Shown here one piece after another: positions 1-64,000 of a stretch of 64,000 nt of DNA; position 1 is the stretch's first letter, and every line of letters starts with the position of its first letter. Source of the DNA: Methylobacterium durans. GTDB lineage: Bacteria > Pseudomonadota > Alphaproteobacteria > Rhizobiales > Beijerinckiaceae. Where the stretch lies: assembly GCF_003173715.1 (NCBI RefSeq), contig NZ_CP029550.1:2899501-2963500 (forward strand), in the 5' to 3' direction. A program made the translations under genes and the position numbers. The notes under the pieces are model-generated. The model had not been told where the DNA came from and made no database searches. It worked only from the letters and a program-made list of their open reading frames with translations.

Positions 1-2
1 AC

Positions 3-815
3 CCGGCGCAGTTCGAGGCGTCGGTGCTGAACCTGATCGTGAACGCGCGCGATGCCCTGGAAGGTGTCGACGGGCATGCGCGCATCGCCGTGAGCAGCAG
101 AAACATCCATCTCGGCACGGCCACAGTCGCCGACAAGGGCGTGCCTCCGGGGCCCTATGTGGTCGTCTCCGTGACCGACACCGGCAGCGGCATTCCACCC
201 GACAAGCTTCAGCGCGTGTTCGAGCCGTTCTTCACCACCAAGGAGGTCGGCAAGGGAACGGGGCTCGGGCTCAGCCAAGTCTACGGCTTCACGCGTAGCG
301 CCAAGGGCTTTACCCAGATCGAGTCGGAAGTCGGCAAGGGCACGACGGTCAGCTTGTACTTTCCGCGTTCGACCGACCCGGCCGACGAGGAGACGGGCGC
401 TGGTCCGGCGAGTTCGATCCCGCTGCGCCGAGCCGGCGAGGGCGAGACGGTGCTGCTGGTGGAGGACGACGAGCAGGTGCTCAGGATGGCTGTCGAGAGC
501 CTGGAGGAGTTGCGCTACCGGGTCATCGTCGCTCGCAACGCCGCCGAGGCACTGGAGCACCTTCGAGGCGTGGAGCGTATCGACATCCTGTTCTCCGACG
601 TGGTCATGCCCGGCGGCATGAACGGGTCGCAGTTGGCGGTCGAGGCACAGAAGCTTCGGCCCGGCATCAAGGTCCTGCTCACGTCAGGCTACGTCGCAAA
701 CCTCGACGAAGGTCAGGTGATGGCCCAGGGTGAGATGCCGGTCCTGAACAAGCCCTACCGCCGCGACGAGCTCGCCCGCTCGCTGCGCCTGGTGCTGGGG
801 CAAGAGGGGCGTTGA
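3..815 (+). CDS. Hybrid sensor histidine kinase, C-terminal part (5' end outside window)
   Basis: The reading frame is open to the window edge, so the input and dimerisation domains are missing. What remains starts in the N box (LNLIVNARDAL) of a HATPase_c domain. It continues with the G1, F and G2 boxes (TGSGIP, FEPFFTTK, GTGLGLSQVYGF) and ends with a receiver domain whose acidic pair VEDDE, phospho-acceptor SDVVMPG and KPYRRDEL lysine are all visible. The architecture is that of hybrid kinases that pass phosphate to an attached REC domain; the input signal cannot be inferred. GC content is backbone-like, so it probably belongs to the chromosome bordering the foreign segment that follows. 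Confidence 0.9.
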   Translation, partial: PAQFEASVLNLIVNARDALEGVDGHARIAVSSRNIHLGTATVADKGVPPGPYVVVSVTDTGSGIPPDKLQRVFEPFFTTKEVGKGTGLGLSQVYGFTRSAKGFTQIESEVGKGTTVSLYFPRSTDPADEETGAGPASSIPLRRAGEGETVLLVEDDEQVLRMAVESLEELRYRVIVARNAAEALEHLRGVERIDILFSDVVMPGGMNGSQLAVEAQKLRPGIKVLLTSGYVANLDEGQVMAQGEMPVLNKPYRRDELARSLRLVLGQEGR

Positions 816-947
816 CCCGTCACCGAGGGCGCCAACGACTGGCGTGAGTGCGGGCGGCAACGGCGCACATAGGAGCTCGAGGCCGGCGCGTTGTGGCTGC
901 CTACCTGCAAGAGGTCCGCTTGCTGTCAGGAGTCGGAACTTCGGTTT

Positions 948-979
948 GAACAGACCCGAGGTCCGGTCCGGGTCTGTTC
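948..979. repeat. Perfect 11-bp inverted repeat
   Basis: The arms GAACAGACCCG (948-958) and CGGGTCTGTTC (969-979) are exact reverse complements around a 10-nt loop, 133 bp after the kinase stop codon. There is no T-run behind it, so a factor-independent terminator is doubtful. It may be a terminator for the kinase transcript, an operator or an element end. Confidence 0.5.
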
Positions 980-1665
980 GGGGCATTCAGCTGAACCGCA
1001 CCAATCGTCCGCTTTCTCACGATCTAAGCTCCGAAGCGGACGGGCCGCAAACGGCCAACATCGGCCGTGAACCTTCGGAACAGCCCGCTCCAAACACGCC
1101 GTTCCGATAGCTGACACAGGCGGACCCCACTTCTGTCGAGCCAGCATCGTGTAGCTTGAGATATAGCCCGTTGAGACGATGACTCGAGCGACTGTTGCTG
1201 CATCATCATGGTAGTACAATCAGCTCACAATCCAGGCAGCATGACAGCGCTAAATTCCCGACAGCGAGCGCATTGGGTGTGATCTTCGTCGGAGGGCCCG
1301 CAATGAGCGCCCCGAGTAAGGCGCATGACTCATCTGTCGGAAAATAGAGGGATTAACGATACTGCTATCCGTTTTGCCTGCGAGGACATGGCGGGCGTTG
1401 TGTGATTTTACCAGGTTTCTCAAGTGGTTAGTTCAAAATCTTGCGCTTAGCGCGTTGAGAGTTCAACTGGCTCAACTTTACTATTTCCTGCTGCGCAGCA
1501 GGCGCGGTGTCGCTCCGAAGCCGCCTGTGGTCAGCAACGAGCGTAAATCACTGATCCCCGTACCCGACCCGTCCCAGAGCCCGCCGCTCGGGCGACCCTC
1601 TCGCCACCCGTTAAAGAAGGTGCAAGCGGGTGTGTCCATCGACTCGACTCCAATCAAATTCAACG

Positions 1666-1677
1666 AGGGATAGCTGC
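1666..1677. repeat. Candidate attL: 12-bp direct repeat, left copy
   Basis: AGGGATAGCTGC occurs here and again at 6570-6581, at the 3' end of the integrase gene and directly before gloA. Integrase-made attachment repeats have this arrangement. Twelve bases is short, and the DNA left of this copy is also low in GC, so this is only a candidate boundary. Confidence 0.3.
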
Positions 1678-1893
1678 TTCCCACACCGAACAATCAAAAG
1701 TGCAATAGGATGTAAATGAGCGCATTTGGGGCTCATCTATTAGTTTAGCACCTGAGACATGCAGTCGCAGGGTTGCGCAGTAGGTAATTATGAAGTACGC
1801 ATGTTGCGCCATTTGGTAGTTTGAGAAAAGATGGGCGTCAGTGCGTCAACGGGGAAACCGGTATTTGTTGTTTATAGTCATTTCCTATTGTTA

Positions 1894-1928
1894 TTACCGT
1901 AAGTTCGGTAAGCAAGGCTTACCTTTTT
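1894..1928 (+). promoter_or_regulatory. Attenuator-like overlapping hairpins before the 1987 gene
   Basis: Two mutually exclusive stems share bases. TTACCG (1894-1899) can pair with CGGTAA (1906-1911). Alternatively GGTAAGC (1907-1913) can pair with GCTTACC (1917-1923), and that second stem is followed at once by five T (1924-1928), the form of an intrinsic terminator. Such antiterminator/terminator pairs control entry into the gene downstream, which starts 58 bp later. The pairing is read from sequence; the regulation is inference. Confidence 0.45.
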
Positions 1929-1986
1929 GCGCGGATTGAAGCGCCTCCTCCTGGCGGATATCTCTGTGGCTCTCACGGAGATGATC

Positions 1987-2457
1987 ATGCCAAAACAAAC
2001 ATTCGAGGAATTATTTCTTGAAGCCGCTGCCGCTCGGTCTCCGAGGGAGGTCCGCTCTGTGGCCCTGCTCGTGGAGGAAGTGCCGGTAGCCCCACAACTG
2101 CGATTTCTTCGCAAACTGTTCGACAAAGTACATATAGCCGCGTCTCTCATTGAGATTGCGACATTGATCGAGATAGACCCTGAGATCGAAATGGTTATGG
2201 TCTTCTCTATGGCCTCTGAGGAAGGTCTTGAAGATTATCTTAAGGAAATCCACCAGGATCATGCTCATCTGATGATCGTAAGCGTAGAAACTCAATTCAG
2301 CATTAGTTGGGAATCAAGACAAATAGAGACACAGCAGTATTTCAATCTAATCGAATACGAGGATCCGGAATCTGTTGGTAGATCTCTCAGCTCCAATGCA
2401 TTGTTTTTCAAGGAAATCGTCCAAGCTCATCGGGAGCTTGGGGCGCCCAAAACTTAA
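1987..2457 (+). CDS. Unrecognised 156-residue protein, element cargo
   Basis: I do not recognise the family. The protein is acidic and soluble-looking, with no signal peptide or membrane segment. Its centre has a hydrophobic, strand-rich stretch around residues 55-85 followed by an acidic helix (EEGLEDYLKEI). I chose the ATG at 1987 because CGGAG ends six bases before it; a TTG at 1927 and an ATG at 1981 are alternatives. GC is clearly below the dcw genes nearby, indicating transfer. It sits alone behind an attenuator-like leader and upstream of the Rep-like gene, the usual place for accessory or regulatory cargo in small integrated elements. Confidence 0.6.
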   Translation: MPKQTFEELFLEAAAARSPREVRSVALLVEEVPVAPQLRFLRKLFDKVHIAASLIEIATLIEIDPEIEMVMVFSMASEEGLEDYLKEIHQDHAHLMIVSVETQFSISWESRQIETQQYFNLIEYEDPESVGRSLSSNALFFKEIVQAHRELGAPKT

Positions 2458-2489
2458 GCGTTGAGCTGTTGGGTAGATCCTTCTGGCAG

Positions 2490-2510
2490 GAGCGGATCAT
2501 TGGTCCGCTC
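2490..2510. terminator. 7-bp inverted repeat between cargo gene and rep
   Basis: GAGCGGA and TCCGCTC flank a 7-nt loop 32 bp after the cargo gene stop and 30 bp before the rep start. There is no T-run, so it may be a weak terminator or an operator controlling rep. Confidence 0.35.
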
Positions 2511-2540
2511 TTCAGAAACGTATTCGCGCTTGGATGAGTT

Positions 2541-4784
2541 ATGAGGATACCTCCCGCAAAAACCCGCTTGCTCAAAGATTGGCCTTGTGCTTCTCAAACT
2601 TGTGATCTTATCACGCCTGAGCCAGCGTTCGATGTCTCGGGTGCTCCCAAGAGCGCCGAGGAGCATGCCACAGCTGCAATCCCAGCGAGGGCGTGCTCCG
2701 AGGTCGATCGCAGTCGTGAACACAGCGTCGAGGTCCTGACGCATTCTCTGACGATCGAGGATGTTGAGGCGGACCTGTACGCGGCAATCGGGTACGAGCC
2801 GCCGGCTGAGGCAGCAGAAACGGTAAAGCCTATCGAAACCGGCACAGTCCGCGTAACGACGGGCGTTTGCCGGAAAGATAAATTCGGCCTCGGCGAACTG
2901 TCCGAAGCCCGTGCTGCCGAGGCAGCGACGGCAGGCGAACCTCGTCGACGCAAGCCGTCGCGGAAGAAGCGTGTCGTCGCTGCCTTCGACTCGTGGGTCG
3001 AGAACGATCCTGATCATCGTGCGGCGGTCGAGCAAGTTGCAGAGGCGGAACGGCGCTATGAGGCCGCTTTGGGCGCTGCAACGCCGGACATGCGCCAGAT
3101 TGCGGTCACCTACGAGGAGATACGGGAAAGTCTCGCGATTTGTGAGGATTTCCACATCAACCAGGTCGAGTCGATCGCCAGGCTGATTCAACGATGCGGC
3201 ACGCCAGGTGCATTCGCCTGCGGATCCTACTGGTGCACGCCCTGCCGACGCCGCTTTGGTGCGCGTCTCCTTGCTGATACGCGGACGCAGCTCACGAAGC
3301 GCTACGGTACGGATCTTGAGCAAGCGAGACCTTTTCTCCTCCATGTGACGATCCTGAACGACATTGTAATTCCCGATCCCGACCTTGATCGTGACTTTGG
3401 TGCCAACTTCTCGGCATCGACGGTCCGCCGCGACCATCGTGAGCTGCTTTCTCACCTGAGGCGCTGGCAGTCAGATCGTCGTAGCGCGCTGTGTCAGTTC
3501 CTCGACAAGCGCCACCTAAGCTTGGAGCTGATCGAAGACTGGGTATTGGGCGGGAACCGGGACCGGACGTTTTACAGCGCCGACAACCTATATGCCGATG
3601 CCCGCCGCCTCGTAGCCTTGAATGACGTAATTGCGTTGGCGCATGATCAATTCAAATCTCGACGCAGCTGGCTAAAGGATCCTCCTTCGGAGTTTGTCTC
3701 CTGGCGCGACAAGGACCGACCCAACGAATTCATGTTTCAGCTCAGGAGGGCGCAGAAACTTGACTACAAAGACATCTATCGCATCGCGCAGGATTTGCAA
3801 AACATCTCGCGCGCTTTTTGCGGAATTACCAAAACGAGGTTCCCAGAGCGGCTCAAGTATCTAAGTTCGATTCGCAAGGTACTGAAGCGTGAGCGTAGCC
3901 GGCTCTACCGTCTGAATAAGGATCTACCGGGTCTCTCACTCATTGGCCAGTTCGAGTTGGAGCTGGTCGACCTGCGCCATTCGATCGGTGGCACCCACCA
4001 CCACACGACGAAGTCGAAGACGTTGCGGATCCTCGCCTCACAAGAGCGAAAGCCATCGAAGCCACGCAATTCTGAGGGGCCGGTGTCGTTCGAGACGCAA
4101 CGGCGGCGCCTGAAGCAGGGCGCCAAGATGCGGCTACTCGATGAGGCACGCGAGCGGATCGCCCGTAACGAGGAACTGCCGAAAGATGAGTTTCCGGGAC
4201 TGCAGTACGCCGTGTTGCTCCACATGCACGTGCTGATCGATCTGAATGGCCATAGCCGAGATGACGTCGAAAGGTGGCTGACCGGCAAAGAAGTTGGCGA
4301 GAGGCGGTTCACGGGACGCTGGCCCCTCCAGCATCAGGTGATGACCAAGAAGCTGTTCGACGACAAACCCGTCGACGACAGCCTGCGCCATATCAGCTTC
4401 TACCCTTTCAAGGCGCCCATCGCACTCAATTACGAGAACACGGCTCCTAAGCAGGACGAGGATCTGGCGGAGGGGGACCCCGCCAACTTCCCTGACGAAG
4501 CGCTCGCGCTGATCGCGTGGCTTCAGCATGGGATCGGGCACGAGAGCCTGCGGCTTGCAATCAACTGGCCGGGCGCCAATCGAGAAAAACGTGGGCGAAA
4601 GCCAAAATTCTCAGGACCTCCGAAGGTAACCGAGGAAGAGTTCGACGAAGAGTTTGGGGTGCATCTTGCGGAGCTTGGCGTCGTCCGACCGAAGGACCCA
4701 GTGGGTCAAACCGACCTGAGCCAACTGTTCGAGAATACGGATATTAACGATACTACCTCCTCTTCCGAGGGCAGCGAGGACTAG
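2541..4784 (+). CDS. Putative HUH-type replication initiator / relaxase-like protein
   Basis: 747 residues. The first 200 residues are low-complexity and charged (RRRKPSRKKR near 135). A cysteine cluster follows (C219, C227, C232, C235), resembling the zinc-ribbon-like segment that precedes the catalytic core in rolling-circle Rep proteins. Next come a hydrophobic strand (FLLHVTIL, about 265-272), a long helical insert, a second strand (GQFELELVDL, about 469-478) and an H-x-H motif in HMHVLIDL (561-568), which fits the metal-binding HUH signature. Y621 or Y631 in the following YPFKAPIALNY segment could be the nicking tyrosine. The tail is acidic and serine-rich. A gene for a small DNA-binding protein and an integrase follow, so a role in starting replication or transfer of the excised element fits. 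The assignment rests on motif order only, since overall similarity could not be searched. Confidence 0.5.
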   Translation: MRIPPAKTRLLKDWPCASQTCDLITPEPAFDVSGAPKSAEEHATAAIPARACSEVDRSREHSVEVLTHSLTIEDVEADLYAAIGYEPPAEAAETVKPIETGTVRVTTGVCRKDKFGLGELSEARAAEAATAGEPRRRKPSRKKRVVAAFDSWVENDPDHRAAVEQVAEAERRYEAALGAATPDMRQIAVTYEEIRESLAICEDFHINQVESIARLIQRCGTPGAFACGSYWCTPCRRRFGARLLADTRTQLTKRYGTDLEQARPFLLHVTILNDIVIPDPDLDRDFGANFSASTVRRDHRELLSHLRRWQSDRRSALCQFLDKRHLSLELIEDWVLGGNRDRTFYSADNLYADARRLVALNDVIALAHDQFKSRRSWLKDPPSEFVSWRDKDRPNEFMFQLRRAQKLDYKDIYRIAQDLQNISRAFCGITKTRFPERLKYLSSIRKVLKRERSRLYRLNKDLPGLSLIGQFELELVDLRHSIGGTHHHTTKSKTLRILASQERKPSKPRNSEGPVSFETQRRRLKQGAKMRLLDEARERIARNEELPKDEFPGLQYAVLLHMHVLIDLNGHSRDDVERWLTGKEVGERRFTGRWPLQHQVMTKKLFDDKPVDDSLRHISFYPFKAPIALNYENTAPKQDEDLAEGDPANFPDEALALIAWLQHGIGHESLRLAINWPGANREKRGRKPKFSGPPKVTEEEFDEEFGVHLAELGVVRPKDPVGQTDLSQLFENTDINDTTSSSEGSED

Positions 4785-4785
4785 C

Positions 4786-4813
4786 GATAGGCCAAGAGAT
4801 GCCTTGGCCTATC
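4786..4813 (+). terminator. Perfect 11-bp hairpin directly after rep
   Basis: GATAGGCCAAG (4786-4796) pairs exactly with CTTGGCCTATC (4803-4813) around a 6-nt loop, starting two bases after the rep stop codon. The position suggests a terminator, although no T-run follows. A replication-origin hairpin recognised by the Rep protein is the alternative. Confidence 0.6.
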
Positions 4814-4844
4814 AATGGGTTAGATCCAGCAGAGAGTAGCCGAC

Positions 4845-4881
4845 GGGGCCTGGAATTCGCCAAACCGTCGAATTCGGCCCC
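4845..4881. repeat. Bulged 13-bp hairpin in the rep-xis gap
   Basis: GGGGCC plus GAATTCG (4845-4859, with a two-base TG bulge between them) can pair with CGAATTC plus GGCCCC (4869-4881) around a 9-nt loop. It lies 32 bp past the first hairpin. Two strong hairpins next to a Rep gene are what a nick site (double-strand origin) would look like, but no cleavage motif is recognised. Confidence 0.4.
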
Positions 4882-5067
4882 TTCTGGACGTGCCTGAGAC
4901 CAGCCAAGCACTCAGGCGAGCAGCCCACACAAAGCACAACGGATCCGAACCTTGCTCCTAGAGGAGCGAGAACGCTCACGCTTGGCTTCGGCTCGCTGAA
5001 CTCGGCTGACCAAACGGCATCCAAGATCAGAACTCAAAATTCAATCCAACAATATGAGGTGAGCATG

Positions 5068-5418
5068 ATGGTCAATCCCAAAGGCATGTCTCATGAAGAG
5101 CTGATGCGTATCAGAATTGAGGTGGGGCGGACATACGGCATCAAGCTCTACCAGCAATATCCAGAGCGCGAGGCTGCGCGGCTGCTCCTGCCTTCTGACG
5201 AACGTCCAGAAGGAAGCGCCGACACCTCCACGCTCAAGCGCAAACGGCGGACCAATAAAATTCCTTATGTCGCGTGTGGCGACGGATCCGTCGCTTACCT
5301 CGGCCTGATGCTGTGCGACTTCATCATCTTCGGTGAAAACTCGATGCTTTTGTGGGGTGACAACGCCCCACCGCCTTCTCCCCAGGCCCCACCGGACGAT
5401 GCTGCTCCAAGCCCTTGA
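5068..5418 (+). CDS. Excisionase/AlpA-like winged-helix protein
   Basis: 116 residues. The pattern EAARLL, then STLKRKRRTNKIPYVACG, then GSVAYLGLMLCDFI copies the MerR/AlpA/excisionase fold: a helix-turn-helix followed by a wing of the type 'IPYxxxG..VxY...L..FI'. The C-terminus is proline-rich. It lies 42 bp upstream of the integrase on the same strand, the normal place for a recombination directionality factor. I placed the start at 5068 because GAGGTGA ends five bases before it; ATG 5065 and GTG 5059 are in the same frame. The family call is from pattern only, and the protein could instead be a transcription regulator of the element. Confidence 0.55.
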   Translation: MVNPKGMSHEELMRIRIEVGRTYGIKLYQQYPEREAARLLLPSDERPEGSADTSTLKRKRRTNKIPYVACGDGSVAYLGLMLCDFIIFGENSMLLWGDNAPPPSPQAPPDDAAPSP

Positions 5419-5460
5419 GATGGGGGAGGGCGGATCTGGCACAGGAGGCAGGAGGGTCCG

Positions 5461-6585
5461 GTGGGCCGATACACCAAGCGTGAGCATGCAGCCGGCAAGT
5501 TCTGGCTCGACGTACGACCCAACAGCCCAGCCTACTGCAGGCTGGAGGGCCGACAGGTCAGGCGCAAGTCGACCGGGACTGACGACCTCGAGCTAGCGAA
5601 GAAGGCGCTCAAGGCTCACTACCTCGCCGAGGACAACCCCGACAGCCAGGACGTCACGCGAGTTCCGGTCTCGGAGGTCGTTCACGCCTACTACGCGCAA
5701 CACGGGCAGCACGTGCCCGCTCGCAAATGGCTGAAGTCCGCGGTCGGTCACTGGACGCGGTTTTATGGCGAGGAGAGCGTCTGGGCCGCAACACGCATCC
5801 CTCGGATCGAACGCTTCATCGACGATCTCAAGCGGAGGGACCTCAGCCCGTCCTCCATCAACGCGATCCTCTCGGCAGGCCGCGCCGCGCTGAACCGAGC
5901 GTGGCGACGCAGCGAGATTTCTCGCCAGATCTACGTGCCGAGCCTGAAGGTGACGAAGGTCGCGCCCAAGGGCCGTCCGCTCTCCGTCGATGAGTGTGCG
6001 GGTTGGCTCGACGCCTCAGCTCCTCACTTCCACACGCTCCTGTTCATTTGCCTCGCCACGGGAAGTCGGCCGGAGGCGGTGAAGGAGCTGCGCTGGACGC
6101 AAGTCGACTTCGAGGATGCACTCCTGCACCTGAACCATGAGGACCGAGAGCAGACGACGAAGCACCGACCGGTCGTGAAGATGCCACCGTCGCTGATCGC
6201 ATATCTGCGGCAGCTCGGTCGCGAATCAGACTTTGTGGTCAGCTTCCGGGGTAAGCCAGTAAACCGGTACTACACCGCGCTGGGCGAGAGCCGGACGCGC
6301 GCTGGGCTCGATGGGCGGGTGAACCTTTACAGCCCGAGGCATACGGTCGCACGATGGATGCGCAAGGAGCGCGTCCCCTTCGAGGAGGTATCCGGACAGC
6401 TTGGCCATCGGGTGCAGGGGTTTGCGATCACCGAGATCTATGCGGCCTACTCGCCGGACTACCAGGCTCTAGCTACGGCGGCGATCGAGCGGCTGCTGCA
6501 GGCGATCGCCGTGCAAAGCCGATCTTGTCATTTTCTGCTCAGGGCTGAAGAAAAGCCCTCGCAAAACAAAGGGATAGCTGCCTGA
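5461..6585 (+). CDS. Tyrosine recombinase / phage-type integrase
   Basis: 374 residues. An N-terminal DNA-binding region and a SAM-like core-binding domain (about 70-160) precede the catalytic domain. Box I arginine is in ATGSRPEAVKELRW, and a conserved basic strand follows (TKHRPVVKMP). The HxxR motif appears as YSPR, a tyrosine-for-histidine change that some integrases have; then come GQLGH and the nucleophile in TEIYAAY. The GTG start is supported by AGGAGG 8-13 bases upstream. It should catalyse integration and excision of the surrounding element. Its last 30 residues diverge from the family pattern and lie over the candidate attachment repeat, and its TGA overlaps the gloA ATG, so the C-terminus was probably formed by insertion. 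Confidence 0.9.
   Translation: MGRYTKREHAAGKFWLDVRPNSPAYCRLEGRQVRRKSTGTDDLELAKKALKAHYLAEDNPDSQDVTRVPVSEVVHAYYAQHGQHVPARKWLKSAVGHWTRFYGEESVWAATRIPRIERFIDDLKRRDLSPSSINAILSAGRAALNRAWRRSEISRQIYVPSLKVTKVAPKGRPLSVDECAGWLDASAPHFHTLLFICLATGSRPEAVKELRWTQVDFEDALLHLNHEDREQTTKHRPVVKMPPSLIAYLRQLGRESDFVVSFRGKPVNRYYTALGESRTRAGLDGRVNLYSPRHTVARWMRKERVPFEEVSGQLGHRVQGFAITEIYAAYSPDYQALATAAIERLLQAIAVQSRSCHFLLRAEEKPSQNKGIAA
6541..6559 (+). terminator. Hairpin inside the 3' end of the integrase gene
   Basis: AGGGCT and AGCCCT form a 6-bp stem around GAAGAAA. The stem lies in the coding tail just before the candidate attachment repeat and could end element transcription before gloA. No T-run is present. Confidence 0.25.
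6570..6581. repeat. Candidate attR: 12-bp direct repeat, right copy
   Basis: This is the second copy of AGGGATAGCTGC (see 1666-1677). It ends three bases before the gloA ATG and includes the purine-rich stretch that would serve as the gloA ribosome site. Recombination between the two copies would keep that stretch, so gloA would stay translatable after excision. Confidence 0.3.
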
Positions 6586-7025
6586 TGGAGTATCTGCACA
6601 CGATGGTCCGGGTGGCGGATCTCGACCGCGCGCTCGCCTTCTACGTGGACGCGTTCGGCTTGCACGAGGTGCGCCGCGTCGAGAACGAGAAGGGCCGCTT
6701 CACCCTCGTCTTCCTCGCGGCTCCCGGCGACGTCGAGCGGGCGGAGGCGTCGAGATCGCCCCTCGTCGAACTGACCTACAATTGGGACCCGGAGGCGTAC
6801 ACGGGCGGACGCAATTTCGGCCACCTCGCCTATCAGGTCGAGGACATCTACGCCTTCTGCCAGCGGCTGAAGGACCGGGGCGTCACGATCAACCGGCCTC
6901 CGCGGGACGGCCACATGGCCTTCGTGAAGTCACCCGACGGCATCTCCATCGAGATTTTGCAGAAGGGCGGTTCGAAGCCGCCGCAGGAACCCTGGGCCTC
7001 GATGGAGAACACGGGCACGTGGTAG
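6585..7025 (+). CDS. gloA: Lactoylglutathione lyase (glyoxalase I)
   Basis: 146 residues, the usual size. It converts the hemithioacetal of methylglyoxal and glutathione to S-lactoylglutathione in the cytoplasm. The start MEYLHTMVRVADLDRALAFY is typical, and metal ligands are visible: H near residue 5, E in VELTYNW, H in FGHLAYQV and E in ISIEILQ. The segment TGGRNFGHLAY and the ending are standard for GloA. The integrase stop codon overlaps its start, so it sits at the right edge of the inserted element and may have lost its own promoter. Confidence 0.93.
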   Translation: MEYLHTMVRVADLDRALAFYVDAFGLHEVRRVENEKGRFTLVFLAAPGDVERAEASRSPLVELTYNWDPEAYTGGRNFGHLAYQVEDIYAFCQRLKDRGVTINRPPRDGHMAFVKSPDGISIEILQKGGSKPPQEPWASMENTGTW

Positions 7026-7030
7026 CCATT

Positions 7031-7063
7031 CGCGGCGAGGCCCCGCGCGGGCGCCTCGCCGCG
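7031..7063. terminator. Bidirectional terminator hairpin between convergent genes
   Basis: CGCGGCGAGGC (7031-7041) pairs perfectly with GCCTCGCCGCG (7053-7063). The 11-bp stem sits in the short gap between gloA and the convergent small gene, so it could serve both. Confidence 0.6.
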
Positions 7064-7070
7064 GCCTCTG

Positions 7071-7247
7071 TCAGCCCATTCCGGTCTCGGCGGCGGGCGT
7101 GATGCCGAGCTCGGCGAGCTTGGCCGTCACGGCCTCGATCGGCCGCTTGAGTTTGAGGCTCATCACCGAGACTGGGATGCGCTCGCGCGCCATCTCGGTG
7201 AGCTGCTGGACGGATTCGAGTGTCCAGGTCGTGTCCTGCATCGCCAT
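7071..7247 (-). CDS. Small GcrA-like/SANT-like protein (58 residues)
   Basis: The start at 7247 is backed by GGAGG a few bases upstream. The sequence W-x-x-E-x-V-x-x-L (WTLESVQQL), then IPVSVMSLKLKRP and EAVTAKLAELGI, resembles the helix-turn-helix of GcrA and SANT-like modules (WTxExVxxL...S..IA..L......V..K...LG). The protein is just that domain with no extension. It is convergent with gloA and divergent from rnpB. It may bind DNA, but the resemblance is by eye and the function is unknown. Confidence 0.6.
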   Translation of the reverse strand: MAMQDTTWTLESVQQLTEMARERIPVSVMSLKLKRPIEAVTAKLAELGITPAAETGMG

Positions 7248-7409
7248 GCTCGCCTCCTCGTCGCGATGATGCGCGTGCGGCGGGTCTCCGGCCGAAGGCT
7301 CGGGGCCCTCGTCCGGGAAGCTAGGATGGCTCCGTATCAGCCACAACCGTGGGGTGAAATTCCGGGCATGCCCGTCCCCTGGGCAGACGAGCGGGCGGAG
7401 CTGGCGCCC

Positions 7410-7438
7410 TTGACCGGGCTCGCGCTCCGGCGCACATC
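7410..7438 (+). promoter_or_regulatory. Putative sigma-70 promoter of rnpB
   Basis: A good -35 hexamer, TTGACC (7410-7415), is followed after 17 bp by CACATC (7433-7438), a weak -10. The first base of the P1 helix of RNase P RNA, 7446, lies exactly where transcription would start. Confidence 0.45.
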
Positions 7439-7445
7439 CCCGCCC

Positions 7446-7847
<402 letters not shown>

Positions 7848-8175
7848 GCCGCTCGGCCCCATTTTCCGCAGCTTCCTTACCCTCGGTTAACCTTGCTGAG
7901 GTCTGATCGGCGCCTGCGATCCTGCGGTTGCATGCGTTGACGATCCTCAGAGGCCCATGATACCCGCCAACATCCCGTCAACGGCGTATCTCGGATCGGC
8001 GGACGCGCCACGCGTTCGTCGCACGCTCAACCGTGCGCGCGTCCGCGTTCGTGCCACCGGCAACGCCCCGACGATCCGGCCCGCATCGCGGCGGGCTGCG
8101 GACGCTGTAGGCAGCCATGCAAGAACCCTCTCCGGACGAAGCCGTCAGGATTCCGCCTCAGCGCGCGAGGCCGCG
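7848..8175. other. Leader region of the dcw cluster
   Basis: 328 bp without a sizeable gene, and no mraZ, which often precedes rsmH in bacteria. It contains a CtrA-like half site TTAACC (7887-7892) and a possible promoter (TTGACG at 7937-7942, then ATACCC after 17 bp). A 20-codon open frame (8117-8179) ends over the rsmH start. Confidence 0.5.
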
Positions 8176-8179
8176 ATGA
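8117..8179 (+). other. Possible 20-residue leader ORF coupled to rsmH
   Basis: The ATG at 8117 opens 20 codons whose TGA (8177-8179) overlaps the rsmH ATG as ATGA. Translational coupling would work through such an overlap. No ribosome site stands out and the peptide is arginine/proline-rich, so it may be chance in high-GC DNA. Confidence 0.2.
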
Positions 8180-9237
8180 GGCGCCCAGCCAAGGGGCAGG
8201 GCTCGGCCGAGGGCCGGGGCGGTCCCGCCGCTCCGCACGTGCCGGTGCTGCTCGGACCCGTGCTGGAGGCCCTCGACCTCACGCGCGCCGGGCTCTCGGT
8301 CGACGGCACCTTCGGCGCCGGCGGCTACACCCGGGCCCTCCTCGCCGCCCAGCTGCAGGAGCGCGTCGTCGCGATCGACCGCGATCCCAATGCCATCACG
8401 GGCGGCCAGGGGCTCGTCGCCGAGGCCGGCGGGCGGTTGCGCCTCGTGCCCGGCCGCTTCGGCGATCTCGACGCGATCCTGCGCGACCTCGGCGAGGTTG
8501 GGGCCGACCGGGTGGTGCTCGACATCGGCGTCTCCTCGATGCAGCTCGATCAGGCCGATCGCGGCTTCTCGTTTCGGCAGGACGGCCCCCTCGACATGCG
8601 GATGGAGCGCGCGGGCGAGAGCGCGGCCGACCTCGTGAACGGGGCGGAAGAGGCTGACCTCGCCGACATCCTGTTCCATTACGGTGAGGAGCGCCGCGCC
8701 CGCGCGGTCGCCCGCGCCATCATCGAGCGCCGCCGCCGCGGCCCGATCGAGACGACGGCCGACCTCGCCGACCTCGTGGCCGGCGTGGTGCGGGCTGACC
8801 CGGCAAGCGGCATCCACCCGGCCACCCGCACCTTCCAGGGCCTGCGCATCGCCGTGAACGACGAGCTCGGCGAGCTGGTGCGCGCGTTGCACGCGGCCGA
8901 GCGCGCGCTCCGGCCCGGCGGCCGCCTCGCGGTGGTGACCTTCCACTCGCTGGAGGACCGCATCGTGAAGCAGTTCTTCTCCGCCCGCAGCGGCCGGGCG
9001 GTGCAGGCCTCGCGGCACGTGCCGAGCGTCGAGCGTCCCGTGCCGAAGAGCTTCGAGCCCGTCATCAAGGGTCCGATCCTGCCGAGCGAAGCCGAGATGG
9101 CGGCCAATCCCCGCGCCCGCTCGGCGAAGTTGCGCGCGGGCGAGCGCACGGATGCGCCGGTGCCGGAGCCGCTCGCGGCGATCGAGATGCTGGCGAGCCT
9201 GCCGGCGAGCGCCACTCGCGGAGGGCCGCGCCGGTGA
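8176..9237 (+). CDS. rsmH: 16S rRNA (cytosine(1402)-N(4))-methyltransferase
   Basis: 353 residues. It N4-methylates C1402 in the ribosomal P site using S-adenosylmethionine. The start at 8176 places [13 protein letters not shown] near the N-terminus, as in the family. The SAM-binding glycine motif [10 protein letters not shown], the acidic AIDRDP strand, [10 protein letters not shown] and [12 protein letters not shown] are all present. It is the first gene of the dcw run and ends in a GTGA overlap with ftsL, so the two are translated together. The frame stays open upstream to 7957, but that extension lacks family sequence. Confidence 0.95.
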
Positions 9238-9698
9238 TCCGTCTCCTCAACGTGCTCGCCGTCCTCGGACTCGTGGCCTCGGCGATCTACGCCTACTCGA
9301 CGAAGTACGAGACCCTGAACCTCGCGGGCCAGGTCTCGAAGCTGAAGAGCCAGCTTCACAAGGAGCGGCAGGCCATCGCCGTGCTGCGGGCCGAGTGGCA
9401 GCTCCTGACCCGGCCGGACCGCCTCCAGGCGGCGGTGGAGAAGCACATCGCGCTGGAGCCGATCGGCACCGAGCACCTCGCGCGCCTCTCCGACCTTCCG
9501 GCCCGACCGGAGCGCGGCGACGAGATCGGCCGGCTGCTCGCCGCCACCGCGACGCCGAAGGAGAAGCCGTCCTCCGCTGCCGCCGAGCCGCGCACGACGG
9601 GCTCCATTACTCGCACCGTCACGACCACGACCCGGCCGGCGACGACCCACACGCCCAAGGCCGCTGCCACCACCGCACCCACGACGGCTTCGAGGTAG
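9234..9698 (+). CDS. ftsL: Cell division protein FtsL
   Basis: 154 residues. It is a bitopic divisome protein that partners with FtsB and FtsQ and helps activate septal synthesis. It has a short N-terminus, a transmembrane helix (about 3-22, [19 protein letters not shown]), then a coiled-coil-like helix, [15 protein letters not shown] (the conserved 'EW..L..P.RL' motif) and a threonine/alanine-rich tail. GTG start overlaps the rsmH stop. FtsL sequences vary strongly, so the call rests on topology, the EW motif and position. Confidence 0.88.
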
Positions 9699-9703
9699 TT
9701 CCC

Positions 9704-11644
9704 GTGTCCGAAGACGCTCATCCCGGCCGCGGCGCGCCTCACGGCGGCGAGGACGGCACGAACCCGCATCTCGCATCCGACGATTTCGCGCCCGACGCGG
9801 CTGCGCCGGCGCAGGAGGCGGAATCGGGGCAGGGGGCCGCCTGGGAGGGGCCGATGGACGAGGCCGGCGCGCAGGCTGCCCCGCCGCCCGAGGCGCCGCG
9901 CGGCGGCCCCGCGATGCGGCTCGTACGGGCCATGTTCCGCCTCGCGATCGAGCGATCCTACACCCGTGTCGGTCTCGTCGGCCTCGCCTTCGCGGGCGTG
10001 TTTGGCGCGATCAGCGTGCGCCTCCTGATGATGGCGGCTTTCGGCGACCCGCCGAGCCAGGAGCACAGGGTCGCGGCCGCCGCGACGACGGCGATCCGCC
10101 CCGATATCATCGACCGCAACGGCGAGGTGCTCGCCACCGACATCCGCACCGTCTCGGTCTTCGCCGAGCCCGGCAACATCTACGACAAGGACGAGGCGGT
10201 GGAGCTTCTCACCGCCGTCCTGCCCGACCTCAACGCCACGGAACTGCGCGCCAAGCTGACGCCGAAGCCCGGCAAGAAGGGCGTGGGCTTCGTCTGGGTG
10301 AAGCGCGAGCTGACCCCGAAGCAGCAGGCCGAGGTGCACCGGCTCGGCATTCCCGGCATCGGCTTCCTGCCCGATCACAAGCGTGTCTATCCGAACGGCA
10401 CCGCCGCCGCCCACATCCTGGGCGTAACGAACCTCGACAACGTCGGTATCGCCGGCATCGAGAAGTACATCGACAACCAGGGCAACAAGGCGCTCAACGA
10501 GTTCGGCCTCATCGAGAAGCAGACTGACCTGAAGCCGGTTCAACTCTCGATCGACTTGCGCGCCCAATTCGCGGTGCGCGACGAGCTCGCCAAGGGCATC
10601 GAGCATTTCCGGGCCAAGGCCGGCGCCTCGATGATCATGGACGTGACGACGGGTGAGGTCATCGCCCTCGTCTCGATGCCGGATTTCGACCCGAACAACC
10701 CGGTCGACGCGCTCACCGACGACCGTATCAACCGCATGAATGTCGGCGTCTACGAGATGGGCTCGACCTTCAAGGCGATGACGCTCGCCATGGCGCTCGA
10801 ATCCGGCAAGTACAACGTCAACTCGACGTTCGACACCCGCGGCGGCGTGCTGAACTGGGGCCGCCAGAAAATCCACGAATACCACGGCACCAACCGGGTC
10901 ATCACGATGCCGGAGGTGTTCACGCACTCCTCCAACATCGGCTCGGCCAAGATGGCGCTCGGCGTCGGCGTGCCAGGCCACAAGGCCTTCCTGAAGAAGA
11001 TGGGCCTGCTCGACCGGCTCAGGACAGAGCTTCCGGAGAGCGCCGCGCCGATCATCCCGCCGCGCTGGACCGAGATCAACACGATCACGATCGCCTTCGG
11101 CCACGGCCTCGCGGTGGCCCCGCTGCAGGCCTCGGCGGCCGTCGCCGCGATCTCGAACGGCGGCTTCCTGATGACGCCGACCTTCCTGAAGACCACGCCG
11201 GAGGAGGCGATGGGCAAGGCGACGCGCGTGCTCAAGCCCGAGACCAGCGAAGCGATGCGCTTCATCATGCGCCTGAACGCGGTGGAGGGTTCGGCCAAGA
11301 AGGCGGCGATCCCCTACTACTTCGTCGGCGGTAAGACCGGCACGGCCGAGAAGGTGATCAACGGGCGCTACGTGAAGAACCGGCTGTTCACGACCTTCAT
11401 GGCGGCGGCCCCCATGGACAAGCCGAGATACCTCTTCGTCACGCTCATGGACGAGCCGCAGGGTCTGCCGGAAAGCGGCGGGTACGCCACCGCGGCCTGG
11501 AATTCGGGCGTGGTGACGGGCAAGGTGATCGAGCGCGTGACGCCGATCCTCGGCCTGCCGCCCTATTTCGAGCCGCCGGCCAAACCCTTCCCGCTCATGG
11601 TGAAGCTCGGCGCCTATCACGCGACGCAGGTGGGCGGCCCGTGA
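9704..11644 (+). CDS. ftsI: Septal peptidoglycan transpeptidase FtsI (PBP3)
   Basis: 646 residues from GTG 9704. This is the class B penicillin-binding protein that crosslinks septal peptidoglycan in the periplasm. An unusually long, acidic, alanine-rich cytoplasmic N-terminus (about 80 residues) precedes the single membrane helix, then the PBP dimerisation domain and the transpeptidase domain. The active-site triads are visible: STFK (serine nucleophile), SSN and KTGT. It starts six bases after ftsL and is followed by murE, the standard dcw order. A start nearer the membrane helix (the methionine in MRLVRAMFRL) is possible. Confidence 0.95.
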   Translation: MSEDAHPGRGAPHGGEDGTNPHLASDDFAPDAAAPAQEAESGQGAAWEGPMDEAGAQAAPPPEAPRGGPAMRLVRAMFRLAIERSYTRVGLVGLAFAGVFGAISVRLLMMAAFGDPPSQEHRVAAAATTAIRPDIIDRNGEVLATDIRTVSVFAEPGNIYDKDEAVELLTAVLPDLNATELRAKLTPKPGKKGVGFVWVKRELTPKQQAEVHRLGIPGIGFLPDHKRVYPNGTAAAHILGVTNLDNVGIAGIEKYIDNQGNKALNEFGLIEKQTDLKPVQLSIDLRAQFAVRDELAKGIEHFRAKAGASMIMDVTTGEVIALVSMPDFDPNNPVDALTDDRINRMNVGVYEMGSTFKAMTLAMALESGKYNVNSTFDTRGGVLNWGRQKIHEYHGTNRVITMPEVFTHSSNIGSAKMALGVGVPGHKAFLKKMGLLDRLRTELPESAAPIIPPRWTEINTITIAFGHGLAVAPLQASAAVAAISNGGFLMTPTFLKTTPEEAMGKATRVLKPETSEAMRFIMRLNAVEGSAKKAAIPYYFVGGKTGTAEKVINGRYVKNRLFTTFMAAAPMDKPRYLFVTLMDEPQGLPESGGYATAAWNSGVVTGKVIERVTPILGLPPYFEPPAKPFPLMVKLGAYHATQVGGP

Positions 11645-11660
11645 CCGGAGGTTGCGCGCG

Positions 11661-13136
11661 ATGACCGCGATCGGCCCGACATTGAGCGACCTGTTCCCCG
11701 ATGCCCCGACCGACGGGGCCGGGGACTATGTCGTGGCGGGCCTCACCGCCGACTCGCGGAAGGTGGCGCCCGGCTTCGTGTTCCTGGCGGTGCCGGGCAC
11801 CCGCGTCGACGGCAAGGCGTTCGCTGCGGGTGCGGTCGCCGCCGGTGCTATCGCCGTCGTCGGGGAGGGCGCGGCCCCGCCGGACCTCGACCCCGACGTT
11901 CCCTGGATCGCCGTCGAGGACGTGCATCGCTGCCTCGCGCTTGCCGCCGCACGCTTCCACGCGACCCAGCCCGAGACCGTCGTCGCCGTCACGGGCACGA
12001 GCGGCAAGAGCTCGGTCGCCGACTTCTCCCGCCAGATCCTCTCGCGCCTCGGCCGGGAGGCCGCGAGCCTCGGCACCGTCGGCATCGTGACGAACCGCGG
12101 CGCCGCCTACGGCTCGCTGACGACGCCCGATCCCGTCACGCTCCACAAGACGCTCGCCTGCCTCGTCCGCCAGGACGGCATCACGGACCTCGCCATGGAG
12201 GCCTCCTCCCACGGCATCGTGCAGCGGCGCCTCGACGGGGTGCGACTGTCGGCGGTCGGGTTCACCAATCTCGGGCGGGACCATCTCGATTACCACGCCA
12301 CGGTCGAGGAATACCTCGCGGCGAAGCTGCGCCTGTTCACGACGCTGGCGAAGCCCGGCACGCCCGCGATCGTCAACGCCGACGGCGCCTATGCCGAGCG
12401 CGTGATCGCGGCGGCCGAAGGCAACGGGCTCGACATCCGCACCACGGGCCGCGCCGGCACCCACATCCGCCTCGAGGAATCCCGCACCGAGGGCTTCGCG
12501 CAGGTGCTGCGGCTGACCGGTCCCGGCGGCAGCCACACGGTCCGCCTGCCCCTCGTCGGCGGCTTCCAGGTCGAGAACGCGCTCGTGGCGGCGGGGCTCG
12601 CCCTCGCGACCCCGGCGGGCGATGGCGATCCGGGCGCCGTCTTCGCGGCCCTGGAGCATCTCGCGGGCGTCCCCGGCCGCATGGAGCGGATCGGGGAGAT
12701 CAACGGTGCGCTCTGCCTCGTCGATTACGCCCACAAGCCCGAGGCGCTGGAGGGCGTGCTGACGGCGTTGCGCCCCTTCGCGACGGGTCGGCTCGTCCTC
12801 GTCTTCGGCTGCGGCGGCGACCGCGACCGGGGCAAGCGCCCGCTGATGGGCGCGATCGCCGCGCGTCTCGCCGACCGGGTGATCGTCACCGATGACAACC
12901 CGCGCACCGAGGAGCCCGCCGCGATCCGCGCCGCGATCCTCGAGGCCGCGCCGGGAGCGGCCGAGATCGGTGACCGGGCCGAGGCGATCCGTGAGGCGGT
13001 GCAGGGCCTCGGTCCAGGCGACGTGCTGGTTGTTGCCGGCAAGGGTCATGAAACCGGCCAGATCGTGGGGGATCGCGTGCTCCCGTTCTCGGACCACGAC
13101 GTGGTCCGCGCCGCGATCGCGGAGGTGAAGGGATGA
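11661..13136 (+). CDS. murE: UDP-MurNAc-tripeptide synthetase (meso-DAP adding)
   Basis: 491 residues. It adds meso-diaminopimelate to UDP-MurNAc-L-Ala-D-Glu in the cytoplasm. The Mur ligase ATP site is GTSGKSS; the central domain has EASSHG and the C-terminal domain has DYAHKPEAL, GCGGDRDRGKRP and the DAP-specifying DNPR motif. The ATG at 11661 was chosen because the family pattern begins soon after it; GGAGG lies 11 bases upstream. Ends in an ATGA overlap with murF. Confidence 0.95.
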   Translation: MTAIGPTLSDLFPDAPTDGAGDYVVAGLTADSRKVAPGFVFLAVPGTRVDGKAFAAGAVAAGAIAVVGEGAAPPDLDPDVPWIAVEDVHRCLALAAARFHATQPETVVAVTGTSGKSSVADFSRQILSRLGREAASLGTVGIVTNRGAAYGSLTTPDPVTLHKTLACLVRQDGITDLAMEASSHGIVQRRLDGVRLSAVGFTNLGRDHLDYHATVEEYLAAKLRLFTTLAKPGTPAIVNADGAYAERVIAAAEGNGLDIRTTGRAGTHIRLEESRTEGFAQVLRLTGPGGSHTVRLPLVGGFQVENALVAAGLALATPAGDGDPGAVFAALEHLAGVPGRMERIGEINGALCLVDYAHKPEALEGVLTALRPFATGRLVLVFGCGGDRDRGKRPLMGAIAARLADRVIVTDDNPRTEEPAAIRAAILEAAPGAAEIGDRAEAIREAVQGLGPGDVLVVAGKGHETGQIVGDRVLPFSDHDVVRAAIAEVKG

Positions 13137-14607
13137 CCGACCAGATAACCGACGCGCCGCTCTGGGTCGCCGCTGATCTCGCCTCGGCGACCGGCGGCCG
13201 CTTCGTCGGCGAGGCCCGCCCGATCACCGGCGCCTCGATCGATACCCGCAGCCTTCAGCCCGGCGACCTGTTCTTCGCGATCCGCGGCGAGGCCCGAGAC
13301 GGGCACGACTTCGCTCCCGACGCGCTGAAGCGCGGAGCCGGAGCGGCGGTCGTCTCCGAATCCCGCGCCGGGGACTTCGTCGGCCATGGTCCCGTGCTGG
13401 CGGTTCCGGAAGGGTCGGACGATCCGGTCCTCGACGCCATGCGCCGCCTCGGGCAGGCCGCCCGTGCGCGCACCGAGGCCGCGATCGTCGCGGTGACGGG
13501 CTCCGTCGGCAAGACCGGCACCAAGGAGGCCCTTCGCCACGTGCTCTCGGCGCAAGGGGCGACCCACGCGTCGGTCGCCTCCTACAACAACCACTGGGGC
13601 GTGCCCCTGACGCTCACCCGCATGCCGGCCGAGACCCGTTTCGGCGTGTTCGAGATCGGCATGAACCACGCCGCCGAGATCCTGCCGCTCACCGCGATGG
13701 TCCGGCCGGACGTGGCGCTGATCACCACGGTCGAGCCGGTCCATATCGAGCATTTCCGCTCGCTCTCGGCCATCGCCGACGCGAAGGGCGAGATCTTCTC
13801 CGGGCTGAAGCCCGGCGGCGTCGCCGTGATCAACCGCGACAACCCGAACTTTCCCCGCCTGCTCGCCCACGCGCAGGCTTCCCGCGCCGGGCGCGTCGTC
13901 ACATTCGGCGAACATCCGGACGCCGACGTGCGGGCCAACCGCATCGTGCTGCGCCCCGACCTGTCTGTGGTCGACGCGCGCGTGATGGGCATTCCCGTCA
14001 CCTACCAGCTCGGCACGCCGGGCCGGCACGTCGCCATGAACTCGCTCGGCGTGATGGGCGTCGTGCACGCGCTCGGTGCCGATCTCGCCCGCGCCGCCCT
14101 CTCGCTCGCGGCCCTGAAGCCGCCGGTCGGCCGCGGCGAGCGCACCGCGCTCGCGATCAAGGGCGGCGAGGCCTTCCTCGTCGACGAGAGCTACAACGCC
14201 AACCCGGCCTCGATCCGCGCGGCGCTGGCGACGCTCGCCGCCATCGAGACCGGTCCGCGCGGGCGCCGCATCGCCGTGCTCGGCGACATGCTGGAGCTCG
14301 GCGAGGGGGCCGAGCGCCACCACCGGGAACTTGCCGCCGCCGCCGAGGCGAGCGGGATCGATCTCGTCTTCACCGCGGGCGCCCTGATGCGTCACCTGTT
14401 CGAGGCGCTGCCGGTCGGTCGCCGGGGGTCGCCTGCGCCACCTCGACCGACCTCGTCGAGCCGCTGCTCGGCGCCTTGCGGCCCGGCGACGCCGTGATGG
14501 TGAAGGGCTCGAACAGCATCCGCATGGGGCGGATTGTCGAGGCGCTCAAAGCCCGCTACGCGATCGACCCTGCGCAGCGCGGGGCGGCCCTCTCGGCGGC
14601 CCCGTGA
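13133..14607 (+). CDS. murF: UDP-MurNAc-pentapeptide synthetase (apparent frameshift)
   Basis: This enzyme attaches D-Ala-D-Ala to UDP-MurNAc-tripeptide. [12 protein letters not shown] (ATP site), [16 protein letters not shown] and [11 protein letters not shown] are typical. As sequenced, the frame breaks at the G5 run 14424-14428 and would stop at 14497. Adding one G restores the expected ending ([16 protein letters not shown]) up to TGA 14605-14607, giving 491 residues. The gene is essential and single in this cluster, so a homopolymer sequencing error is more likely than true loss. ATGA overlap with murE. Confidence 0.92.
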
Positions 14608-14719
14608 CGTCTCTTCTCGCGCCGCGATCCTGCCTCGGACGGACGTGGACGGGCCGGAGGTCGCCGCACCCTCCCACGCCCCGCCTCCCCAATCGAACCC
14701 TGCTGCGGCCGAGCCCCGG

Positions 14720-15805
14720 ATGCTGTATCTCCTCTCGGACTTGAGCGGCAGTTTCTCGCCCTTCAACGTCTTCCGCTACATCACCTTCCGCACCGGCGGC
14801 GCGCTGTTCACGGCGGGCCTGTTCGTGTTCTGGTTCGGCCCCTGGATCATCTCGCTGCTGCGCCTGCGGCAGGGTAAGGGCCAGCCGATCCGCGAGGATG
14901 GCCCGCAATCGCACCTCCTCACGAAGCGCGGCACGCCGACGATGGGCGGGCTGATGATCCTGGCCGGCGCCATCGTGGCGGTGCTGCTCTGGGCGAACCC
15001 GCGCAACCACTACGTCTGGATCACCCTTGCGGTGACGCTGGGCTTCGGCGCCATCGGCTTCTACGACGACTACCTCAAGGTCACGAAGCAGTCCCACAAG
15101 GGCTTCTCCGGCAAGTTCCGGCTCGCGCTCGAAGCGCTCCTGGCCGTGAGCGCCTGCACGATGATCGCGCTCTACTCGCCGGCCGCCCTGCAGAACCAAC
15201 TCGCCTTCCCGGTCTTCAAGGACGCGCTCCTGAATCTCGGCTGGTTCTACGTGCTGTTCGCCGGATTCGTGATCGTGGGCGCGGGCAACGCGGTCAACAT
15301 CACGGACGGGCTCGACGGGCTCGCGATCGTGCCCGTGATGATCGCGTGCGGCACCTTCGGAGTGATCGCCTACCTCGTCGGAAACTCTTTCACCGCCAAC
15401 TACTTGCAAGTGAACTACGTGCGTGACACGGGCGAGCTCGCGATCGTCTGCGGCGCGGTGATCGGTGCGGGCCTCGGCTTCCTCTGGTTCAATGCTCCGC
15501 CCGCGCAGATCTTCATGGGCGACACCGGCTCGCTGGCATTGGGCGGCCTCCTCGGCACCGTGGCGGTGGCCACGAAGCACGAGATCGTGCTCGCCATCGT
15601 CGGCGGCCTGTTCGTCCTCGAGATCATGTCGGTGATCATCCAGGTCGCCTCCTTCAAGCTCACGGGCAAGCGCGTCTTCCGGATGGCGCCGATCCACCAC
15701 CATTTCGAGCAGAAGGGCTGGAAGGAGCCGCAGGTCGTGATCCGCTTCTGGATCATCGCCGTGATCCTGGCGCTGGCCGGCCTCGCGACCCTGAAGTTGC
15801 GCTAG
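14720..15805 (+). CDS. mraY: Phospho-MurNAc-pentapeptide transferase
   Basis: 361 residues, polytopic. It transfers phospho-MurNAc-pentapeptide to undecaprenyl phosphate in the inner membrane, making lipid I. Start [10 protein letters not shown] is the usual alphaproteobacterial form. The motifs [16 protein letters not shown] (the aspartates proposed for magnesium binding), [13 protein letters not shown] and the histidine-rich [11 protein letters not shown] loop are present, with about ten hydrophobic segments. There is a 112-bp gap after murF with no evident signal. Confidence 0.96.
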
Positions 15806-15863
15806 GCGCGACGATATGGTCCTTCGGCGGCGAAATTCGACGTCGCCGCGTACCGGAACATCC

Positions 15864-17230
15864 ATGACCCCCGTCACCACCTACGAAGGGCGCCGCGTCG
15901 CCTTGTTCGGCCTCGGCGGCTCGGGACTCGCGACTGCCCTCGCGCTCAGGGCCGGCGGCGCCGCGGTCGCGGCCTGGGACGACAACCCGGCGAGCCGGGA
16001 GCGGGCGCGGGAGCAGGGCATCGAGACGGTGGATCTCCGCGAGGCTGACTGGTCGGACTTCGCCGCCCTGGTCCTGTCGCCCGGCGTGCCGCTGACCCAT
16101 CCCGAGCCCCACTGGACGGTGGGCCTCGCCCGGGCGGCCGGCGTCGCGGTGATCGGCGATGTCGAGCTGTTCTGCCGCGAGCGGGCGAAGAGCGCGCCGG
16201 GCAGCCCCTTCATCGCGATCACCGGCACCAACGGCAAGTCGACGACGACGGCGCTGATTGCCCATCTCCTGCGCGAGACCGGGCAGGACGTGCAGATGGG
16301 CGGCAACATCGGCACCGCGATCCTGTCGCTGGAGCCGCCGATGGCGGGCCGCGTCCACGTGATCGAGCTGTCTTCCTTCCAGATCGACCTGACGCCGTCG
16401 CTGAAGCCCTCCGTCGGCATCCTCCTCAACATCACGCCGGACCATCTCGACCGGCACGGCACCATGGAGCAATACGCGGCCATCAAGGAGCGGCTTGTGG
16501 CGGGCGCCGACCTCGCGGTCGTCGGCATCGACGACGGCCCGAGCCGGCTCATCGCGGAGCGGCGCGAGGGCCCAACCGTCCGCGTCCACGTCGCCGGCCC
16601 GACCGAGGCGCTCGCCCCCGCAGGCGGGCTCGTCGCCCGGGACGGCGTGATCCGCGAGGGCGAGGCGGTGGTGGCGGAGCTTGCCGGCATCGGCTCGCTG
16701 CGCGGCGCGCACAATTGGCAGAACGCGGCCGTTGCGGCCGCCGCCGTGCGCGGCCTCGGAGTGAGCGGCGAGGCGCTGCAGGCGGCTCTGCGAAGCTTCC
16801 CCGGCCTGCCGCACCGGATGGAGGAGGTGGCCCGGCGCGGCCGCGTGCTCTTCGTCAACGATTCCAAGGCGACGAACGCCGATTCCACCGAGAAGGCCCT
16901 CACCGCGTTCCGTGACATCCACTGGATCCTCGGCGGCAAGGCCAAGGAGGGCGGCATCTACCCCCTCGTGCCCCTGTTCCCCGCGTCGCCCACGCCTACC
17001 TGATCGGCGCGGCGAGTGACGCCTTCGCGGCGACGCTGGAGGGCGCCGTGCCCTATACCCGCTGCGAGACCCTCGACGTCGCGACCCGCGCCGCCGCTGA
17101 GGGCGCGGCCGCGTCCGGAGCGCCCGAGCCCGTGGTGCTGCTCTCGCCGGCCTGCGCCTCCTACGATCAGTTCCGCAGCTTCGAGGAGCGCGGCGACCGC
17201 TTCCGCGAGCTCGTGCGGGCGCTACCCTGA
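15864..17230 (+). CDS. murD: UDP-MurNAc-L-Ala:D-Glu ligase (apparent frameshift)
   Basis: It adds D-glutamate to UDP-MurNAc-L-alanine. The N-terminal Rossmann motif FGLGGSGLA, the ATP site [10 protein letters not shown], and HRMEEV plus [11 protein letters not shown] in the C-terminal domain are visible. The frame breaks at the C4 run 16979-16982 and would end at 17003. One added C joins it to the expected RVAHAYLIG and [12 protein letters not shown] ending at 17230, 455 residues in all. The gene is essential, so sequencing error is the likely cause. Confidence 0.92.
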
Positions 17231-17351
17231 GTCGTGACGGACGTCAGAAACCGATAACCATAAGAGACCCTTTACCATTCGGGCACAGGATCGCGGCCGG
17301 CTGTCGGACGCCTCCCCCGGGGCGTCCCCCGGACGGAGCACGCCGCTTGCC

Positions 17352-18518
17352 ATGATGTCCCGCGCGGAACGCACGCCCCTGACCGATTGGTGGTGGACCG
17401 TCGACCGCGGCCTGCTCGCCGCCCTCGGCGCTCTCATGGTGGCCGGCCTCGTCTTCCTGATGGGTGGCGGGCCTCCGGTGGCCGAGCGCATCGGCCTGCC
17501 GACCTTCTATTTCCTGAACCGGCAGGCGCTCTATCTCGCGCCCACCATCCTCCTCATTGTCGCGGTCTCGTTCCTGTCGCTGCGCCACGTCCGGCGGATC
17601 GCCCTCGTGACCTGGCTGCTCGGGGTGGTTCTCTGCGTGCTCGCCGGCAAGTTCGGCCCGGAGATCAAGGGCGCGCACCGCTGGATCCAGTTCGGCTCCT
17701 TCGGCCTGCAGCCCTCGGAGTTCGTGAAGCCCGCCTTCGTGGTGGTGGCGGCCTGGGCCTTCTCGGAGGGTGCGCAGCGGCGCGACATGCCGGGCGGCTT
17801 CCTCGCCATCCTGCTCCTGCCGATCACCATCGTGCCGCTGATCCTGCAGCCCGATTTCGGGCAGACCATGCTGATCACGATCGTCTGGTGCGCCCTGTTC
17901 TTCGTGGCCGGCCTGCACTGGTTCTGGGTGGCGGGCCTCGGCGCCCTCGGCCTGATCGGCGTGTTCACCGCCTACACGTTCCTGCACCACGTTCGCGAGC
18001 GCATCACCCGCTTCCTCGACAAGGATTCGGGCGACAGCTTCCAGGAATTCTGGTCGCGGGAATCGTTCCGCTCCGGCGGCTGGTTCGGCACCGGCCCGGG
18101 GGAGGGGGTGGCCAAGCGCCACCTGCCCGACGCACATACGGACTTCATCTTCTCGGTCACCGGCGAGGAGTTCGGCGTGCTGGTCTGTCTCGGTCTCGTG
18201 GCGCTCTTCGCCTTCATCGTCATGCGCGGCCTGAAACTCGCGCGGCGCACCGACGACACCTTCTCGCGGCTCGCCATCACCGGGCTGACCACCCTGTTCG
18301 GCCTGCAGGCGTGCATCAATATGGCGGTGAACACGCGCCTCATGCCCGCCAAGGGCATGACGCTGCCCTTCGTCTCCTACGGAGGCTCGTCGCTGATCTC
18401 GCTGGCGCTTGGCATGGGCTTCCTCATCGCGCTGACCCGCAAGCGTCCCCGCGTGACCATGCTCAGCCAGAAGCCGCCGGGCACCGCGCCCGCCACCGTC
18501 GCGGGAGTGATGCGGTGA
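17352..18518 (+). CDS. ftsW: Lipid II polymerase / divisome SEDS protein FtsW
   Basis: 388 residues with about ten membrane segments. SEDS glycosyltransferase that polymerises septal glycan together with FtsI. Family sequences GAHRWIQFG, FQPSE-type FGLQPSEFVK, EEFGVLVCLGLVALF and the C-terminal MTLPFVSYGGSSLIS are all present. Two adjacent ATGs (17352, 17355) could start it. The 121-bp gap after murD contains TAACCAT and TTTACCAT, CtrA-like half sites with irregular spacing. GTGA overlap with murG. Confidence 0.95.
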   Translation: MMSRAERTPLTDWWWTVDRGLLAALGALMVAGLVFLMGGGPPVAERIGLPTFYFLNRQALYLAPTILLIVAVSFLSLRHVRRIALVTWLLGVVLCVLAGKFGPEIKGAHRWIQFGSFGLQPSEFVKPAFVVVAAWAFSEGAQRRDMPGGFLAILLLPITIVPLILQPDFGQTMLITIVWCALFFVAGLHWFWVAGLGALGLIGVFTAYTFLHHVRERITRFLDKDSGDSFQEFWSRESFRSGGWFGTGPGEGVAKRHLPDAHTDFIFSVTGEEFGVLVCLGLVALFAFIVMRGLKLARRTDDTFSRLAITGLTTLFGLQACINMAVNTRLMPAKGMTLPFVSYGGSSLISLALGMGFLIALTRKRPRVTMLSQKPPGTAPATVAGVMR

Positions 18519-19624
18519 CGGTCTTCCAGGCGACGATCCTGCTCTGCGCCGGCGGCACGGGGGGGCACCTCTTCCCGGCCGAGAGCCTCGCGCACGCGCT
18601 ACGCGACCGGGGCCTGCGCGTCGCTCTCGCCACCGACGCGCGGGTCGATTCGATCGCGCAGGAATTCCCGCCCTCCGAGATCGTCACGATCCCCTCGGCG
18701 ACGCCTTCGGGGCGCTCGCTGATGCGCCGCGCGGGCGCGCTCCTGACGCTGGGGCGCGGCTTCGGGGAGGCGGCCCGCCAGATCCGGCGCATCAATCCGG
18801 CCGTCGTCGTCGGGTTCGGCGGCTACCCGACCGTGCCGCCGATGCTGGCTGCGCAGATCCTGCGTGTCCCGACCGTGCTCCACGAGCAGAACGCCGTGAT
18901 GGGCCGCGCCAACGCCTTCCTGGCGCGGGGCGCCCGCACCATCTGCACCGGCTTCGCCGAAGTGCGCGGCGTGCCGGACAAGGCGACGGCGCCCCGCATC
19001 CACACCGGCAACCCGCTGCGTCCGGCCGTGATCGAGGCGGCCGGGACGGCCTTTCCGCCGCTCGGCCCCGGCGACGACCTGCACCTCCTCGTCTTCGGCG
19101 GCAGCCAGGGCGCGCGCGTGATGGGTGAGGTGGTGCCCAAGGCCGTCGCGCAACTGCCCGCGGACCTGCGCGCCCGCCTCGTCCTCGTCCAGCAGGTCCG
19201 ATCCGAAGACCTGACAGCAGTCCAGAACGCGTATCTCGCGATGGGCCTGCGCGGCATCGAGGCCGCGCCCTTCTTCCGCGACCTGCCGGGGCGGATGGCC
19301 GCGAGCCATCTCGTCGTCGCGCGGTCCGGCGCCTCGACCGTCTCCGAACTCGCCGCGATCGGGCGGCCCGCGATCCTGGTGCCGCTGCCCGGCGCCCTCG
19401 ACCAGGACCAGGCGGCCAACGCCGCGACGCTGGCTCGGATCGACGCGGCGCTCGCGATCCCGCAAAGCGCCTTCACCGCGGACCGCCTCACGGCCGAGCT
19501 CGTCGACCGCTTCGGAAATCCCGAAAAATTGACCCGGGCGGCTGCAGCGGCCAAAAGCGCGGGCATTCACGACGCCGCCGAGCGTCTCGCCGCGGTCGTC
19601 CTTGAGACGGCTGCCCGCACCTGA
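18515..19624 (+). CDS. murG: Lipid II synthase (UDP-GlcNAc transferase) MurG
   Basis: 369 residues. It adds GlcNAc to lipid I at the inner membrane face, giving lipid II. The glycine-rich [16 protein letters not shown] loop, [28 protein letters not shown] and the nucleotide-binding [23 protein letters not shown] segment are typical of GT28 enzymes. Its GTG start overlaps the ftsW stop, so translation is coupled. Confidence 0.96.
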
Positions 19625-19670
19625 CAATCCCGATCCCGCGCCGAGGCGCCCGAACGGAACGGTTCTGACC

Positions 19671-21077
19671 ATGAAGCTGCCCGACAAGCTCGGACCCATC
19701 CACTTTATCGGCATCGGCGGCATCGGCATGTCCGGCATCGCCGAGGTGATGCACAACCTCGGCTACACGGTGCAGGGGTCGGACGCGAACGACAACGCCA
19801 ATGTCCGGCGCCTCTCCGAGAAGGGCATGCGCACCTTCGTTGGCCACGCCGCCGAGAACGTCGAGGAGGCGGCCCTCGTCGTCGTCTCGACGGCGATCCG
19901 TCGCGACAATCCGGAGCTGGTCGCCGCCCGCGAGCGCCGCCTGCCCGTGGTGCGCCGCGCCGAGATGCTGGCCGAACTGATGCGCTTCAAATCCTGCGTG
20001 GCGATCGCCGGTACCCACGGCAAGACCACGACGACCTCGCTCGTCGCGACGCTCCTCGACGCCGGCAACCTCGACCCCACCGTCATCAACGGCGGCATCA
20101 TCAACGCCTACGGCACCAACGCCCGCATGGGCGAGGGCGAGTGGATGGTGGTCGAGGCCGACGAATCGGACGGCACGTTCCTGAAGCTCCCGGCGGACGT
20201 GGCGATCGTCACCAACATCGACCCCGAGCACCTCGACCATTTCGGCTCGTTCGACGCGGTGAAGGACGCCTTCCGGCGCTTCATCGACAACATCCCCTTC
20301 TACGGCTTCGCCGTGATGTGCATCGACCACCCGATCGTGCAGGACCTCGTCGGGCACATCGAGGACCGGCGCATCATCACCTACGGCGAGAATCCGCAGG
20401 CCGACGTGCGCCTCCTCGACGTGGATCTTCGCGGCGGCCAGAGCCGCTTCCGCGTGATGATCCGCGACCGCCGCCCCGGCTTCCGGATGGAGATGGAGGA
20501 TCTGGTGCTGCCGATGCCCGGCAAGCACAACGCGCTGAACGCCACCGCGGCGCTCGCCGTGGCGCACGAGCTCGGCGTCTCTCCGGAGGAGATCCGGAAG
20601 GCGCTCGCCGGCTTCGGCGGCGTCAAGCGGCGCTTCACCCGCACGGGCGAGTGGAACGGCGCCCAGATCTTCGACGATTACGGACACCATCCGGTGGAGA
20701 TCAAGGCGGTGCTGAAGGCCGCCCGCGCCTCGACGGACGGCAGCGTCGTCGCCGTGGTGCAGCCCCACCGCTACACCCGCCTGCAGACGCTGTTCGACGA
20801 TTTCTGCACCTGCTTCAACGATGCCGACACGGTCATCGTCGCCCCCGTCTACGCGGCGGGCGAGCAGCCGATCGAGGGCATCGACCGCGACGGGCTGGTG
20901 GCGGGCCTGAAGTCGCGCGGCCACCGGGATGCGGTGGCGCTGGAGCGATCGGAGGATCTGGCCGGCATCGTCGCGGGTCTCGCCAAGCCCGGCGACTACG
21001 TTGTGTGCCTCGGCGCCGGCAACATCACGCAATGGGCCTACGCGCTGCCGGGTGAGCTCGCGAGCCTGAAGCGGTGA
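19671..21077 (+). CDS. murC: UDP-MurNAc:L-alanine ligase
   Basis: 468 residues. First Mur ligase, adding L-alanine to UDP-MurNAc. [19 protein letters not shown] at the N-terminus binds [15 protein letters not shown] is the ATP site; [37 protein letters not shown] and QPHRYTRL follow in order. The ATG at 19671 lies 46 bp past murG and gives the canonical start [17 protein letters not shown]. Confidence 0.96.
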
Positions 21078-21193
21078 GGGCGTGCAGGCTGCGCCCTGCG
21101 GGCGGGTGAGGCCGACCCCGCCCGCCATGCCGTCCCCGCACCGCTCTGGCGGCCCCATCCGGCGGCCCGGCTCCGCCCATCGCGAACGCTAGC

Positions 21194-22114
21194 ATGACCT
21201 ACCCCGACATCATCGACGACATTCGCGCCCGGGCGCCGAAGCTCCGCGGCCGGCTCCTCGCGAACCAGCCGCTCTCGGACCTGACGTGGTTCCGCGTCGG
21301 CGGCCCGGCGCAGGTTCTGTTCACGCCCGCCGATGACGAGGATCTCGGCCTCCTCCTCGCGGCTCTCGACCCGGGCTTGCCGGTGACCGTGATCGGCCTC
21401 GGCTCGAACCTCATCGTGCGCGACGGCGGGGTGCCGGGCGTGGTGGTGCGTCTCGGCGGGAAGGCCTTCGGCAGCGTCGAGATCGACGGCGAGAGCCTGC
21501 GCGTCGGAACCGCCGTGCCGGACATGCGGCTCGCCAAGTCCGCGGCCGAGGCCGGGCTCGACGGGCTCGCCTTCTTCCGCGGCATCCCGGGCTCGGTCGG
21601 CGGCGCCCTGCGCATGAATGCGGGCGCGCATGGCGGCGAGACCACCGACGTCCTCGTCGAGGCGCGGGGTGTCGACCGGCGCGGCGCCCTGCGGGTTTTC
21701 ACCCACGCCGAGATGGGCTTCGCCTACCGGCATTCGTCCGCGCCGGACGACGTGATCTTCACGAGCGCCCTGTTCCGGGGCCGGCCGGGTGACCGCGCGG
21801 CGATCGAGGCCGAGATGGAGCGGGTCACCGCCGCCCGGGAGGCCGCCCAGCCGATCCGCGAGCGAACCGGCGGCTCGACCTTCAAGAACCCGCCGGGCGG
21901 CAAGGCGTGGCAGCTCGTCGACGCGGCCGGCTGCCGGGGCCTGACGGTCGGAGGCGCCCAGGTCTCCGAGATGCACTGCAACTTCCTGATCAATCGCGGC
22001 GGCGCCAGTGCGGCCGACATCGAGGGCCTCGGCGAGGAGGTGCGCCGGCGTGTGCGCGAGACCTCCGGCGTCGAGCTGCACTGGGAGATCAAGCGGATCG
22101 GGATCGCGGCCTGA
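21194..22114 (+). CDS. murB: UDP-N-acetylenolpyruvoylglucosamine reductase
   Basis: 306 residues. This NADPH- and FAD-dependent enzyme makes UDP-MurNAc from enolpyruvyl-UDP-GlcNAc. [41 protein letters not shown] and the catalytic-serine motif GGSTFKNP are present, with the conserved glutamate near the end ([10 protein letters not shown]). It is a type with the short C-terminal region found in alphaproteobacteria. Its position between murC and ddl is standard. Confidence 0.96.
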
Positions 22115-22170
22115 TCGAGGTCGCCGCCGCCCGGTACGGCAATCCGCGAACGTCCAATCACCCCCAACCC

Positions 22171-23105
22171 ATGAGCCCGTCCATGCCCAAGCACGTCGCC
22201 GTCCTGATGGGCGGATGGTCCTCCGAGCGTGAGATCTCGCTCCGCTCCGGAACCGCCTGCGCGCGCGCCCTGGAGGAGCAGGGCTATCGCGTCACTCCCG
22301 TCGATGTCGGGCCCGATGTCGCGACCGTGCTGACGGCGCTGCGGCCGGACGCCGCCTTCAACGCGCTGCACGGACCGGCCGGCGAGGACGGCACTATCCA
22401 GGGCCTCCTGGAGCTCCTGAAGATCCCCTACACCCACTCGGGCGTCCTGGCCTCGGCGCTCGCCATGCACAAGGAGCGTGCCAAAACGATCATGAAAGCG
22501 GCCGGAGTCAGCGTGCCGGAGGGCCGCGTCGTTAACCGTCATGATGCAGCCAGAGCACACCCGTTAACCCCTCCCTACGTCGTCAAGCCGATCGCGGAAG
22601 GCTCCTCGATGGGGGTCATCATCGTCCGCGAGGAGCGCTCGCACCCGCCCCAGATCCTCAGCTCGGATGAATGGACCTACGGCGAGCAAGTCCTTGCGGA
22701 GACTTACGTTGCGGGCCGCGAGCTGACCTGCGCGGTGATGGGCGATCGGGCCCTCGGGGTGATCGAGATCAAGCCGGCCTCAGGGGAGTGGTACGACTTC
22801 GACGCGAAGTACGCCGCGGGGGGTCGATCCACGTGCTGCCGGCAGAAATTAAACCAAATGTTTACCAGCGTGTCCAAGAGTTGTCGTTAACGGCGCATCA
22901 AGCACTGGGCTGCCGGGGCGTCAGCCGTGCCGACCTTCGCTACGACGATACACCGGGTGGAACCGGTGCCCTCGTCGTGCTGGAGGTCAACACGCAACCC
23001 GGCATGACCCAGACGAGCCTTGTGCCGGAGATCGCAGCCCACGCTGGCTTGAGTTTCGGTGAGCTCGTCCGATGGATGGTGGAGGACGCTACTCTGGGCC
23101 GCTGA
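22171..23105 (+). CDS. ddl: D-alanine--D-alanine ligase (apparent frameshift)
   Basis: It joins two D-alanines for the MurF reaction. [50 protein letters not shown] and [12 protein letters not shown] are ATP-grasp Ddl signatures. As sequenced the frame ends at 22890. Adding one G to the G6 run 22818-22823 restores [25 protein letters not shown] and [15 protein letters not shown] to the stop at 23105, 311 residues. The central part is lower in GC than neighbours and holds TTAACC motifs (see findings). The 3' end overlaps ftsQ. Confidence 0.92.
22532..22569 (+). promoter_or_regulatory. Paired CtrA-like half sites inside ddl
   Basis: TTAACC occurs at 22532-22537 and 22564-22569, and TTAAC again at 22887-22891. 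In Caulobacter CtrA acts on a promoter ahead of ftsQA. Half sites within ddl, upstream of ftsQ, would fit a similar arrangement. The spacing is not the full TTAA-N7-TTAAC, so this is suggestive only. Confidence 0.3.
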
Positions 23106-24007
23106 GCCCCGCCGGATATCCCGGTGACGGCGGCCTGCGCGCGCGCCTCGCGGGCCGCCTGCCCCGCTTTCTCCGCCGCAGCCGCCGCCCGCGGCCGGTG
23201 ACCCCCATCGCCGAGCGCCTGCCGCCCTACCTCGGCACGCTCGGCGTCTCGGCCGCCTTCGCGCTGGTCGCCGTCACGGGCTTCGTGGCGAGCGGACGCT
23301 ACGACGCCTTCGTCGCCGAGCATGGGCGGCCCCTCGACATCGCCGCCCGGCTCGCCGGATTCGGCGTCGAGCGCGTGACCATCTCCGGCATCTCCCGCAT
23401 GTACGAGCGCGAGGTGCTGCAGGCCGCCGGCATCGACGGGCGTTCCTCCGTCGTCTTCCTCGACGTGACCGCGGTGCGGGATCGCCTGATGCAGGTGCCG
23501 CTCATCGCGACCGCGTCCGTGCGCAAGCTCTACCCGAACGAGATCGTCATCAACCAGGTCGAGCGCGAGCCCGCCGCCCTCTGGCAGAAGAACGGCGAAC
23601 TCAGCGTCATCGCGGCCGACGGCACCGTCATCGACACGATGCGGGACGACCGCTACGCGAGCCTGCCCCTCGTGGTCGGCGAGGAGGCGAATACCCGCCT
23701 CGGCGAGTATCTCGGTCTGATCGCGGCGGCCGGCAGCCTCGGCGAGCGCATCAAGGCCGGCACCTTCGTCTCGGGCCGCCGCTGGACCCTGAAGCTCGAC
23801 GGCGTCGACGTGCGCCTGCCGGAGAACGGTGCCGCCGAGGCCCTCGCGCGCCTCGTGCGGATCGAGCGCGAGGCGAAGATCCTCGAGAAGGACATCATCG
23901 CGGTCGACCTGCGCATGCCGGACCGCGTCGTGGTGCGCCTGACCGAGGAGGCCGCCGCCGCCCGGGCCGAGAGCCAGAAGAAGCCGAAGAAGGGGACGGC
24001 GACATGA
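23072..24007 (+). CDS. ftsQ: Cell division protein FtsQ
   Basis: 311 residues. This bitopic divisome protein bridges early and late components. It begins MDGGGR, frequent in Rhizobiales FtsQ, has a basic cytoplasmic tail, a membrane helix near residues 55-72, and then a POTRA domain ([23 protein letters not shown]) and the FtsQ domain ([23 protein letters not shown]). It overlaps the ddl end by 34 bp. The C-terminal lysine-rich tail is ordinary. Confidence 0.94.
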
Positions 24008-24065
24008 GCCGGCTCCCGAGTCTTCCCCCGCGTCCGTCCCCGTTCCCTTCGTCCGGTAGCGTTCG

Positions 24066-25388
24066 ATGCACAGCCACCACGGCCTCACGCCGAGACTGAA
24101 GCCGCTCTCCGCCCGCCGGAGCGCGACGCTCTCGGTCCTCGACATCGGAACGAGCAAGGTCGTCTGCCTCATCGCCGAGCTGCAGCCGGCCGAGGCGCTG
24201 ACGACGCTCAAGGGCCGCACGCACCTCGCCCGCATCATCGGCATCGGCCATCACCGCTCGCGCGGCCTGAAGGGCGGTGCCGTGGTCGACCTCGAAGCCG
24301 CCGAACACTCCATCCGGCAGGCGGTCCAGGCCGCCGAACGGATGGCGAAGGTCGAGGTCCAGTCGGTCATCGTCAACATGTCGGGCGGCCGGCTCGGCTC
24401 GCAGCATTTCGAGGCGCGGGTCAACGTCCGCACCGGCACTGTCACGGGAGCGGACGTCGAGCGGGTCTTGGAAACCGCGAGCGCCCACGCCGTCAGCCCG
24501 GGCCGCGCCGTGCTCCACGCCCTGCCGACGGGCTACGCGCTGGACGGGCAGGGCGCCGTGATCGATCCTTCAGGGATGATCGGCGACGCGCTCGGCGTCG
24601 ATCTCCACGTCGTCACCAGCGAGGCGGCCGCCGCCCGCAACCTGATGCTCGCCGTCGAGCATTGCCATCTCGGCGTCGAGGCAGTGATCGCCACACCCTA
24701 CGCCGCCGGCCTCTCGGCCCTCGTCGACGATGAGGCGGAGATGGGCGTCGCCGTTGTCGACATGGGCGGCGGCACCACCAGCGTCGGCGTGTTCTCGGGC
24801 GGGCACCTCGTCCACGTCGACGCGATCGCGGTGGGCGGCCACCACGTCACCATGGACATCGCCCGCGGGCTCTCGACGCGGGTCGCCGCGGCCGAGCGCC
24901 TCAAGACTCTCTACGGCTCCGCCATCGCCACGCCCTCCGACGAGCGCGACATGATCGCGGTCCACGGAGTCGGCGAGGACGAGGCCGACGCGCCGACCCA
25001 CGTGCCCCGCTCCCACCTCGTGCGGATCATCCGCCCGCGGGTGGAGGAGGTGGTGGAGCTGGTCCGCGACCGCCTGCGCAATGCCGGCTTCGCCGAGCAG
25101 GCGGGCCGCCGCGTCGTGCTCACGGGCGGTGCCAGCCAGCTCGTCGGCCTGCCCGAGGTCACCCGCCGGGTGATGCAGGGTCAGGTCCGGATCGGACGGC
25201 CGCTCGGCATCCGCGGATTGCCGGAGGCCGCCAAGGGCCCCGCCTTCTCGGCGGCGGTCGGGCTCCTCGTCTACCCGCAGGTGGCCCATGCGGAGCATTT
25301 CGAGCCGCGCGGGGCAGGCGCCTTCGCGGGCACGGGAACGGACGGATATTTCGGGCGGATCCTGACCTGGATCGGCCAGAGCTTCTGA
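24066..25388 (+). CDS. ftsA: Cell division protein FtsA
   Basis: 440 residues. This actin-like ATPase tethers FtsZ to the membrane. LDIGTSKVVCLIAE (phosphate 1), the 1C-domain region with HALPTGYALDG, VDMGGGTTSVGVF (phosphate 2) and VLTGGASQLVGL are in the right order, and the C-terminal YFGRILTWIGQSF is the amphipathic membrane-targeting helix. ftsA lies between ftsQ and ftsZ, the universal order. Confidence 0.96.
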   Translation: MHSHHGLTPRLKPLSARRSATLSVLDIGTSKVVCLIAELQPAEALTTLKGRTHLARIIGIGHHRSRGLKGGAVVDLEAAEHSIRQAVQAAERMAKVEVQSVIVNMSGGRLGSQHFEARVNVRTGTVTGADVERVLETASAHAVSPGRAVLHALPTGYALDGQGAVIDPSGMIGDALGVDLHVVTSEAAAARNLMLAVEHCHLGVEAVIATPYAAGLSALVDDEAEMGVAVVDMGGGTTSVGVFSGGHLVHVDAIAVGGHHVTMDIARGLSTRVAAAERLKTLYGSAIATPSDERDMIAVHGVGEDEADAPTHVPRSHLVRIIRPRVEEVVELVRDRLRNAGFAEQAGRRVVLTGGASQLVGLPEVTRRVMQGQVRIGRPLGIRGLPEAAKGPAFSAAVGLLVYPQVAHAEHFEPRGAGAFAGTGTDGYFGRILTWIGQSF

Positions 25389-25493
25389 GGTGAGACGCGG
25401 CGGCCGGGACGGGCCGCCGCGGCATCAAACGCAATCGGCACCCCCGACGGGGCGCCACAGCACATCGCGAAAGTCACGAGAGGGTCGAGCACC

Positions 25494-27257
25494 ATGGCCA
25501 TCAGTCTGCAGGCGCCGGACATCCGGGAACTCAAGCCCCGCATCACCGTCTTCGGTGTCGGCGGAGCCGGCGGCAACGCCGTCAACAACATGATCGAGTC
25601 GGGGCTCCTCGGCTGCGAGTTCGTCGTGGCCAACACCGACGCGCAGGCGCTGACCTCCTCGAAGGCCGAGCGGGTCATCCAGATGGGTCTCGGGGTGACG
25701 CAGGGCCTCGGCGCGGGCTCGCATCCCGAGGTCGGCTCGGCCGCGGCCGAAGAGGTGATCGACGAGATCCGCGACCAGCTCTCCGGCGCGCATATGTGCT
25801 TCATCACCGCCGGCATGGGCGGCGGCACCGGCACGGGCGCCGCCCCCGTCATCGCCCGGGCCGCCCGCGACATGGGCATCCTGACGGTCGGCGTCGTGAC
25901 GAAGCCTTTCCAGTTCGAGGGCATCCGCCGGATGCGCACGGCCGAGACCGGCATCCAGGAGCTGCAGGCCGCCGTCGACACCCTGATCGTGATCCCGAAC
26001 CAGAACCTGTTCCGGGTCGCCAACGAGAAGACCACCTTCGCCGACGCCTTCGCGATGGCCGATCAGGTGCTCTACTCGGGCGTCGCCTGCATCACCGACC
26101 TGATGGTGAAGGAGGGCCTGATCAACCTCGACTTCGCCGACGTGCGCGCGATCATGCGCGGCATGGGCAAGGCCATGATGGGCACGGGCGAGGCATCCGG
26201 CGAGAAGCGCGCGAACCGCGCCGCCGAGGCCGCCATCGCCAACCCGCTCCTCGACGACGTCTCGATGAAAGGCGCGCGCGGCTTGCTGATCTCGATCACG
26301 GGCGGCAACGACCTCACCCTGTACGAGCTCGACGAGGCGGCGACCCGCATCCGCGAGGAGGTCGACCAGGACGCCAACATCATCCTGGGCGCCACCTTCG
26401 ACGAGAGCCTCGACGGCATCATCCGGGTCTCTGTCGTCGCCACCGGCATCGAGCCGCTCCTGATCTCGGCGAACTCGCCGAACAACCCTGAGATCGTGCA
26501 GACAGAGCAGCGCATCGCCGAGGTCGCCGAGCGCCTGCGGGCCGAGGCCCGCGCCCGCGCCGCCCATCCGGCCCCGCGCGGGACCGATTCCGTGCCGCAG
26601 GTGATGACGCAGAGCCCGCTTCAGGTCGCTCCGGTGGCGAGCCCCGTCATGGCCGCGCGCCCGGCTGCGCCGGAGACGATGATCGCTGGTGAACCGCGGG
26701 CCGAGGCTCCGGCCCATGTCGTGCGCGACGATGTCGTGCTGACCCAGGCGCAGCCCCGCGTCGCGGTGCCCTACGCAGCACCGCCCGCGCCGCAGGCGGA
26801 GCCCGCCGCGCCCATCGCCGCCGGTCCCTACGTGCCGCCGCGCCCGGCCGCCCCGGCGACCGCGGCCGCGCCGCTCGCCCGCCCGCCGCGGATGCCGCAG
26901 ATCCACGAGCTGCCCCCGATCGGCCAAGCTCAGATCCGGGCCAGCCGCGGCGAGGAGCCGGCCGAAGCTCCCGCCGACTCGAAGCGGATGACGCTGCTGC
27001 GCCGCCTCGCCACGGTCGGCTTCGGCGGCCGCCGGGAGGAGCCCGAGGCTGCCCCGGCGCCTGCCCGCGCCCCGGCCCCGCCCCCGCAGCACGCCCTGCC
27101 TCCGGCGGCCCCGCCGGCGCCCCGCGCGCCCGTGGCGCCGGCCTACCGCCCCGCCCAGGGCAACCTCGATCCGCAAGGCCGCGCCGCGCCGGCCCCGCGG
27201 ATGATGGATGACGACCAGCTGGAGATCCCGGCCTTCCTCCGCCGCCAGGCAAACTGA
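25494..27257 (+). CDS. ftsZ: Cell division GTPase FtsZ
   Basis: 587 residues. Tubulin-like GTPase that forms the Z ring. [13 protein letters not shown], the GTP signature [10 protein letters not shown] (109-118) and [16 protein letters not shown] are present. The globular part ends near residue 320. About 250 residues of alanine/proline-rich, probably disordered linker follow, ending in the conserved peptide [10 protein letters not shown] that binds FtsA and other partners. The long linker is normal for Rhizobiales FtsZ. A 105-bp gap separates it from ftsA. Confidence 0.97.
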
Positions 27258-27265
27258 GCGGAGGG

Positions 27266-27287
27266 GTCCCTCCCCGCGGGGAGGGAC
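27266..27287. repeat. 22-bp perfect palindrome (GTCCCTCCCC repeat family, copy 1)
   Basis: GTCCCTCCCCG and its exact complement meet without a loop, nine bases after the ftsZ stop. The core CCCTCCCC/GGGGAGGG is shared with copies at 27345-27369 and 34002-34023, indicating a dispersed intergenic palindrome family. As RNA it would form a strong hairpin and could end ftsZ transcription. Confidence 0.6.
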
Positions 27288-27344
27288 ATCCCGGGGCGGT
27301 GCAGGAAGCACCCCCGAGCCTTCTTCCGCCACCTCTTCGCCCTC

Positions 27345-27369
27345 TCCCCTCCCCGCAACGGGGAGGGGA
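27345..27369. repeat. 11-bp hairpin (repeat family, copy 2)
   Basis: TCCCCTCCCCG (27345-27355) pairs with CGGGGAGGGGA (27359-27369) around CAA. It shares the CCCTCCCC core with the other two copies. Confidence 0.6.
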
Positions 27370-27679
27370 TGCACGCACGGGGGCAACGGCCGATGTCCCG
27401 GTGGCGACATTCGCGTCTCGCCGGGGAAGAGCCCAGCCTCCCGCGTCGCGCCAACCCGAGCCGGCCTTCATACGCCCATTCACAATTCGTCCGAAGGCGC
27501 GCGAACCGGGGACGCCGGGTTCGCGCAGCGCCGCGCGGAACTCCGCGCGGTTAGGCTCTGCCGGCCTCGAACGCAGCCCCAATCGGCGTCGGACCGTCCC
27601 ATCCCGGGAGCGGGGCGGCTGCGCCCACGGAGACGTTGCGGTTTTTCGGCCACAGCCGCCGCTATACAACCTGCTGCCG

Positions 27680-27695
27680 TTAACCTTTTGTTAAC
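27680..27695 (+). promoter_or_regulatory. Exact CtrA consensus box upstream of lpxC
   Basis: TTAA-CCTTTTG-TTAAC matches TTAA-N7-TTAAC with no mismatch. It is also a perfect inverted repeat of GTTAAC. It lies about 235 bp before lpxC and 70 bp before the promoter candidate, a plausible position for cell-cycle control. Confidence 0.55.
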
Positions 27696-27767
27696 ACATT
27701 GATCGAAAAGGGCTTTCGGATTCATGTGCGAATCCGTTGGCTGTAACAGAGCGTAAGAATCCGTGAT

Positions 27768-27797
27768 TTGATCCCGGCTTTTGCGCGCCGCTATAGA
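27768..27797 (+). promoter_or_regulatory. Putative lpxC promoter
   Basis: TTGATC (27768-27773) and TATAGA (27792-27797) are separated by 18 bp, close to sigma-70 consensus and unusual in this GC-rich DNA. The lpxC start is about 130 bp downstream. Confidence 0.4.
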
Positions 27798-27929
27798 AAA
27801 TTCCGGAACGACAAAAGCGCGGCGGTTCTGCCGCCCGCGCACGCAGGGGCACTAAGCAGCGGACGGATAGAGAGGGTCTTCGCGCGTTCAGTCGCGCCGA
27901 GGAGCCTGATCGCGGCCGAGGGCTAAGGA

Positions 27930-28877
27930 ATGCGAACGAACCAACAAACAACCCTCAGAGCGCCGACGACGCTGTCCGGAATCGGCGTCCATTCGGGCAA
28001 TCCGGCGGAGATCACGCTCCACCCCGCCCCCGCCAATCACGGTATCGCCTTCCTCCGAACCGGGATGCCCACGGGCAACGACCGGCTCATCAAAGCCCAC
28101 CACGCCTGCGTCTCCGCCACAGAACTGTGCACCGTCATCGGCGACGTCGCGACCGGCGCGGTCGCCACGGTCGAGCACCTGATGTCCGCCCTGTACGGGC
28201 TCGGCATCGACAACGCGCTGATCGAGATCGACGGGCCGGAGATGCCCATCCTCGACGGCAGCGCCCTTCCCTTCGTACGTGCCATCGACGGCGTCGGCCT
28301 CACGACCTGCGGGGCGCCCCGCAAGTGGATCAAGGTCCTTCGTCCCGTCCGCATCGAGGTCGGCCGCGCCTTCGCCGAGCTCCGCCCCATCGACCGGGGC
28401 TTCCGCCTCGACGTCGAGATCGATTTCGAGAGCCCGGTGATCGGCCGCAGCCGCAAGGCCATGGACCTCACCGCCGCCTCCTACCGCCGCGAGATCGCGG
28501 GCGCCCGTACCTTCGGGATGATGAAGGACGTGGAGCGCTACTGGAAGGCGGGCTTCGCGCTCGGCGCCTCCCTTGAGAACACCGTCGCCGTCGGCGAGAC
28601 CGCCGTGGTGAACCCGGAAGGCCTGCGCTTCGCCGATGAGTTCGTCCGCCACAAGTTCCTCGACGCGGTCGGCGATCTCGCCCTTGCCGGCCTGCCGCTC
28701 CAGGGAGCCTACCGCTCCTATTGCGGCGGTCATCGCATGAATGTCGGCGTCCTCACCGCCCTCTTCTCCGATCGCGCCAATTACGCGATCGTCGAGGCCC
28801 AGGGCGGCCGCCGGGAGAGCGCGCTCGCCGAGTTCGGCGTCGGCCTCGGGATCGCCGCCTTCGCGGGCGACCTGTAA
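27930..28877 (+). CDS. lpxC: UDP-3-O-acyl-N-acetylglucosamine deacetylase
   Basis: 315 residues. Zinc amidase for the committed step of lipid A synthesis. The start MRTNQQTTLRAPTTLSGIGVHSG is typical; a zinc ligand histidine is in VEHLMSALYGLGIDNA (H83), the others in the HKFLDAVGDLAL segment, and the catalytic GGHRMNVG histidine lies near residue 267. It stands alone, with its own promoter region and a terminator behind it. In many bacteria lpxC follows ftsZ, as here. Confidence 0.96.
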   Translation: MRTNQQTTLRAPTTLSGIGVHSGNPAEITLHPAPANHGIAFLRTGMPTGNDRLIKAHHACVSATELCTVIGDVATGAVATVEHLMSALYGLGIDNALIEIDGPEMPILDGSALPFVRAIDGVGLTTCGAPRKWIKVLRPVRIEVGRAFAELRPIDRGFRLDVEIDFESPVIGRSRKAMDLTAASYRREIAGARTFGMMKDVERYWKAGFALGASLENTVAVGETAVVNPEGLRFADEFVRHKFLDAVGDLALAGLPLQGAYRSYCGGHRMNVGVLTALFSDRANYAIVEAQGGRRESALAEFGVGLGIAAFAGDL

Positions 28878-28908
28878 CCCTCAAGACACAGCCCGCATCC
28901 GATCGCGC

Positions 28909-28929
28909 CGGCGGCATGGCCGCCGTTTT
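28909..28929 (+). terminator. Intrinsic terminator after lpxC
   Basis: CGGCGGC (28909-28915) and GCCGCCG (28919-28925) form a 7-bp GC stem with an ATG loop, followed by TTTT. It lies 32 bp past the stop codon. Confidence 0.7.
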
Positions 28930-29100
28930 CACGCCCGAATTGGACGCCAGGGTGAATCGTCTGTGAAGAGTGGGCTTCGGGGCAAGCGGCGGTGCGCGGC
29001 ACCGTGGCATGGTCCCCGCCCGCCGGATCGACACTCGTGATGGCTTGGCGGCGCGAGGCTCTCGCAGAATGAGCCGCGCCTGTTGGGGAATGAACCGCAA

Positions 29101-29979
29101 ATGCCTGTCACCTATCCGAACCGCGGTGCGCTGGCGGCCGTGCTCCTGAGCGTCCTCGGCCTCGGACTCGGCGGTTGCGACGCGCTCGATTCGATCAATC
29201 CCTTCGCCGAGAAGTACAAGCCCGAGGTCATCCCGGACGTCCCCGCGGACAAGCTCTACAGCGAGGGCTTGGCCAAGATGGAAGACAGCGACTACGAGGG
29301 CGCGGTCAAGAAGTTCGGCGACCTCGACAAGCAGTATTCCTACTCCGACTGGTCGCGCAAAGCGCTGCTGATGACAGCCTACGCGAATTACGAGGGCCAG
29401 AAGTACGACGACGCGATCAACGCCTCGAAGCGCTACCTGCAGCGCCACCCGGCGAGCAAGGACGCGGCCTACGCCCAGTACCTGATGGCGATGTCGCAGT
29501 ATAAGCAGATCCCCGACGTGACCCGCGACCAGGACCGCTCGGAGAAGGCGCTCGTCGCCCTCCAGGAACTGGTCCAGCGCTACCCCACCTCGGAATACGC
29601 CAACGACGCCAAGGCCAAGATCCAGATCACCCGCGACCAGATCGCCGGCAAGGAAATGGAGGTGGGCCGCTACTACCTGCAGAAGCGCAACTTCCCGGCC
29701 GCGATCAACCGTTTCCGCGACGTGATCAGCAAGTACCAGACGACCCGCCACACCGAGGAGGCGCTGGAGCGCCTCGTCGAGGCCTACATGGCACTCGGCA
29801 TCACCCAGGAGGCGCAGAACGCCGCGGCGGTGCTCGGGCACAATTTCCCCGACTCGCCCTGGTATAAGGATGCCCACGCGCTCCTGCAGAACGGCGGCCT
29901 GGAGCCGCGTGAGGAGAAGGGCTCCTGGCTGAGCCGCGTCTTCTCATCGGTCACCGGGCGCACCGCCTCGGCTCAGTAA
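29101..29979 (+). CDS. bamD: Outer membrane assembly lipoprotein BamD
   Basis: 292 residues. Part of the BAM complex that inserts beta-barrel proteins into the outer membrane. It has a lipoprotein signal peptide with lipobox LGGC (cysteine near residue 23) and then five TPR-like repeats (YSEGLAKMEDSDYEGAVKKF and similar). The ATG at 29101 gives a normal signal peptide. The neighbours lpxC and recN on the same strand are the usual alphaproteobacterial order (ftsZ-lpxC-bamD-recN). Confidence 0.94.
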   Translation: MPVTYPNRGALAAVLLSVLGLGLGGCDALDSINPFAEKYKPEVIPDVPADKLYSEGLAKMEDSDYEGAVKKFGDLDKQYSYSDWSRKALLMTAYANYEGQKYDDAINASKRYLQRHPASKDAAYAQYLMAMSQYKQIPDVTRDQDRSEKALVALQELVQRYPTSEYANDAKAKIQITRDQIAGKEMEVGRYYLQKRNFPAAINRFRDVISKYQTTRHTEEALERLVEAYMALGITQEAQNAAAVLGHNFPDSPWYKDAHALLQNGGLEPREEKGSWLSRVFSSVTGRTASAQ

Positions 29980-30006
29980 GGCCGCCCGGCGGTCCTTCTA
30001 CGAATC

Positions 30007-30039
30007 GCGGGCGAGGCCGGCAGACGCCGCCTCGCCCGC
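30007..30039 (+). terminator. Hairpin terminator after bamD
   Basis: GCGGGCGAGGC (30007-30017) pairs exactly with GCCTCGCCCGC (30029-30039). A TTTT stretch follows a few bases later. Confidence 0.6.
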
Positions 30040-30120
30040 GCTGCATTTTAGGCGTGCGCTCCGCAGCGCTTGGCCTTACATGACGGCCTTCCAGAGTGAC
30101 GACAGGGCTTCCGACGCGGC

Positions 30121-31794
30121 ATGCTCGTGCAGCTTGCGATCCGCGACATCGTTCTGATCGACAAGCTTGAGCTGAACTTCCGCGACGGGCTGAGCGTCCT
30201 GACCGGCGAGACAGGCGCGGGCAAGTCGATCCTCCTCGACGCCTTCGCCCTGGCCCTCGGCGGCCGCGGTGACGGGCGCCTCGTGCGCCACGGCGAAAGC
30301 CAGGGCAGCGTCACTGCCGTCTTCGACGCGCCCCTCGACCACCCGGCCCGCGCCGTCGCGGCGGAGGCCGAGATCGACACCGAAGGCGACCTGATCCTGC
30401 GCCGCACGCAGATGGCGGACGGGCGCACCCGCGCCTTCGTCAACGACCAGCCCGTGGGCGTGCAGGTGCTGCGCGCGATCGGCGCGGCCCTCGTCGAGAT
30501 TCACGGCCAGCACGATGACCGGGCTCTCGCCGACCCCTCAACGCACCGCGCCATCCTCGACGCCTTCGGTGGGCTCCAGGGACCGCTCGCGGCGGTCGGC
30601 GAGGCCGCAAAGCGCGTGCGCGGCGCTCGCGGAGCGCTCGCCGACCAACGCGCCCGCGTCGAGGCCGCGCGCAAGGAATCGGACTTCCTGCGCCACGCCG
30701 TGGACGAACTCGCGACCCTCGATCCCCAGCCCGGTGAGGAAGCGACGCTCGCCGAGCGCCGCACCGTGATGCAGCAGAGCGAGAAGGTGGCGCGCGAGCT
30801 CAACGACGCGCTGGAGGCGGTCGGCGGCGCGAATTCCGGCAGCGCCCATCTCTCGTCGGCCGTGCGCAAGCTGGAGCGGCGGGCCGCGCAACTGCCTGCC
30901 CTCGTCGAGCCCTGCATCGCCGCCCTCGACGCGGCCTTGGTGGCGCTCGACGAGGCGCGCGCCGTTCTCGACGCGGCCCTCTCCGAGACCGAGTTCGATC
31001 CGCGCGAGCTGGAGCGGGTCGAGGAGCGGCTGTTCGCCCTGCGCGCCGCCTCCCGCAAATACGACGTGGCGGCCGACGATCTCGCGGCCCTGCGCGAGCG
31101 CTACGTCGCGGACGTCGCGGCGATCGACGCGGGCGAGGAGGCGCTCGGCGGCCTGCAGCAGGCGCTCGATGCCGCCGAGGCCGCCTACGCCAAGGCGGCG
31201 ACCAAGCTCAGCGAGTGTCGGAAGCGGGCGGCCAAATCACTCGACGCGGCCGTGAAGGCGGAGCTGCCCCCGCTCAAGCTCGAGCGCGCCCGCTTCATCA
31301 CCGAGATCGCGACCGATCCCGATTCGCGCGACGCCGCGGGCAGCGACCGGGTCGAGTTCTGGGCCCAGACGAATCCCGGCACGCGGCCGGGGCCGATGAT
31401 GAAAGTGGCCTCCGGCGGCGAGCTTTCCCGGTTCATGCTGGCGCTGAAGGTGGTGCTCGCCGACAAGGGTTCGGCGCCGACCCTGATCTTCGACGAGATC
31501 GACACCGGCGTCGGCGGCGCGGTCGCGGACGCGATCGGCGCGCGGCTCGCCCGGCTGTCGCGCGACGTGCAGGTCGTCGCCGTCACCCACGCCCCCCAGG
31601 TGGCGGCGCGGGCGCAGACGCATTTCCTGATCGCCAAGGACCCGGTCAAGGGCAGCGATCGGGTCGCGACACGGGTCGCGACACTGCCCGTCGAGGCGCG
31701 GCGCGAGGAGATCGCCCGGATGCTCGCGGGCGCAACGGTCACCGACGAGGCGCGCGCGGCCGCGGCGCGGCTTCTGCAAGGTGCGGGGGCTTGA
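30121..31794 (+). CDS. recN: DNA repair protein RecN
   Basis: 557 residues. This SMC-like ATPase acts in double-strand break repair. Walker A is GETGAGKSILLDA near residue 31; EIHGQHDD follows; the middle is a long coiled coil; the ABC signature region is VASGGELSRFMLALK, Walker B is TLIFDEIDTGVGG, and VTHAPQVAA closes the head domain. Start ATG at 30121 gives MLVQLAIRDIVLIDKLEL, the standard beginning. Confidence 0.96.
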   Translation: MLVQLAIRDIVLIDKLELNFRDGLSVLTGETGAGKSILLDAFALALGGRGDGRLVRHGESQGSVTAVFDAPLDHPARAVAAEAEIDTEGDLILRRTQMADGRTRAFVNDQPVGVQVLRAIGAALVEIHGQHDDRALADPSTHRAILDAFGGLQGPLAAVGEAAKRVRGARGALADQRARVEAARKESDFLRHAVDELATLDPQPGEEATLAERRTVMQQSEKVARELNDALEAVGGANSGSAHLSSAVRKLERRAAQLPALVEPCIAALDAALVALDEARAVLDAALSETEFDPRELERVEERLFALRAASRKYDVAADDLAALRERYVADVAAIDAGEEALGGLQQALDAAEAAYAKAATKLSECRKRAAKSLDAAVKAELPPLKLERARFITEIATDPDSRDAAGSDRVEFWAQTNPGTRPGPMMKVASGGELSRFMLALKVVLADKGSAPTLIFDEIDTGVGGAVADAIGARLARLSRDVQVVAVTHAPQVAARAQTHFLIAKDPVKGSDRVATRVATLPVEARREEIARMLAGATVTDEARAAAARLLQGAGA

Positions 31795-31909
31795 GGGCGC
31801 GCGCCGCACGCTCCGCGACCAGTCACGCAGCGTATTCGGCGCTGCCCGCTGCGCTCGGCGCATCCTCACCATGCGAACCGCGCGCCGCAGACTTGCGCAC
31901 AACTTGGCC

Positions 31910-31926
31910 GTAATGATTTGTTAACC
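31910..31926 (+). promoter_or_regulatory. CtrA-like box before the nepR-like gene
   Basis: GTAA-TGATTTG-TTAACC matches TTAA-N7-TTAAC with one mismatch, and TTAACCAT is a perfect half site. It lies about 75 bp before the next start codon. Confidence 0.4.
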
Positions 31927-32000
31927 ATCCCGCGCGAGATTCACCGCGACGCTCCCTGCCTTCTGCGGGGAGCGGCGTTCCAGTCTCAAGGGGAGAGACG

Positions 32001-32213
32001 ATGCGCGAGGAGATCGCACAATCGGATAGCTTCTCGACGGAGGGTTGCACCTCCGCTCCGGTTCTCAGTGTCGACACCCGCTTCCGCCTCGGCCATGCGC
32101 TTCGCACGATCTACGAGGACAGCGTCGACCGGCAGCCGATTCCCGATTCGCAGGTCGACCTGCTTCTGCGCCTGCGCCACAAGGAGCGCGACAGGCAGCG
32201 CGGCTCCGTCTGA
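32001..32213 (+). CDS. NepR-like anti-sigma factor
   Basis: 70 residues. NepR binds the general-stress sigma factor EcfG until phosphorylated PhyR takes it away. The core LGHALRTIYEDSVDRQPIPD followed by VDLLLRL matches the NepR pattern 'LR.mYd.vv.epiPd....LL..L'. The start is supported by AAGGGGA upstream. Genuine nepR usually sits beside phyR and ecfG; neither is in this window, so this is an orphan or paralogous copy. It is convergent with the next gene, only three bases apart. Confidence 0.7.
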   Translation: MREEIAQSDSFSTEGCTSAPVLSVDTRFRLGHALRTIYEDSVDRQPIPDSQVDLLLRLRHKERDRQRGSV

Positions 32214-32216
32214 CGA

Positions 32217-32498
32217 TCACCAGCGCCGCGCACCCGGCCGGCGCTTGTACTCGGCGGCGCGGATCATCGTCAGCACCTGATCGAGATCCCGGAGCTGGCT
32301 CGCCTCTTCGGCCTTGATGCGGGCCGCGTCGGCCGCGTCGGCCGCACAACGCAGGCGGATCTGCACGAGCGCGAGGCTCCGCTCCAGCGCTTCGCGCCGC
32401 CGGTGAAGCTCCAGATAGGCGGCCTCGGTCGGATCCGCCGGATCCCGGCCCGCCTGATCCGCCGCGACTGCGGAAAGTCCGTTGTCCACGCTCGACAT
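32217..32498 (-). CDS. Small coiled-coil protein of unknown function
   Basis: 93 residues from ATG 32498; an extension to 32582 is possible but lacks structure. The middle is an alpha-helical, heptad-like run (YLELHRRREALERSLALVQIR onward to RDLDQVLTMIRA), ending in a basic tail. No family recognised. It is convergent with the nepR-like gene with a three-base gap. Confidence 0.5.
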   Translation of the reverse strand: MSSVDNGLSAVAADQAGRDPADPTEAAYLELHRRREALERSLALVQIRLRCAADAADAARIKAEEASQLRDLDQVLTMIRAAEYKRRPGARRW

Positions 32499-32687
32499 CG
32501 TATCCGTCCGGCGACGCGCCGCGGATTGAGGATCCGCGACCGTTCCGCTTGAGGAACGCGCGAGGCCGCCAAACCGTGCCATTGCGGGTGTCGACCTCGG
32601 CCGATCCCTGCCTTGGACGTGCGGATCCGCGCCAGAGAACCTGCGGTTGAGTGCGTAAGCGGTGCGGAGGCTCGCTCCCGCCCGGCG

Positions 32688-32716
32688 CTGTCATCCGCCT
32701 GTCATGTCCCCGTCAT
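32688..32716 (+). promoter_or_regulatory. PhoB box (three tandem 11-bp units)
   Basis: CTGTCAT-CCGC-CTGTCAT-GTCC-CCGTCAT: two perfect CTGTCA(T/C) repeats plus a third with one mismatch, at 11-bp spacing, matching the known Pho box. It lies 125 bp before pstS, and phoB itself is the last gene of this block, giving autoregulation. Confidence 0.85.
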
Positions 32717-32840
32717 AGAGGCGGCATCGTCGGGCGGCTATCGCAGCCCCGGCCGGCTTCTCAGCCGTCCGCGCAATGCCTCAGGGCTCCGGAACCGGAG
32801 CGCCGCGGGGCTCGACGCCCGGCAGCAAACGGAGACGCAC

Positions 32841-33881
32841 GTGAAACCCTTCAGCTACGCGCTCGCCATCGGCATCGCGACGATTCAGCTCGCCCTCCCC
32901 GCAACGGCCGCCGACATCACCGGTGCCGGTGCCACGTTCCCCTTCCCCGTCTACTCGAAGTGGGCCGAGGCCTACCGCAAGGAAACCGGCACCGGCCTGA
33001 ATTATCAGTCGATCGGCTCCGGCGGCGGCATCAAGCAGATCCAGGCCAAGACCGTCGATTTCGGCGCCACGGACGCGCCCCTCAAGGGCGCGGCCCTCGA
33101 GAAGGACGGCCTCGTCCAGTTCCCGACCGTGATGGGCGGCGTCGTCACCGTGGTGAACATCGCCGGCGTCGAGCCGGGCAAGCTCAAGCTCACGGGCGAG
33201 GTCGTGGCCGACATCTACGCCGGCCGGATCACCAAGTGGTCGGACCCGAAGATCGCCGCGCTCAACGAGGGCGTGAAGCTGCCCGAGGCGACGATCACTC
33301 CGGTCTACCGCTCCGACGCGTCCGGCACGACGAACATCTTCACCACCTATCTCTCCCAGGTCTCCGAGCCCTGGAAGAAGGAGTTCGGTGCGGCCACCAC
33401 CATCTCCTGGCCGGCCGGCCAGGGCGGCAAGGGCAACGAGGGCGTCACCGCCACCGTCAAGCAGGTCCCGAACGCCATCGGCTACGTCGAGTCGGCCTAC
33501 GCCAAGCAGAACAAGCTCAGCCACACGCTGATCCAGAACAAGGCCGGCAAGTATCCGCAGCCGGACGACAAGGCGTTCCAGGCCGCCGCCGCCAGCGCCG
33601 ACTGGAAGGCCGCCCCGGGCTTCGGCATCTCGCTCACGAACCAGGCCGGCGAGGGAGCGTGGCCGATCACCGCCGCGACCTTCATCCTGGTCTACAAGGA
33701 TCCGGCCGACGCCGCGAAGTCGACGGATGTGCTCAAGTTCTTCGACTGGGCCTACAAGAACGGCGACAAGCTCGCGACCGAGCTCGACTACGTGCCCCTG
33801 CCCGACAACGTCGTCGGCCTGATCCACGAGGAGTGGAAGCAGATCAAGGGCAAGGACGGGAAGCCCGTCTTCAACATGTGA
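32841..33881 (+). CDS. pstS: Phosphate-binding protein PstS
   Basis: 346 residues. Periplasmic phosphate-binding component of the high-affinity Pst transporter. A signal peptide ([19 protein letters not shown]) is followed by the classic [57 protein letters not shown] and [13 protein letters not shown], which hold phosphate ligands. The GTG start at 32841 has GGAG seven bases upstream. It is induced from the PhoB box upstream. A 17-bp hairpin follows the stop. Confidence 0.96.
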
Positions 33882-33899
33882 GGCCGACCCTGCCTCCTC

Positions 33900-33937
33900 C
33901 CCGGGTGGATCTCGGGCTCGCCCGAGATCCACCCGGG
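33900..33937 (+). terminator. 17-bp perfect hairpin between pstS and pstC
   Basis: The arms 33900-33916 and 33921-33937 (CCCGGGTGGATCTCGGG and its exact complement) flank a four-base loop. A stem this strong after the first gene of an operon would protect the pstS mRNA and reduce read-through, explaining higher PstS than PstC. No T-run follows, so partial rather than full termination is likely. Confidence 0.65.
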
Positions 33938-34001
33938 CGAGGGGAGCGATGGGATGCGGACGGTCCTGCCGGCCCGTCACGGCGCCACCCTCACCCTCGA
34001 T

Positions 34002-34023
34002 CCCTCCCCCGCACGGGGGAGGG
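34002..34023. repeat. 10-bp hairpin (GTCCCTCCCC repeat family, copy 3)
   Basis: CCCTCCCCCG and CGGGGGAGGG meet around two bases. Same core as the copies after ftsZ. Confidence 0.55.
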
Positions 34024-34093
34024 GCGTGCCTGCCGCCCCGCTCGCATCCGAACCCGCCGCGCGCTAAACGCCTCGAACCGACGAGAATTGCGG

Positions 34094-35071
34094 ATGGCCT
34101 CCTTGACCGAACAGATCGCGCTGGCGCGCTCCGATGCGGGAATCGTCCGCAGACCCCCGAGCAAGGGGCTCGACGGCCTGTTCCGCGCCGCCGCCTACGG
34201 CTCCGCCCTGATCGTCCTCCTCGTGCTCGCCGGCATCCTCGGCTCGATCGCCTACGGCGGCTGGCCGGCCTTCCGCGAGTTCGGGCCGGGCTTCGTCACC
34301 TCCACGGCCTGGAACATCGGCACCGAGCAGTTCGGCGCCTGGGTCGCCGTCGTCGGCACGATCGCCTCGGCGCTGATCGCCCTCCTGATCGGCGTGCCGC
34401 TCTCGCTCGCCATCGCCGTCTACCTGACGCAGCTCTGCCCCGGCTGGGCGCGCAAGCCCGTCGCCATGACGATCGAGCTCCTCGCCGCGGTGCCGAGCAT
34501 CATCTACGGGATGTGGGGCCTGTTCATCTTCGCGCCGCTCTTCGCGCGCTTCGTGCAGGTGCCGGTCTCGAACCTCGTCGAGGGGCTGCCCATCGTCGGC
34601 ACGCTGCTCTACGCCCGCGTGCCCTCGGGCGTCGGCATCCTGACGGCGGGCATCATCCTCGCCATCATGATCGTGCCCTTCGTGGCCTCGATCACCCGCG
34701 ACATGCTCGACCAGATCCCGACCATCCTGCGCGAGAGCGCCTACGGGATCGGCTGCACCACCTGGGAAGTGGTTCGCCACGTGCTGGTGCCGCAGGCCTC
34801 GGTCTCGATCATCGGCGCCATCATGCTCGGCCTCGGCCGGGCGCTCGGCGAGACCATGGCGGTCACCTTCGTGATCGGCAACGCCAACCGCCTCTCCGCC
34901 TCGATTTTCGATCCGGGCTCGACCATCGCCTCGCGGATCGCCAACGAGTTCAACGAGGCGGATGGCATGCAGCTCAACGCGCTGATGGCGCTCGGCTGCA
35001 TTCTCTTCGTCGTCACCTTCATCGTGCTCATCATCGCGCGCCTGCTCGTGCGCCGCGTCAAGGTCGCCTGA
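34094..35071 (+). CDS. pstC: Phosphate ABC transporter permease PstC
   Basis: 325 residues with six predicted membrane helices. Inner membrane channel subunit. The ABC-permease EAA loop is in [22 protein letters not shown] and [22 protein letters not shown] is the typical family segment. Start ATG 34094 gives a 30-residue cytoplasmic lead before the first helix. It is separated from pstS by 212 bp that carry two hairpins, and is followed by pstA 11 bp later. Confidence 0.95.
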
Positions 35072-35082
35072 GGAGGCCACCG

Positions 35083-35985
35083 ATGGATGCCGCCAACCCC
35101 ATGACGCAAGCCGCGACCCGGGATCGCCCGCCGATCGGGAGCCGCGTGCGCCCGAGCCGCCGCGCGGCCGACCGGACCCTGAAGGTTGCCTGTCTGGTGG
35201 CGACGCTGATCGGCGCCGTGGTGCTCGGCTCGATCCTGCTGATGCTCATCGTCGAGGGGCTGCGCGGCTTCTCGGCGACGCTCCTGACCCAGCCGACGCC
35301 GGGCCCCGGCTCGGAGGGCGGCGGCATCGCCAATGCGGTGCTCGGCAGCCTCGTCCTCACCCTGATCGGCATCGTGGTGGCGACCCCGATCGGCGTGATG
35401 GCGGGGACCTATCTCGCCGAGTACGGCCGCGGCTCGAAGCTCGCCGACGTGATCCGCTTCCTCAACGACGTGCTGCTCTCCGCGCCCTCGATCCTGATCG
35501 GCCTGTTCGTCTACACCCTGATGGTGCGGCCGATGGGGACCTACTCGGGCTGGGCCGGGGGCGTGGCGCTCGCCATCATCGCGACGCCGGTCATCGTGCG
35601 CACCACCGAGGACATGCTGCGCCTCGTTCCGGGCCCCTTGCGCGAGGCCGGCGCCGCCCTCGGCGCACCGCCCTCCCGCGTGATCATGAGCGTGACGTGG
35701 CGGGCCGCCTCCGCCGGCATCGTCACGGGCGTGATCCTGGCGCTCGCCCGCATCGCCGGCGAGACGGCGCCGCTCCTGTTCACGGCCCTCAACAACAACT
35801 CCTGGTTCAATGCCAGCCTGATGGGCGGCGTCGCGAACCTGCCGGTGATGATCTACCAGTTCGCCCTCTCGCCCTACCCGAACTGGCAGAGCCTCGCCTG
35901 GGCCGGCGCCCTCCTGATCACGGTCGCGATCCTCGCCCTCTCGGTGGTGGCGCGCCTCGTCGTGAAGTCCGAGCGGGCGCGCTGA
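35083..35985 (+). CDS. pstA: Phosphate ABC transporter permease PstA
   Basis: 300 residues, six membrane helices; partner of Pst[36 protein letters not shown] is the standard PstA signature, and the EAA loop is in [22 protein letters not shown] stands eight bases before the start. It forms the continuous unit pstC-pstA-pstB. Confidence 0.95.
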
Positions 35986-36039
35986 GCGCCCGCGCACCGA
36001 TCCCTCTCCGGCCGAACGGCCTTCCGAAGGAACCACCCG

Positions 36040-36855
36040 ATGAGCGCCTCCCCCGCCGTCAGCGCGTCGCTCAGCGGCCGCAGCCAGGCCAACGCCAGCG
36101 CGCCCGTTCGTATCGCCGTGAAGAACCTCGACTTCTACTACGGCACGTTCCACGGCCTGAAGAACATCAACCTCAATTTCCACGACCGGCAGGTCACGGC
36201 GCTGATCGGGCCTTCGGGCTGCGGGAAGTCGACGCTGCTGCGCACCTTCAACCGGATCTACAGCCTCTATCCCGAGCAGCGGGCGGACGGCGAGATCCTC
36301 CTCGACGGCCAGAACATCCTCGACCCGAAGGTCGACCTCAACGAGCTGCGCGCCCGGGTCGGCATGGTGTTCCAGAAGCCGACGCCCTTCCCGATGTCGA
36401 TCTACGACAACGTCGCCTTCGGGCTTCGCCTCTACGAGCGCCTGCCGAAGGCCGAGCTCGACCTGCGGGTCGAGGAAAGCCTGCGCAAGGCCGCCCTCTG
36501 GGACGAGGTGAAGGACAAGCTCAAGCAGTCCGGCATGGGTCTCTCGGGCGGGCAGCAGCAGCGCCTCTGCATCGCCCGCACGGTGGCGCAGCGCCCGGAG
36601 GTGATCCTGTTCGACGAGCCGACTTCGGCCCTCGACCCGATCTCGACGGGGCGCATCGAGGAACTGATCGAGCAGCTGCGGGACGAGTTCACCATCGCCA
36701 TCGTGACGCACAACATGCAGCAGGCGGCCCGCATCTCGCAGTTCACCGCCTTCATGTATCTCGGCGAGCTCGTCGAGTTCGGCCCCACCACCCGGATCTT
36801 CATGAACCCGGAGAAGCGGCAGACGCAGGACTACATCACCGGCCGCTTCGGCTGA
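36040..36855 (+). CDS. pstB: Phosphate ABC transporter ATPase PstB
   Basis: 271 residues. Powers phosphate import. Walker [10 protein letters not shown], the Q loop region [20 protein letters not shown], signature LSGGQQQRL, Walker [16 protein letters not shown] and the H-loop histidine in IVTHNMQQA are all present. The 24-residue serine/alanine-rich start is poorly conserved; a later start is possible but no better methionine is seen. Confidence 0.97.
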
Positions 36856-36907
36856 GCCGGTCCATTCCCGTTCTCCCGTTCCCGCGCCAGCCCCGAGGAT
36901 CACGACC

Positions 36908-37627
36908 ATGTCCGAGCACATCGTCACCTCCTACGACAACGATCTCAACGACCTGCGCCGGTCGATCTCGGAGATGGGGGGCGTCGCCGAGAAGATGATG
37001 GCCGAGGCGAGCCAGGCGCTGGTCCGCCGCGACACGGTGCTCGCCCAGGCCGTGATCGCCGCCGACAAGCGCCTCGACGTGCTCCAGCGCGAGATCGAGG
37101 AGCGCGCCGTCCTCCTCATCGCCCGGCGCCAGCCGCTCGCCATCGACCTGCGCGAGACGATCTCGGCGATCCGGGTCTCGGGCGATCTCGAGCGGATCGG
37201 GGATCTCGCGAAGAACATCGCCAAGCGCGTCGTTGCGATCAGCGATCAGGCCCAGCCGCAGAAGATCGTGCTCGGCGTGCAGCACATGAGCGACCTCGTG
37301 CAGGAGCAGCTCAAGGACGTCCTCGACGCCTACGCCAGCCGGGACACGAAATCCGCCCACGACGTCTGGGAGCGGGACGGGGCGATCGACGCCCTCTACA
37401 ATTCCCTGTTCCGTGAACTCCTGACCTACATGATGGAAGATCCGCGCAACATCTCGTTCTGCACGCATCTCCTGTTCTGCGCCAAGAACGTGGAGCGGAT
37501 CGGCGACCATACCACCAACATCGCCGAGACGATCCACTACCTCGCCACCGGCGAGACGCTCGCCATCGAGCGCCCGAAGAACGACGCCTCGAACTACGCG
37601 ACGGTTTTGCCGGGCGTGGGAGCCTGA
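36908..37627 (+). CDS. phoU: Phosphate signalling protein PhoU
   Basis: 239 residues. PhoU links PstB to the PhoR kinase and keeps the Pho regulon off when phosphate is plentiful. Two three-helix bundle repeats are visible, each with the metal-binding E/DxxxD-type motif (SGDLERIGDLAKNIAK and KNVERIGDHTTNIAE). It lies 52 bp after pstB and 14 bp before phoB. Confidence 0.96.
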   Translation: MSEHIVTSYDNDLNDLRRSISEMGGVAEKMMAEASQALVRRDTVLAQAVIAADKRLDVLQREIEERAVLLIARRQPLAIDLRETISAIRVSGDLERIGDLAKNIAKRVVAISDQAQPQKIVLGVQHMSDLVQEQLKDVLDAYASRDTKSAHDVWERDGAIDALYNSLFRELLTYMMEDPRNISFCTHLLFCAKNVERIGDHTTNIAETIHYLATGETLAIERPKNDASNYATVLPGVGA

Positions 37628-37641
37628 AGGCGCGAGCAGGC

Positions 37642-38343
37642 ATGAGCACGCGGATCCTGATCGTCGAGGACGAGGAGGCCCTGACCCTCCTCCTGCGCTA
37701 CAACCTGGAGGCCGAGGGCTTCACGGTCGATTCCGCCATCCGCGGCGACGAGGCGGAGATCCGCCTCGCCGAGCAGGTGCCGGACCTCGTCCTCCTCGAC
37801 TGGATGCTTCCGGGACTCTCCGGGATCGAACTCTGCCGCCGCATCCGGGCGCGGCGGGAGACCGAGCGGCTGCCCGTCATCATGCTGACCGCCCGCGGCG
37901 AGGAGGGGGACCGCATCCGCGGCCTCGGCACGGGGGCGGACGACTACATCGTCAAGCCGTTCTCGGTGCCCGAGCTTCTGGCCCGCGTGCGCGCCCTCCT
38001 GCGGCGGGCCAAGCCCGCGCACGTGGCGAACCTGCTGGTGGCCGGCGACATCGAGCTCGACCGGGTCAGCCACCGGATCCGCCGCTCGGGCCGCGAGATC
38101 CATCTCGGACCGACCGAGTTCAAGCTCCTCGAATTCCTGATGCAGAGCCCGGGACGGGTCTTCTCGCGGGAGCAGCTCCTCGACGGGGTCTGGGGCCACG
38201 ACGTCTACATCGACGAGCGCACGGTGGACGTGCATGTCGGCCGCCTGCGCAAGGCCATCAACCGGGCCCGCCAGTCCGATCCGATCCGCACGGTGCGCGG
38301 CTCCGGCTATTCCTTCGACGAGATGTTCTCGGGCGTCGAGTAG
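37642..38343 (+). CDS. phoB: Phosphate regulon response regulator PhoB
   Basis: 233 residues, OmpR family. Receiver domain with the acidic pair VEDEEA, phospho-aspartate in VLLDWMLPG, conserved T in MLTARG and KPFSVPELLARV; then a winged-helix DNA-binding domain ending RTVRGSGYSFD. It binds Pho boxes such as 32688-32716. Its kinase gene phoR is not next to it, and the block ends here. About 210 bp without a gene follow. Confidence 0.95.
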   Translation: MSTRILIVEDEEALTLLLRYNLEAEGFTVDSAIRGDEAEIRLAEQVPDLVLLDWMLPGLSGIELCRRIRARRETERLPVIMLTARGEEGDRIRGLGTGADDYIVKPFSVPELLARVRALLRRAKPAHVANLLVAGDIELDRVSHRIRRSGREIHLGPTEFKLLEFLMQSPGRVFSREQLLDGVWGHDVYIDERTVDVHVGRLRKAINRARQSDPIRTVRGSGYSFDEMFSGVE

Positions 38344-38556
38344 TCGGAACCCGGTGCCGATGCAGCCGTAGGTGGTCTAGGCGCGGCGATGATCGCGGCG
38401 GCGGAGCGATCACGAACGCGACGTCGGCGCGTTGATCGCGCACAGGCCGCTGGCGGGAGCCGGACGCAGCCCGCCCCATGAAAATCGGCAGCCGGATCCG
38501 TGGGATATCCGATTCTGACGAGGGTGCCGGGCGCGCGGGATGCGGGCCGGGCCGCG

Positions 38557-39174
38557 TCAGCGCGCCAGTTCGCGCAGGCCGAGCCGGATCAGGGTCTTCG
38601 CCTCCGCACCCTCGCCCGCGCCCTTCATCGCGGCGGCGACCGCGGCGGAGGCCTGGACCTGCGGGTAGCCGAGATTGACCAGCGCCGAGATCGCGTCCGC
38701 CACGGGCTGGGGCGCGGTGCGGTCCTCGACGGCGCCGGTGAGCGCGATCAGGGCGGGGTCGATCGGCGCGAAGGCGGGCGCCTTGTCCTTCAGTTCGGCG
38801 ACGAGCCGGGCGGCCAGCCGCGGGCCGACGCCGGGCGCGCGCGCGATGGCGCCCTTGTCGCCCGTGGCGATGGCGGTGGCGAGGTTGGCCGGCTCCAGCA
38901 CCGAGAGGACGCCGAGCGCCACCCGGCTGCCGACGCCCTGCACGGTCTGGAGCAGGCGGAACCATTCCCGCTCCGCGTCCGAGCGGAAGCCGTAGAGGCG
39001 GATCATGTCCTCGCGGACATGGGTCTCGATCGAGAGGTCCGCCGCCTCGCCGGGCTGCGGCAGGCGCTGCAGCGTGCGGGCGGAGCAATGCACCACGTAG
39101 CCGACGCCGTTCACGTCGAGGATGACGAAATCCTCGCCGTAGGAATCCACCAAGCCCCTGAGCTTCCCGATCAT
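38557..39174 (-). CDS. ruvA: Holliday junction branch migration subunit RuvA
   Basis: 205 residues. RuvA binds four-way junctions and loads the RuvB motor. [26 protein letters not shown] (OB-fold), [13 protein letters not shown], helix-hairpin-helix [18 protein letters not shown] and [17 protein letters not shown], and a C-terminal RuvB-binding helix domain are present. ruvB, normally next downstream, is not in the window: phoB follows on the other strand. ruvC is two genes upstream, with yceI between them on the plus strand. Confidence 0.95.
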
Positions 39175-39320
39175 CGAGCCGTCCGTTCCAATCCCGAGAC
39201 CCTGCCCTACAGGGTCCCGGGTCCTGTCGCCAACGCGGCCTTGAGCCGCCGCCGGGTTCGTGAAATCAAGGTCCGCGCCCCGGCCGGGGCAAGCCACCCG
39301 ACGATTCGAGCGACCGCCCG

Positions 39321-39953
39321 ATGCGCCTGACCGCGTCCTTCCCCTTCCGCGCCGCCGGCCTCGCCGCCGCCCTCGTCCTCGCCGGACCCGCCGCGGCGGA
39401 GAATCCGGGCGCCCCGACGACCGACCCGACGCAGGTGCGCCCCGGCGCCTACCTGCTCGACCCGGCCCACGGCAAGATCACGTGGTCGGTGAGCCATCTC
39501 GGCTACTCGACCTATTACGGCCAGATCACCGACGTGGCGGCGCAGGCCAGCCTCGACCCGAAGGAGCCGGGCAAGAGCCGGATCACGGTCACGATCGGGA
39601 TCGACAGCGTGAACGGCCTCAACGACAAGCTCAACCAGCACCTGAAGACGCCGGATTTCTTCGACGCGGCGAAATTCCCGACCGCGACCTTCACCTCGAC
39701 CTCGGTGGAGCCGACGAGCCCGACCACGGCCCGGATCAACGGCGACCTCACCCTGCGCGGCGTGACGAAGCCCGTCTCCTTCGACGCGACCTTCAACCAG
39801 GCCGGGATCAGCCCCGTCGACAAGAAGTACACGGTCGGCTTCGACGGGCGCACGGTGCTCAAGCGCTCGGAGTTCGGCATCAACGCCTTCCTGCCCGTGC
39901 TCGGCGACGAGGTGTCGCTGCGCCTCGAGGGCGAGTTCAAGGCGGTGGAGTAG
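39321..39953 (+). CDS. YceI-family periplasmic lipid-binding protein
   Basis: 210 residues. YceI proteins form a lipocalin-like barrel that binds polyisoprenoid lipids. A signal peptide ([16 protein letters not shown]) is followed by [20 protein letters not shown], a [21 protein letters not shown] segment and FTSTSV, typical of the family. It sits between ruvA and ruvC but on the opposite strand, and ends three bases before the ruvC stop. Physiological role is unknown. Confidence 0.93.
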
Positions 39954-39956
39954 CCC

Positions 39957-40520
39957 TCAACCCCGGGCGAGCGCGGCCGCGATCCGCGCCGCCGCCGGGC
40001 CGCCGACGCCCGCTGGCAGGTGCCGGCTCTTGAGGGCATGCGCCCCGCGGTGGTTGGCGTGGGTGATGGCGATGGCGAGCGCGTCGGCCGCGTCGGCGAG
40101 CTTGAACTCGGCCTTCGGCAGCAGGAATTTCACCATCGCCTGGATCTGCACCTTCTCGGCGTGGCCCGAGCCCGCGACCGTCTTCTTGATGAGGTTGGCC
40201 GCATACTCGAAGACCGGCACCCCGGCGAGCGCCGGCACCAGCAGCGCGACGGCGCGGGCGTGGCCGAGCTTCAGCGTCGCCTGCGCGTCCTTGTTGACGA
40301 AGGTCTCCTCCACCGCGACCTCGTCGGGCCGAAACGCCTCGACGGTGCGGGTGATGCCCTCGTAGAGCTCGCGCAGGCGCAGGGCCAGCGGCAGGTCGCC
40401 GTCGGAGGTGATGGCGCCGCAGCCCACATAGGCGAGCTTCGACCCGGCCGCCTCGATCACGCCCCAGCCGGTGCGGCGCAGGCCCGGATCGATGCCGAGG
40501 ATGCGGACGGGGGCACTCAT
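39957..40520 (-). CDS. ruvC: Holliday junction resolvase RuvC
   Basis: 187 residues. Endonuclease that cleaves Holliday junctions. [18 protein letters not shown] carries the first catalytic aspartate, [24 protein letters not shown] the glutamate, and [17 protein letters not shown] the final aspartates. The start at 40520 was chosen because the frame upstream has no family sequence. It is preceded by the TIR-like gene 25 bp upstream on the same strand, so the two may be cotranscribed. Confidence 0.95.
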
Positions 40521-40545
40521 GGGGTCTCTCCTGATGCGGCGGACC

Positions 40546-41169
40546 CTAGCGGTTCGCAGGATGCGCCGCCACCCATCGCCGCATCCCCGCGAGCAGTTCG
40601 GGGATGGGCTGTCGCTCGACATCCCGGTCCGAGTAGCCGCGCTCCGTTAAGGCATCGTAGTTGACGGCGACGAAGTCGTTGAACCGGTCCCACATCGCCG
40701 AGGGCCCGGGCGCGCTCAGGTTCTCCTCGGCCGAGAGCCAGTTCCGGACCTCGCTGAGTACGCTGAGCGGCTCGTTGCCGTGCACGGCGATGTCGGAGTT
40801 CGACAGGTCCGAGAGGGCGGCCTGGTAGCGGTATCGCTCGGCCTCGAGGATCAGGCACTTCTTGGAGCGGAGCGCGTCGGCGCCGTAGAGGCGACAGCCG
40901 ACATCGAGCCCAAGCTCGAACGGCATGTTCAGGCGGTAGTACTCGCCCTTGCGCGCCGCCTGGATCCGCGACAGGTCGTGGATGCCGAACCGCGACTCCC
41001 GGATGAGCGCGACGATCTTCTCGATGCGGGGTTCGCCTGAGTTCAGGCGCTCCAGGGCGATCCTGGGCTCGTAGCCGAGATCGAGCAGGCAGAAGAGCAG
41101 CGGCCGCAGGAGCGGCAGGTAGGCGTCGTCGAACGGGCAGTTGACGAAGACGTTCGTCTCGAACGGCAC
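40546..41169 (-). CDS. TIR-like / deoxyribosyltransferase-like hypothetical protein
   Basis: 207 residues, cytosolic. The N-terminal half has [19 protein letters not shown], then [13 protein letters not shown] and [15 protein letters not shown]. This layout resembles TIR and nucleoside 2-deoxyribosyltransferase folds: a first strand with a polar loop, an acidic residue near D65, and a glutamate (E85) in an 'E-L-G' helix where those enzymes have their catalytic glutamate. I believe similar conserved hypothetical proteins exist in many genomes, but no function is established that I know of. TIR relatives often cleave NAD in defence. It follows the DUF2188 gene by 13 bp and lies between yebC and ruvC, inside an otherwise conserved cluster. 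Confidence 0.6.
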
Positions 41170-41182
41170 GCGCCGCGACCCT

Positions 41183-41407
41183 TCAGCCGCGCGTCGGCTC
41201 CGGCCCGCTCCCGTATCGATCCCGCGCGCTGATCGTGCCGTCCCGGCGATGGACGTAGAGGTCCGCGCCCGCCTCGCGGGCCCGCTCGCGCGCGTAGCGG
41301 ATCGCCTCGGCCTGCGTCGCGAAGATGCGGGAGGCGCGCGCCGCCCCTGACGGACGCACGCTCCACCGGCCGCCGGGACGCGAGATGACGTGCTGGGCCT
41401 TCTTCAT
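41183..41407 (-). CDS. DUF2188 domain protein
   Basis: 74 residues. AQHVISRPGGRWSVRPSGAA, then FATQAEAIRYARERAREAGADLYVH and RRDGTISARDRYG match the DUF2188 pattern (HVvp..gGWaV...ga.ra...f.tk.eAi..Ar..a......l.vh..dG.i...dsyG). The start at 41407 puts the domain at the very N-terminus. Function unknown. It ends 13 bp before the TIR-like gene and on the same strand, so the two form a small operon. Confidence 0.8.
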   Translation of the reverse strand: MKKAQHVISRPGGRWSVRPSGAARASRIFATQAEAIRYARERAREAGADLYVHRRDGTISARDRYGSGPEPTRG

Positions 41408-41565
41408 CGCGCTTGCCGGGCCGTCCTCGCCTGAGCCGAACCGGAACTCTGTCCTACGCGCCGCGGAAGGCAAGTCCCTCGCGGCCGGTCCGTGCGGCCC
41501 CTACGAAACTGTGATCGTCCCGGCCGCTCCGGCAAGGGGAGCGGCGCGGTACGCGGGTCGGCTCC

Positions 41566-42312
41566 TCACGCCGCGAGCTTCGCCATCAGCGCATCGGAGA
41601 GGGCGAAGTTGACGTAGACGTTCTGGACGTCGTCCTGGTCCTCGATCACCTCGACGAGGCGGATCAGCTTCTCTCCGGTCTCGTCGTCGACGTCGATCGT
41701 CGTCTGCGCCTTCCAGACGAGGGCGGTGCGGCTCGGCTCGCCGAAGCGGGCCTCCAGCGCCTTCGTCACCTCGCCGTAGGAATCCTGCGCGCAGGTCACC
41801 TCGTGGCCGTGCTCGTCCGAGCGCACGTCGTCCGCGCCCGCCTCGATCGCGGCCTCCAGCATCGCGTCGGCGTCGGCGACGGATGCGGGGAAGGCGACGA
41901 TGCCGACCCGGTCGAACAGGAAGGCGACGGCGCCGGTCTCGGCGAGGCTGCCGCCGGACTTGGTGAAGGCCGAGCGCACGTCGGAGGCGGTGCGGTTGCG
42001 GTTGTCGGTCTGCGCCTCGACGATGAGGGCGGCCCCGCCCGGGCCGTAGCCCTCGTAGCGGATCTCCTCGTAATTCTCGCCCTCGCCGCCGGCCGCCTTC
42101 TTGATGGCGCGCTCGATGTTGTCCTTGGGCATGTTCTCGGCCCGGGCCGCGAGGATCGCGGCGCGCAGGCGCGGGTTCATGGCGGGATCGGGCGTGCCGA
42201 GCTTGGCCGCCACCGTGATCTCGCGGGCGAGCTTGCCGAAGACCTTCGAGCGGACGGCGTCCACCCGGCCCTTGCGGTGCATGATGTTCTTGAACTGGGA
42301 ATGGCCGGCCAT
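41566..42312 (-). CDS. yebC: YebC/PmpR-family protein
   Basis: 248 residues, the normal length. The start [19 protein letters not shown] is nearly invariant. [28 protein letters not shown] and [28 protein letters not shown] follow. The family binds DNA or ribosomes; some members ease translation of difficult stretches, others act as transcription regulators. It precedes ruvC in many genomes, but here DUF2188 and the TIR-like gene come between. Confidence 0.95.
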
Positions 42313-42437
42313 GGCGTGACCTTGTCGGTTCGTTCGCGACGGAGAAACGCGGCCGCCACCCGGCCCCATCCTCGACGTCGCCGCGTTGGGAAGAGCGCGG
42401 TTATAGGCCGGCGCCCCGGCGGGAGGCAACGCGAGCG

Positions 42438-42656
42438 ATGACGGGTCAGGCGGGCGGGAGCGGATCGGACGGGATCGGAGAGCGGTCGGAGCGCGGGCAG
42501 GGCCCCCGGGCCGGCGGTCGCTGGCTCCGGCTCGGCCTCGCGGCGGCGCTCGGCGCGCTCGCCGGGGCGACGCTCTTTCCCCGGAAGGCGCAGGGGGACG
42601 ACGGCGAGGCGCCCCTCAGGCGGCCGCGGCCTCGCGGCGGGCGTGCCACTCCCTGA
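42438..42656 (+). CDS. Possible small membrane protein (72 residues)
   Basis: ATG at 42438, divergent from yebC. The first 30 residues are glycine- and charge-rich, then [19 protein letters not shown] could cross the membrane, with a basic tail. Its last 41 bases overlap the cbbY-like gene on the other strand. No family recognised, and high-GC DNA often yields such frames, so it is weakly supported. Confidence 0.25.
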
Positions 42657-43377
42657 GGGACGCGAGGGTCACGACGCCGCCGGGCCAGTCCTGGCCGGCG
42701 ATGTGGCGGTGCGGGTGGCCGGGCTCGCCGAGGTCGGACAGGGCCGAGAAGGCGCCGTCGAGGCGGTGGCTCTCGGTGTAGCGGCTGCGGGTGGCGATCA
42801 CCGGCAGGCCCGCATCGAGGGCCGAGCGGATGCCGGCCGCCGAATCCTCGAAGGCGATGGCCTCCTCCGGCGCCACGCCGAGGCGGCGCAGCGCCAGCTC
42901 GAACACGTCCGGCGCCGGCTTCTTGCGGGCCGCCTCGTCGCCGCAGGCGATCACGTCGAAGGGCCGGTCTCCCGCCGGGAAATTGACCTCGACCAGCCGG
43001 TCGACGTTCGGCCGGCTCGTGGTGGTGGCGACCGCGAGCTTGACGCCCCCGGCCCGCGCCTCCGCCAGGAGGCGGGCGATGCCGGGACGGAGCGCCAGCG
43101 CGCCGCTCACCACGAGGTCGCCGTAATGGCGCGTCTTGCGGTCGTGGATCTCCGGCATGCGGGGGCGCAGGGCCTCCGCCTCGGCGGGATGGGCGGTCTC
43201 GATGTAGTGGAGGAGCCGCTCCTTGCCGCCCATCACGGCGAGGAGATCGGCGTAGAGGGGCGGATCCCAGTGCCAGGGCAAGCCGAGATCCGCGAAGGCG
43301 CGGTTGAAGGCCTGCCGGTGCAGGTCCTCGGTCTCGGCGAGCGTCCCGTCGACGTCGAAGATCAGGGCCCTCAACAC
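42616..43377 (-). CDS. cbbY: CbbY-like HAD phosphatase
   Basis: 253 residues. HAD hydrolase with the first motif [21 protein letters not shown], cap helices, [11 protein letters not shown] (motif II), [12 protein letters not shown] (motif III lysine) and [16 protein letters not shown] (motif IV). The [18 protein letters not shown] cap segment is that of CbbY, which in phototrophs removes the RuBisCO inhibitor xylulose-1,5-bisphosphate. The GTG start at 43377 overlaps the rpe stop codon, so the two are coupled. Without RuBisCO in the window its substrate here is uncertain. Confidence 0.85.
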
Positions 43378-44057
43378 GACAGGGCGCTCCCGCCGGCCTC
43401 GGCGGCGCCGGCGCGGATCGCCGCGATGTGGCGGGCGTAGTGCTCCGGCCCCTCCCGGAAGACCGCGTTGCCGGCCACGAACACGTTGGCGCCCGCGGCC
43501 GCCGCGCGCCGCACCGTCTCCGGGCCGATGCCGCCGTCGACCTCGATGTCGATCGCCCGGCCCGCCGTCATCGCCCGCACCCGGGAAACGGTCTCGAGCG
43601 CGCCGCCGATGAAGCTCTGGCCGCCGAAGCCGGGATTGACCGTCATGACGAGGACGAGGTCGACCATGTCGAGGACGGGCTCGACCGCCGCGGCCGGCGT
43701 GCCGGGATTGAGGGCGAGCCCCGCGCGCTTGCCGAGCCCCCGGATGGTCTGGAGCGAGCGGTGGACGTGCGGGCCGGCCTCCGCGTGGATCGTGATGATG
43801 TCGGCGCCGGCCTCCGCGAAGGCGGCGAGGTAGGGGTCGGCCGGGGCGATCATCAGGTGCACGTCGAAGACCTTGCGCGAGTGCGGGCGCAGGGCCTTGA
43901 TCACCGGCGGGCCGAAGGTGAGGTTCGGCACGAAATGCCCGTCCATCACGTCGAGATGGATCCAGTCGGCCCCGGCCGCGTCGACCGCGCGCACCTCCTC
44001 GCCGAGCTTGGCGAAGTCGGCCGAGAGGATCGAGGGCGCGATGATGGGGCTCGTCAT
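43371..44057 (-). CDS. rpe: Ribulose-phosphate 3-epimerase
   Basis: 228 residues. Interconverts ribulose-5-phosphate and xylulose-5-phosphate. [37 protein letters not shown] (metal-binding H and catalytic D), [20 protein letters not shown] and [13 protein letters not shown] match the TIM-barrel family closely. Its position downstream of prk and upstream of cbbY groups it with the ribulose-phosphate genes. Confidence 0.96.
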
Positions 44058-44214
44058 GGGAACAGCAGGGTCCTGGTCGGCGTAAGGGGACCGCGGGCGT
44101 CTCCCGCACCGCGATATCATGCTTGAGGCGGCCTCCGGCGGGAAGTTCGCCCTTCGGGTATGTCGTTTCGTCGCGTGAAGGTCCGTCGTGGCGCTCGTCC
44201 GTCTCTCGGCGGGG

Positions 44215-45075
44215 TCAGGCGAGGCGCCGGCGGCGCTCCACGAGCTGCATGATGATCGGCGTCAGGATGAGCTGCATCGCGAGGTCGAGCTTGCCGCCCG
44301 GGATCACGATGGAGTTCGCCCGGCTCATGAAGCTGTCGTGGATCATCGAGACGAGATACGAGAAGTCGATCCCCTTCGGATCCTTGAAGCGGATCACCAC
44401 CATCGACTCGTCGGCGGTCGGGATCCAGCGGGCGATGAAGGGGTTCGAGGTGTCGACCGTCGGCACCCGCTGGAAGTTGATGTCCGTCCAGGAGAATTGC
44501 GGGCAGATCGTCTGCACGTAATCGGGCATCCGGCGCAGGATCACGTCGGTGACGGCCTCGGTGGAGTAGCCGCGGAACGAGCGGTCCCGGTGCAGCTTCT
44601 GGATCCATTCGAGGTTGATCACCGGCACGACGCCGATCTTGAGGTCGGCGTAGCGGGCGATGTCCACGGTCTCGTTGACGACGCAGCCGTGCAGGCCCTC
44701 GTAGAACAGGAGGTCCGAGCCCGGCGGGAAATCCTCCCAGGCGCTGAAGGTGCCGGGCGCGGTGCCGTACTGGGCCGCGTCCGCCGCGTCGTGGGCGTAG
44801 TGCCGGGTGCGGCCGGTGCCGGATTCGGCGTAGGTGCGGAACACCTCCTCCAGCTCCGGCAGCAGGTTGGCGCGCGGCGCGAAGTGGCTGAGCGTCGGCT
44901 CGGCCGCCATGCGCGTGCGCATGCTCTCCCGGTCGAAGGCGTGAAAGGCGTCGCCCTCGATGTAGACGGCGCTCACGTCCTCGCGGCGGAAGATCTGCTC
45001 GAAGGTGTTGCGGACCGAGGTGGTCCCGGCTCCCGAGGAGCCTGTCACCGAGATGATGGGATGGCGGGCGGACAT
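44215..45075 (-). CDS. prk: Phosphoribulokinase
   Basis: 286 residues, class I bacterial type. Phosphorylates ribulose-5-phosphate to ribulose-1,5-bisphosphate. P-loop-like GSSGAGTTS (12-20), [46 protein letters not shown] and the C-terminal [20 protein letters not shown] are standard. In Methylobacterium extorquens, which fixes carbon by the serine cycle, this kinase is known to supply RuBP as the effector of QscR. The LysR gene at 46464 makes the same role likely here. Confidence 0.96.
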
Positions 45076-45193
45076 CGTGGGTCGATCGACGATACTCTAC
45101 GCTGGCGGAGGCTATTGAGGTCCGGCGGAGCCGGATTGCAGTCTGGCGGAGCCTGGGCCGGGCCGCGTCGCCTCTCGGCGCGGCTCCGTCCAC

Positions 45194-46264
45194 TCATCCG
45201 CGCATCAGCCCGCGCTGGCCGAACAGCGGCGAGCGGCCGGCGGCGTGGTTGCGGCCGCCGAAATACTTGGCGACGCAGGCGACCTCCTCCTGGGAGCCGA
45301 ACACCAGCGGCACGCGCTCGTGGATGCCGGTCGCCTCGATGTCGAGGATGCGGCGCTCGCCGTCGGTGGCGCCGGCGCCCGCCTGCTCCATCAGCATGGC
45401 GATCGGGGCGGCCTCGTAGAGGAGGCGCAGGCGCCCTTGCGCGTAGCCCTTGCGGTTGTCGCCCGGGTACAGGAACACGCCGCCGCGCATCAGCACCCGC
45501 TGCGCGTCGGCCACCAGGGAGCCGAGCCAGCGCATGTTGAAATCCTTGTCGCGGGGGCCGTCCGCGCCGCGCAGGCAATCCTCGATGAAGGCCCTGATCG
45601 GCGTGTCCCAGTGGCGGCCGTTCGAGGCGTTGATCGCGAATTCCTTGGCGGCGACCGGCACGTCGAGACTCGGATGGGTCAGGCGGAAGGCGCGCTCCGC
45701 CCGGTCGAGCACGAAGACCTGGGTGCCGTGGCCGAGGGTGAGGACCAGGGCGGTGGCCGGCCCGTAGGTGACGAAGCCGGCCGCGCGCTGCGCGGTGCCC
45801 GGCGAGGTGAAGGATTCGGGGCCGGTGGCACCGGGCACCGCCGGGCGGATGCCGAAGATCGTGCCGACCGCCATGTTGACGCCGATGTTCGACGAGCCGT
45901 CGAGAGGGTCGATGGCGACGGCCAGCGGCGCGCCCGGGTTCAGGCGCATCACGTCCTCGGCCTCCTCGGAGGCGACCTCCGCCACGGGCGCGGCCCGCAG
46001 GGCCTCGGTGACGCGCTGATGGGCGATCACGTCGAGGGCCTTCTGGACGTCGCCGTCGCTGTTCTGGGCGCCCGTCGCCGCGAGGTCGCCGCCGAGCGCG
46101 CCGCGCCCGATCACCTCGCTGATGTCGATCGCCGCCCCGGCGATCGCCGCGACGACGGCGGCGACGTCCGTGAGGCTCCCGTCCCCGGCGACGGCCTGCG
46201 CCAGGCACGCGTCGAGCCGCGCGCCGACCGCCCAAGATCCTCCCCCTGATCCTCCCGTCGCCAT
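45194..46264 (-). CDS. fbp: Class I fructose-1,6-bisphosphatase
   Basis: 356 residues. Removes the 1-phosphate of fructose-1,6-bisphosphate for gluconeogenesis and the pentose cycle. AQNSDGDVQKALDVIAH, SEEAEDV, AIDPLDGSSNIGVNMAVGTIFGI (metal and catalytic motif) and FNMRWLGSLVADAQRVL, then GGVFLYP, are typical. It transcribes towards prk and is divergent from the LysR gene across a 199-bp region holding A-tract repeats. Confidence 0.95.
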   Translation of the reverse strand: MATGGSGGGSWAVGARLDACLAQAVAGDGSLTDVAAVVAAIAGAAIDISEVIGRGALGGDLAATGAQNSDGDVQKALDVIAHQRVTEALRAAPVAEVASEEAEDVMRLNPGAPLAVAIDPLDGSSNIGVNMAVGTIFGIRPAVPGATGPESFTSPGTAQRAAGFVTYGPATALVLTLGHGTQVFVLDRAERAFRLTHPSLDVPVAAKEFAINASNGRHWDTPIRAFIEDCLRGADGPRDKDFNMRWLGSLVADAQRVLMRGGVFLYPGDNRKGYAQGRLRLLYEAAPIAMLMEQAGAGATDGERRILDIEATGIHERVPLVFGSQEEVACVAKYFGGRNHAAGRSPLFGQRGLMRG

Positions 46265-46418
46265 CGGATGTTCGTCCTTCCTTGCTGCATCGCGGCTGAC
46301 GGGGCCGCGTCCCGCGACGCCCCCGCCCGTGACCGAACCCATAGCTGCGAAGGCGCCGGCATGATACCGCCCGCCTCCGCCGCGACGCCAGGGGGCTTCA
46401 CTCTGGGCGGGAAAGAAT

Positions 46419-46452
46419 TCTAAAAAAACTTGCGAGCCTCTACAAAAAAACT
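46419..46452. promoter_or_regulatory. A-tract direct repeats in the fbp/lysR divergent promoter
   Basis: TCTAAAAAAACT (46419-46430) and TCTACAAAAAAACT (46439-46452) start 20 bp apart, about two helical turns, and end 11 bp before the LysR start codon. Paired A-rich sites between a LysR gene and its divergent target are what an autoregulated LysR operator looks like. Such A-tracts stand out sharply in this GC-rich region. Confidence 0.55.
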
Positions 46453-46463
46453 AGAACCGAGCC

Positions 46464-47435
46464 ATGCGTAACCTGTCCCTCAAACAGCTCCAGGCGGTCG
46501 CCGCCGTCGCCCGGCTCGGCACGATGACCCGGGCCGCGCAGGAACTCAACGTCACCTCGGCCGCGCTCTACGCCCGGATCCGCCAGCTGGAGGAGGAGGC
46601 GGGCCTCCTCCTGTTCGACCGCACGCCCACCGGCCTCAAGCCGACCGATGCGGGCCGCGAGATGCTCTGGGCGATCGACAGCATCAACACGGTGCTGGAG
46701 ACCTGCACGGACCGCCTGCGGACGCTCAAGGGCGGCGGCGGCGGGCGCGTGACGATGGGCGTCGTCTCGACGGCGAAGTACTTCGCGCCGCAGGTGATCG
46801 CGGGCTTCGTCGGGCGCTATCCCGGCGTCGAGATCAACCTCTCGGTGGGCAACCGCGGCAGCACGGTCGAGGCGCTGCGCAATTACGAGATCGACTTCGC
46901 GATCATGGGCCGGCCGCCGCGCGACTTCGCGATCGAGGCCGAGATCTTCGGGCCGCACCCGATCGTGCTGATCGCCGCGCCGTCGAACCCCCTCGCCGGG
47001 CGCAAGGGGCTGACCCGCGCCGACCTCTCGGAGGAATCCTTCCTCGTGCGCGAGGAAGGGTCGGGCACCCGCACGGTGTTCGAGGAATTCATGAGCGGCG
47101 TCATCATCAAGCGGGCGAAGCTCGGCATCGATTCCGGCTCGAACGAGACGATCAAGCAGGCGGTGATGGCGGGCCTCGGCATCGCGCTCCTCTCCGCCCA
47201 CACGGTGGCGGCCGAGGTGGAATCGGGCCGCCTCATCACCCTCGACGTGCAGGGCCTGCCGATCCGGCGCGACTGGTACGCGGTGCGCCGGGCCGACAAG
47301 GTGCTGAGCCCCGCCGCCCGCGCCTTCTGGGAATACCTGATGCAGGACGGCGCCCGCTGGCTGCCGGGCCTGGACGCCCTCGGCACGGCCGATGCGAGCC
47401 CCGCCGCGGGGCCGCGGGCCGAGGCCAGCGCGTGA
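46464..47435 (+). CDS. qscR: LysR-family regulator, CbbR/QscR type
   Basis: 323 residues. N-terminal winged helix-turn-helix (LKQLQAVAAVARLGTMTRAAQELNVTSAALYARIRQLEEE) and a LysR substrate-binding domain with VTMGVVSTAKYFAPQVIAGF, the CbbR signature for the effector site, and EEGSGTRTVFEEFM. Beside prk and fbp and in this organism type it most resembles QscR, the activator of serine-cycle genes that senses RuBP made by Prk. CbbR is the family alternative. It is divergent from fbp and overlaps the downstream reductase start (GTGA). Confidence 0.8.
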   Translation: MRNLSLKQLQAVAAVARLGTMTRAAQELNVTSAALYARIRQLEEEAGLLLFDRTPTGLKPTDAGREMLWAIDSINTVLETCTDRLRTLKGGGGGRVTMGVVSTAKYFAPQVIAGFVGRYPGVEINLSVGNRGSTVEALRNYEIDFAIMGRPPRDFAIEAEIFGPHPIVLIAAPSNPLAGRKGLTRADLSEESFLVREEGSGTRTVFEEFMSGVIIKRAKLGIDSGSNETIKQAVMAGLGIALLSAHTVAAEVESGRLITLDVQGLPIRRDWYAVRRADKVLSPAARAFWEYLMQDGARWLPGLDALGTADASPAAGPRAEASA

Positions 47436-48666
47436 GCGGCACCGTCATCGTCGGCGGCGGGCAGGCGGGCTTCCAGGTGGCGGCCTCCCTGCGCGAGGCG
47501 GGCTACGCCGATCCGATCGTCCTCCTCGGCGACGAGCCGGGCCTGCCCTACCAGCGTCCGCCGCTCTCGAAGGCCTATCTCGCCGGCAAGACCGACGCGG
47601 AGGGCCTGAACCTGCGCCCGGCGAGCTACCTCGCCGAGCACTGCATCCTGCACCGGCCGGAGACCCGCGCCGCGCGGATCGAGCGGGACGCGAGGCGCCT
47701 GATCCTGGGGGACGGGGAGAGCCTCCCTTACGACCATCTCGTCCTCGCCACCGGCGCCCGCAACCGCGCGCTTCCGGTGCCGGGCGCGGACTTCGCCGGG
47801 GTGCGCCAGCTCAGGGGCCTCGCGGACGCGGATCACCTCAAGGAGGTGCTCTCCGCGGCCGAGCGGGTCGTCGTGGTGGGTGCGGGCTTCATCGGCCTCG
47901 AATTCGCCGCTGTCGCCGCCGCGCGGGGGCTCGCGGTCACCGTGGTCGAGGCGGCGGGGCGGCCGATGGCGCGGGCGGTCTCGGCCGAGACCGGCGCCTT
48001 CTTCACGGCCGCGCACGAGGATTGGGGCGTCCGCTTCCTGTTCGGGGCCGGCGTCGAGGCGATCCTGGGCGAGGCCGGACGGGCGACCGGGATCCGGCTC
48101 GCGGGGGCACGGAGCTGCCCGCCGACCTCGTCCTCGTCGGCATCGGCGTCGTGCCGAACGCGGAGCTCGCCGCGGAGGCCGGGCTTGCGGTGGCGGACGG
48201 GATCCGCGTCGACGCGACCCTCTCGACCGACGATCCAGCGATCTCGGCGCTCGGCGACTGCGCCCGCTTCCCTTCGCCCTTCGCCCGGGGCCTCACCCCG
48301 GACGGCACCGTGCGCATCGAATCGGTGCAGAACGCGATCGATCAGGCCCGCTGCGTCGCCGGCCGGCTCGCCGGGCGCCCCGCCGCCTACGGCGCCGTAC
48401 CCTGGTTCTGGAGCGACCAGGGCCGCCACAAGCTGCAGATCGCGGGACTGGCGGGGCCGGACGACGCGAGCGTCCCGCGGGGCTCGGGCGACGCCTTCTC
48501 GGTGTTCCGCTTCCGGAACGGGACGCTCCGGGCCGTCGAATCCGTCAACCGGGCCGGCGACCACATGGTCGCCCGCCGCCTCCTCGCTGCGGGGACGCCG
48601 CTGAGCCCCGAGCAGGCGGCCGATCCCGGCTTCGACCTCAAGGCGCTCGCGAGCGCGCGCGCCTGA
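47432..48666 (+). CDS. FAD-dependent ferredoxin/rubredoxin reductase (apparent frameshift)
   Basis: NAD(P)H- and FAD-binding oxidoreductase of the ferredoxin-reductase type. The FAD site is VIVGGGQAGFQVAASLREAGY; YQRPPLSKAYLAGK follows; the NAD site is VVVGAGFIGLEFAAVAAARG; ALGDCARFPS closes the FAD domain, and PWFWSDQGRHKLQIAG is the C-terminal signature. The frame breaks at the G5 run 48103-48107; one added G gives ELPADLVLVGIGVVPNAEL and the normal end at 48666, about 411 residues. GTG start overlaps the LysR stop. Partner protein unknown. Confidence 0.88.
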
Positions 48667-48685
48667 GCCGTCTCCTGAGGCACCT

Positions 48686-48961
48686 TCAGCGGTCGTTCTC
48701 GGTGGTGAGGTCGCCGAGGCGCGTTCCCTCGTCCGGCGCGGCGCGCCGCTCGAGATGCACGCCGGGGCAATCCCCGTTCGTGAAGACGGCGCCCGCCCGC
48801 ATGAGGGCGCTGCGCAGGGCCTCGATCTGCCCCGGCGCCGGGTCGTTCTGGCCCGCCTCGAAGCTGCGCACGAAGGAGACGTCGAGCCCGACCTTGGCCG
48901 CGAGGTCCGCCTCGGACCAGCCGAGGAGGCCGCGCGCCGCCCGCGATTGCGCCGCGCTCAT
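48686..48961 (-). CDS. Small XRE-type helix-turn-helix protein
   Basis: 91 residues from ATG 48961. SAAQSRAARGLLGWSEADLAAKVGLDVSFVRSFEAGQNDPAPGQIEALRSAL is a Cro/C1 helix-turn-helix, and GAVFTNGDCPGVHLE resembles the C-terminal beta segment seen in many small alphaproteobacterial XRE proteins. A longer GTG start at 49030 exists. It is convergent with the reductase (gap 19 bp). Target genes are unknown. Confidence 0.85.
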   Translation of the reverse strand: MSAAQSRAARGLLGWSEADLAAKVGLDVSFVRSFEAGQNDPAPGQIEALRSALMRAGAVFTNGDCPGVHLERRAAPDEGTRLGDLTTENDR

Positions 48962-49347
48962 GGAGGCCCCGACATGGCCGCTCTGCTGACCCTCGTCCGA
49001 TCCGGTCACGATGCTTCTCCTCACGCGCACAGCCGTCGCGCGGCCGCATCCTCCCGCGCCCGCGCCGTCCTCGACAACGGCCGAGGCGGCGCGATCGTTT
49101 CCCGCGGATCGGGATCTCGCGCGCTTCCTCCGGCGCGCGGTTTTCCGGGGGACGGGTGAAAAGCCGCCCTTTCCCTCTGCTTGACCATATTTGTGCTGAA
49201 ATCTTATCGGATGGGGCCTCTCGCACGTCTCGGAAACGGGGCTTCGGCCCGGCGCGACCAGCGCCCGTCGGCGTGCAGCGGAACCGGCGCCGAGCCGGTC
49301 CGGGAGCGAGAAACCACGCGATGCACGCGAGAGATGGGGGCCAGACC
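48962..49347. other. Intergenic region between the XRE gene and the META-domain gene
   Basis: 386 bp without a supportable gene. It holds a good promoter at 49181-49209 reading towards the META-domain gene. Confidence 0.6.
49181..49209 (+). promoter_or_regulatory. Putative sigma-70 promoter before the META-domain gene
   Basis: TTGACC (49181-49186) and TTATCG (49204-49209) are exactly 17 bp apart in a short AT-richer pocket. The gene starts about 140 bp later. Confidence 0.5.
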
Positions 49348-49851
49348 ATGAGAGCGATTTGGATCGCCGCGCTGGCCTGCGCCGTCGCGGCCGGGGCGAC
49401 GGCCACGGCTACGGACGCGCAGGCTCAGGGTGTGACCGGCTTCGGCAAGGCGAACCGCCGGCCGGGCGGGGAGGAGAAGCAGCCGCAATACATCCCGTCC
49501 GCGAAGCCGACCGAGAAGATCTTCCCGCTCGACGCGACCTGGACGGCGGTGAGCCTCAACGGCAAGTCCTTCGGCGGCCTCGACCGCCCGAGCTTCATCA
49601 TCGACAAGCAGTACCGCGCCCGCGGCTACGGCGGCTGCAACACCTTCGCGGCCACCGCCTTCCCCCTGCGCGAGCAGCACCTCGCGGTGGGTCCGCTCGC
49701 GATCACCAAGAAGTCCTGCGAGAAGGGCCTCTCGGCCGTCGAGCAGAGCTTCTTCCTGGCGCTGCGCACCGCGGGCGCCTGGGACATCGTCGGCTCCCAG
49801 CTCGTGATCAAGAGCCAGAACGGCGAGCTGCGCCTGGAGCGCTCGCTCTGA
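49348..49851 (+). CDS. META-domain secreted protein (HslJ-like)
   Basis: 167 residues. A signal peptide (RAIWIAALACAVAAGATATATDAQA) is followed by a META/HslJ domain: LDATWTAVSLNGKSFGG, RARGYGGCNTFAATAFPL, a conserved cysteine at SCEKG and a C-terminal QLVIKSQNGELRLER. These periplasmic or outer-membrane domains have been tied to heat and antibiotic tolerance but lack a known activity. I prefer ATG 49348 because it puts the signal peptide at the start; ATG 49321 is in frame. Confidence 0.8.
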   Translation: MRAIWIAALACAVAAGATATATDAQAQGVTGFGKANRRPGGEEKQPQYIPSAKPTEKIFPLDATWTAVSLNGKSFGGLDRPSFIIDKQYRARGYGGCNTFAATAFPLREQHLAVGPLAITKKSCEKGLSAVEQSFFLALRTAGAWDIVGSQLVIKSQNGELRLERSL

Positions 49852-49976
49852 GGCCCGCGACTTAAGCGGCCGTTGACCACGTTCGACGGTCGTCCGCCCT
49901 GACCCCTCGGGGATTCACCGGGGCTTGAGGCCCGGCGGTGCCTGCTTCGTCCCGAGCGAGGGACGAAGGCAGCCGC

Positions 49977-50153
49977 ATGCGTCAGATCATCGGGTTCCGG
50001 GCCGACGCGGCCGTCGAGCGGCCGCACGCGCGGGTGGATCTGCGCTATAGCGCGCCGGCCTCCCTCCATCCGGGCGCGGCCTGGATCGCGGCCGGCACGA
50101 CCCTGCTCGGCACCCTCGCGCTCCTCGGCCTGCGCCTCGGATTCCTGCCCTGA
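49977..50153 (+). CDS. Possible small membrane protein (58 residues)
   Basis: ATG 49977 with GAAGG a few bases upstream. Ends in a probable membrane helix ([23 protein letters not shown]). No family recognised. Weak but plausible, since the hydrophobic end is orderly and there is room for it between two other genes. Confidence 0.35.
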
Positions 50154-50383
50154 GCCCGGAGTCCGGCCGCCGACCGGGTCCGGAATTCAACCTCCTTCCG
50201 CGATCCCGAAAACCGCCCGGCGCCGCCCGTCGGAGGGCTATGCGCGCCCGTAAATCACGTCGCAAGACTGTGAATTACAAGGTACCTCGACGCGTTCCGG
50301 GAATTCGGCTACGCGTCGGCTCTGACGGCAGACGCCGCCCGCTCGCGGCGTTCATCGCGAACATTGCCGCTCAGGAGACATCC

Positions 50384-51361
<978 letters not shown>

Positions 51362-51369
51362 CGGAAAGC

Positions 51370-51394
51370 CGGGCCCGGCCCCGCGCCGGGCCCG
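51370..51394 (+). terminator. Hairpin after cysK
   Basis: CGGGCCCGG (51370-51378) and CCGGGCCCG (51386-51394) form a 9-bp stem with a 7-nt loop, nine bases past the stop codon. No T-run. Confidence 0.5.
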
Positions 51395-51482
51395 CCACCC
51401 GCGGATTGCGCCCGGGGACGCAACCCCTCAGGGCCGCTGCCGGTTGTCCCGCCACATGCGCAGGATCAGCCGGAGGATGGCC

Positions 51483-51812
51483 ATGACGGACCAGGACCGC
51501 GACCGCGAGTCGCTCAAGGATTTCGACGCCTACGCCGACCGCAACGGCCAGGATCTCGGGGGCGATTCCCCTCTCGACGTCGGCGTGCCGAGCCGGACGC
51601 AGCGCGACCTGCGCAGCGATCCCTCCGGCGAGGCCGAGAGCGCGCGGCTCGCGAGCGGCTTCCCGCGCCAGGACGCCACCGACGCGACGGAGGCCGAGAC
51701 GCCGCCCGAGAACCTGCGCCGCATCCGCGGCGACGGCGACACCCCGTCCGCGACCGACGAGGCGATCGACCGCGCCACGGCGGCGGTGGGCCAGGACGAC
51801 GGGAAGCGCTGA
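51483..51812 (+). CDS. Small hydrophilic, disordered protein 1
   Basis: 109 residues from ATG 51483 (CGGAGG six bases before). The composition is D, R, E, S, T and G with almost no hydrophobic residues, so it is likely intrinsically disordered. No domain recognised. TGATG overlap with the next gene shows they are translated as a pair. Together with the next two genes it forms a run of hydrophilin-like proteins that might act in stress protection, an inference from composition only. Confidence 0.65.
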   Translation: MTDQDRDRESLKDFDAYADRNGQDLGGDSPLDVGVPSRTQRDLRSDPSGEAESARLASGFPRQDATDATEAETPPENLRRIRGDGDTPSATDEAIDRATAAVGQDDGKR

Positions 51813-52138
51813 TGGGCGGCGACAGCATCCCGACCGAGACCGTCACCCGCAAGCCCGACGCCGATGTCGGCAGCCCCGGCGGCCCGCCCGCCGGCGGCGG
51901 CCGCCAGACGGACCAGCAGGCCGCGATCACCCGGACCGAGGCGGGCGGCCGGTCCGATGCCGAGCGCAAGCAGGGGTGGGAGACGGCCGGCGGCGAGCCC
52001 GGCCGCGCCCCGCCGACGCCCGGCGGTTCCTCGGCGGGCCATTCCGACCAGCAGGCCTCCCGCGGCCCGGACGCGGACCGGAAGGTCGCGGGCGGCGGCT
52101 CGGTCTACGAGCGCGCGCCCGATCGCGGCGGGCGCTGA
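51812..52138 (+). CDS. Small hydrophilic, disordered protein 2
   Basis: 108 residues, glycine-, proline- and charge-rich, with the tripeptide DQQ twice (QTDQQAA and HSDQQAS), suggesting an internal duplication. No membrane or signal segment. The start overlaps the stop of the preceding gene. Family unknown. Confidence 0.6.
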   Translation: MGGDSIPTETVTRKPDADVGSPGGPPAGGGRQTDQQAAITRTEAGGRSDAERKQGWETAGGEPGRAPPTPGGSSAGHSDQQASRGPDADRKVAGGGSVYERAPDRGGR

Positions 52139-52162
52139 CGCGAGCACGCGGAGGGGACGGCG

Positions 52163-52339
52163 ATGGGTGACGACAGGCGCGACGACGATCGCGAGGCCGC
52201 CGACAGGCCGAAGGGCAAGCCCGCCAACATCGCGCCGGACGCGGTGAAGGACCCGAACGAGAAGACCGAGGGCAAGCCGGGCCTCGGCGGCGGAGGCGGC
52301 TCGCAATCCGAGGACGAGACGGATCCGGGCAGCGGCTGA
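52163..52339 (+). CDS. Small hydrophilic, disordered protein 3
   Basis: 58 residues: begins MGDDRRDDDREAADRPKGK, continues with PDAVKDPNEKTEGKPG and ends in a glycine/serine/acidic tail. GAGGGGACGG just upstream is a good ribosome site. Third member of the same unit, 24 bp after gene 2. No known family. It is short enough to be missed by automatic calling. Confidence 0.55.
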   Translation: MGDDRRDDDREAADRPKGKPANIAPDAVKDPNEKTEGKPGLGGGGGSQSEDETDPGSG

Positions 52340-52371
52340 GGGGTCCTCACGGCGCGCCGAGGCGCGAGGCC

Positions 52372-52394
52372 GCCGTCCCGGAGGCCGGGACGGC
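52372..52394. terminator. Bidirectional terminator between convergent genes
   Basis: GCCGTCCCGG (52372-52381) and CCGGGACGGC (52385-52394) form a perfect 10-bp stem with a three-base loop, between the small-protein unit and typA, which meet here. Confidence 0.65.
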
Positions 52395-52406
52395 GAGAGG
52401 CCGAGC

Positions 52407-54233
<1,827 letters not shown>

Positions 54234-54395
54234 GGGGTATCCGAAGCGGGTAGAACCCGTCACGGGGCGGGCCGCAGAGGGCGGCCGGCCACGCCGGGTA
54301 CGGGTTCGAGCTGTTGCGTTGCAATAGAAGGTGCGGGCGCATCCGGCAAGGGCCGTCCGCGCGGAAGGCACCCGGCCGGAGGGGCGGGGCCGCGC

Positions 54396-54743
54396 CTATC
54401 CCTTCAGCGCGAAGGGCAGGGCGACGAGCGCGAGCGGCAGCGCGGCGAGCGCGGCCGGACGCAGCCATTGGGGCCGGTAGGACAGGAGCGCGACGACGAG
54501 GAGCGCGGCTCCGGTGAGCGCCCCGATCCACTGCACCGGCCCGAAATTCCAGCCCTCGAACGCCACGGCGGCGGCGAACGAGACGGCGATGCCCGCCCAG
54601 CCCGCGAGCCGCAGGGCCCGGGCGCGCGCCTTCGGCGCGCGGGCCAGGAAGGCGTCGCGGTGGTGCCGGTCGAGGCTCAGCGCCAGCGCTGCGAGCGAGG
54701 CGAAGCTCAGGGCGAGGTTGAGGGCGAGGACGAGGGGGGTCAT
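54396..54743 (-). CDS. DUF3325 small membrane protein
   Basis: 115 residues with three or four membrane helices (LVLALNLALSFASLAALALSL, LAGWAGIAVSFAAAVAFEGW, WIGALTGAALLVVALLSY, LAALPLALVALPF). It is the third gene of the usual DUF3649-PepSY-DUF3325 trio, which goes with siderophore receptors. Its ATG overlaps the PepSY stop codon (ATGA). Biochemical role unknown. Confidence 0.75.
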   Translation of the reverse strand: MTPLVLALNLALSFASLAALALSLDRHHRDAFLARAPKARARALRLAGWAGIAVSFAAAVAFEGWNFGPVQWIGALTGAALLVVALLSYRPQWLRPAALAALPLALVALPFALKG

Positions 54744-56341
54744 GCGCGTCGCCTGATCTCGGCGCCCGCCGCGTTCCGCGCCTGCGGGGCGGCCTGGGGC
54801 GCGCGTTGCGCGGCCGGGCGGGTGGTGGGGAGCGGTTCGGCGGTGCCGGCCCGGCGCGGCGCCCGGCCGGCGCGGTAGGATGCGGCGGCGAGGAGGAGGC
54901 CGATCGCCAGCATCGCGGCGTCGAAGCCGAGGAAGCGGGCCTCGCCGTCGAAGGGGTGCTGCCCGGTCGTCAGCGCGCTGACGACCGGCACCGCGAGGAA
55001 CAGGAGGCTCGCCAGCCCGAACGCCTCGCGCCAGGCGGCGCGGCGGGGCCGCAGCAGGCCGGCCAGCACGACGCAGATCCAGGCCCCGAAGAACAGCCGC
55101 ACCTCCAGGTCGCCCCGGCCGGCGATGCCGACCGGCAGCAGGCGATTGGCCAGGAAGTAGACCGCGAGCCCGACCGGCAGGCCCGCAACCGTACCGATGT
55201 TGAGGGCGCGCACGAAGCGGTAGCCGAGGCCCGGCCGCTCGGCGGGCTTCGGCAGCCGGGCGACCGTCCAGAGCACGAGCCCGGTCCCGATCGTCGCGGC
55301 GCCCATCAGGCCGCACAGGAAGAACAGGGCCTTGAGCCACGGCCCCGCGAAATGCGCTTCGTGCAGGCCGACGAAGGCGGCCGAGATCTGGGTCGCTGGC
55401 TTCGCGGTTCCGGTCGCGCCGAGTTCCGCCCCGCTGGCCCCGTCGAAGGCGATCTGCGGGTGGATATGCGCGAGACCGTGCGGCTCCTCGAAGATCGCCA
55501 CGATCGTCGCGGCCGCGTCGCCCGGATTGTACACGGCGACGTGCTCCAGGGTCTCCGGGACGCGCCCCTGGGCCTGCGCCACGAGGGGGGCGAGCGAGAC
55601 GAGGCCGCCCGGCTTGCCCGCGGGCGCGCGGACCTCCGGCATCAGCTGGGACTCGACGAAGAAGCGGATCTCGTCGCCCTTGTAGGCCGCGGTCACGCCC
55701 CAGGGCACGTACATCAGCGCGAAGGTGACGACGCCGGTATAGGCGATCATCAGGTGGAAGGGCAGCGCCAGCACGCCGGTGACGTTGTGCGCGTCGAGCC
55801 AGCCGCGCTGGGCCGACTTGTCCCGCCGGAAGGTGAAGAAATCCGCGAAGATGCGCCGGTGCGTGACGATGCCGGAGACGAGCGAGACGAGCAGGATCAT
55901 GGCGCAGAGGCCGACGATCCAGCGCCCCCAGAGCGGGGGCATGTTGAGCTCGAAATGGAAGCGGTAGAGGAAGTCGCCGCCCCGCGTGTCCCGGGCCGCC
56001 GTCGGCGCGCCGGTCGCAGGGTCGAGGAGCGCGTTGTGGAACGGGCCGGCGAGGTCCTTCCACCAATGCACCTCGATCAACGGCTTGTCGGGCTGCGGCA
56101 GGGCGATGAACCAGGCCATCGCGTCCGGCCCCTTGGCCTTCAGGAAATCCGCTCCGAGATCGGCCGCCCGGCCGGCATCGAACGTCGCCCCGGCCTGCAG
56201 TTCCGGCCGCATCCAGGCCGAGATCTCGGTTCGGTAATAGGTCGCCGTGCCGGTGACGAAGACCGCGAACAGCACCCAGCCGACCACGAGGCCGGACCAG
56301 GTGTGCAGCCACGCCATCGACTGGCGGAATCCCTGTCTCAT
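54740..56341 (-). CDS. PepSY-associated membrane protein (siderophore reductase-like)
   Basis: 533 residues, at least four membrane segments. The start [26 protein letters not shown], the H-rich FHFELNM segment, [18 protein letters not shown] and [21 protein letters not shown] are typical of PepSY_TM proteins. Related inner-membrane proteins reduce ferric siderophores, with histidines positioned as heme or metal ligands. It lies between DUF3649 and DUF3325. A TonB receptor gene, often upstream, is absent here. Confidence 0.88.
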
Positions 56342-56378
56342 GCTGCCCGCCCCCCGCGCGGCGCCGCGCGCGCGCCGC

Positions 56379-56678
56379 TCATGCCTGCCCCTGGACGAGC
56401 AAGAGCCCGCCGCCGAGGAGCAGGCACAGGCCCCCGAGGCCGAGGACCGCCCGCCCGAGGGAGCGGGCGGCGAACACGTAGACCACCGCCGCGACCATGA
56501 CGGCGAAGCTCGGCAGGGTCGCGGCCGCGACCGCCTCGGCCCGGGTGAGGGGCAGGGTGAGCGAGAGGAGCGCCGTCAGAAGCGCCGCGAGCCCGTAGCC
56601 GCCGAACGCCGCCAGCAGAACGCGGCCGGCAACGTTCGCCCGGTAGGCGAAACCCAGTCCCTCGTGACGTTGGCCCAT
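56379..56678 (-). CDS. DUF3649 small membrane protein
   Basis: 99 residues with three membrane helices ([58 protein letters not shown]). First gene of the trio with PepSY and DUF3325, 37 bp upstream of the PepSY gene. The [14 protein letters not shown] segment is typical of the family. Role in iron uptake is inferred from context. Confidence 0.75.
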
Positions 56679-57021
56679 CGGCAAGCCTGTGATTGTCGCG
56701 CCGGTTCCGCGCGCCGGAAAGCATTCGTCGAAGATATGCGAAAGGGCAGTAGCAAGACGGCGCTCGTTGCCGCAACATCTATGTTTCGGAATCATTCCAA
56801 TATGAAAATCGGGATTAAAAACAGATCTGTACTTGAACATGTCCCGCCCCGCCGGCGGCAGCGCCGCGCGCCCGCGATCCGCAGGACATCGGCCGGTTCG
56901 CGCCATGCCCGCTTGAGCCCGGCGGGTGGGGAGCCTAATCCTGGCAGGCGCCATCGCTTCGCCCCGTCGGGTCACGGCGCGCCGCCACCTCCGTTCCCCT
57001 GGCCCATTCCCTGGCATTCCC
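56679..57021. other. Divergent region between the DUF3649 operon and the first minC
   Basis: 343 bp with no gene. An AT-richer pocket around 56780-56835 contains a palindrome GGAAT-C-ATTCC (56788-56798), a possible iron-regulator operator for the DUF3649 unit, but it matches no consensus I can name with certainty. Confidence 0.4.
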
Positions 57022-57743
57022 GTGACCGAGCCCGCGCCCCGCCCCCCGATCCGCTTCCGTGGCCGTTCCTTCATGGCCATGGTCCTCGCGCCGACGCTGC
57101 CCGTCGCCGAATGGCTCGCCGACCTCGACGCGCTGGCCCGGCGCTCGCCGGCCTTCTTCTCGGGGCGGCCGGTGATCCTCGACGTCTCGGGCCTCGGGCT
57201 CGATCGGGCGGCGCTCGCCGGGCTCGTGGCGGATCTCGGGACCCGCGACATCGCGATCCTCGGCATCGAGGGCGCGGGCGCCGGCATCCTCGGCGAGGGC
57301 CTGCCCCCGCCGCTCTCGGGCGGGCGCCCGGCGGCCGACATCGCGGCGCCCGACCCGGCCGCGCCCGATCCGGCCGCGTCCGCTCCGCCCCCGCCGAGGC
57401 GCCGGCCGTGCCGACGCGATCGCTGATCCTCGACACGCCGGTCCGCTCGGGGCAGGCGATCCTGCATCTCGAGGGCGACATCACGGTGATGGGCTCGGTG
57501 GCCTCCGGCGCCGAGGTGATCGCGGGGGGCTCGATCCACGTCTACGGCACCCTGCGCGGCCGGGCGATCGCGGGCGCGGCCGGCAACCCGCAGGCGCGCA
57601 TCTACTGCCGCCGCTTCGAGCCCGAGCTCATCGCCATCGACGGTCTCTATCGAACCGCCGACGACCTCGGCCCGACCCTGCGGGGCCAAGCCATCGAGGC
57701 CCGGCTCGTCGAGGACGCGATCAAGGTGACGAAGCTCGACTGA
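57022..57743 (+). CDS. minC: Septum inhibitor MinC, first copy (apparent frameshift)
   Basis: MinC blocks FtsZ assembly near the poles together with MinD. The N-terminal MinC domain ([15 protein letters not shown]...[16 protein letters not shown]) and the C-terminal beta-helix ([48 protein letters not shown]) are both present but in different frames. One C added to the C5 run 57388-57392 joins them, giving about 240 residues ending at 57743. It lies 480 bp upstream of a second, intact minC. Either a sequencing error in a working paralogue, or a decaying duplicate. Confidence 0.85.
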
Positions 57744-58223
57744 GCGCGCGGCCGGCCGCGCGCGCCGCCATTCCCCGTACCTGTCTCAAATCGGCCACAG
57801 CGGGCGTCCCGCGGCGGCACGATGCGTTAACGGATGCCGGCCTGCCGGGCCGCGCGGGGCCGTCCGCGCAAGCTTCGTCCAAGGATCCGCGGATCACCAT
57901 CCGGACGTTCGACAATGGAACGGGCTCCGCGCTCGGATATCGGTGCGAGATTCGCGCTGCTGCTTGGACCAAAACGAGACGCGGTATCGAAGTGTACACT
58001 GCGTCTGCATCGGTGCGAGGAAGGCATTACTCGTTCGCATCGAAGATCAACGAACGTTCGGATCCTTCCTTCTGCGCGTCGTCATCGGGCTTCGGGGGCG
58101 CCGAAATAGGCCGGAGCGCGACTTTTGAGCGTTTTCTGCGCTGCTTTAACGGACGATCGAAAATCTTAACCCTTCGGTAACCATATCGACCGTCAATGGT
58201 CCGGTAAGGAATCGTTCACCGCC
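57744..58223. other. Gap between the two minC genes with CtrA-like sites
   Basis: 480 bp without a supportable gene. GC falls towards the right; a TTAAC half site (58146-58150) and a near-consensus CtrA box (58166-58182) lie just before the second minC. Confidence 0.6.
58166..58182 (+). promoter_or_regulatory. CtrA-like box upstream of minC-minD-minE
   Basis: TTAA-CCCTTCG-GTAACC matches TTAA-N7-TTAAC with one mismatch. It is 41 bp before the second minC start, next to another TTAAC at 58146. Confidence 0.45.
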
Positions 58224-58916
58224 GTGACCAGCCAGACTCCTCCCCGCCGAACTCTTCCGCTGCGTGGCCGAGCCTTCAAGGCCCTGGCCCTGGCACCCGA
58301 GACGCCGCTGGCCGAATGGCTCGCCGATCTCGATGCCGCGCTGAAGCGCTCCCCGACGCTCTTCGATGGCCGCGCGGTCATCCTCGACGTCGCGGCGCTC
58401 AAGCCCGGCAAGGACGACCTGCAGGCGCTGCTCACCGACCTCGGGCAGCGCCGCATCAAGATCCTCGGCGTCGAGGGGGCTGAACCCGCCGCGATGCCGG
58501 GCGACCGGCCTCCGCTGCTCGTCGGCGGACGCCCGGTCGACACCGTCGAGATCCCGGAAATCCCGGGCGAGCCCGAGGCGCCGTCCTCGACCTCGCTGAT
58601 GATCGAGGGATCGGTCCGCTCGGGCCAGTCCATCGTGCACCCGACCGGGGACGTCACCGTGATGGGCTCGGTCTCCTCCGGGGCCGAGATCCTCGCCGGC
58701 GGCTCCATCCATGTCTACGGCGCGCTGCGCGGACGGGCCATCGCCGGCGCCGCCCGCAACCCGCGCGCCCGCATCCTCTGCCGCAAGTTCGAGCCCGAAC
58801 TCCTCGGCATCGATCGCTTCGTCCGCACGGCCGAAGAGATCGGCACCAGCCTGCGCGGGCGCCCCGCGCAGATCTGGCTCGATGGCGGCGCAATCAGAAT
58901 GGCAAGTTTGGATTAA
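58224..58916 (+). CDS. minC: Septum inhibitor MinC, second copy
   Basis: 230 residues, intact. [35 protein letters not shown] is the N-terminal FtsZ-binding domain; a proline/glutamate linker follows, then the beta-helical MinD-binding domain ([45 protein letters not shown]). It is the copy directly linked to minD (12-bp gap) and minE, so it is the one most likely to work in the Min oscillator. GTG start with AAGGA upstream. Confidence 0.94.
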   Translation: MTSQTPPRRTLPLRGRAFKALALAPETPLAEWLADLDAALKRSPTLFDGRAVILDVAALKPGKDDLQALLTDLGQRRIKILGVEGAEPAAMPGDRPPLLVGGRPVDTVEIPEIPGEPEAPSSTSLMIEGSVRSGQSIVHPTGDVTVMGSVSSGAEILAGGSIHVYGALRGRAIAGAARNPRARILCRKFEPELLGIDRFVRTAEEIGTSLRGRPAQIWLDGGAIRMASLD

Positions 58917-58928
58917 GGAGTCACGAGA

Positions 58929-59744
58929 ATGTCCAAGGTTCTCGTCGTCACATCGGGCAAGGGCGGCGTCGGTAAGACGACCACCACGGCGGCGCTCGGT
59001 GCCGCCATCGCGCAGAGCGGCAAGAGCGTCTGCGTCGTCGACTTCGACGTCGGCCTGCGCAATCTCGACCTCGTCATGGGGGCCGAGCGTCGGGTCGTCT
59101 ACGACCTCATCAACGTGGTCAACGGCGACGCCAAGCTGCCGCAGGCGCTGATCCGCGACAAGCGGCTCGACAGCCTCTCGCTGCTGCCGGCCTCCCAGAC
59201 CCGCGACAAGGACGCGCTCACCGACGCGGGCGTCGCCCGGGTCATGGAGGAATTGCGCGAGAAGTTCGACTGGGTGATCTGCGACTCGCCCGCCGGCATC
59301 GAGCGCGGTGCGACGCTGGCCATGCGCCACGCGGACGTCGCCGTGGTGGTGACGAACCCCGAGGTCTCCTCGGTGCGCGACTCCGACCGCATCATCGGCC
59401 TGCTCGACTCGAAGACGATCCGGGCCGAGAAGGGCGAGACCATCGACAAGCACCTCATCCTGACTCGCTACGACCCCACCCGGGCCGACCGCGGCGACAT
59501 GCTGAAGGTGGACGACGTGCTCGAGATCCTCTCGATCCCGCTGCTCGCCATCATCCCGGAGAGCGAGGAAGTGCTGCGCGCCTCGAACGTCGGCTGCCCG
59601 GTGACCCTCAACAACCCGCTCTCGGCGCCCGCCCGCGCCTACACCGACGCGGTCCGCCGACTCAACGGCGAGACGGTGCCGATGAGCGTGCCCAGCGAGC
59701 GCAAGTCCTTCCTCGGCAAGATCTTCACACGGAGGGCGGCATGA
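58929..59744 (+). CDS. minD: Septum site-determining ATPase MinD
   Basis: 271 residues. Membrane-binding ATPase that carries MinC and is released by MinE. The deviant Walker A KGGVGKTTTTAAL, VDFDVGLRNLDLVMGAE, CDSPAGIERGA and the C-terminal amphipathic helix (KSFLGKIFTRRA) are all there. AAGGAG precedes the start. It overlaps minE by an ATGA. Confidence 0.97.
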   Translation: MSKVLVVTSGKGGVGKTTTTAALGAAIAQSGKSVCVVDFDVGLRNLDLVMGAERRVVYDLINVVNGDAKLPQALIRDKRLDSLSLLPASQTRDKDALTDAGVARVMEELREKFDWVICDSPAGIERGATLAMRHADVAVVVTNPEVSSVRDSDRIIGLLDSKTIRAEKGETIDKHLILTRYDPTRADRGDMLKVDDVLEILSIPLLAIIPESEEVLRASNVGCPVTLNNPLSAPARAYTDAVRRLNGETVPMSVPSERKSFLGKIFTRRAA

Positions 59745-60046
59745 GCCTTCTCAATTTCTTCTCCCGGCGCGGCTCCGCGCCGGTGGCCCGCGAGCGCCTG
59801 CAGCTCATCATCGCCCACGAGCGGGCCGATAACGGGCGCTCCGACCTCGTCGTGACGCTGCGCGAGGAGATCCTCGCCGTCATCGCCAAGCACGTCGCGA
59901 TCGAGCGGGACAAGGTCTCGATCACGGTCGAGCGCGGCGAGGGCGTCTCGACGCTGGGCGTCGACATCGAGCTGCCGCTGCCCGCGGCCGCCAAACTGAC
60001 CGGCGTCGTCGAGACGGCGGCGAAGGCGAAGCTCGCCGCGGCCTGA
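59741..60046 (+). CDS. minE: Cell division topological factor MinE
   Basis: 101 residues. MinE stimulates MinD ATPase and drives pole-to-pole oscillation. The membrane-contact N-terminus (MSLLNFFSRR), the MinD-binding helix/strand (ARERLQLIIAHERA) and the dimerisation region (LREEILAVIAKHVAI, then VSITVERGEGVSTLGVDIELP) are standard. The start overlaps the minD stop. Confidence 0.97.
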   Translation: MSLLNFFSRRGSAPVARERLQLIIAHERADNGRSDLVVTLREEILAVIAKHVAIERDKVSITVERGEGVSTLGVDIELPLPAAAKLTGVVETAAKAKLAAA

Positions 60047-60061
60047 GAGGGAAGCGGCTGC

Positions 60062-61477
60062 CTAACGCGGCCTCAAGGTGAAGGCCGGCGGCCGGTCGGG
60101 CTGCGTCGTCACGACCGCCGCCGGGTGGATCGCCGTCCCCTCGGGCAGGCTGATCCGGAAGCGGCCGATCAGGCGGGCGAGGGCGAGCGTCGCCTCCAGC
60201 AGCGCGAAATGGGCGCCGATGCAGACGCGCGGGCCCGCCCCGAACGGCAGGTAGGCGAAGCGCGGCGGCGGGGCGGCGCCCGGCAGGAAGCGGGCCGGAT
60301 CGAACGTGTCCGGGTCGCGCCAGAGCCGCCGGTGCCGGTGCAGCACCCAGGGCGAGATCATCACCACGTCGCCCGGCTCGACGGGGTAGCCGCCGAGCGT
60401 GTCCGGGGCGCGGGCCGCGCGGGCGAGGACGAAGGCGGGCGGGTAGAGGCGCAGGGTCTCGTCGACGACGGCCCGCGTCAGCGGCAGCTTTCGCTCGTAG
60501 CCGCTGGCGAGGTCGGCGCCGGCCCCGCGCGCCTCCGCGGCGGCCGCCTCCTGCGCAACCGCCTCCTGGATGTCGGGTGCGAGCGCCAGCAGGTAGCTCG
60601 CCCAGAGGAGCGCGGCGGCCGTGGTCTCGTGCCCCGCGAGAATCATCGTGGCGACCTGATCGCGCAGCTGGTCCTGATCGAAGGGCCGCCCGGTCTCCGG
60701 ATCCTTCGCCGCCACGAGGAGGTCGAGCAGGTCGCGCGCGGCCCGCGGGGCCGGGTCCGCCGCCCGGCGGGCGATGATCCGGTCGAGGAACGGGATCCAG
60801 CGGCGCCGGAACCGGGCCCGCGCGAAGTCGAGCGGCGCCGGCCAGGAGAGCGGCAGAAGCATGTCGAGGAGGTGGGGCCGGCCCATCCGTTCGGCGTATT
60901 CCGCCACGAAGCGCCGCAGCGCCGCGCCGTCGCTCTCCATGCCCACCGAGAACATGGTGCGGCCCGCGATCTCGAGGGCGAGGCCGTGGAGCGCCGGGAA
61001 CAGCGCGACGGGCCCGCGCGCGGCCTCCGCCTCCAGCCGCAGGCAGGCCGCCTCGACCGCCCCCTCGATGTGCGGCACCAGATCCTCCACCGCCCGCGGG
61101 GTGAAGGCCGGCGCCAGCGTCCTGCGCTGGTGGCGCCAGGCGGCGCCCTCGCTGATCAGGAGGCCGTCGCCGAGGACCGGGCGCAGGATGCGCACAGAGG
61201 CGCGGGTGCGCAGGTAGATTGCTGGGTTGTCGATGAGCACGCGCCGGATCGCGTCCCGGTCGCTCACGATGAAGCTGCGGCGCCCGAGGAGCTGGCGCTG
61301 GACGATCGGCTCGTCGTAGGTGCGCCGCGGCCACGCCTCGACGGCGTTCCGGCGCAGAGCCGCGAGATAGGCGAACAGGGGCAGGTCGTCGGCCGGCGGC
61401 TCCGGCACGGGCGGCCGCGGGCGCGGCCCTTGCGGAAGCCGCGGGGGATCGTCGAGAAGGGTCCGGCCGGAATCCAT
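60062..61477 (-). CDS. Cytochrome P450
   Basis: 471 residues, soluble bacterial type. I-helix oxygen motif AGHETTAAALLWAS, the ExxR pair in ETLRLYPPAF, and heme cysteine in FGAGPRVCIGAHFA are clear. The ATG at 61477 starts a proline-rich N-terminal segment. Sequence features are of CYP families that hydroxylate fatty acids or terpenoids, but the substrate cannot be called. No redox partner gene is adjacent; the reductase at 47432 is distant. It is divergent from the DUF167 gene across a palindrome. Confidence 0.95.
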   Translation of the reverse strand: MDSGRTLLDDPPRLPQGPRPRPPVPEPPADDLPLFAYLAALRRNAVEAWPRRTYDEPIVQRQLLGRRSFIVSDRDAIRRVLIDNPAIYLRTRASVRILRPVLGDGLLISEGAAWRHQRRTLAPAFTPRAVEDLVPHIEGAVEAACLRLEAEAARGPVALFPALHGLALEIAGRTMFSVGMESDGAALRRFVAEYAERMGRPHLLDMLLPLSWPAPLDFARARFRRRWIPFLDRIIARRAADPAPRAARDLLDLLVAAKDPETGRPFDQDQLRDQVATMILAGHETTAAALLWASYLLALAPDIQEAVAQEAAAAEARGAGADLASGYERKLPLTRAVVDETLRLYPPAFVLARAARAPDTLGGYPVEPGDVVMISPWVLHRHRRLWRDPDTFDPARFLPGAAPPPRFAYLPFGAGPRVCIGAHFALLEATLALARLIGRFRISLPEGTAIHPAAVVTTQPDRPPAFTLRPR

Positions 61478-61524
61478 CGCTGCCTCGCTCGGCTTCCCGG
61501 ACGGCTTGATGCCGGAGGCGGGGT

Positions 61525-61540
61525 GGCGTGTAAACACGCC
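61525..61540. promoter_or_regulatory. Palindrome in the P450/DUF167 divergent promoter
   Basis: GGCGTGT-AA-ACACGCC is a perfect 16-bp palindrome midway between the two divergent starts. Size and position suit a dimeric repressor site, but no regulator is identified. Confidence 0.35.
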
Positions 61541-61543
61541 CCG

Positions 61544-61879
61544 ATGCCGCCCGTGCCCGCTCCCCCGCCGCCCTGGACGTCCGAGCCCGGGGGGCTGCGC
61601 CTCAGCGTGCGGCTGACGCCCCGCGGCGGGCGCGACGCCCTCGGCGACCCGAGCGTCGGTGCGGACGGACGCAGCGTCCTCCCGGTCCGGGTCGCGGCGC
61701 CGCCCCTGGAGGGCGCGGCCAACGCCGCCCTCATCGCGCTCCTCGCGAAGGTGCTGCGGATGCGCCGCTCCGAGATCGCCATCGTCTCGGGCGAGACCGC
61801 GCGCCTGAAGGTCCTGCGGCTCTCGGGCGACGGGCCGGCGCTCGCCGAACGGCTCGCGGCCGCCCTCGCCAACCGGTAA
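61544..61879 (+). CDS. DUF167 (YggU-family) protein
   Basis: 111 residues. RLSVRLTPRGGRDALGDP, RVAAPPLEGAANAALIALLAKVLRMRRSEIAIVSGETARLKVLRLSG is a clear DUF167 pattern. Unknown function; the family is widespread and often beside yggT, which is absent here. A divergent neighbour of the P450. Confidence 0.85.
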   Translation: MPPVPAPPPPWTSEPGGLRLSVRLTPRGGRDALGDPSVGADGRSVLPVRVAAPPLEGAANAALIALLAKVLRMRRSEIAIVSGETARLKVLRLSGDGPALAERLAAALANR

Positions 61880-61967
61880 GGGAGGGATTCCTCGCGCCGG
61901 CGCTGGCCCCCCGGCCTGCGGCACCTACCTGTCCGCCCTCGACCCTCCTCTCTCTCCCCGAGCCTCC

Positions 61968-63725
61968 ATGACCCTCGACCAGGGCCTCGCCTTCGGCCTG
62001 ATCGGCTGCACCGTCCTGCTCTTCATCTGGGGCCGGCTGCCCTACGACCTCGTCGCGCTGCTCTCGCTGGTGGCGGGCGTCGCCATCGGGATCGTGCCCG
62101 CCGCCAAGGCCTTCGACGGCTTCGCCGACGACATCGTGATCATCGTCGCGAGCGCCCTCCTGATCAGCGCCGCCGTCTCGCGCTCCGGCGTCGTCGAGAG
62201 CCTGATGCGGCCCGTCCTGCCCTACCTGCGCGCGCCGGGGCTGCAGGTGCCGGCGCTCGCGGGCGCGGTGATGGCCCTCTCGATGGTGACGAAGAACATC
62301 GGCGCGCTCGCCATCTTCATGCCGGTGGCGCTCCAGCTCGGCCGCAAGACCGGCACGTCCCCGTCGCAGCTCCTGATGCCGATGTCCTTCGCCTCGCTGA
62401 TCGGCGGCCTCGTCACCCTCGTCGGGTCCTCCACCAACATCATCGTCGCCAAGGTCCGAACCGACATCGTGGGCCAGCCCTTCGGGATGTTCGACTTCAC
62501 CCCGGTCGGGCTCGGCATCGCGCTGGTCGGCCTCGCCTTCCTGGCGCTCGGCTACCGGCTCCTGCCCAGGGACCGCAAGCCCGGCGGCTCGGGCGCCTCG
62601 TTCTCCCTCGCCGCCTACGTCACCGAGGCGCGGCTGCCGCCGGGCTCGGCGCAGGTCGGCGCCACCGTGCGGGAAATCGAGGCGCTCGGCGACGGGGACG
62701 TCGCCGTCGCCGTCGTGATCCGCGAGCGCTTCCGCCGCTCCGTGCCGGGGCCGGACTGGCGGCTGCGCGCCGACGACGTGCTGCTGCTGGAGGGCGAGCC
62801 GGAGGATCTGGAACGCCTCGTGGCCCGCGCCGGGCTCGAACTCGTCGAGGGCGCGGCCGCGGCGGGCGGCCAGGTGAAGGTCGCCGAAGCCGTGGTGCCG
62901 GCCGATTCGCCGCTTGCCGGCGTCACGGTGGCGAATGCCGACCTGCGGGCCGCCCACGGCATCAGCCTGCTCGCGGTGAGCCGCAGCGACGGGGGCGTGG
63001 CCGGGCGCCTCGCGAACCTGCGCCTGCGGGCCGGCGACGTGGTGGTGCTGCGCGGGGGCGGCGAGGCCCTCTCCGACGCGCTGACCGCGCTCCGCCTGCT
63101 CCCGCTCGCCGAGCGCAGCATCAGCCTCGGGCACAGCCGGCGCGGCTACATCCCGATCTTCGTGCTCGGCGTCGCCATGCTGCTCATCGCGCTCCACGTG
63201 GTGCCGGTGGCGATGGGCTTCTTCGGGGCCGCGGTCGCGCTCCTGCTCCTGCGGGTGCTCACGATGGAGGAGGCCTACGAGACCATCGAGTGGCCGGTGA
63301 TCGTGCTGCTGGGCGCCCTGATCCCGGTGAGCGACGCGGTGCGCACCACCGGCGGCACCGACCTCGTGGCCGGCTGGATGTCCGGCCTCGTGCAGTACAT
63401 GCCGCCGATCGGCGCGGTCGCGATGCTCCTCGTCGCCGCGATGGCCGTGACGCCCTTCCTCAACAACGCCGCCGCCGTGCTGGTGATGGCGCCGATCGGC
63501 GCGAGCCTCGCGGGAAAGCTCGGGCTCAACCCCGACCCGTTCCTGATGGCGGTGGCGGTGGGCGCGGCCTGCGACTTCCTCACCCCGATCGGGCACCAGT
63601 GCAACACGCTGGTGATGGGTCCGGGCGGATACCGCTTCGGCGACTACGCCCGGCTCGGCCTGCCGCTCTCGCTGATGGTCGTCGTCGTCGGCACGGGGTT
63701 GATCGCGCTGTTCTGGCCGCTCTGA
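61968..63725 (+). CDS. SLC13-type transporter with two TrkA-C domains
   Basis: 585 residues. An inner-membrane permease of the divalent-anion:Na+ symporter (SLC13/CitT) group. About four helices with SMVTKNIGALAIFMPVALQL and GSSTNIIVA come first. Two cytoplasmic RCK_C/TrkA-C domains follow (about 205-285 and 300-375), then the second membrane half with TPFLNNAAAVLVMAPIG and PIGHQCNTLVMGPGGY. The N-N and S-T-N-type motifs bind sodium and substrate in SLC13. Probable substrate is sulfate or a dicarboxylate. Confidence 0.9.
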   Translation: MTLDQGLAFGLIGCTVLLFIWGRLPYDLVALLSLVAGVAIGIVPAAKAFDGFADDIVIIVASALLISAAVSRSGVVESLMRPVLPYLRAPGLQVPALAGAVMALSMVTKNIGALAIFMPVALQLGRKTGTSPSQLLMPMSFASLIGGLVTLVGSSTNIIVAKVRTDIVGQPFGMFDFTPVGLGIALVGLAFLALGYRLLPRDRKPGGSGASFSLAAYVTEARLPPGSAQVGATVREIEALGDGDVAVAVVIRERFRRSVPGPDWRLRADDVLLLEGEPEDLERLVARAGLELVEGAAAAGGQVKVAEAVVPADSPLAGVTVANADLRAAHGISLLAVSRSDGGVAGRLANLRLRAGDVVVLRGGGEALSDALTALRLLPLAERSISLGHSRRGYIPIFVLGVAMLLIALHVVPVAMGFFGAAVALLLLRVLTMEEAYETIEWPVIVLLGALIPVSDAVRTTGGTDLVAGWMSGLVQYMPPIGAVAMLLVAAMAVTPFLNNAAAVLVMAPIGASLAGKLGLNPDPFLMAVAVGAACDFLTPIGHQCNTLVMGPGGYRFGDYARLGLPLSLMVVVVGTGLIALFWPL

Positions 63726-64000
63726 TCCGCGCTCTCGACCTCGGAAGCCAGCCGCAGCAGGGTCCGGCGCAGCCACGCATGGGCGGGGTCGGCGTCGTAG
63801 GAGGCGTGCCACAGCATCGAGATCGCCACGTCGTCGAGCGCGACCGGCGCCGGGCTGACGCTGAGGCCCAGCGTCCCGGCGAAGAAGTTGGCCACCCGCG
63901 CGTGCATCGTGGCGATGACGGGCGCGTCGCGCACGAGGAAGGGCACGGCGACGAAGCTCGGCGTCGTCACCGCGATCGTCCGGCCGAGGCCGATCTTGGC
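63644..64000 (-). CDS. LysR-family regulator, C-terminal part (5' end outside window)
   Basis: The frame is open to the right window edge. Visible residues (TIAVTTPSFVAVPFLVRDAP, then VSPAPVALDDVAISMLWHA and PAHAWLRRTLLRLA) match the end of a LysR substrate-binding domain. The last 25 or so residues overlap the 3' end of the transporter gene on the other strand by 82 bp. Helix-turn-helix not included. Target unknown. Confidence 0.8.
   Translation of the reverse strand, partial: AKIGLGRTIAVTTPSFVAVPFLVRDAPVIATMHARVANFFAGTLGLSVSPAPVALDDVAISMLWHASYDADPAHAWLRRTLLRLASEVESADQSGQNSAINPVPTTTTISESGRPSRA

Follow-up and report, generated by a model that had tools for sequence, protein, structure and literature searches.

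Three linked genes in the window (i.e., the whole 64,000-nucleotide stretch of Methylobacterium DNA analysed here), encoding a candidate replication initiator (rep), a candidate excisionase (xis), and an integrase (int), probably form the right-hand end of a genomic island of ~58.7 kb (G000:C1 2847343-2906084), which would be a tyrosine-integrase element with the first codons of gloA as its attachment site. The gap between pepN and gloA is 165 bp in the relative G021 versus 58.9 kb (58,896 bp) in G000, the genome of the window, and in the empty site of G021 a pepN flank corresponding to G000 up to 2847342 is directly joined to a gloA corresponding to G000 from 2906071. Sequence comparison showed that the native gloA upstream region and the first ~23 gloA bases are retained at the pepN-side island end, where they are stranded, and that whole gloA lies at the int end. 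The short gap in G021 and the gloA start at the far end together place the insertion within the 5' codons of gloA. Direct repeats are present at both island ends: the left copy, ATGGAATACCCGCACACCATAGT, lies outside the window (G000:C1:2847320-2847342, the left island end by comparison with G021), and the matching right copy, ATGGAGTATCTGCACACGATGGT, consists of the first gloA codons (6585..6607, + strand); the two are identical at 18 of 23 positions and differ at five. When 68 kb were scanned with up to 7 mismatches allowed, the att core was found at the two island ends and as one 7-mismatch minus-strand match inside rep, and no further copy within 6 mismatches was present in these 68 kb. No tRNA or tmRNA target was found in the window. 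The target gene, gloA (lactoylglutathione lyase type; 6585..7025, + strand; PF00903, 5.3e-21), which is matched in 40 of 41 genomes (its own among them), has kept its reading frame (146 aa) after the insertion.

The original prediction had placed the three genes in a compact element of 4.9 kb with one cargo gene and a left boundary at position 1666. The genes are real (ORFs of 747, 117-119, and 374 aa) and stand in the order rep-xis-int, which is also the gene order of AICEs. The lower GC content is borne out as well, with 0.47-0.63 in the parts of 1666-6585 versus 0.71 across 7026-64000; GC is already reduced from about position 1000 on, left of 1666. The proposed extent and left boundary did not hold, the island being ~58.7 kb long with many cargo genes and its left end lying ~52 kb to the left of the window start. 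A perfect 12-bp repeat, AGGGATAGCTGC (1666-1677 and 6570-6581), was rejected as an att site: three pairs of repeated 12-mers were observed in 900-7100, where 2.26 are expected, and a count of three was reached in 39% of 300 simulations. The 4.9-kb element was likewise rejected as the inserted unit, with the G021 junctions and the att core found at the ends of the 58.7-kb island. It is very improbable that these 4.9 kb are a separate element, bounded by the 12-bp repeat and nested in the larger island as a second arrival; the perfection of the repeat, the conservation of rep-xis-int as a unit, and the ~10-kb element suggested as possible by G118 would fit such an arrival, but the repeat occurs at chance level and outside the gloA-codon core of the left end, the att core is confined, in the 68 kb scanned, to the two island ends save for the match in rep, and the RNase H and MerR genes associated with the module lie far left and mid-island, respectively, within the 58.7 kb. 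For annotation, the lesson is that a small element seen in one window can be the end of a far larger island.

Judging from its length across the genus, the pepN-gloA interval is an insertion hotspot: among 91 scorable genomes, the gap is at most 250 bp in 57, exceeds 250 bp in 34, and exceeds 600 bp in 31. Given these empty sites, the segment is not present at the same place in all relatives, and together with the conservation of rep-xis-int in other genomes they bear out the predicted integrated element. Five such modules were found among 111 genomes, all tied to pepN-gloA (G000, G017, G102, G112, and G118, in the last of which the module is in pieces on contig ends), with pepN or gloA on a module contig in each. 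The left ends of G000, G102, G112, and G118 align, that of G000 being the most diverged, and no fifth left end was found in the loci searched with a profile built from those same four. An RNase H gene near the left end (G000, G102, and G118) and a MerR gene upstream of rep (the five module genomes and G055) recur, like the left-end DNA, with the module. The first gloA codons would thereby be marked as a hotspot with a recognisable set of parts, namely, left end, RNase H, MerR, rep, xis, and int. G070 and G102 likewise carry pieces of the gloA start on the pepN side; in G112 such a piece lies 3.8 kb away from pepN. The flanks of the G118 element point to a different core, which argues against the gloA-codon explanation, as do the five differences between the two att copies and the following two observations. 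In G017, G112, and G102, int does not adjoin gloA and has a different C-terminal tail, so these islands are composite. No gloA start (up to 8 mismatches) lay within 500 nt of 38 of the 40 other pepN-side junctions scored; most inserts at pepN-gloA are therefore older, different, or rearranged.

Among the genes of the G000 island are those for transposases, two-component kinases, an ECF sigma factor, and a GGDEF-EAL protein. Its cargo within the window includes the 3' end (24..815, + strand) of a 685-aa PAS hybrid histidine kinase (HATPase_c 6.3e-18, Response_reg 2.1e-15, Pfam; whole ORF G000:C1:2898258-2900315). A 176-aa ORF of unrecognised function (1927..2457, + strand; GC 0.48) may be cargo or an element gene; its matches are weak (Pfam 0.043, which fails the cut-off; PHROG 0.1), with no NCBIfam match and no tblastn match at 1e-5 in 13 related loci. 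Among 30 of the 76 ORFs predicted for the island (chiefly the larger ones, one of them cut at a locus end), a scan revealed, unlike in the conjugative SXT element, no relaxase, type IV secretion, or other conjugation gene, and no FtsK-like Tra translocase of the kind expected in AICEs. It stands not far below an even chance that the island is now an immobile composite relic, i.e., that a smaller element integrated long ago, was inflated by later insertions, and lost excision as a unit, which is compatible with an origin by insertion in gloA. Consistent with this are the transposase genes inside, which include two look-alike pairs of equal ORF length, the imperfect att copies, and the spacing of the module-associated genes (RNase H to MerR ~23 kb and MerR to rep ~31 kb in G000, versus ~3.3 and ~0.3 kb in G118). 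The frames of Int, Xis, and Rep are, however, open in the window, free of stops, and imperfect att repeats are likewise reported for dusA islands whose excision was assayed (PMC4482086).

By analogy, the gloA island appears to work like the dusA and SXT/prfC islands that insert at 5' gene ends, at a new site; the SXT ICE inserts in the 5' end of prfC (PMC8409611). With the dusA islands (IMEVchUSA3 and others; PMC8409611 and PMC4482086), the likeness covers an integrase that adjoins the gene it targets, insertion into a housekeeping gene at its 5' end, att repeats of ~21 bp that match imperfectly, and a new promoter (here putative) plus 5' codons that leave the gene in frame. Differences are the target gloA, the Methylobacterium host, a candidate Rep without relative in the libraries searched, and a promoter-like sequence inside the int gene itself; with gloA instead of dusA as target, the island falls outside the dusA-island family proper. 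According to PMC3218068, AICEs such as pSAM2 are similarly integrative, with a rolling-circle-type initiator (here a candidate), xis, and int, whereas those with tyrosine integrases mostly target tRNA 3' ends, and not a gene's 5' end as here, and carry a Tra protein, of which none was seen among the gloA-island ORFs scanned.

The 374-aa integrase (5461..6585, + strand) is a tyrosine recombinase, as had been predicted: its PF00589 catalytic domain (3.7e-9) scores 37 bits versus a cut-off of 27.1, it matches the phrog_1 integrase at 4.3e-36, and it is the only PF00589 gene inside the island. Its TGA overlaps the gloA ATG (TGATGG from 6583), again as described before. Tyr327, read from the sequence as a TAT codon at 6439..6441 (+ strand), is taken to be the catalytic tyrosine. 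The candidate excisionase, of 117 aa according to the family alignment (5065..5418, + strand; ORF of 117-119 aa, start 5059/5065, end 5418), belongs to an AlpA/HTH_17-like family. The earlier AlpA-like assignment stands at the family level, where two of ten members match HTH_17 (PF12728; best E 1.1e-8), the G120 member does so at 4.5e-8, and one member matches the phrog_66 excisionase at 0.003, but the window protein itself has no HTH_17 match in Pfam. In the proposed mechanism, Int would recombine an attP located between int and the left end with an attB in gloA codons 1-8, gloA would still be expressed from the upstream region and first codons brought by the element, the AlpA-like protein would direct excision, and the 747-aa protein would nick and replicate the excised circle (HUH-type) or carry out another DNA-processing step. 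The G000 island would since have collected cargo and transposases and may have lost mobility.

The 747-aa candidate Rep (2541..4784, + strand) represents, as far as searched, a family of Methylobacterium and Methylorubrum proteins with a zinc-knuckle, HxH, and Tyr-x-x-Lys. The Cys cluster and HxH noted previously recur in an alignment of the window protein with 20 relatives: C219, C227, C232, and C235 are invariant (21/21), the complete HxH is present in 20 of 21 (H561 is Tyr in one; H563 is His in all), and Y621 and K624 occur in all 21. At least 21 database matches were found, itself included, and all seven named ones are from Methylobacterium or Methylorubrum. Searching proteins again, with the alignment as query, added no relatives, and tblastn against 50,697 records of phages and 72,556 of plasmids gave no match; in IMG/VR, none of 20 stretches fitting a pattern was confirmed, and GTDB contigs gave no confirmed stretch out of 116 in a single-sequence scan and four loci, all Methylobacterium, in an alignment scan. 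That the protein is an HUH Rep is plausible but unproven: its motifs fit, but no Rep-family match was found in Pfam, PHROGs, NCBIfam, or PDB, and the families listed for the 21 members in Pfam, PHROGs, and NCBIfam include no Rep family at E ≤ 1. Another nuclease or DNA-binding protein, rather than an HUH replication initiator, is less than probable but well within reach, in line with these missing matches, the Tyr at H561 in one member, a profile comparison with two Rep_1 proteins that spans only 17 aligned columns (probability 22.5%), and an alignment of the HMHVLI stretch with HLHILV of Rep_1 at scores reached by 2 and 3 of 40 column shuffles. By contrast, the zinc-knuckle (CGSYW-C..C versus CGSVWHCPVC of Rep_1) scores above all 40 shuffles, two of the 21 members weakly match the zinc domain of IS91 transposases (best E 0.21), which are HUH enzymes, and the succession of zinc-knuckle, strand, Glu-strand, HxH, and Y-x-x-K agrees with the Rep_1 layout. 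The protein offers a family of candidate initiators with no relative in any library searched.

The island supplies gloA with a replacement start and possibly a promoter, and the last part of int seemingly doubles as the new upstream region of gloA. The int 3' tail (6441..6584, + strand) resembles the sequence directly upstream of gloA in relatives, and the last 48 int codons contain a promoter-like sequence (GGCCTAC-N18-CTAGCTA, 6444-6475) found upstream of gloA in other Methylobacterium. This makes a testable case in which the 3' end of an integrase gene may serve as promoter of the interrupted gene. Sites without a large insert show a weak likeness to the int tail: at the protein level one of 20 (G110) scored above all 200 shuffles, and at the DNA level G110, G053, G054, and G124 scored above all 100, as did G076, which is without the motif. 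A possible but rather unlikely joint reading is that the last 48 int codons are promoter and leader of gloA, that one Methylobacterium branch subsequently lost or rebuilt the island but retained the int tail as a lasting gloA promoter (GGCCTAC-N18-CTAGCTA replacing TTGAC...GATAG), and that the DNA-processing protein is a new HUH initiator family; if true, coding sequence of a mobile element would have turned into a host promoter. Several gloA-side stubs start directly behind the codon for Tyr (window 6440-6442). No mechanistic meaning was retained for this start, since the stretch preceding the stub looks alike in G105, G102, G112, G017, and G063 (alignment judged by eye), so that one ancestral truncation suffices for these five. 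CTAGCTA was also rejected as a promoter motif used across the genome: G000 contains CCTAC-N18-20-TAGCTA twice and the backward control 17 times, so the motif is not a common one.

The genome of Methylobacterium durans (G000) is a single contig of 6,788,375 bases, which contains the window and carries a real island with clear boundaries and a conserved mobility module between pepN and gloA (contig positions 2847343-2906084). The module consists of rep, encoding a 747-residue protein (window 2541-4784), xis, encoding a small protein (5065-5418), and int, encoding an integrase (5461-6585), and is followed by gloA (6585-7025). These three linked genes are present as originally predicted, the int stop overlaps the gloA start (junction TGATGG), and the DNA is indeed lower in GC (0.47-0.63 in its parts, against 0.71 in the window from 7026 onward). 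Comparison with relatives yielded an empty site, as DNA matching contig positions 2841972-2847342 (87% identity), i.e., the pepN flank, joins gloA directly in the genus member G021. At its left end, the island of G000 retains TTGACC...CAGATAGG and ATGGAATACCCGCACACCATAGT, which represent the native gloA upstream region and first codons; beyond these stranded codons lies AT-rich DNA without counterpart in G021, and gloA itself starts at 2906085. A search of 68 kb allowing as many as 7 mismatches located the core (the first ~23 bases of gloA, taken as att) only at the left end, at the gloA start, and as one 7-mismatch minus-strand match inside rep. Since native gloA sequence stands at the left end, G021 is empty, and the core, apart from the match inside rep, marks only the two ends, the island measures ~58.7 kb overall; the proposed compact 4.9-kb extent from 1666 thus gives way to an end at the stranded gloA codons, and the island reaches ~52 kb leftward past the window start. 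A 12-bp repeat at 1666 and 6570, considered as a boundary, has a frequency at chance level.

The pepN-gloA locus, an insertion hotspot, was assessed in 111 genus genomes, in 110 of which each gene was found; the two are divergent on one contig in 91 genomes, on different contigs in 17, and far apart on one contig in two. The spacing in these 91 genomes is within 250 bp in 57, 251-600 bp in 3, 601-2000 bp in 17, 2-10 kb in 11, and 10-100 kb in 3, the largest being that of G000 (58,896 bp). Fragments of the first gloA codons were found on the pepN side of G070 (2 mismatches) and G102 (5 mismatches), and, in G112, 3.8 kb from pepN, where the fragment differs from one of four cores at 2 positions. 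For the other 38 of the 40 pepN-side junctions scored, the best core match within 500 nt had at least 9 mismatches, and most inserts at this locus are therefore older, different or rearranged.

Rep family members occur in 6 of the 111 genomes and integrase relatives (E<=1e-40) in 8. The genes rep, xis and int are consecutive in G000, G017 and G112, and are split over the ends of contigs in G102 and G118; rep-xis-int is also the gene order of AICEs. All five modules are tied to the pepN-gloA locus, with pepN on the same contig as the module or its rep end (G017, G112, G118), or gloA on that of int (G000) or the int end (G102). Left ends can be aligned among G000, G102, G112 and G118, RNase H is encoded close to the left end of G000, G102 and G118 (one weak partial match in G063), and a MerR gene stands upstream of rep in all five and in G055. 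The latter genome holds the sixth Rep copy, without a related int and with a pepN-gloA spacing of 132 bp; this homologue (50%) lies with the MerR gene away from gloA (locus L074, 9175-10974). A diverged xis-int pair (43% and 52%) without the 747-residue Rep is located directly before gloA in G120 (locus L071, 8384-9774). The G118 version, from left end to int end, totals ~10.3 kb if its three contigs abut, which is not certain; on the first of them, rep runs into a stop 268 bases before the contig end, so that it may be interrupted at this point. The flanks of this compact element (loci L075, 3037-9497; L076; L070, 5784-6428) point to another core, seemingly CTTGATG.

The integrase was confirmed as a tyrosine recombinase (PF00589, 37 bits, cut-off 27.1), and one PF00589 gene lies inside the island. 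For the small protein, described as AlpA/Xis-like, HTH_17 was detected in 2 of 10 family members (best E 1.1e-8), but the window's protein alone gave no Pfam match. In the proposed HUH-like Rep, the Cys cluster and HxH motif are conserved, and no Rep family in Pfam, PHROGs or NCBIfam matched over the 21 members. These members, including the query, were obtained among the 8000 best candidates scored, and repeating the search with the alignment, likewise limited to the 8000 best, gave 21; the 7 with names given are all Methylobacterium or Methylorubrum. No match was found in the PDB, and Zn_Tnp_IS91 matched weakly in 2 of 21 members (best E 0.21). Four Cys, F471, E472, E474, H480, H486, H488, H563, D567, Y621 and K624 are invariant in 21/21, and H561 is present in 20/21. 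In alignments with two alphaproteobacterial Rep_1 proteins (a family detected in 2 of 240 genomes), the zinc-knuckle scores higher than all 40 column shuffles, but the HxH region score was reached by 2 and 3 of 40, and the unsplit comparison gave a probability of 22.5%; the 747-residue protein, a putative member of that family, may therefore work like a Rep_1 initiator.

Sequences upstream of gloA were surveyed in 51 genomes (31 with >600 bp, 17 split, and three empty controls). TTGAC-N-(A/G)(G/T)ATA was found in 15 and TAGCTA in 22, the latter mostly with a GCCTAC-like stretch 18-19 bases before (by eye); both together occur in none and neither in 14. At 20 further sites (155-399 bp spacing), TAGCTA was present in 11, the TTGAC type in 4, and both in none. 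The TAGCTA-type copy of the window lies within int, starting at the Tyr327 codon. The sequence before gloA was compared with the int tail at the DNA level in all 51 genomes and by translation in 24, of which 18 scored above all 200 shuffles, some by one point; among the 20 further sites, one did (G110). Int-tail matches are clear in nine genomes (G057, G112, G102, G105, G063, G116, G118, G075, G017), with an identical TGATGG junction and Ser replacing Tyr in G057. As judged from these alignments, several genomes have an int tail in front of gloA, and these tails may act as gloA promoters. Downstream of gloA lies a class A RNase P RNA (window 7449-7848; Rfam RF00010, 287.4 bits).

The island is ordinary in kind, as 5'-end islands are already known. 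The dusA islands are described with imperfect att repeats of a 21-bp consensus and, once inserted, with putative promoters upstream (PMC4482086), and AICEs with RepSA rolling-circle initiators plus integrases, those with tyrosine recombinases mostly residing at tRNA 3' ends (PMC3218068). Less ordinary are the unclassified initiator candidate and an int tail located where the gloA promoter should be. No description of Methylobacterium islands or integrases at gloA was found in a literature search outside which most subscription journals lay, and gloA is absent from the main text of an integrase survey.

Of 76 ORFs predicted in the island, 30, chiefly larger ones, were scanned for cargo with Pfam. 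Instead of the single cargo gene first supposed, these include PAS/GAF hybrid kinases, a GGDEF-EAL protein, RNase H, regulators, a response regulator that carries a nucleotide cyclase domain, a sigma factor of the ECF type, and transposases of the IS3 and IS256 types. In line with the predicted lack of structural and transfer genes, no conjugation or virion genes were found in these 30 ORFs. Two look-alike transposase gene pairs in the island part left of the window (contig 2854445-2855796 and 2896415-2897766) each comprise ORFs of 124 and 326 aa, and the one pair scanned matches HTH_Tnp_1 and rve. A KaiC-like fragment, below the Pfam cut-off, directly precedes a hybrid histidine kinase gene (contig 2897878-2900315, the last part being window 24-815).
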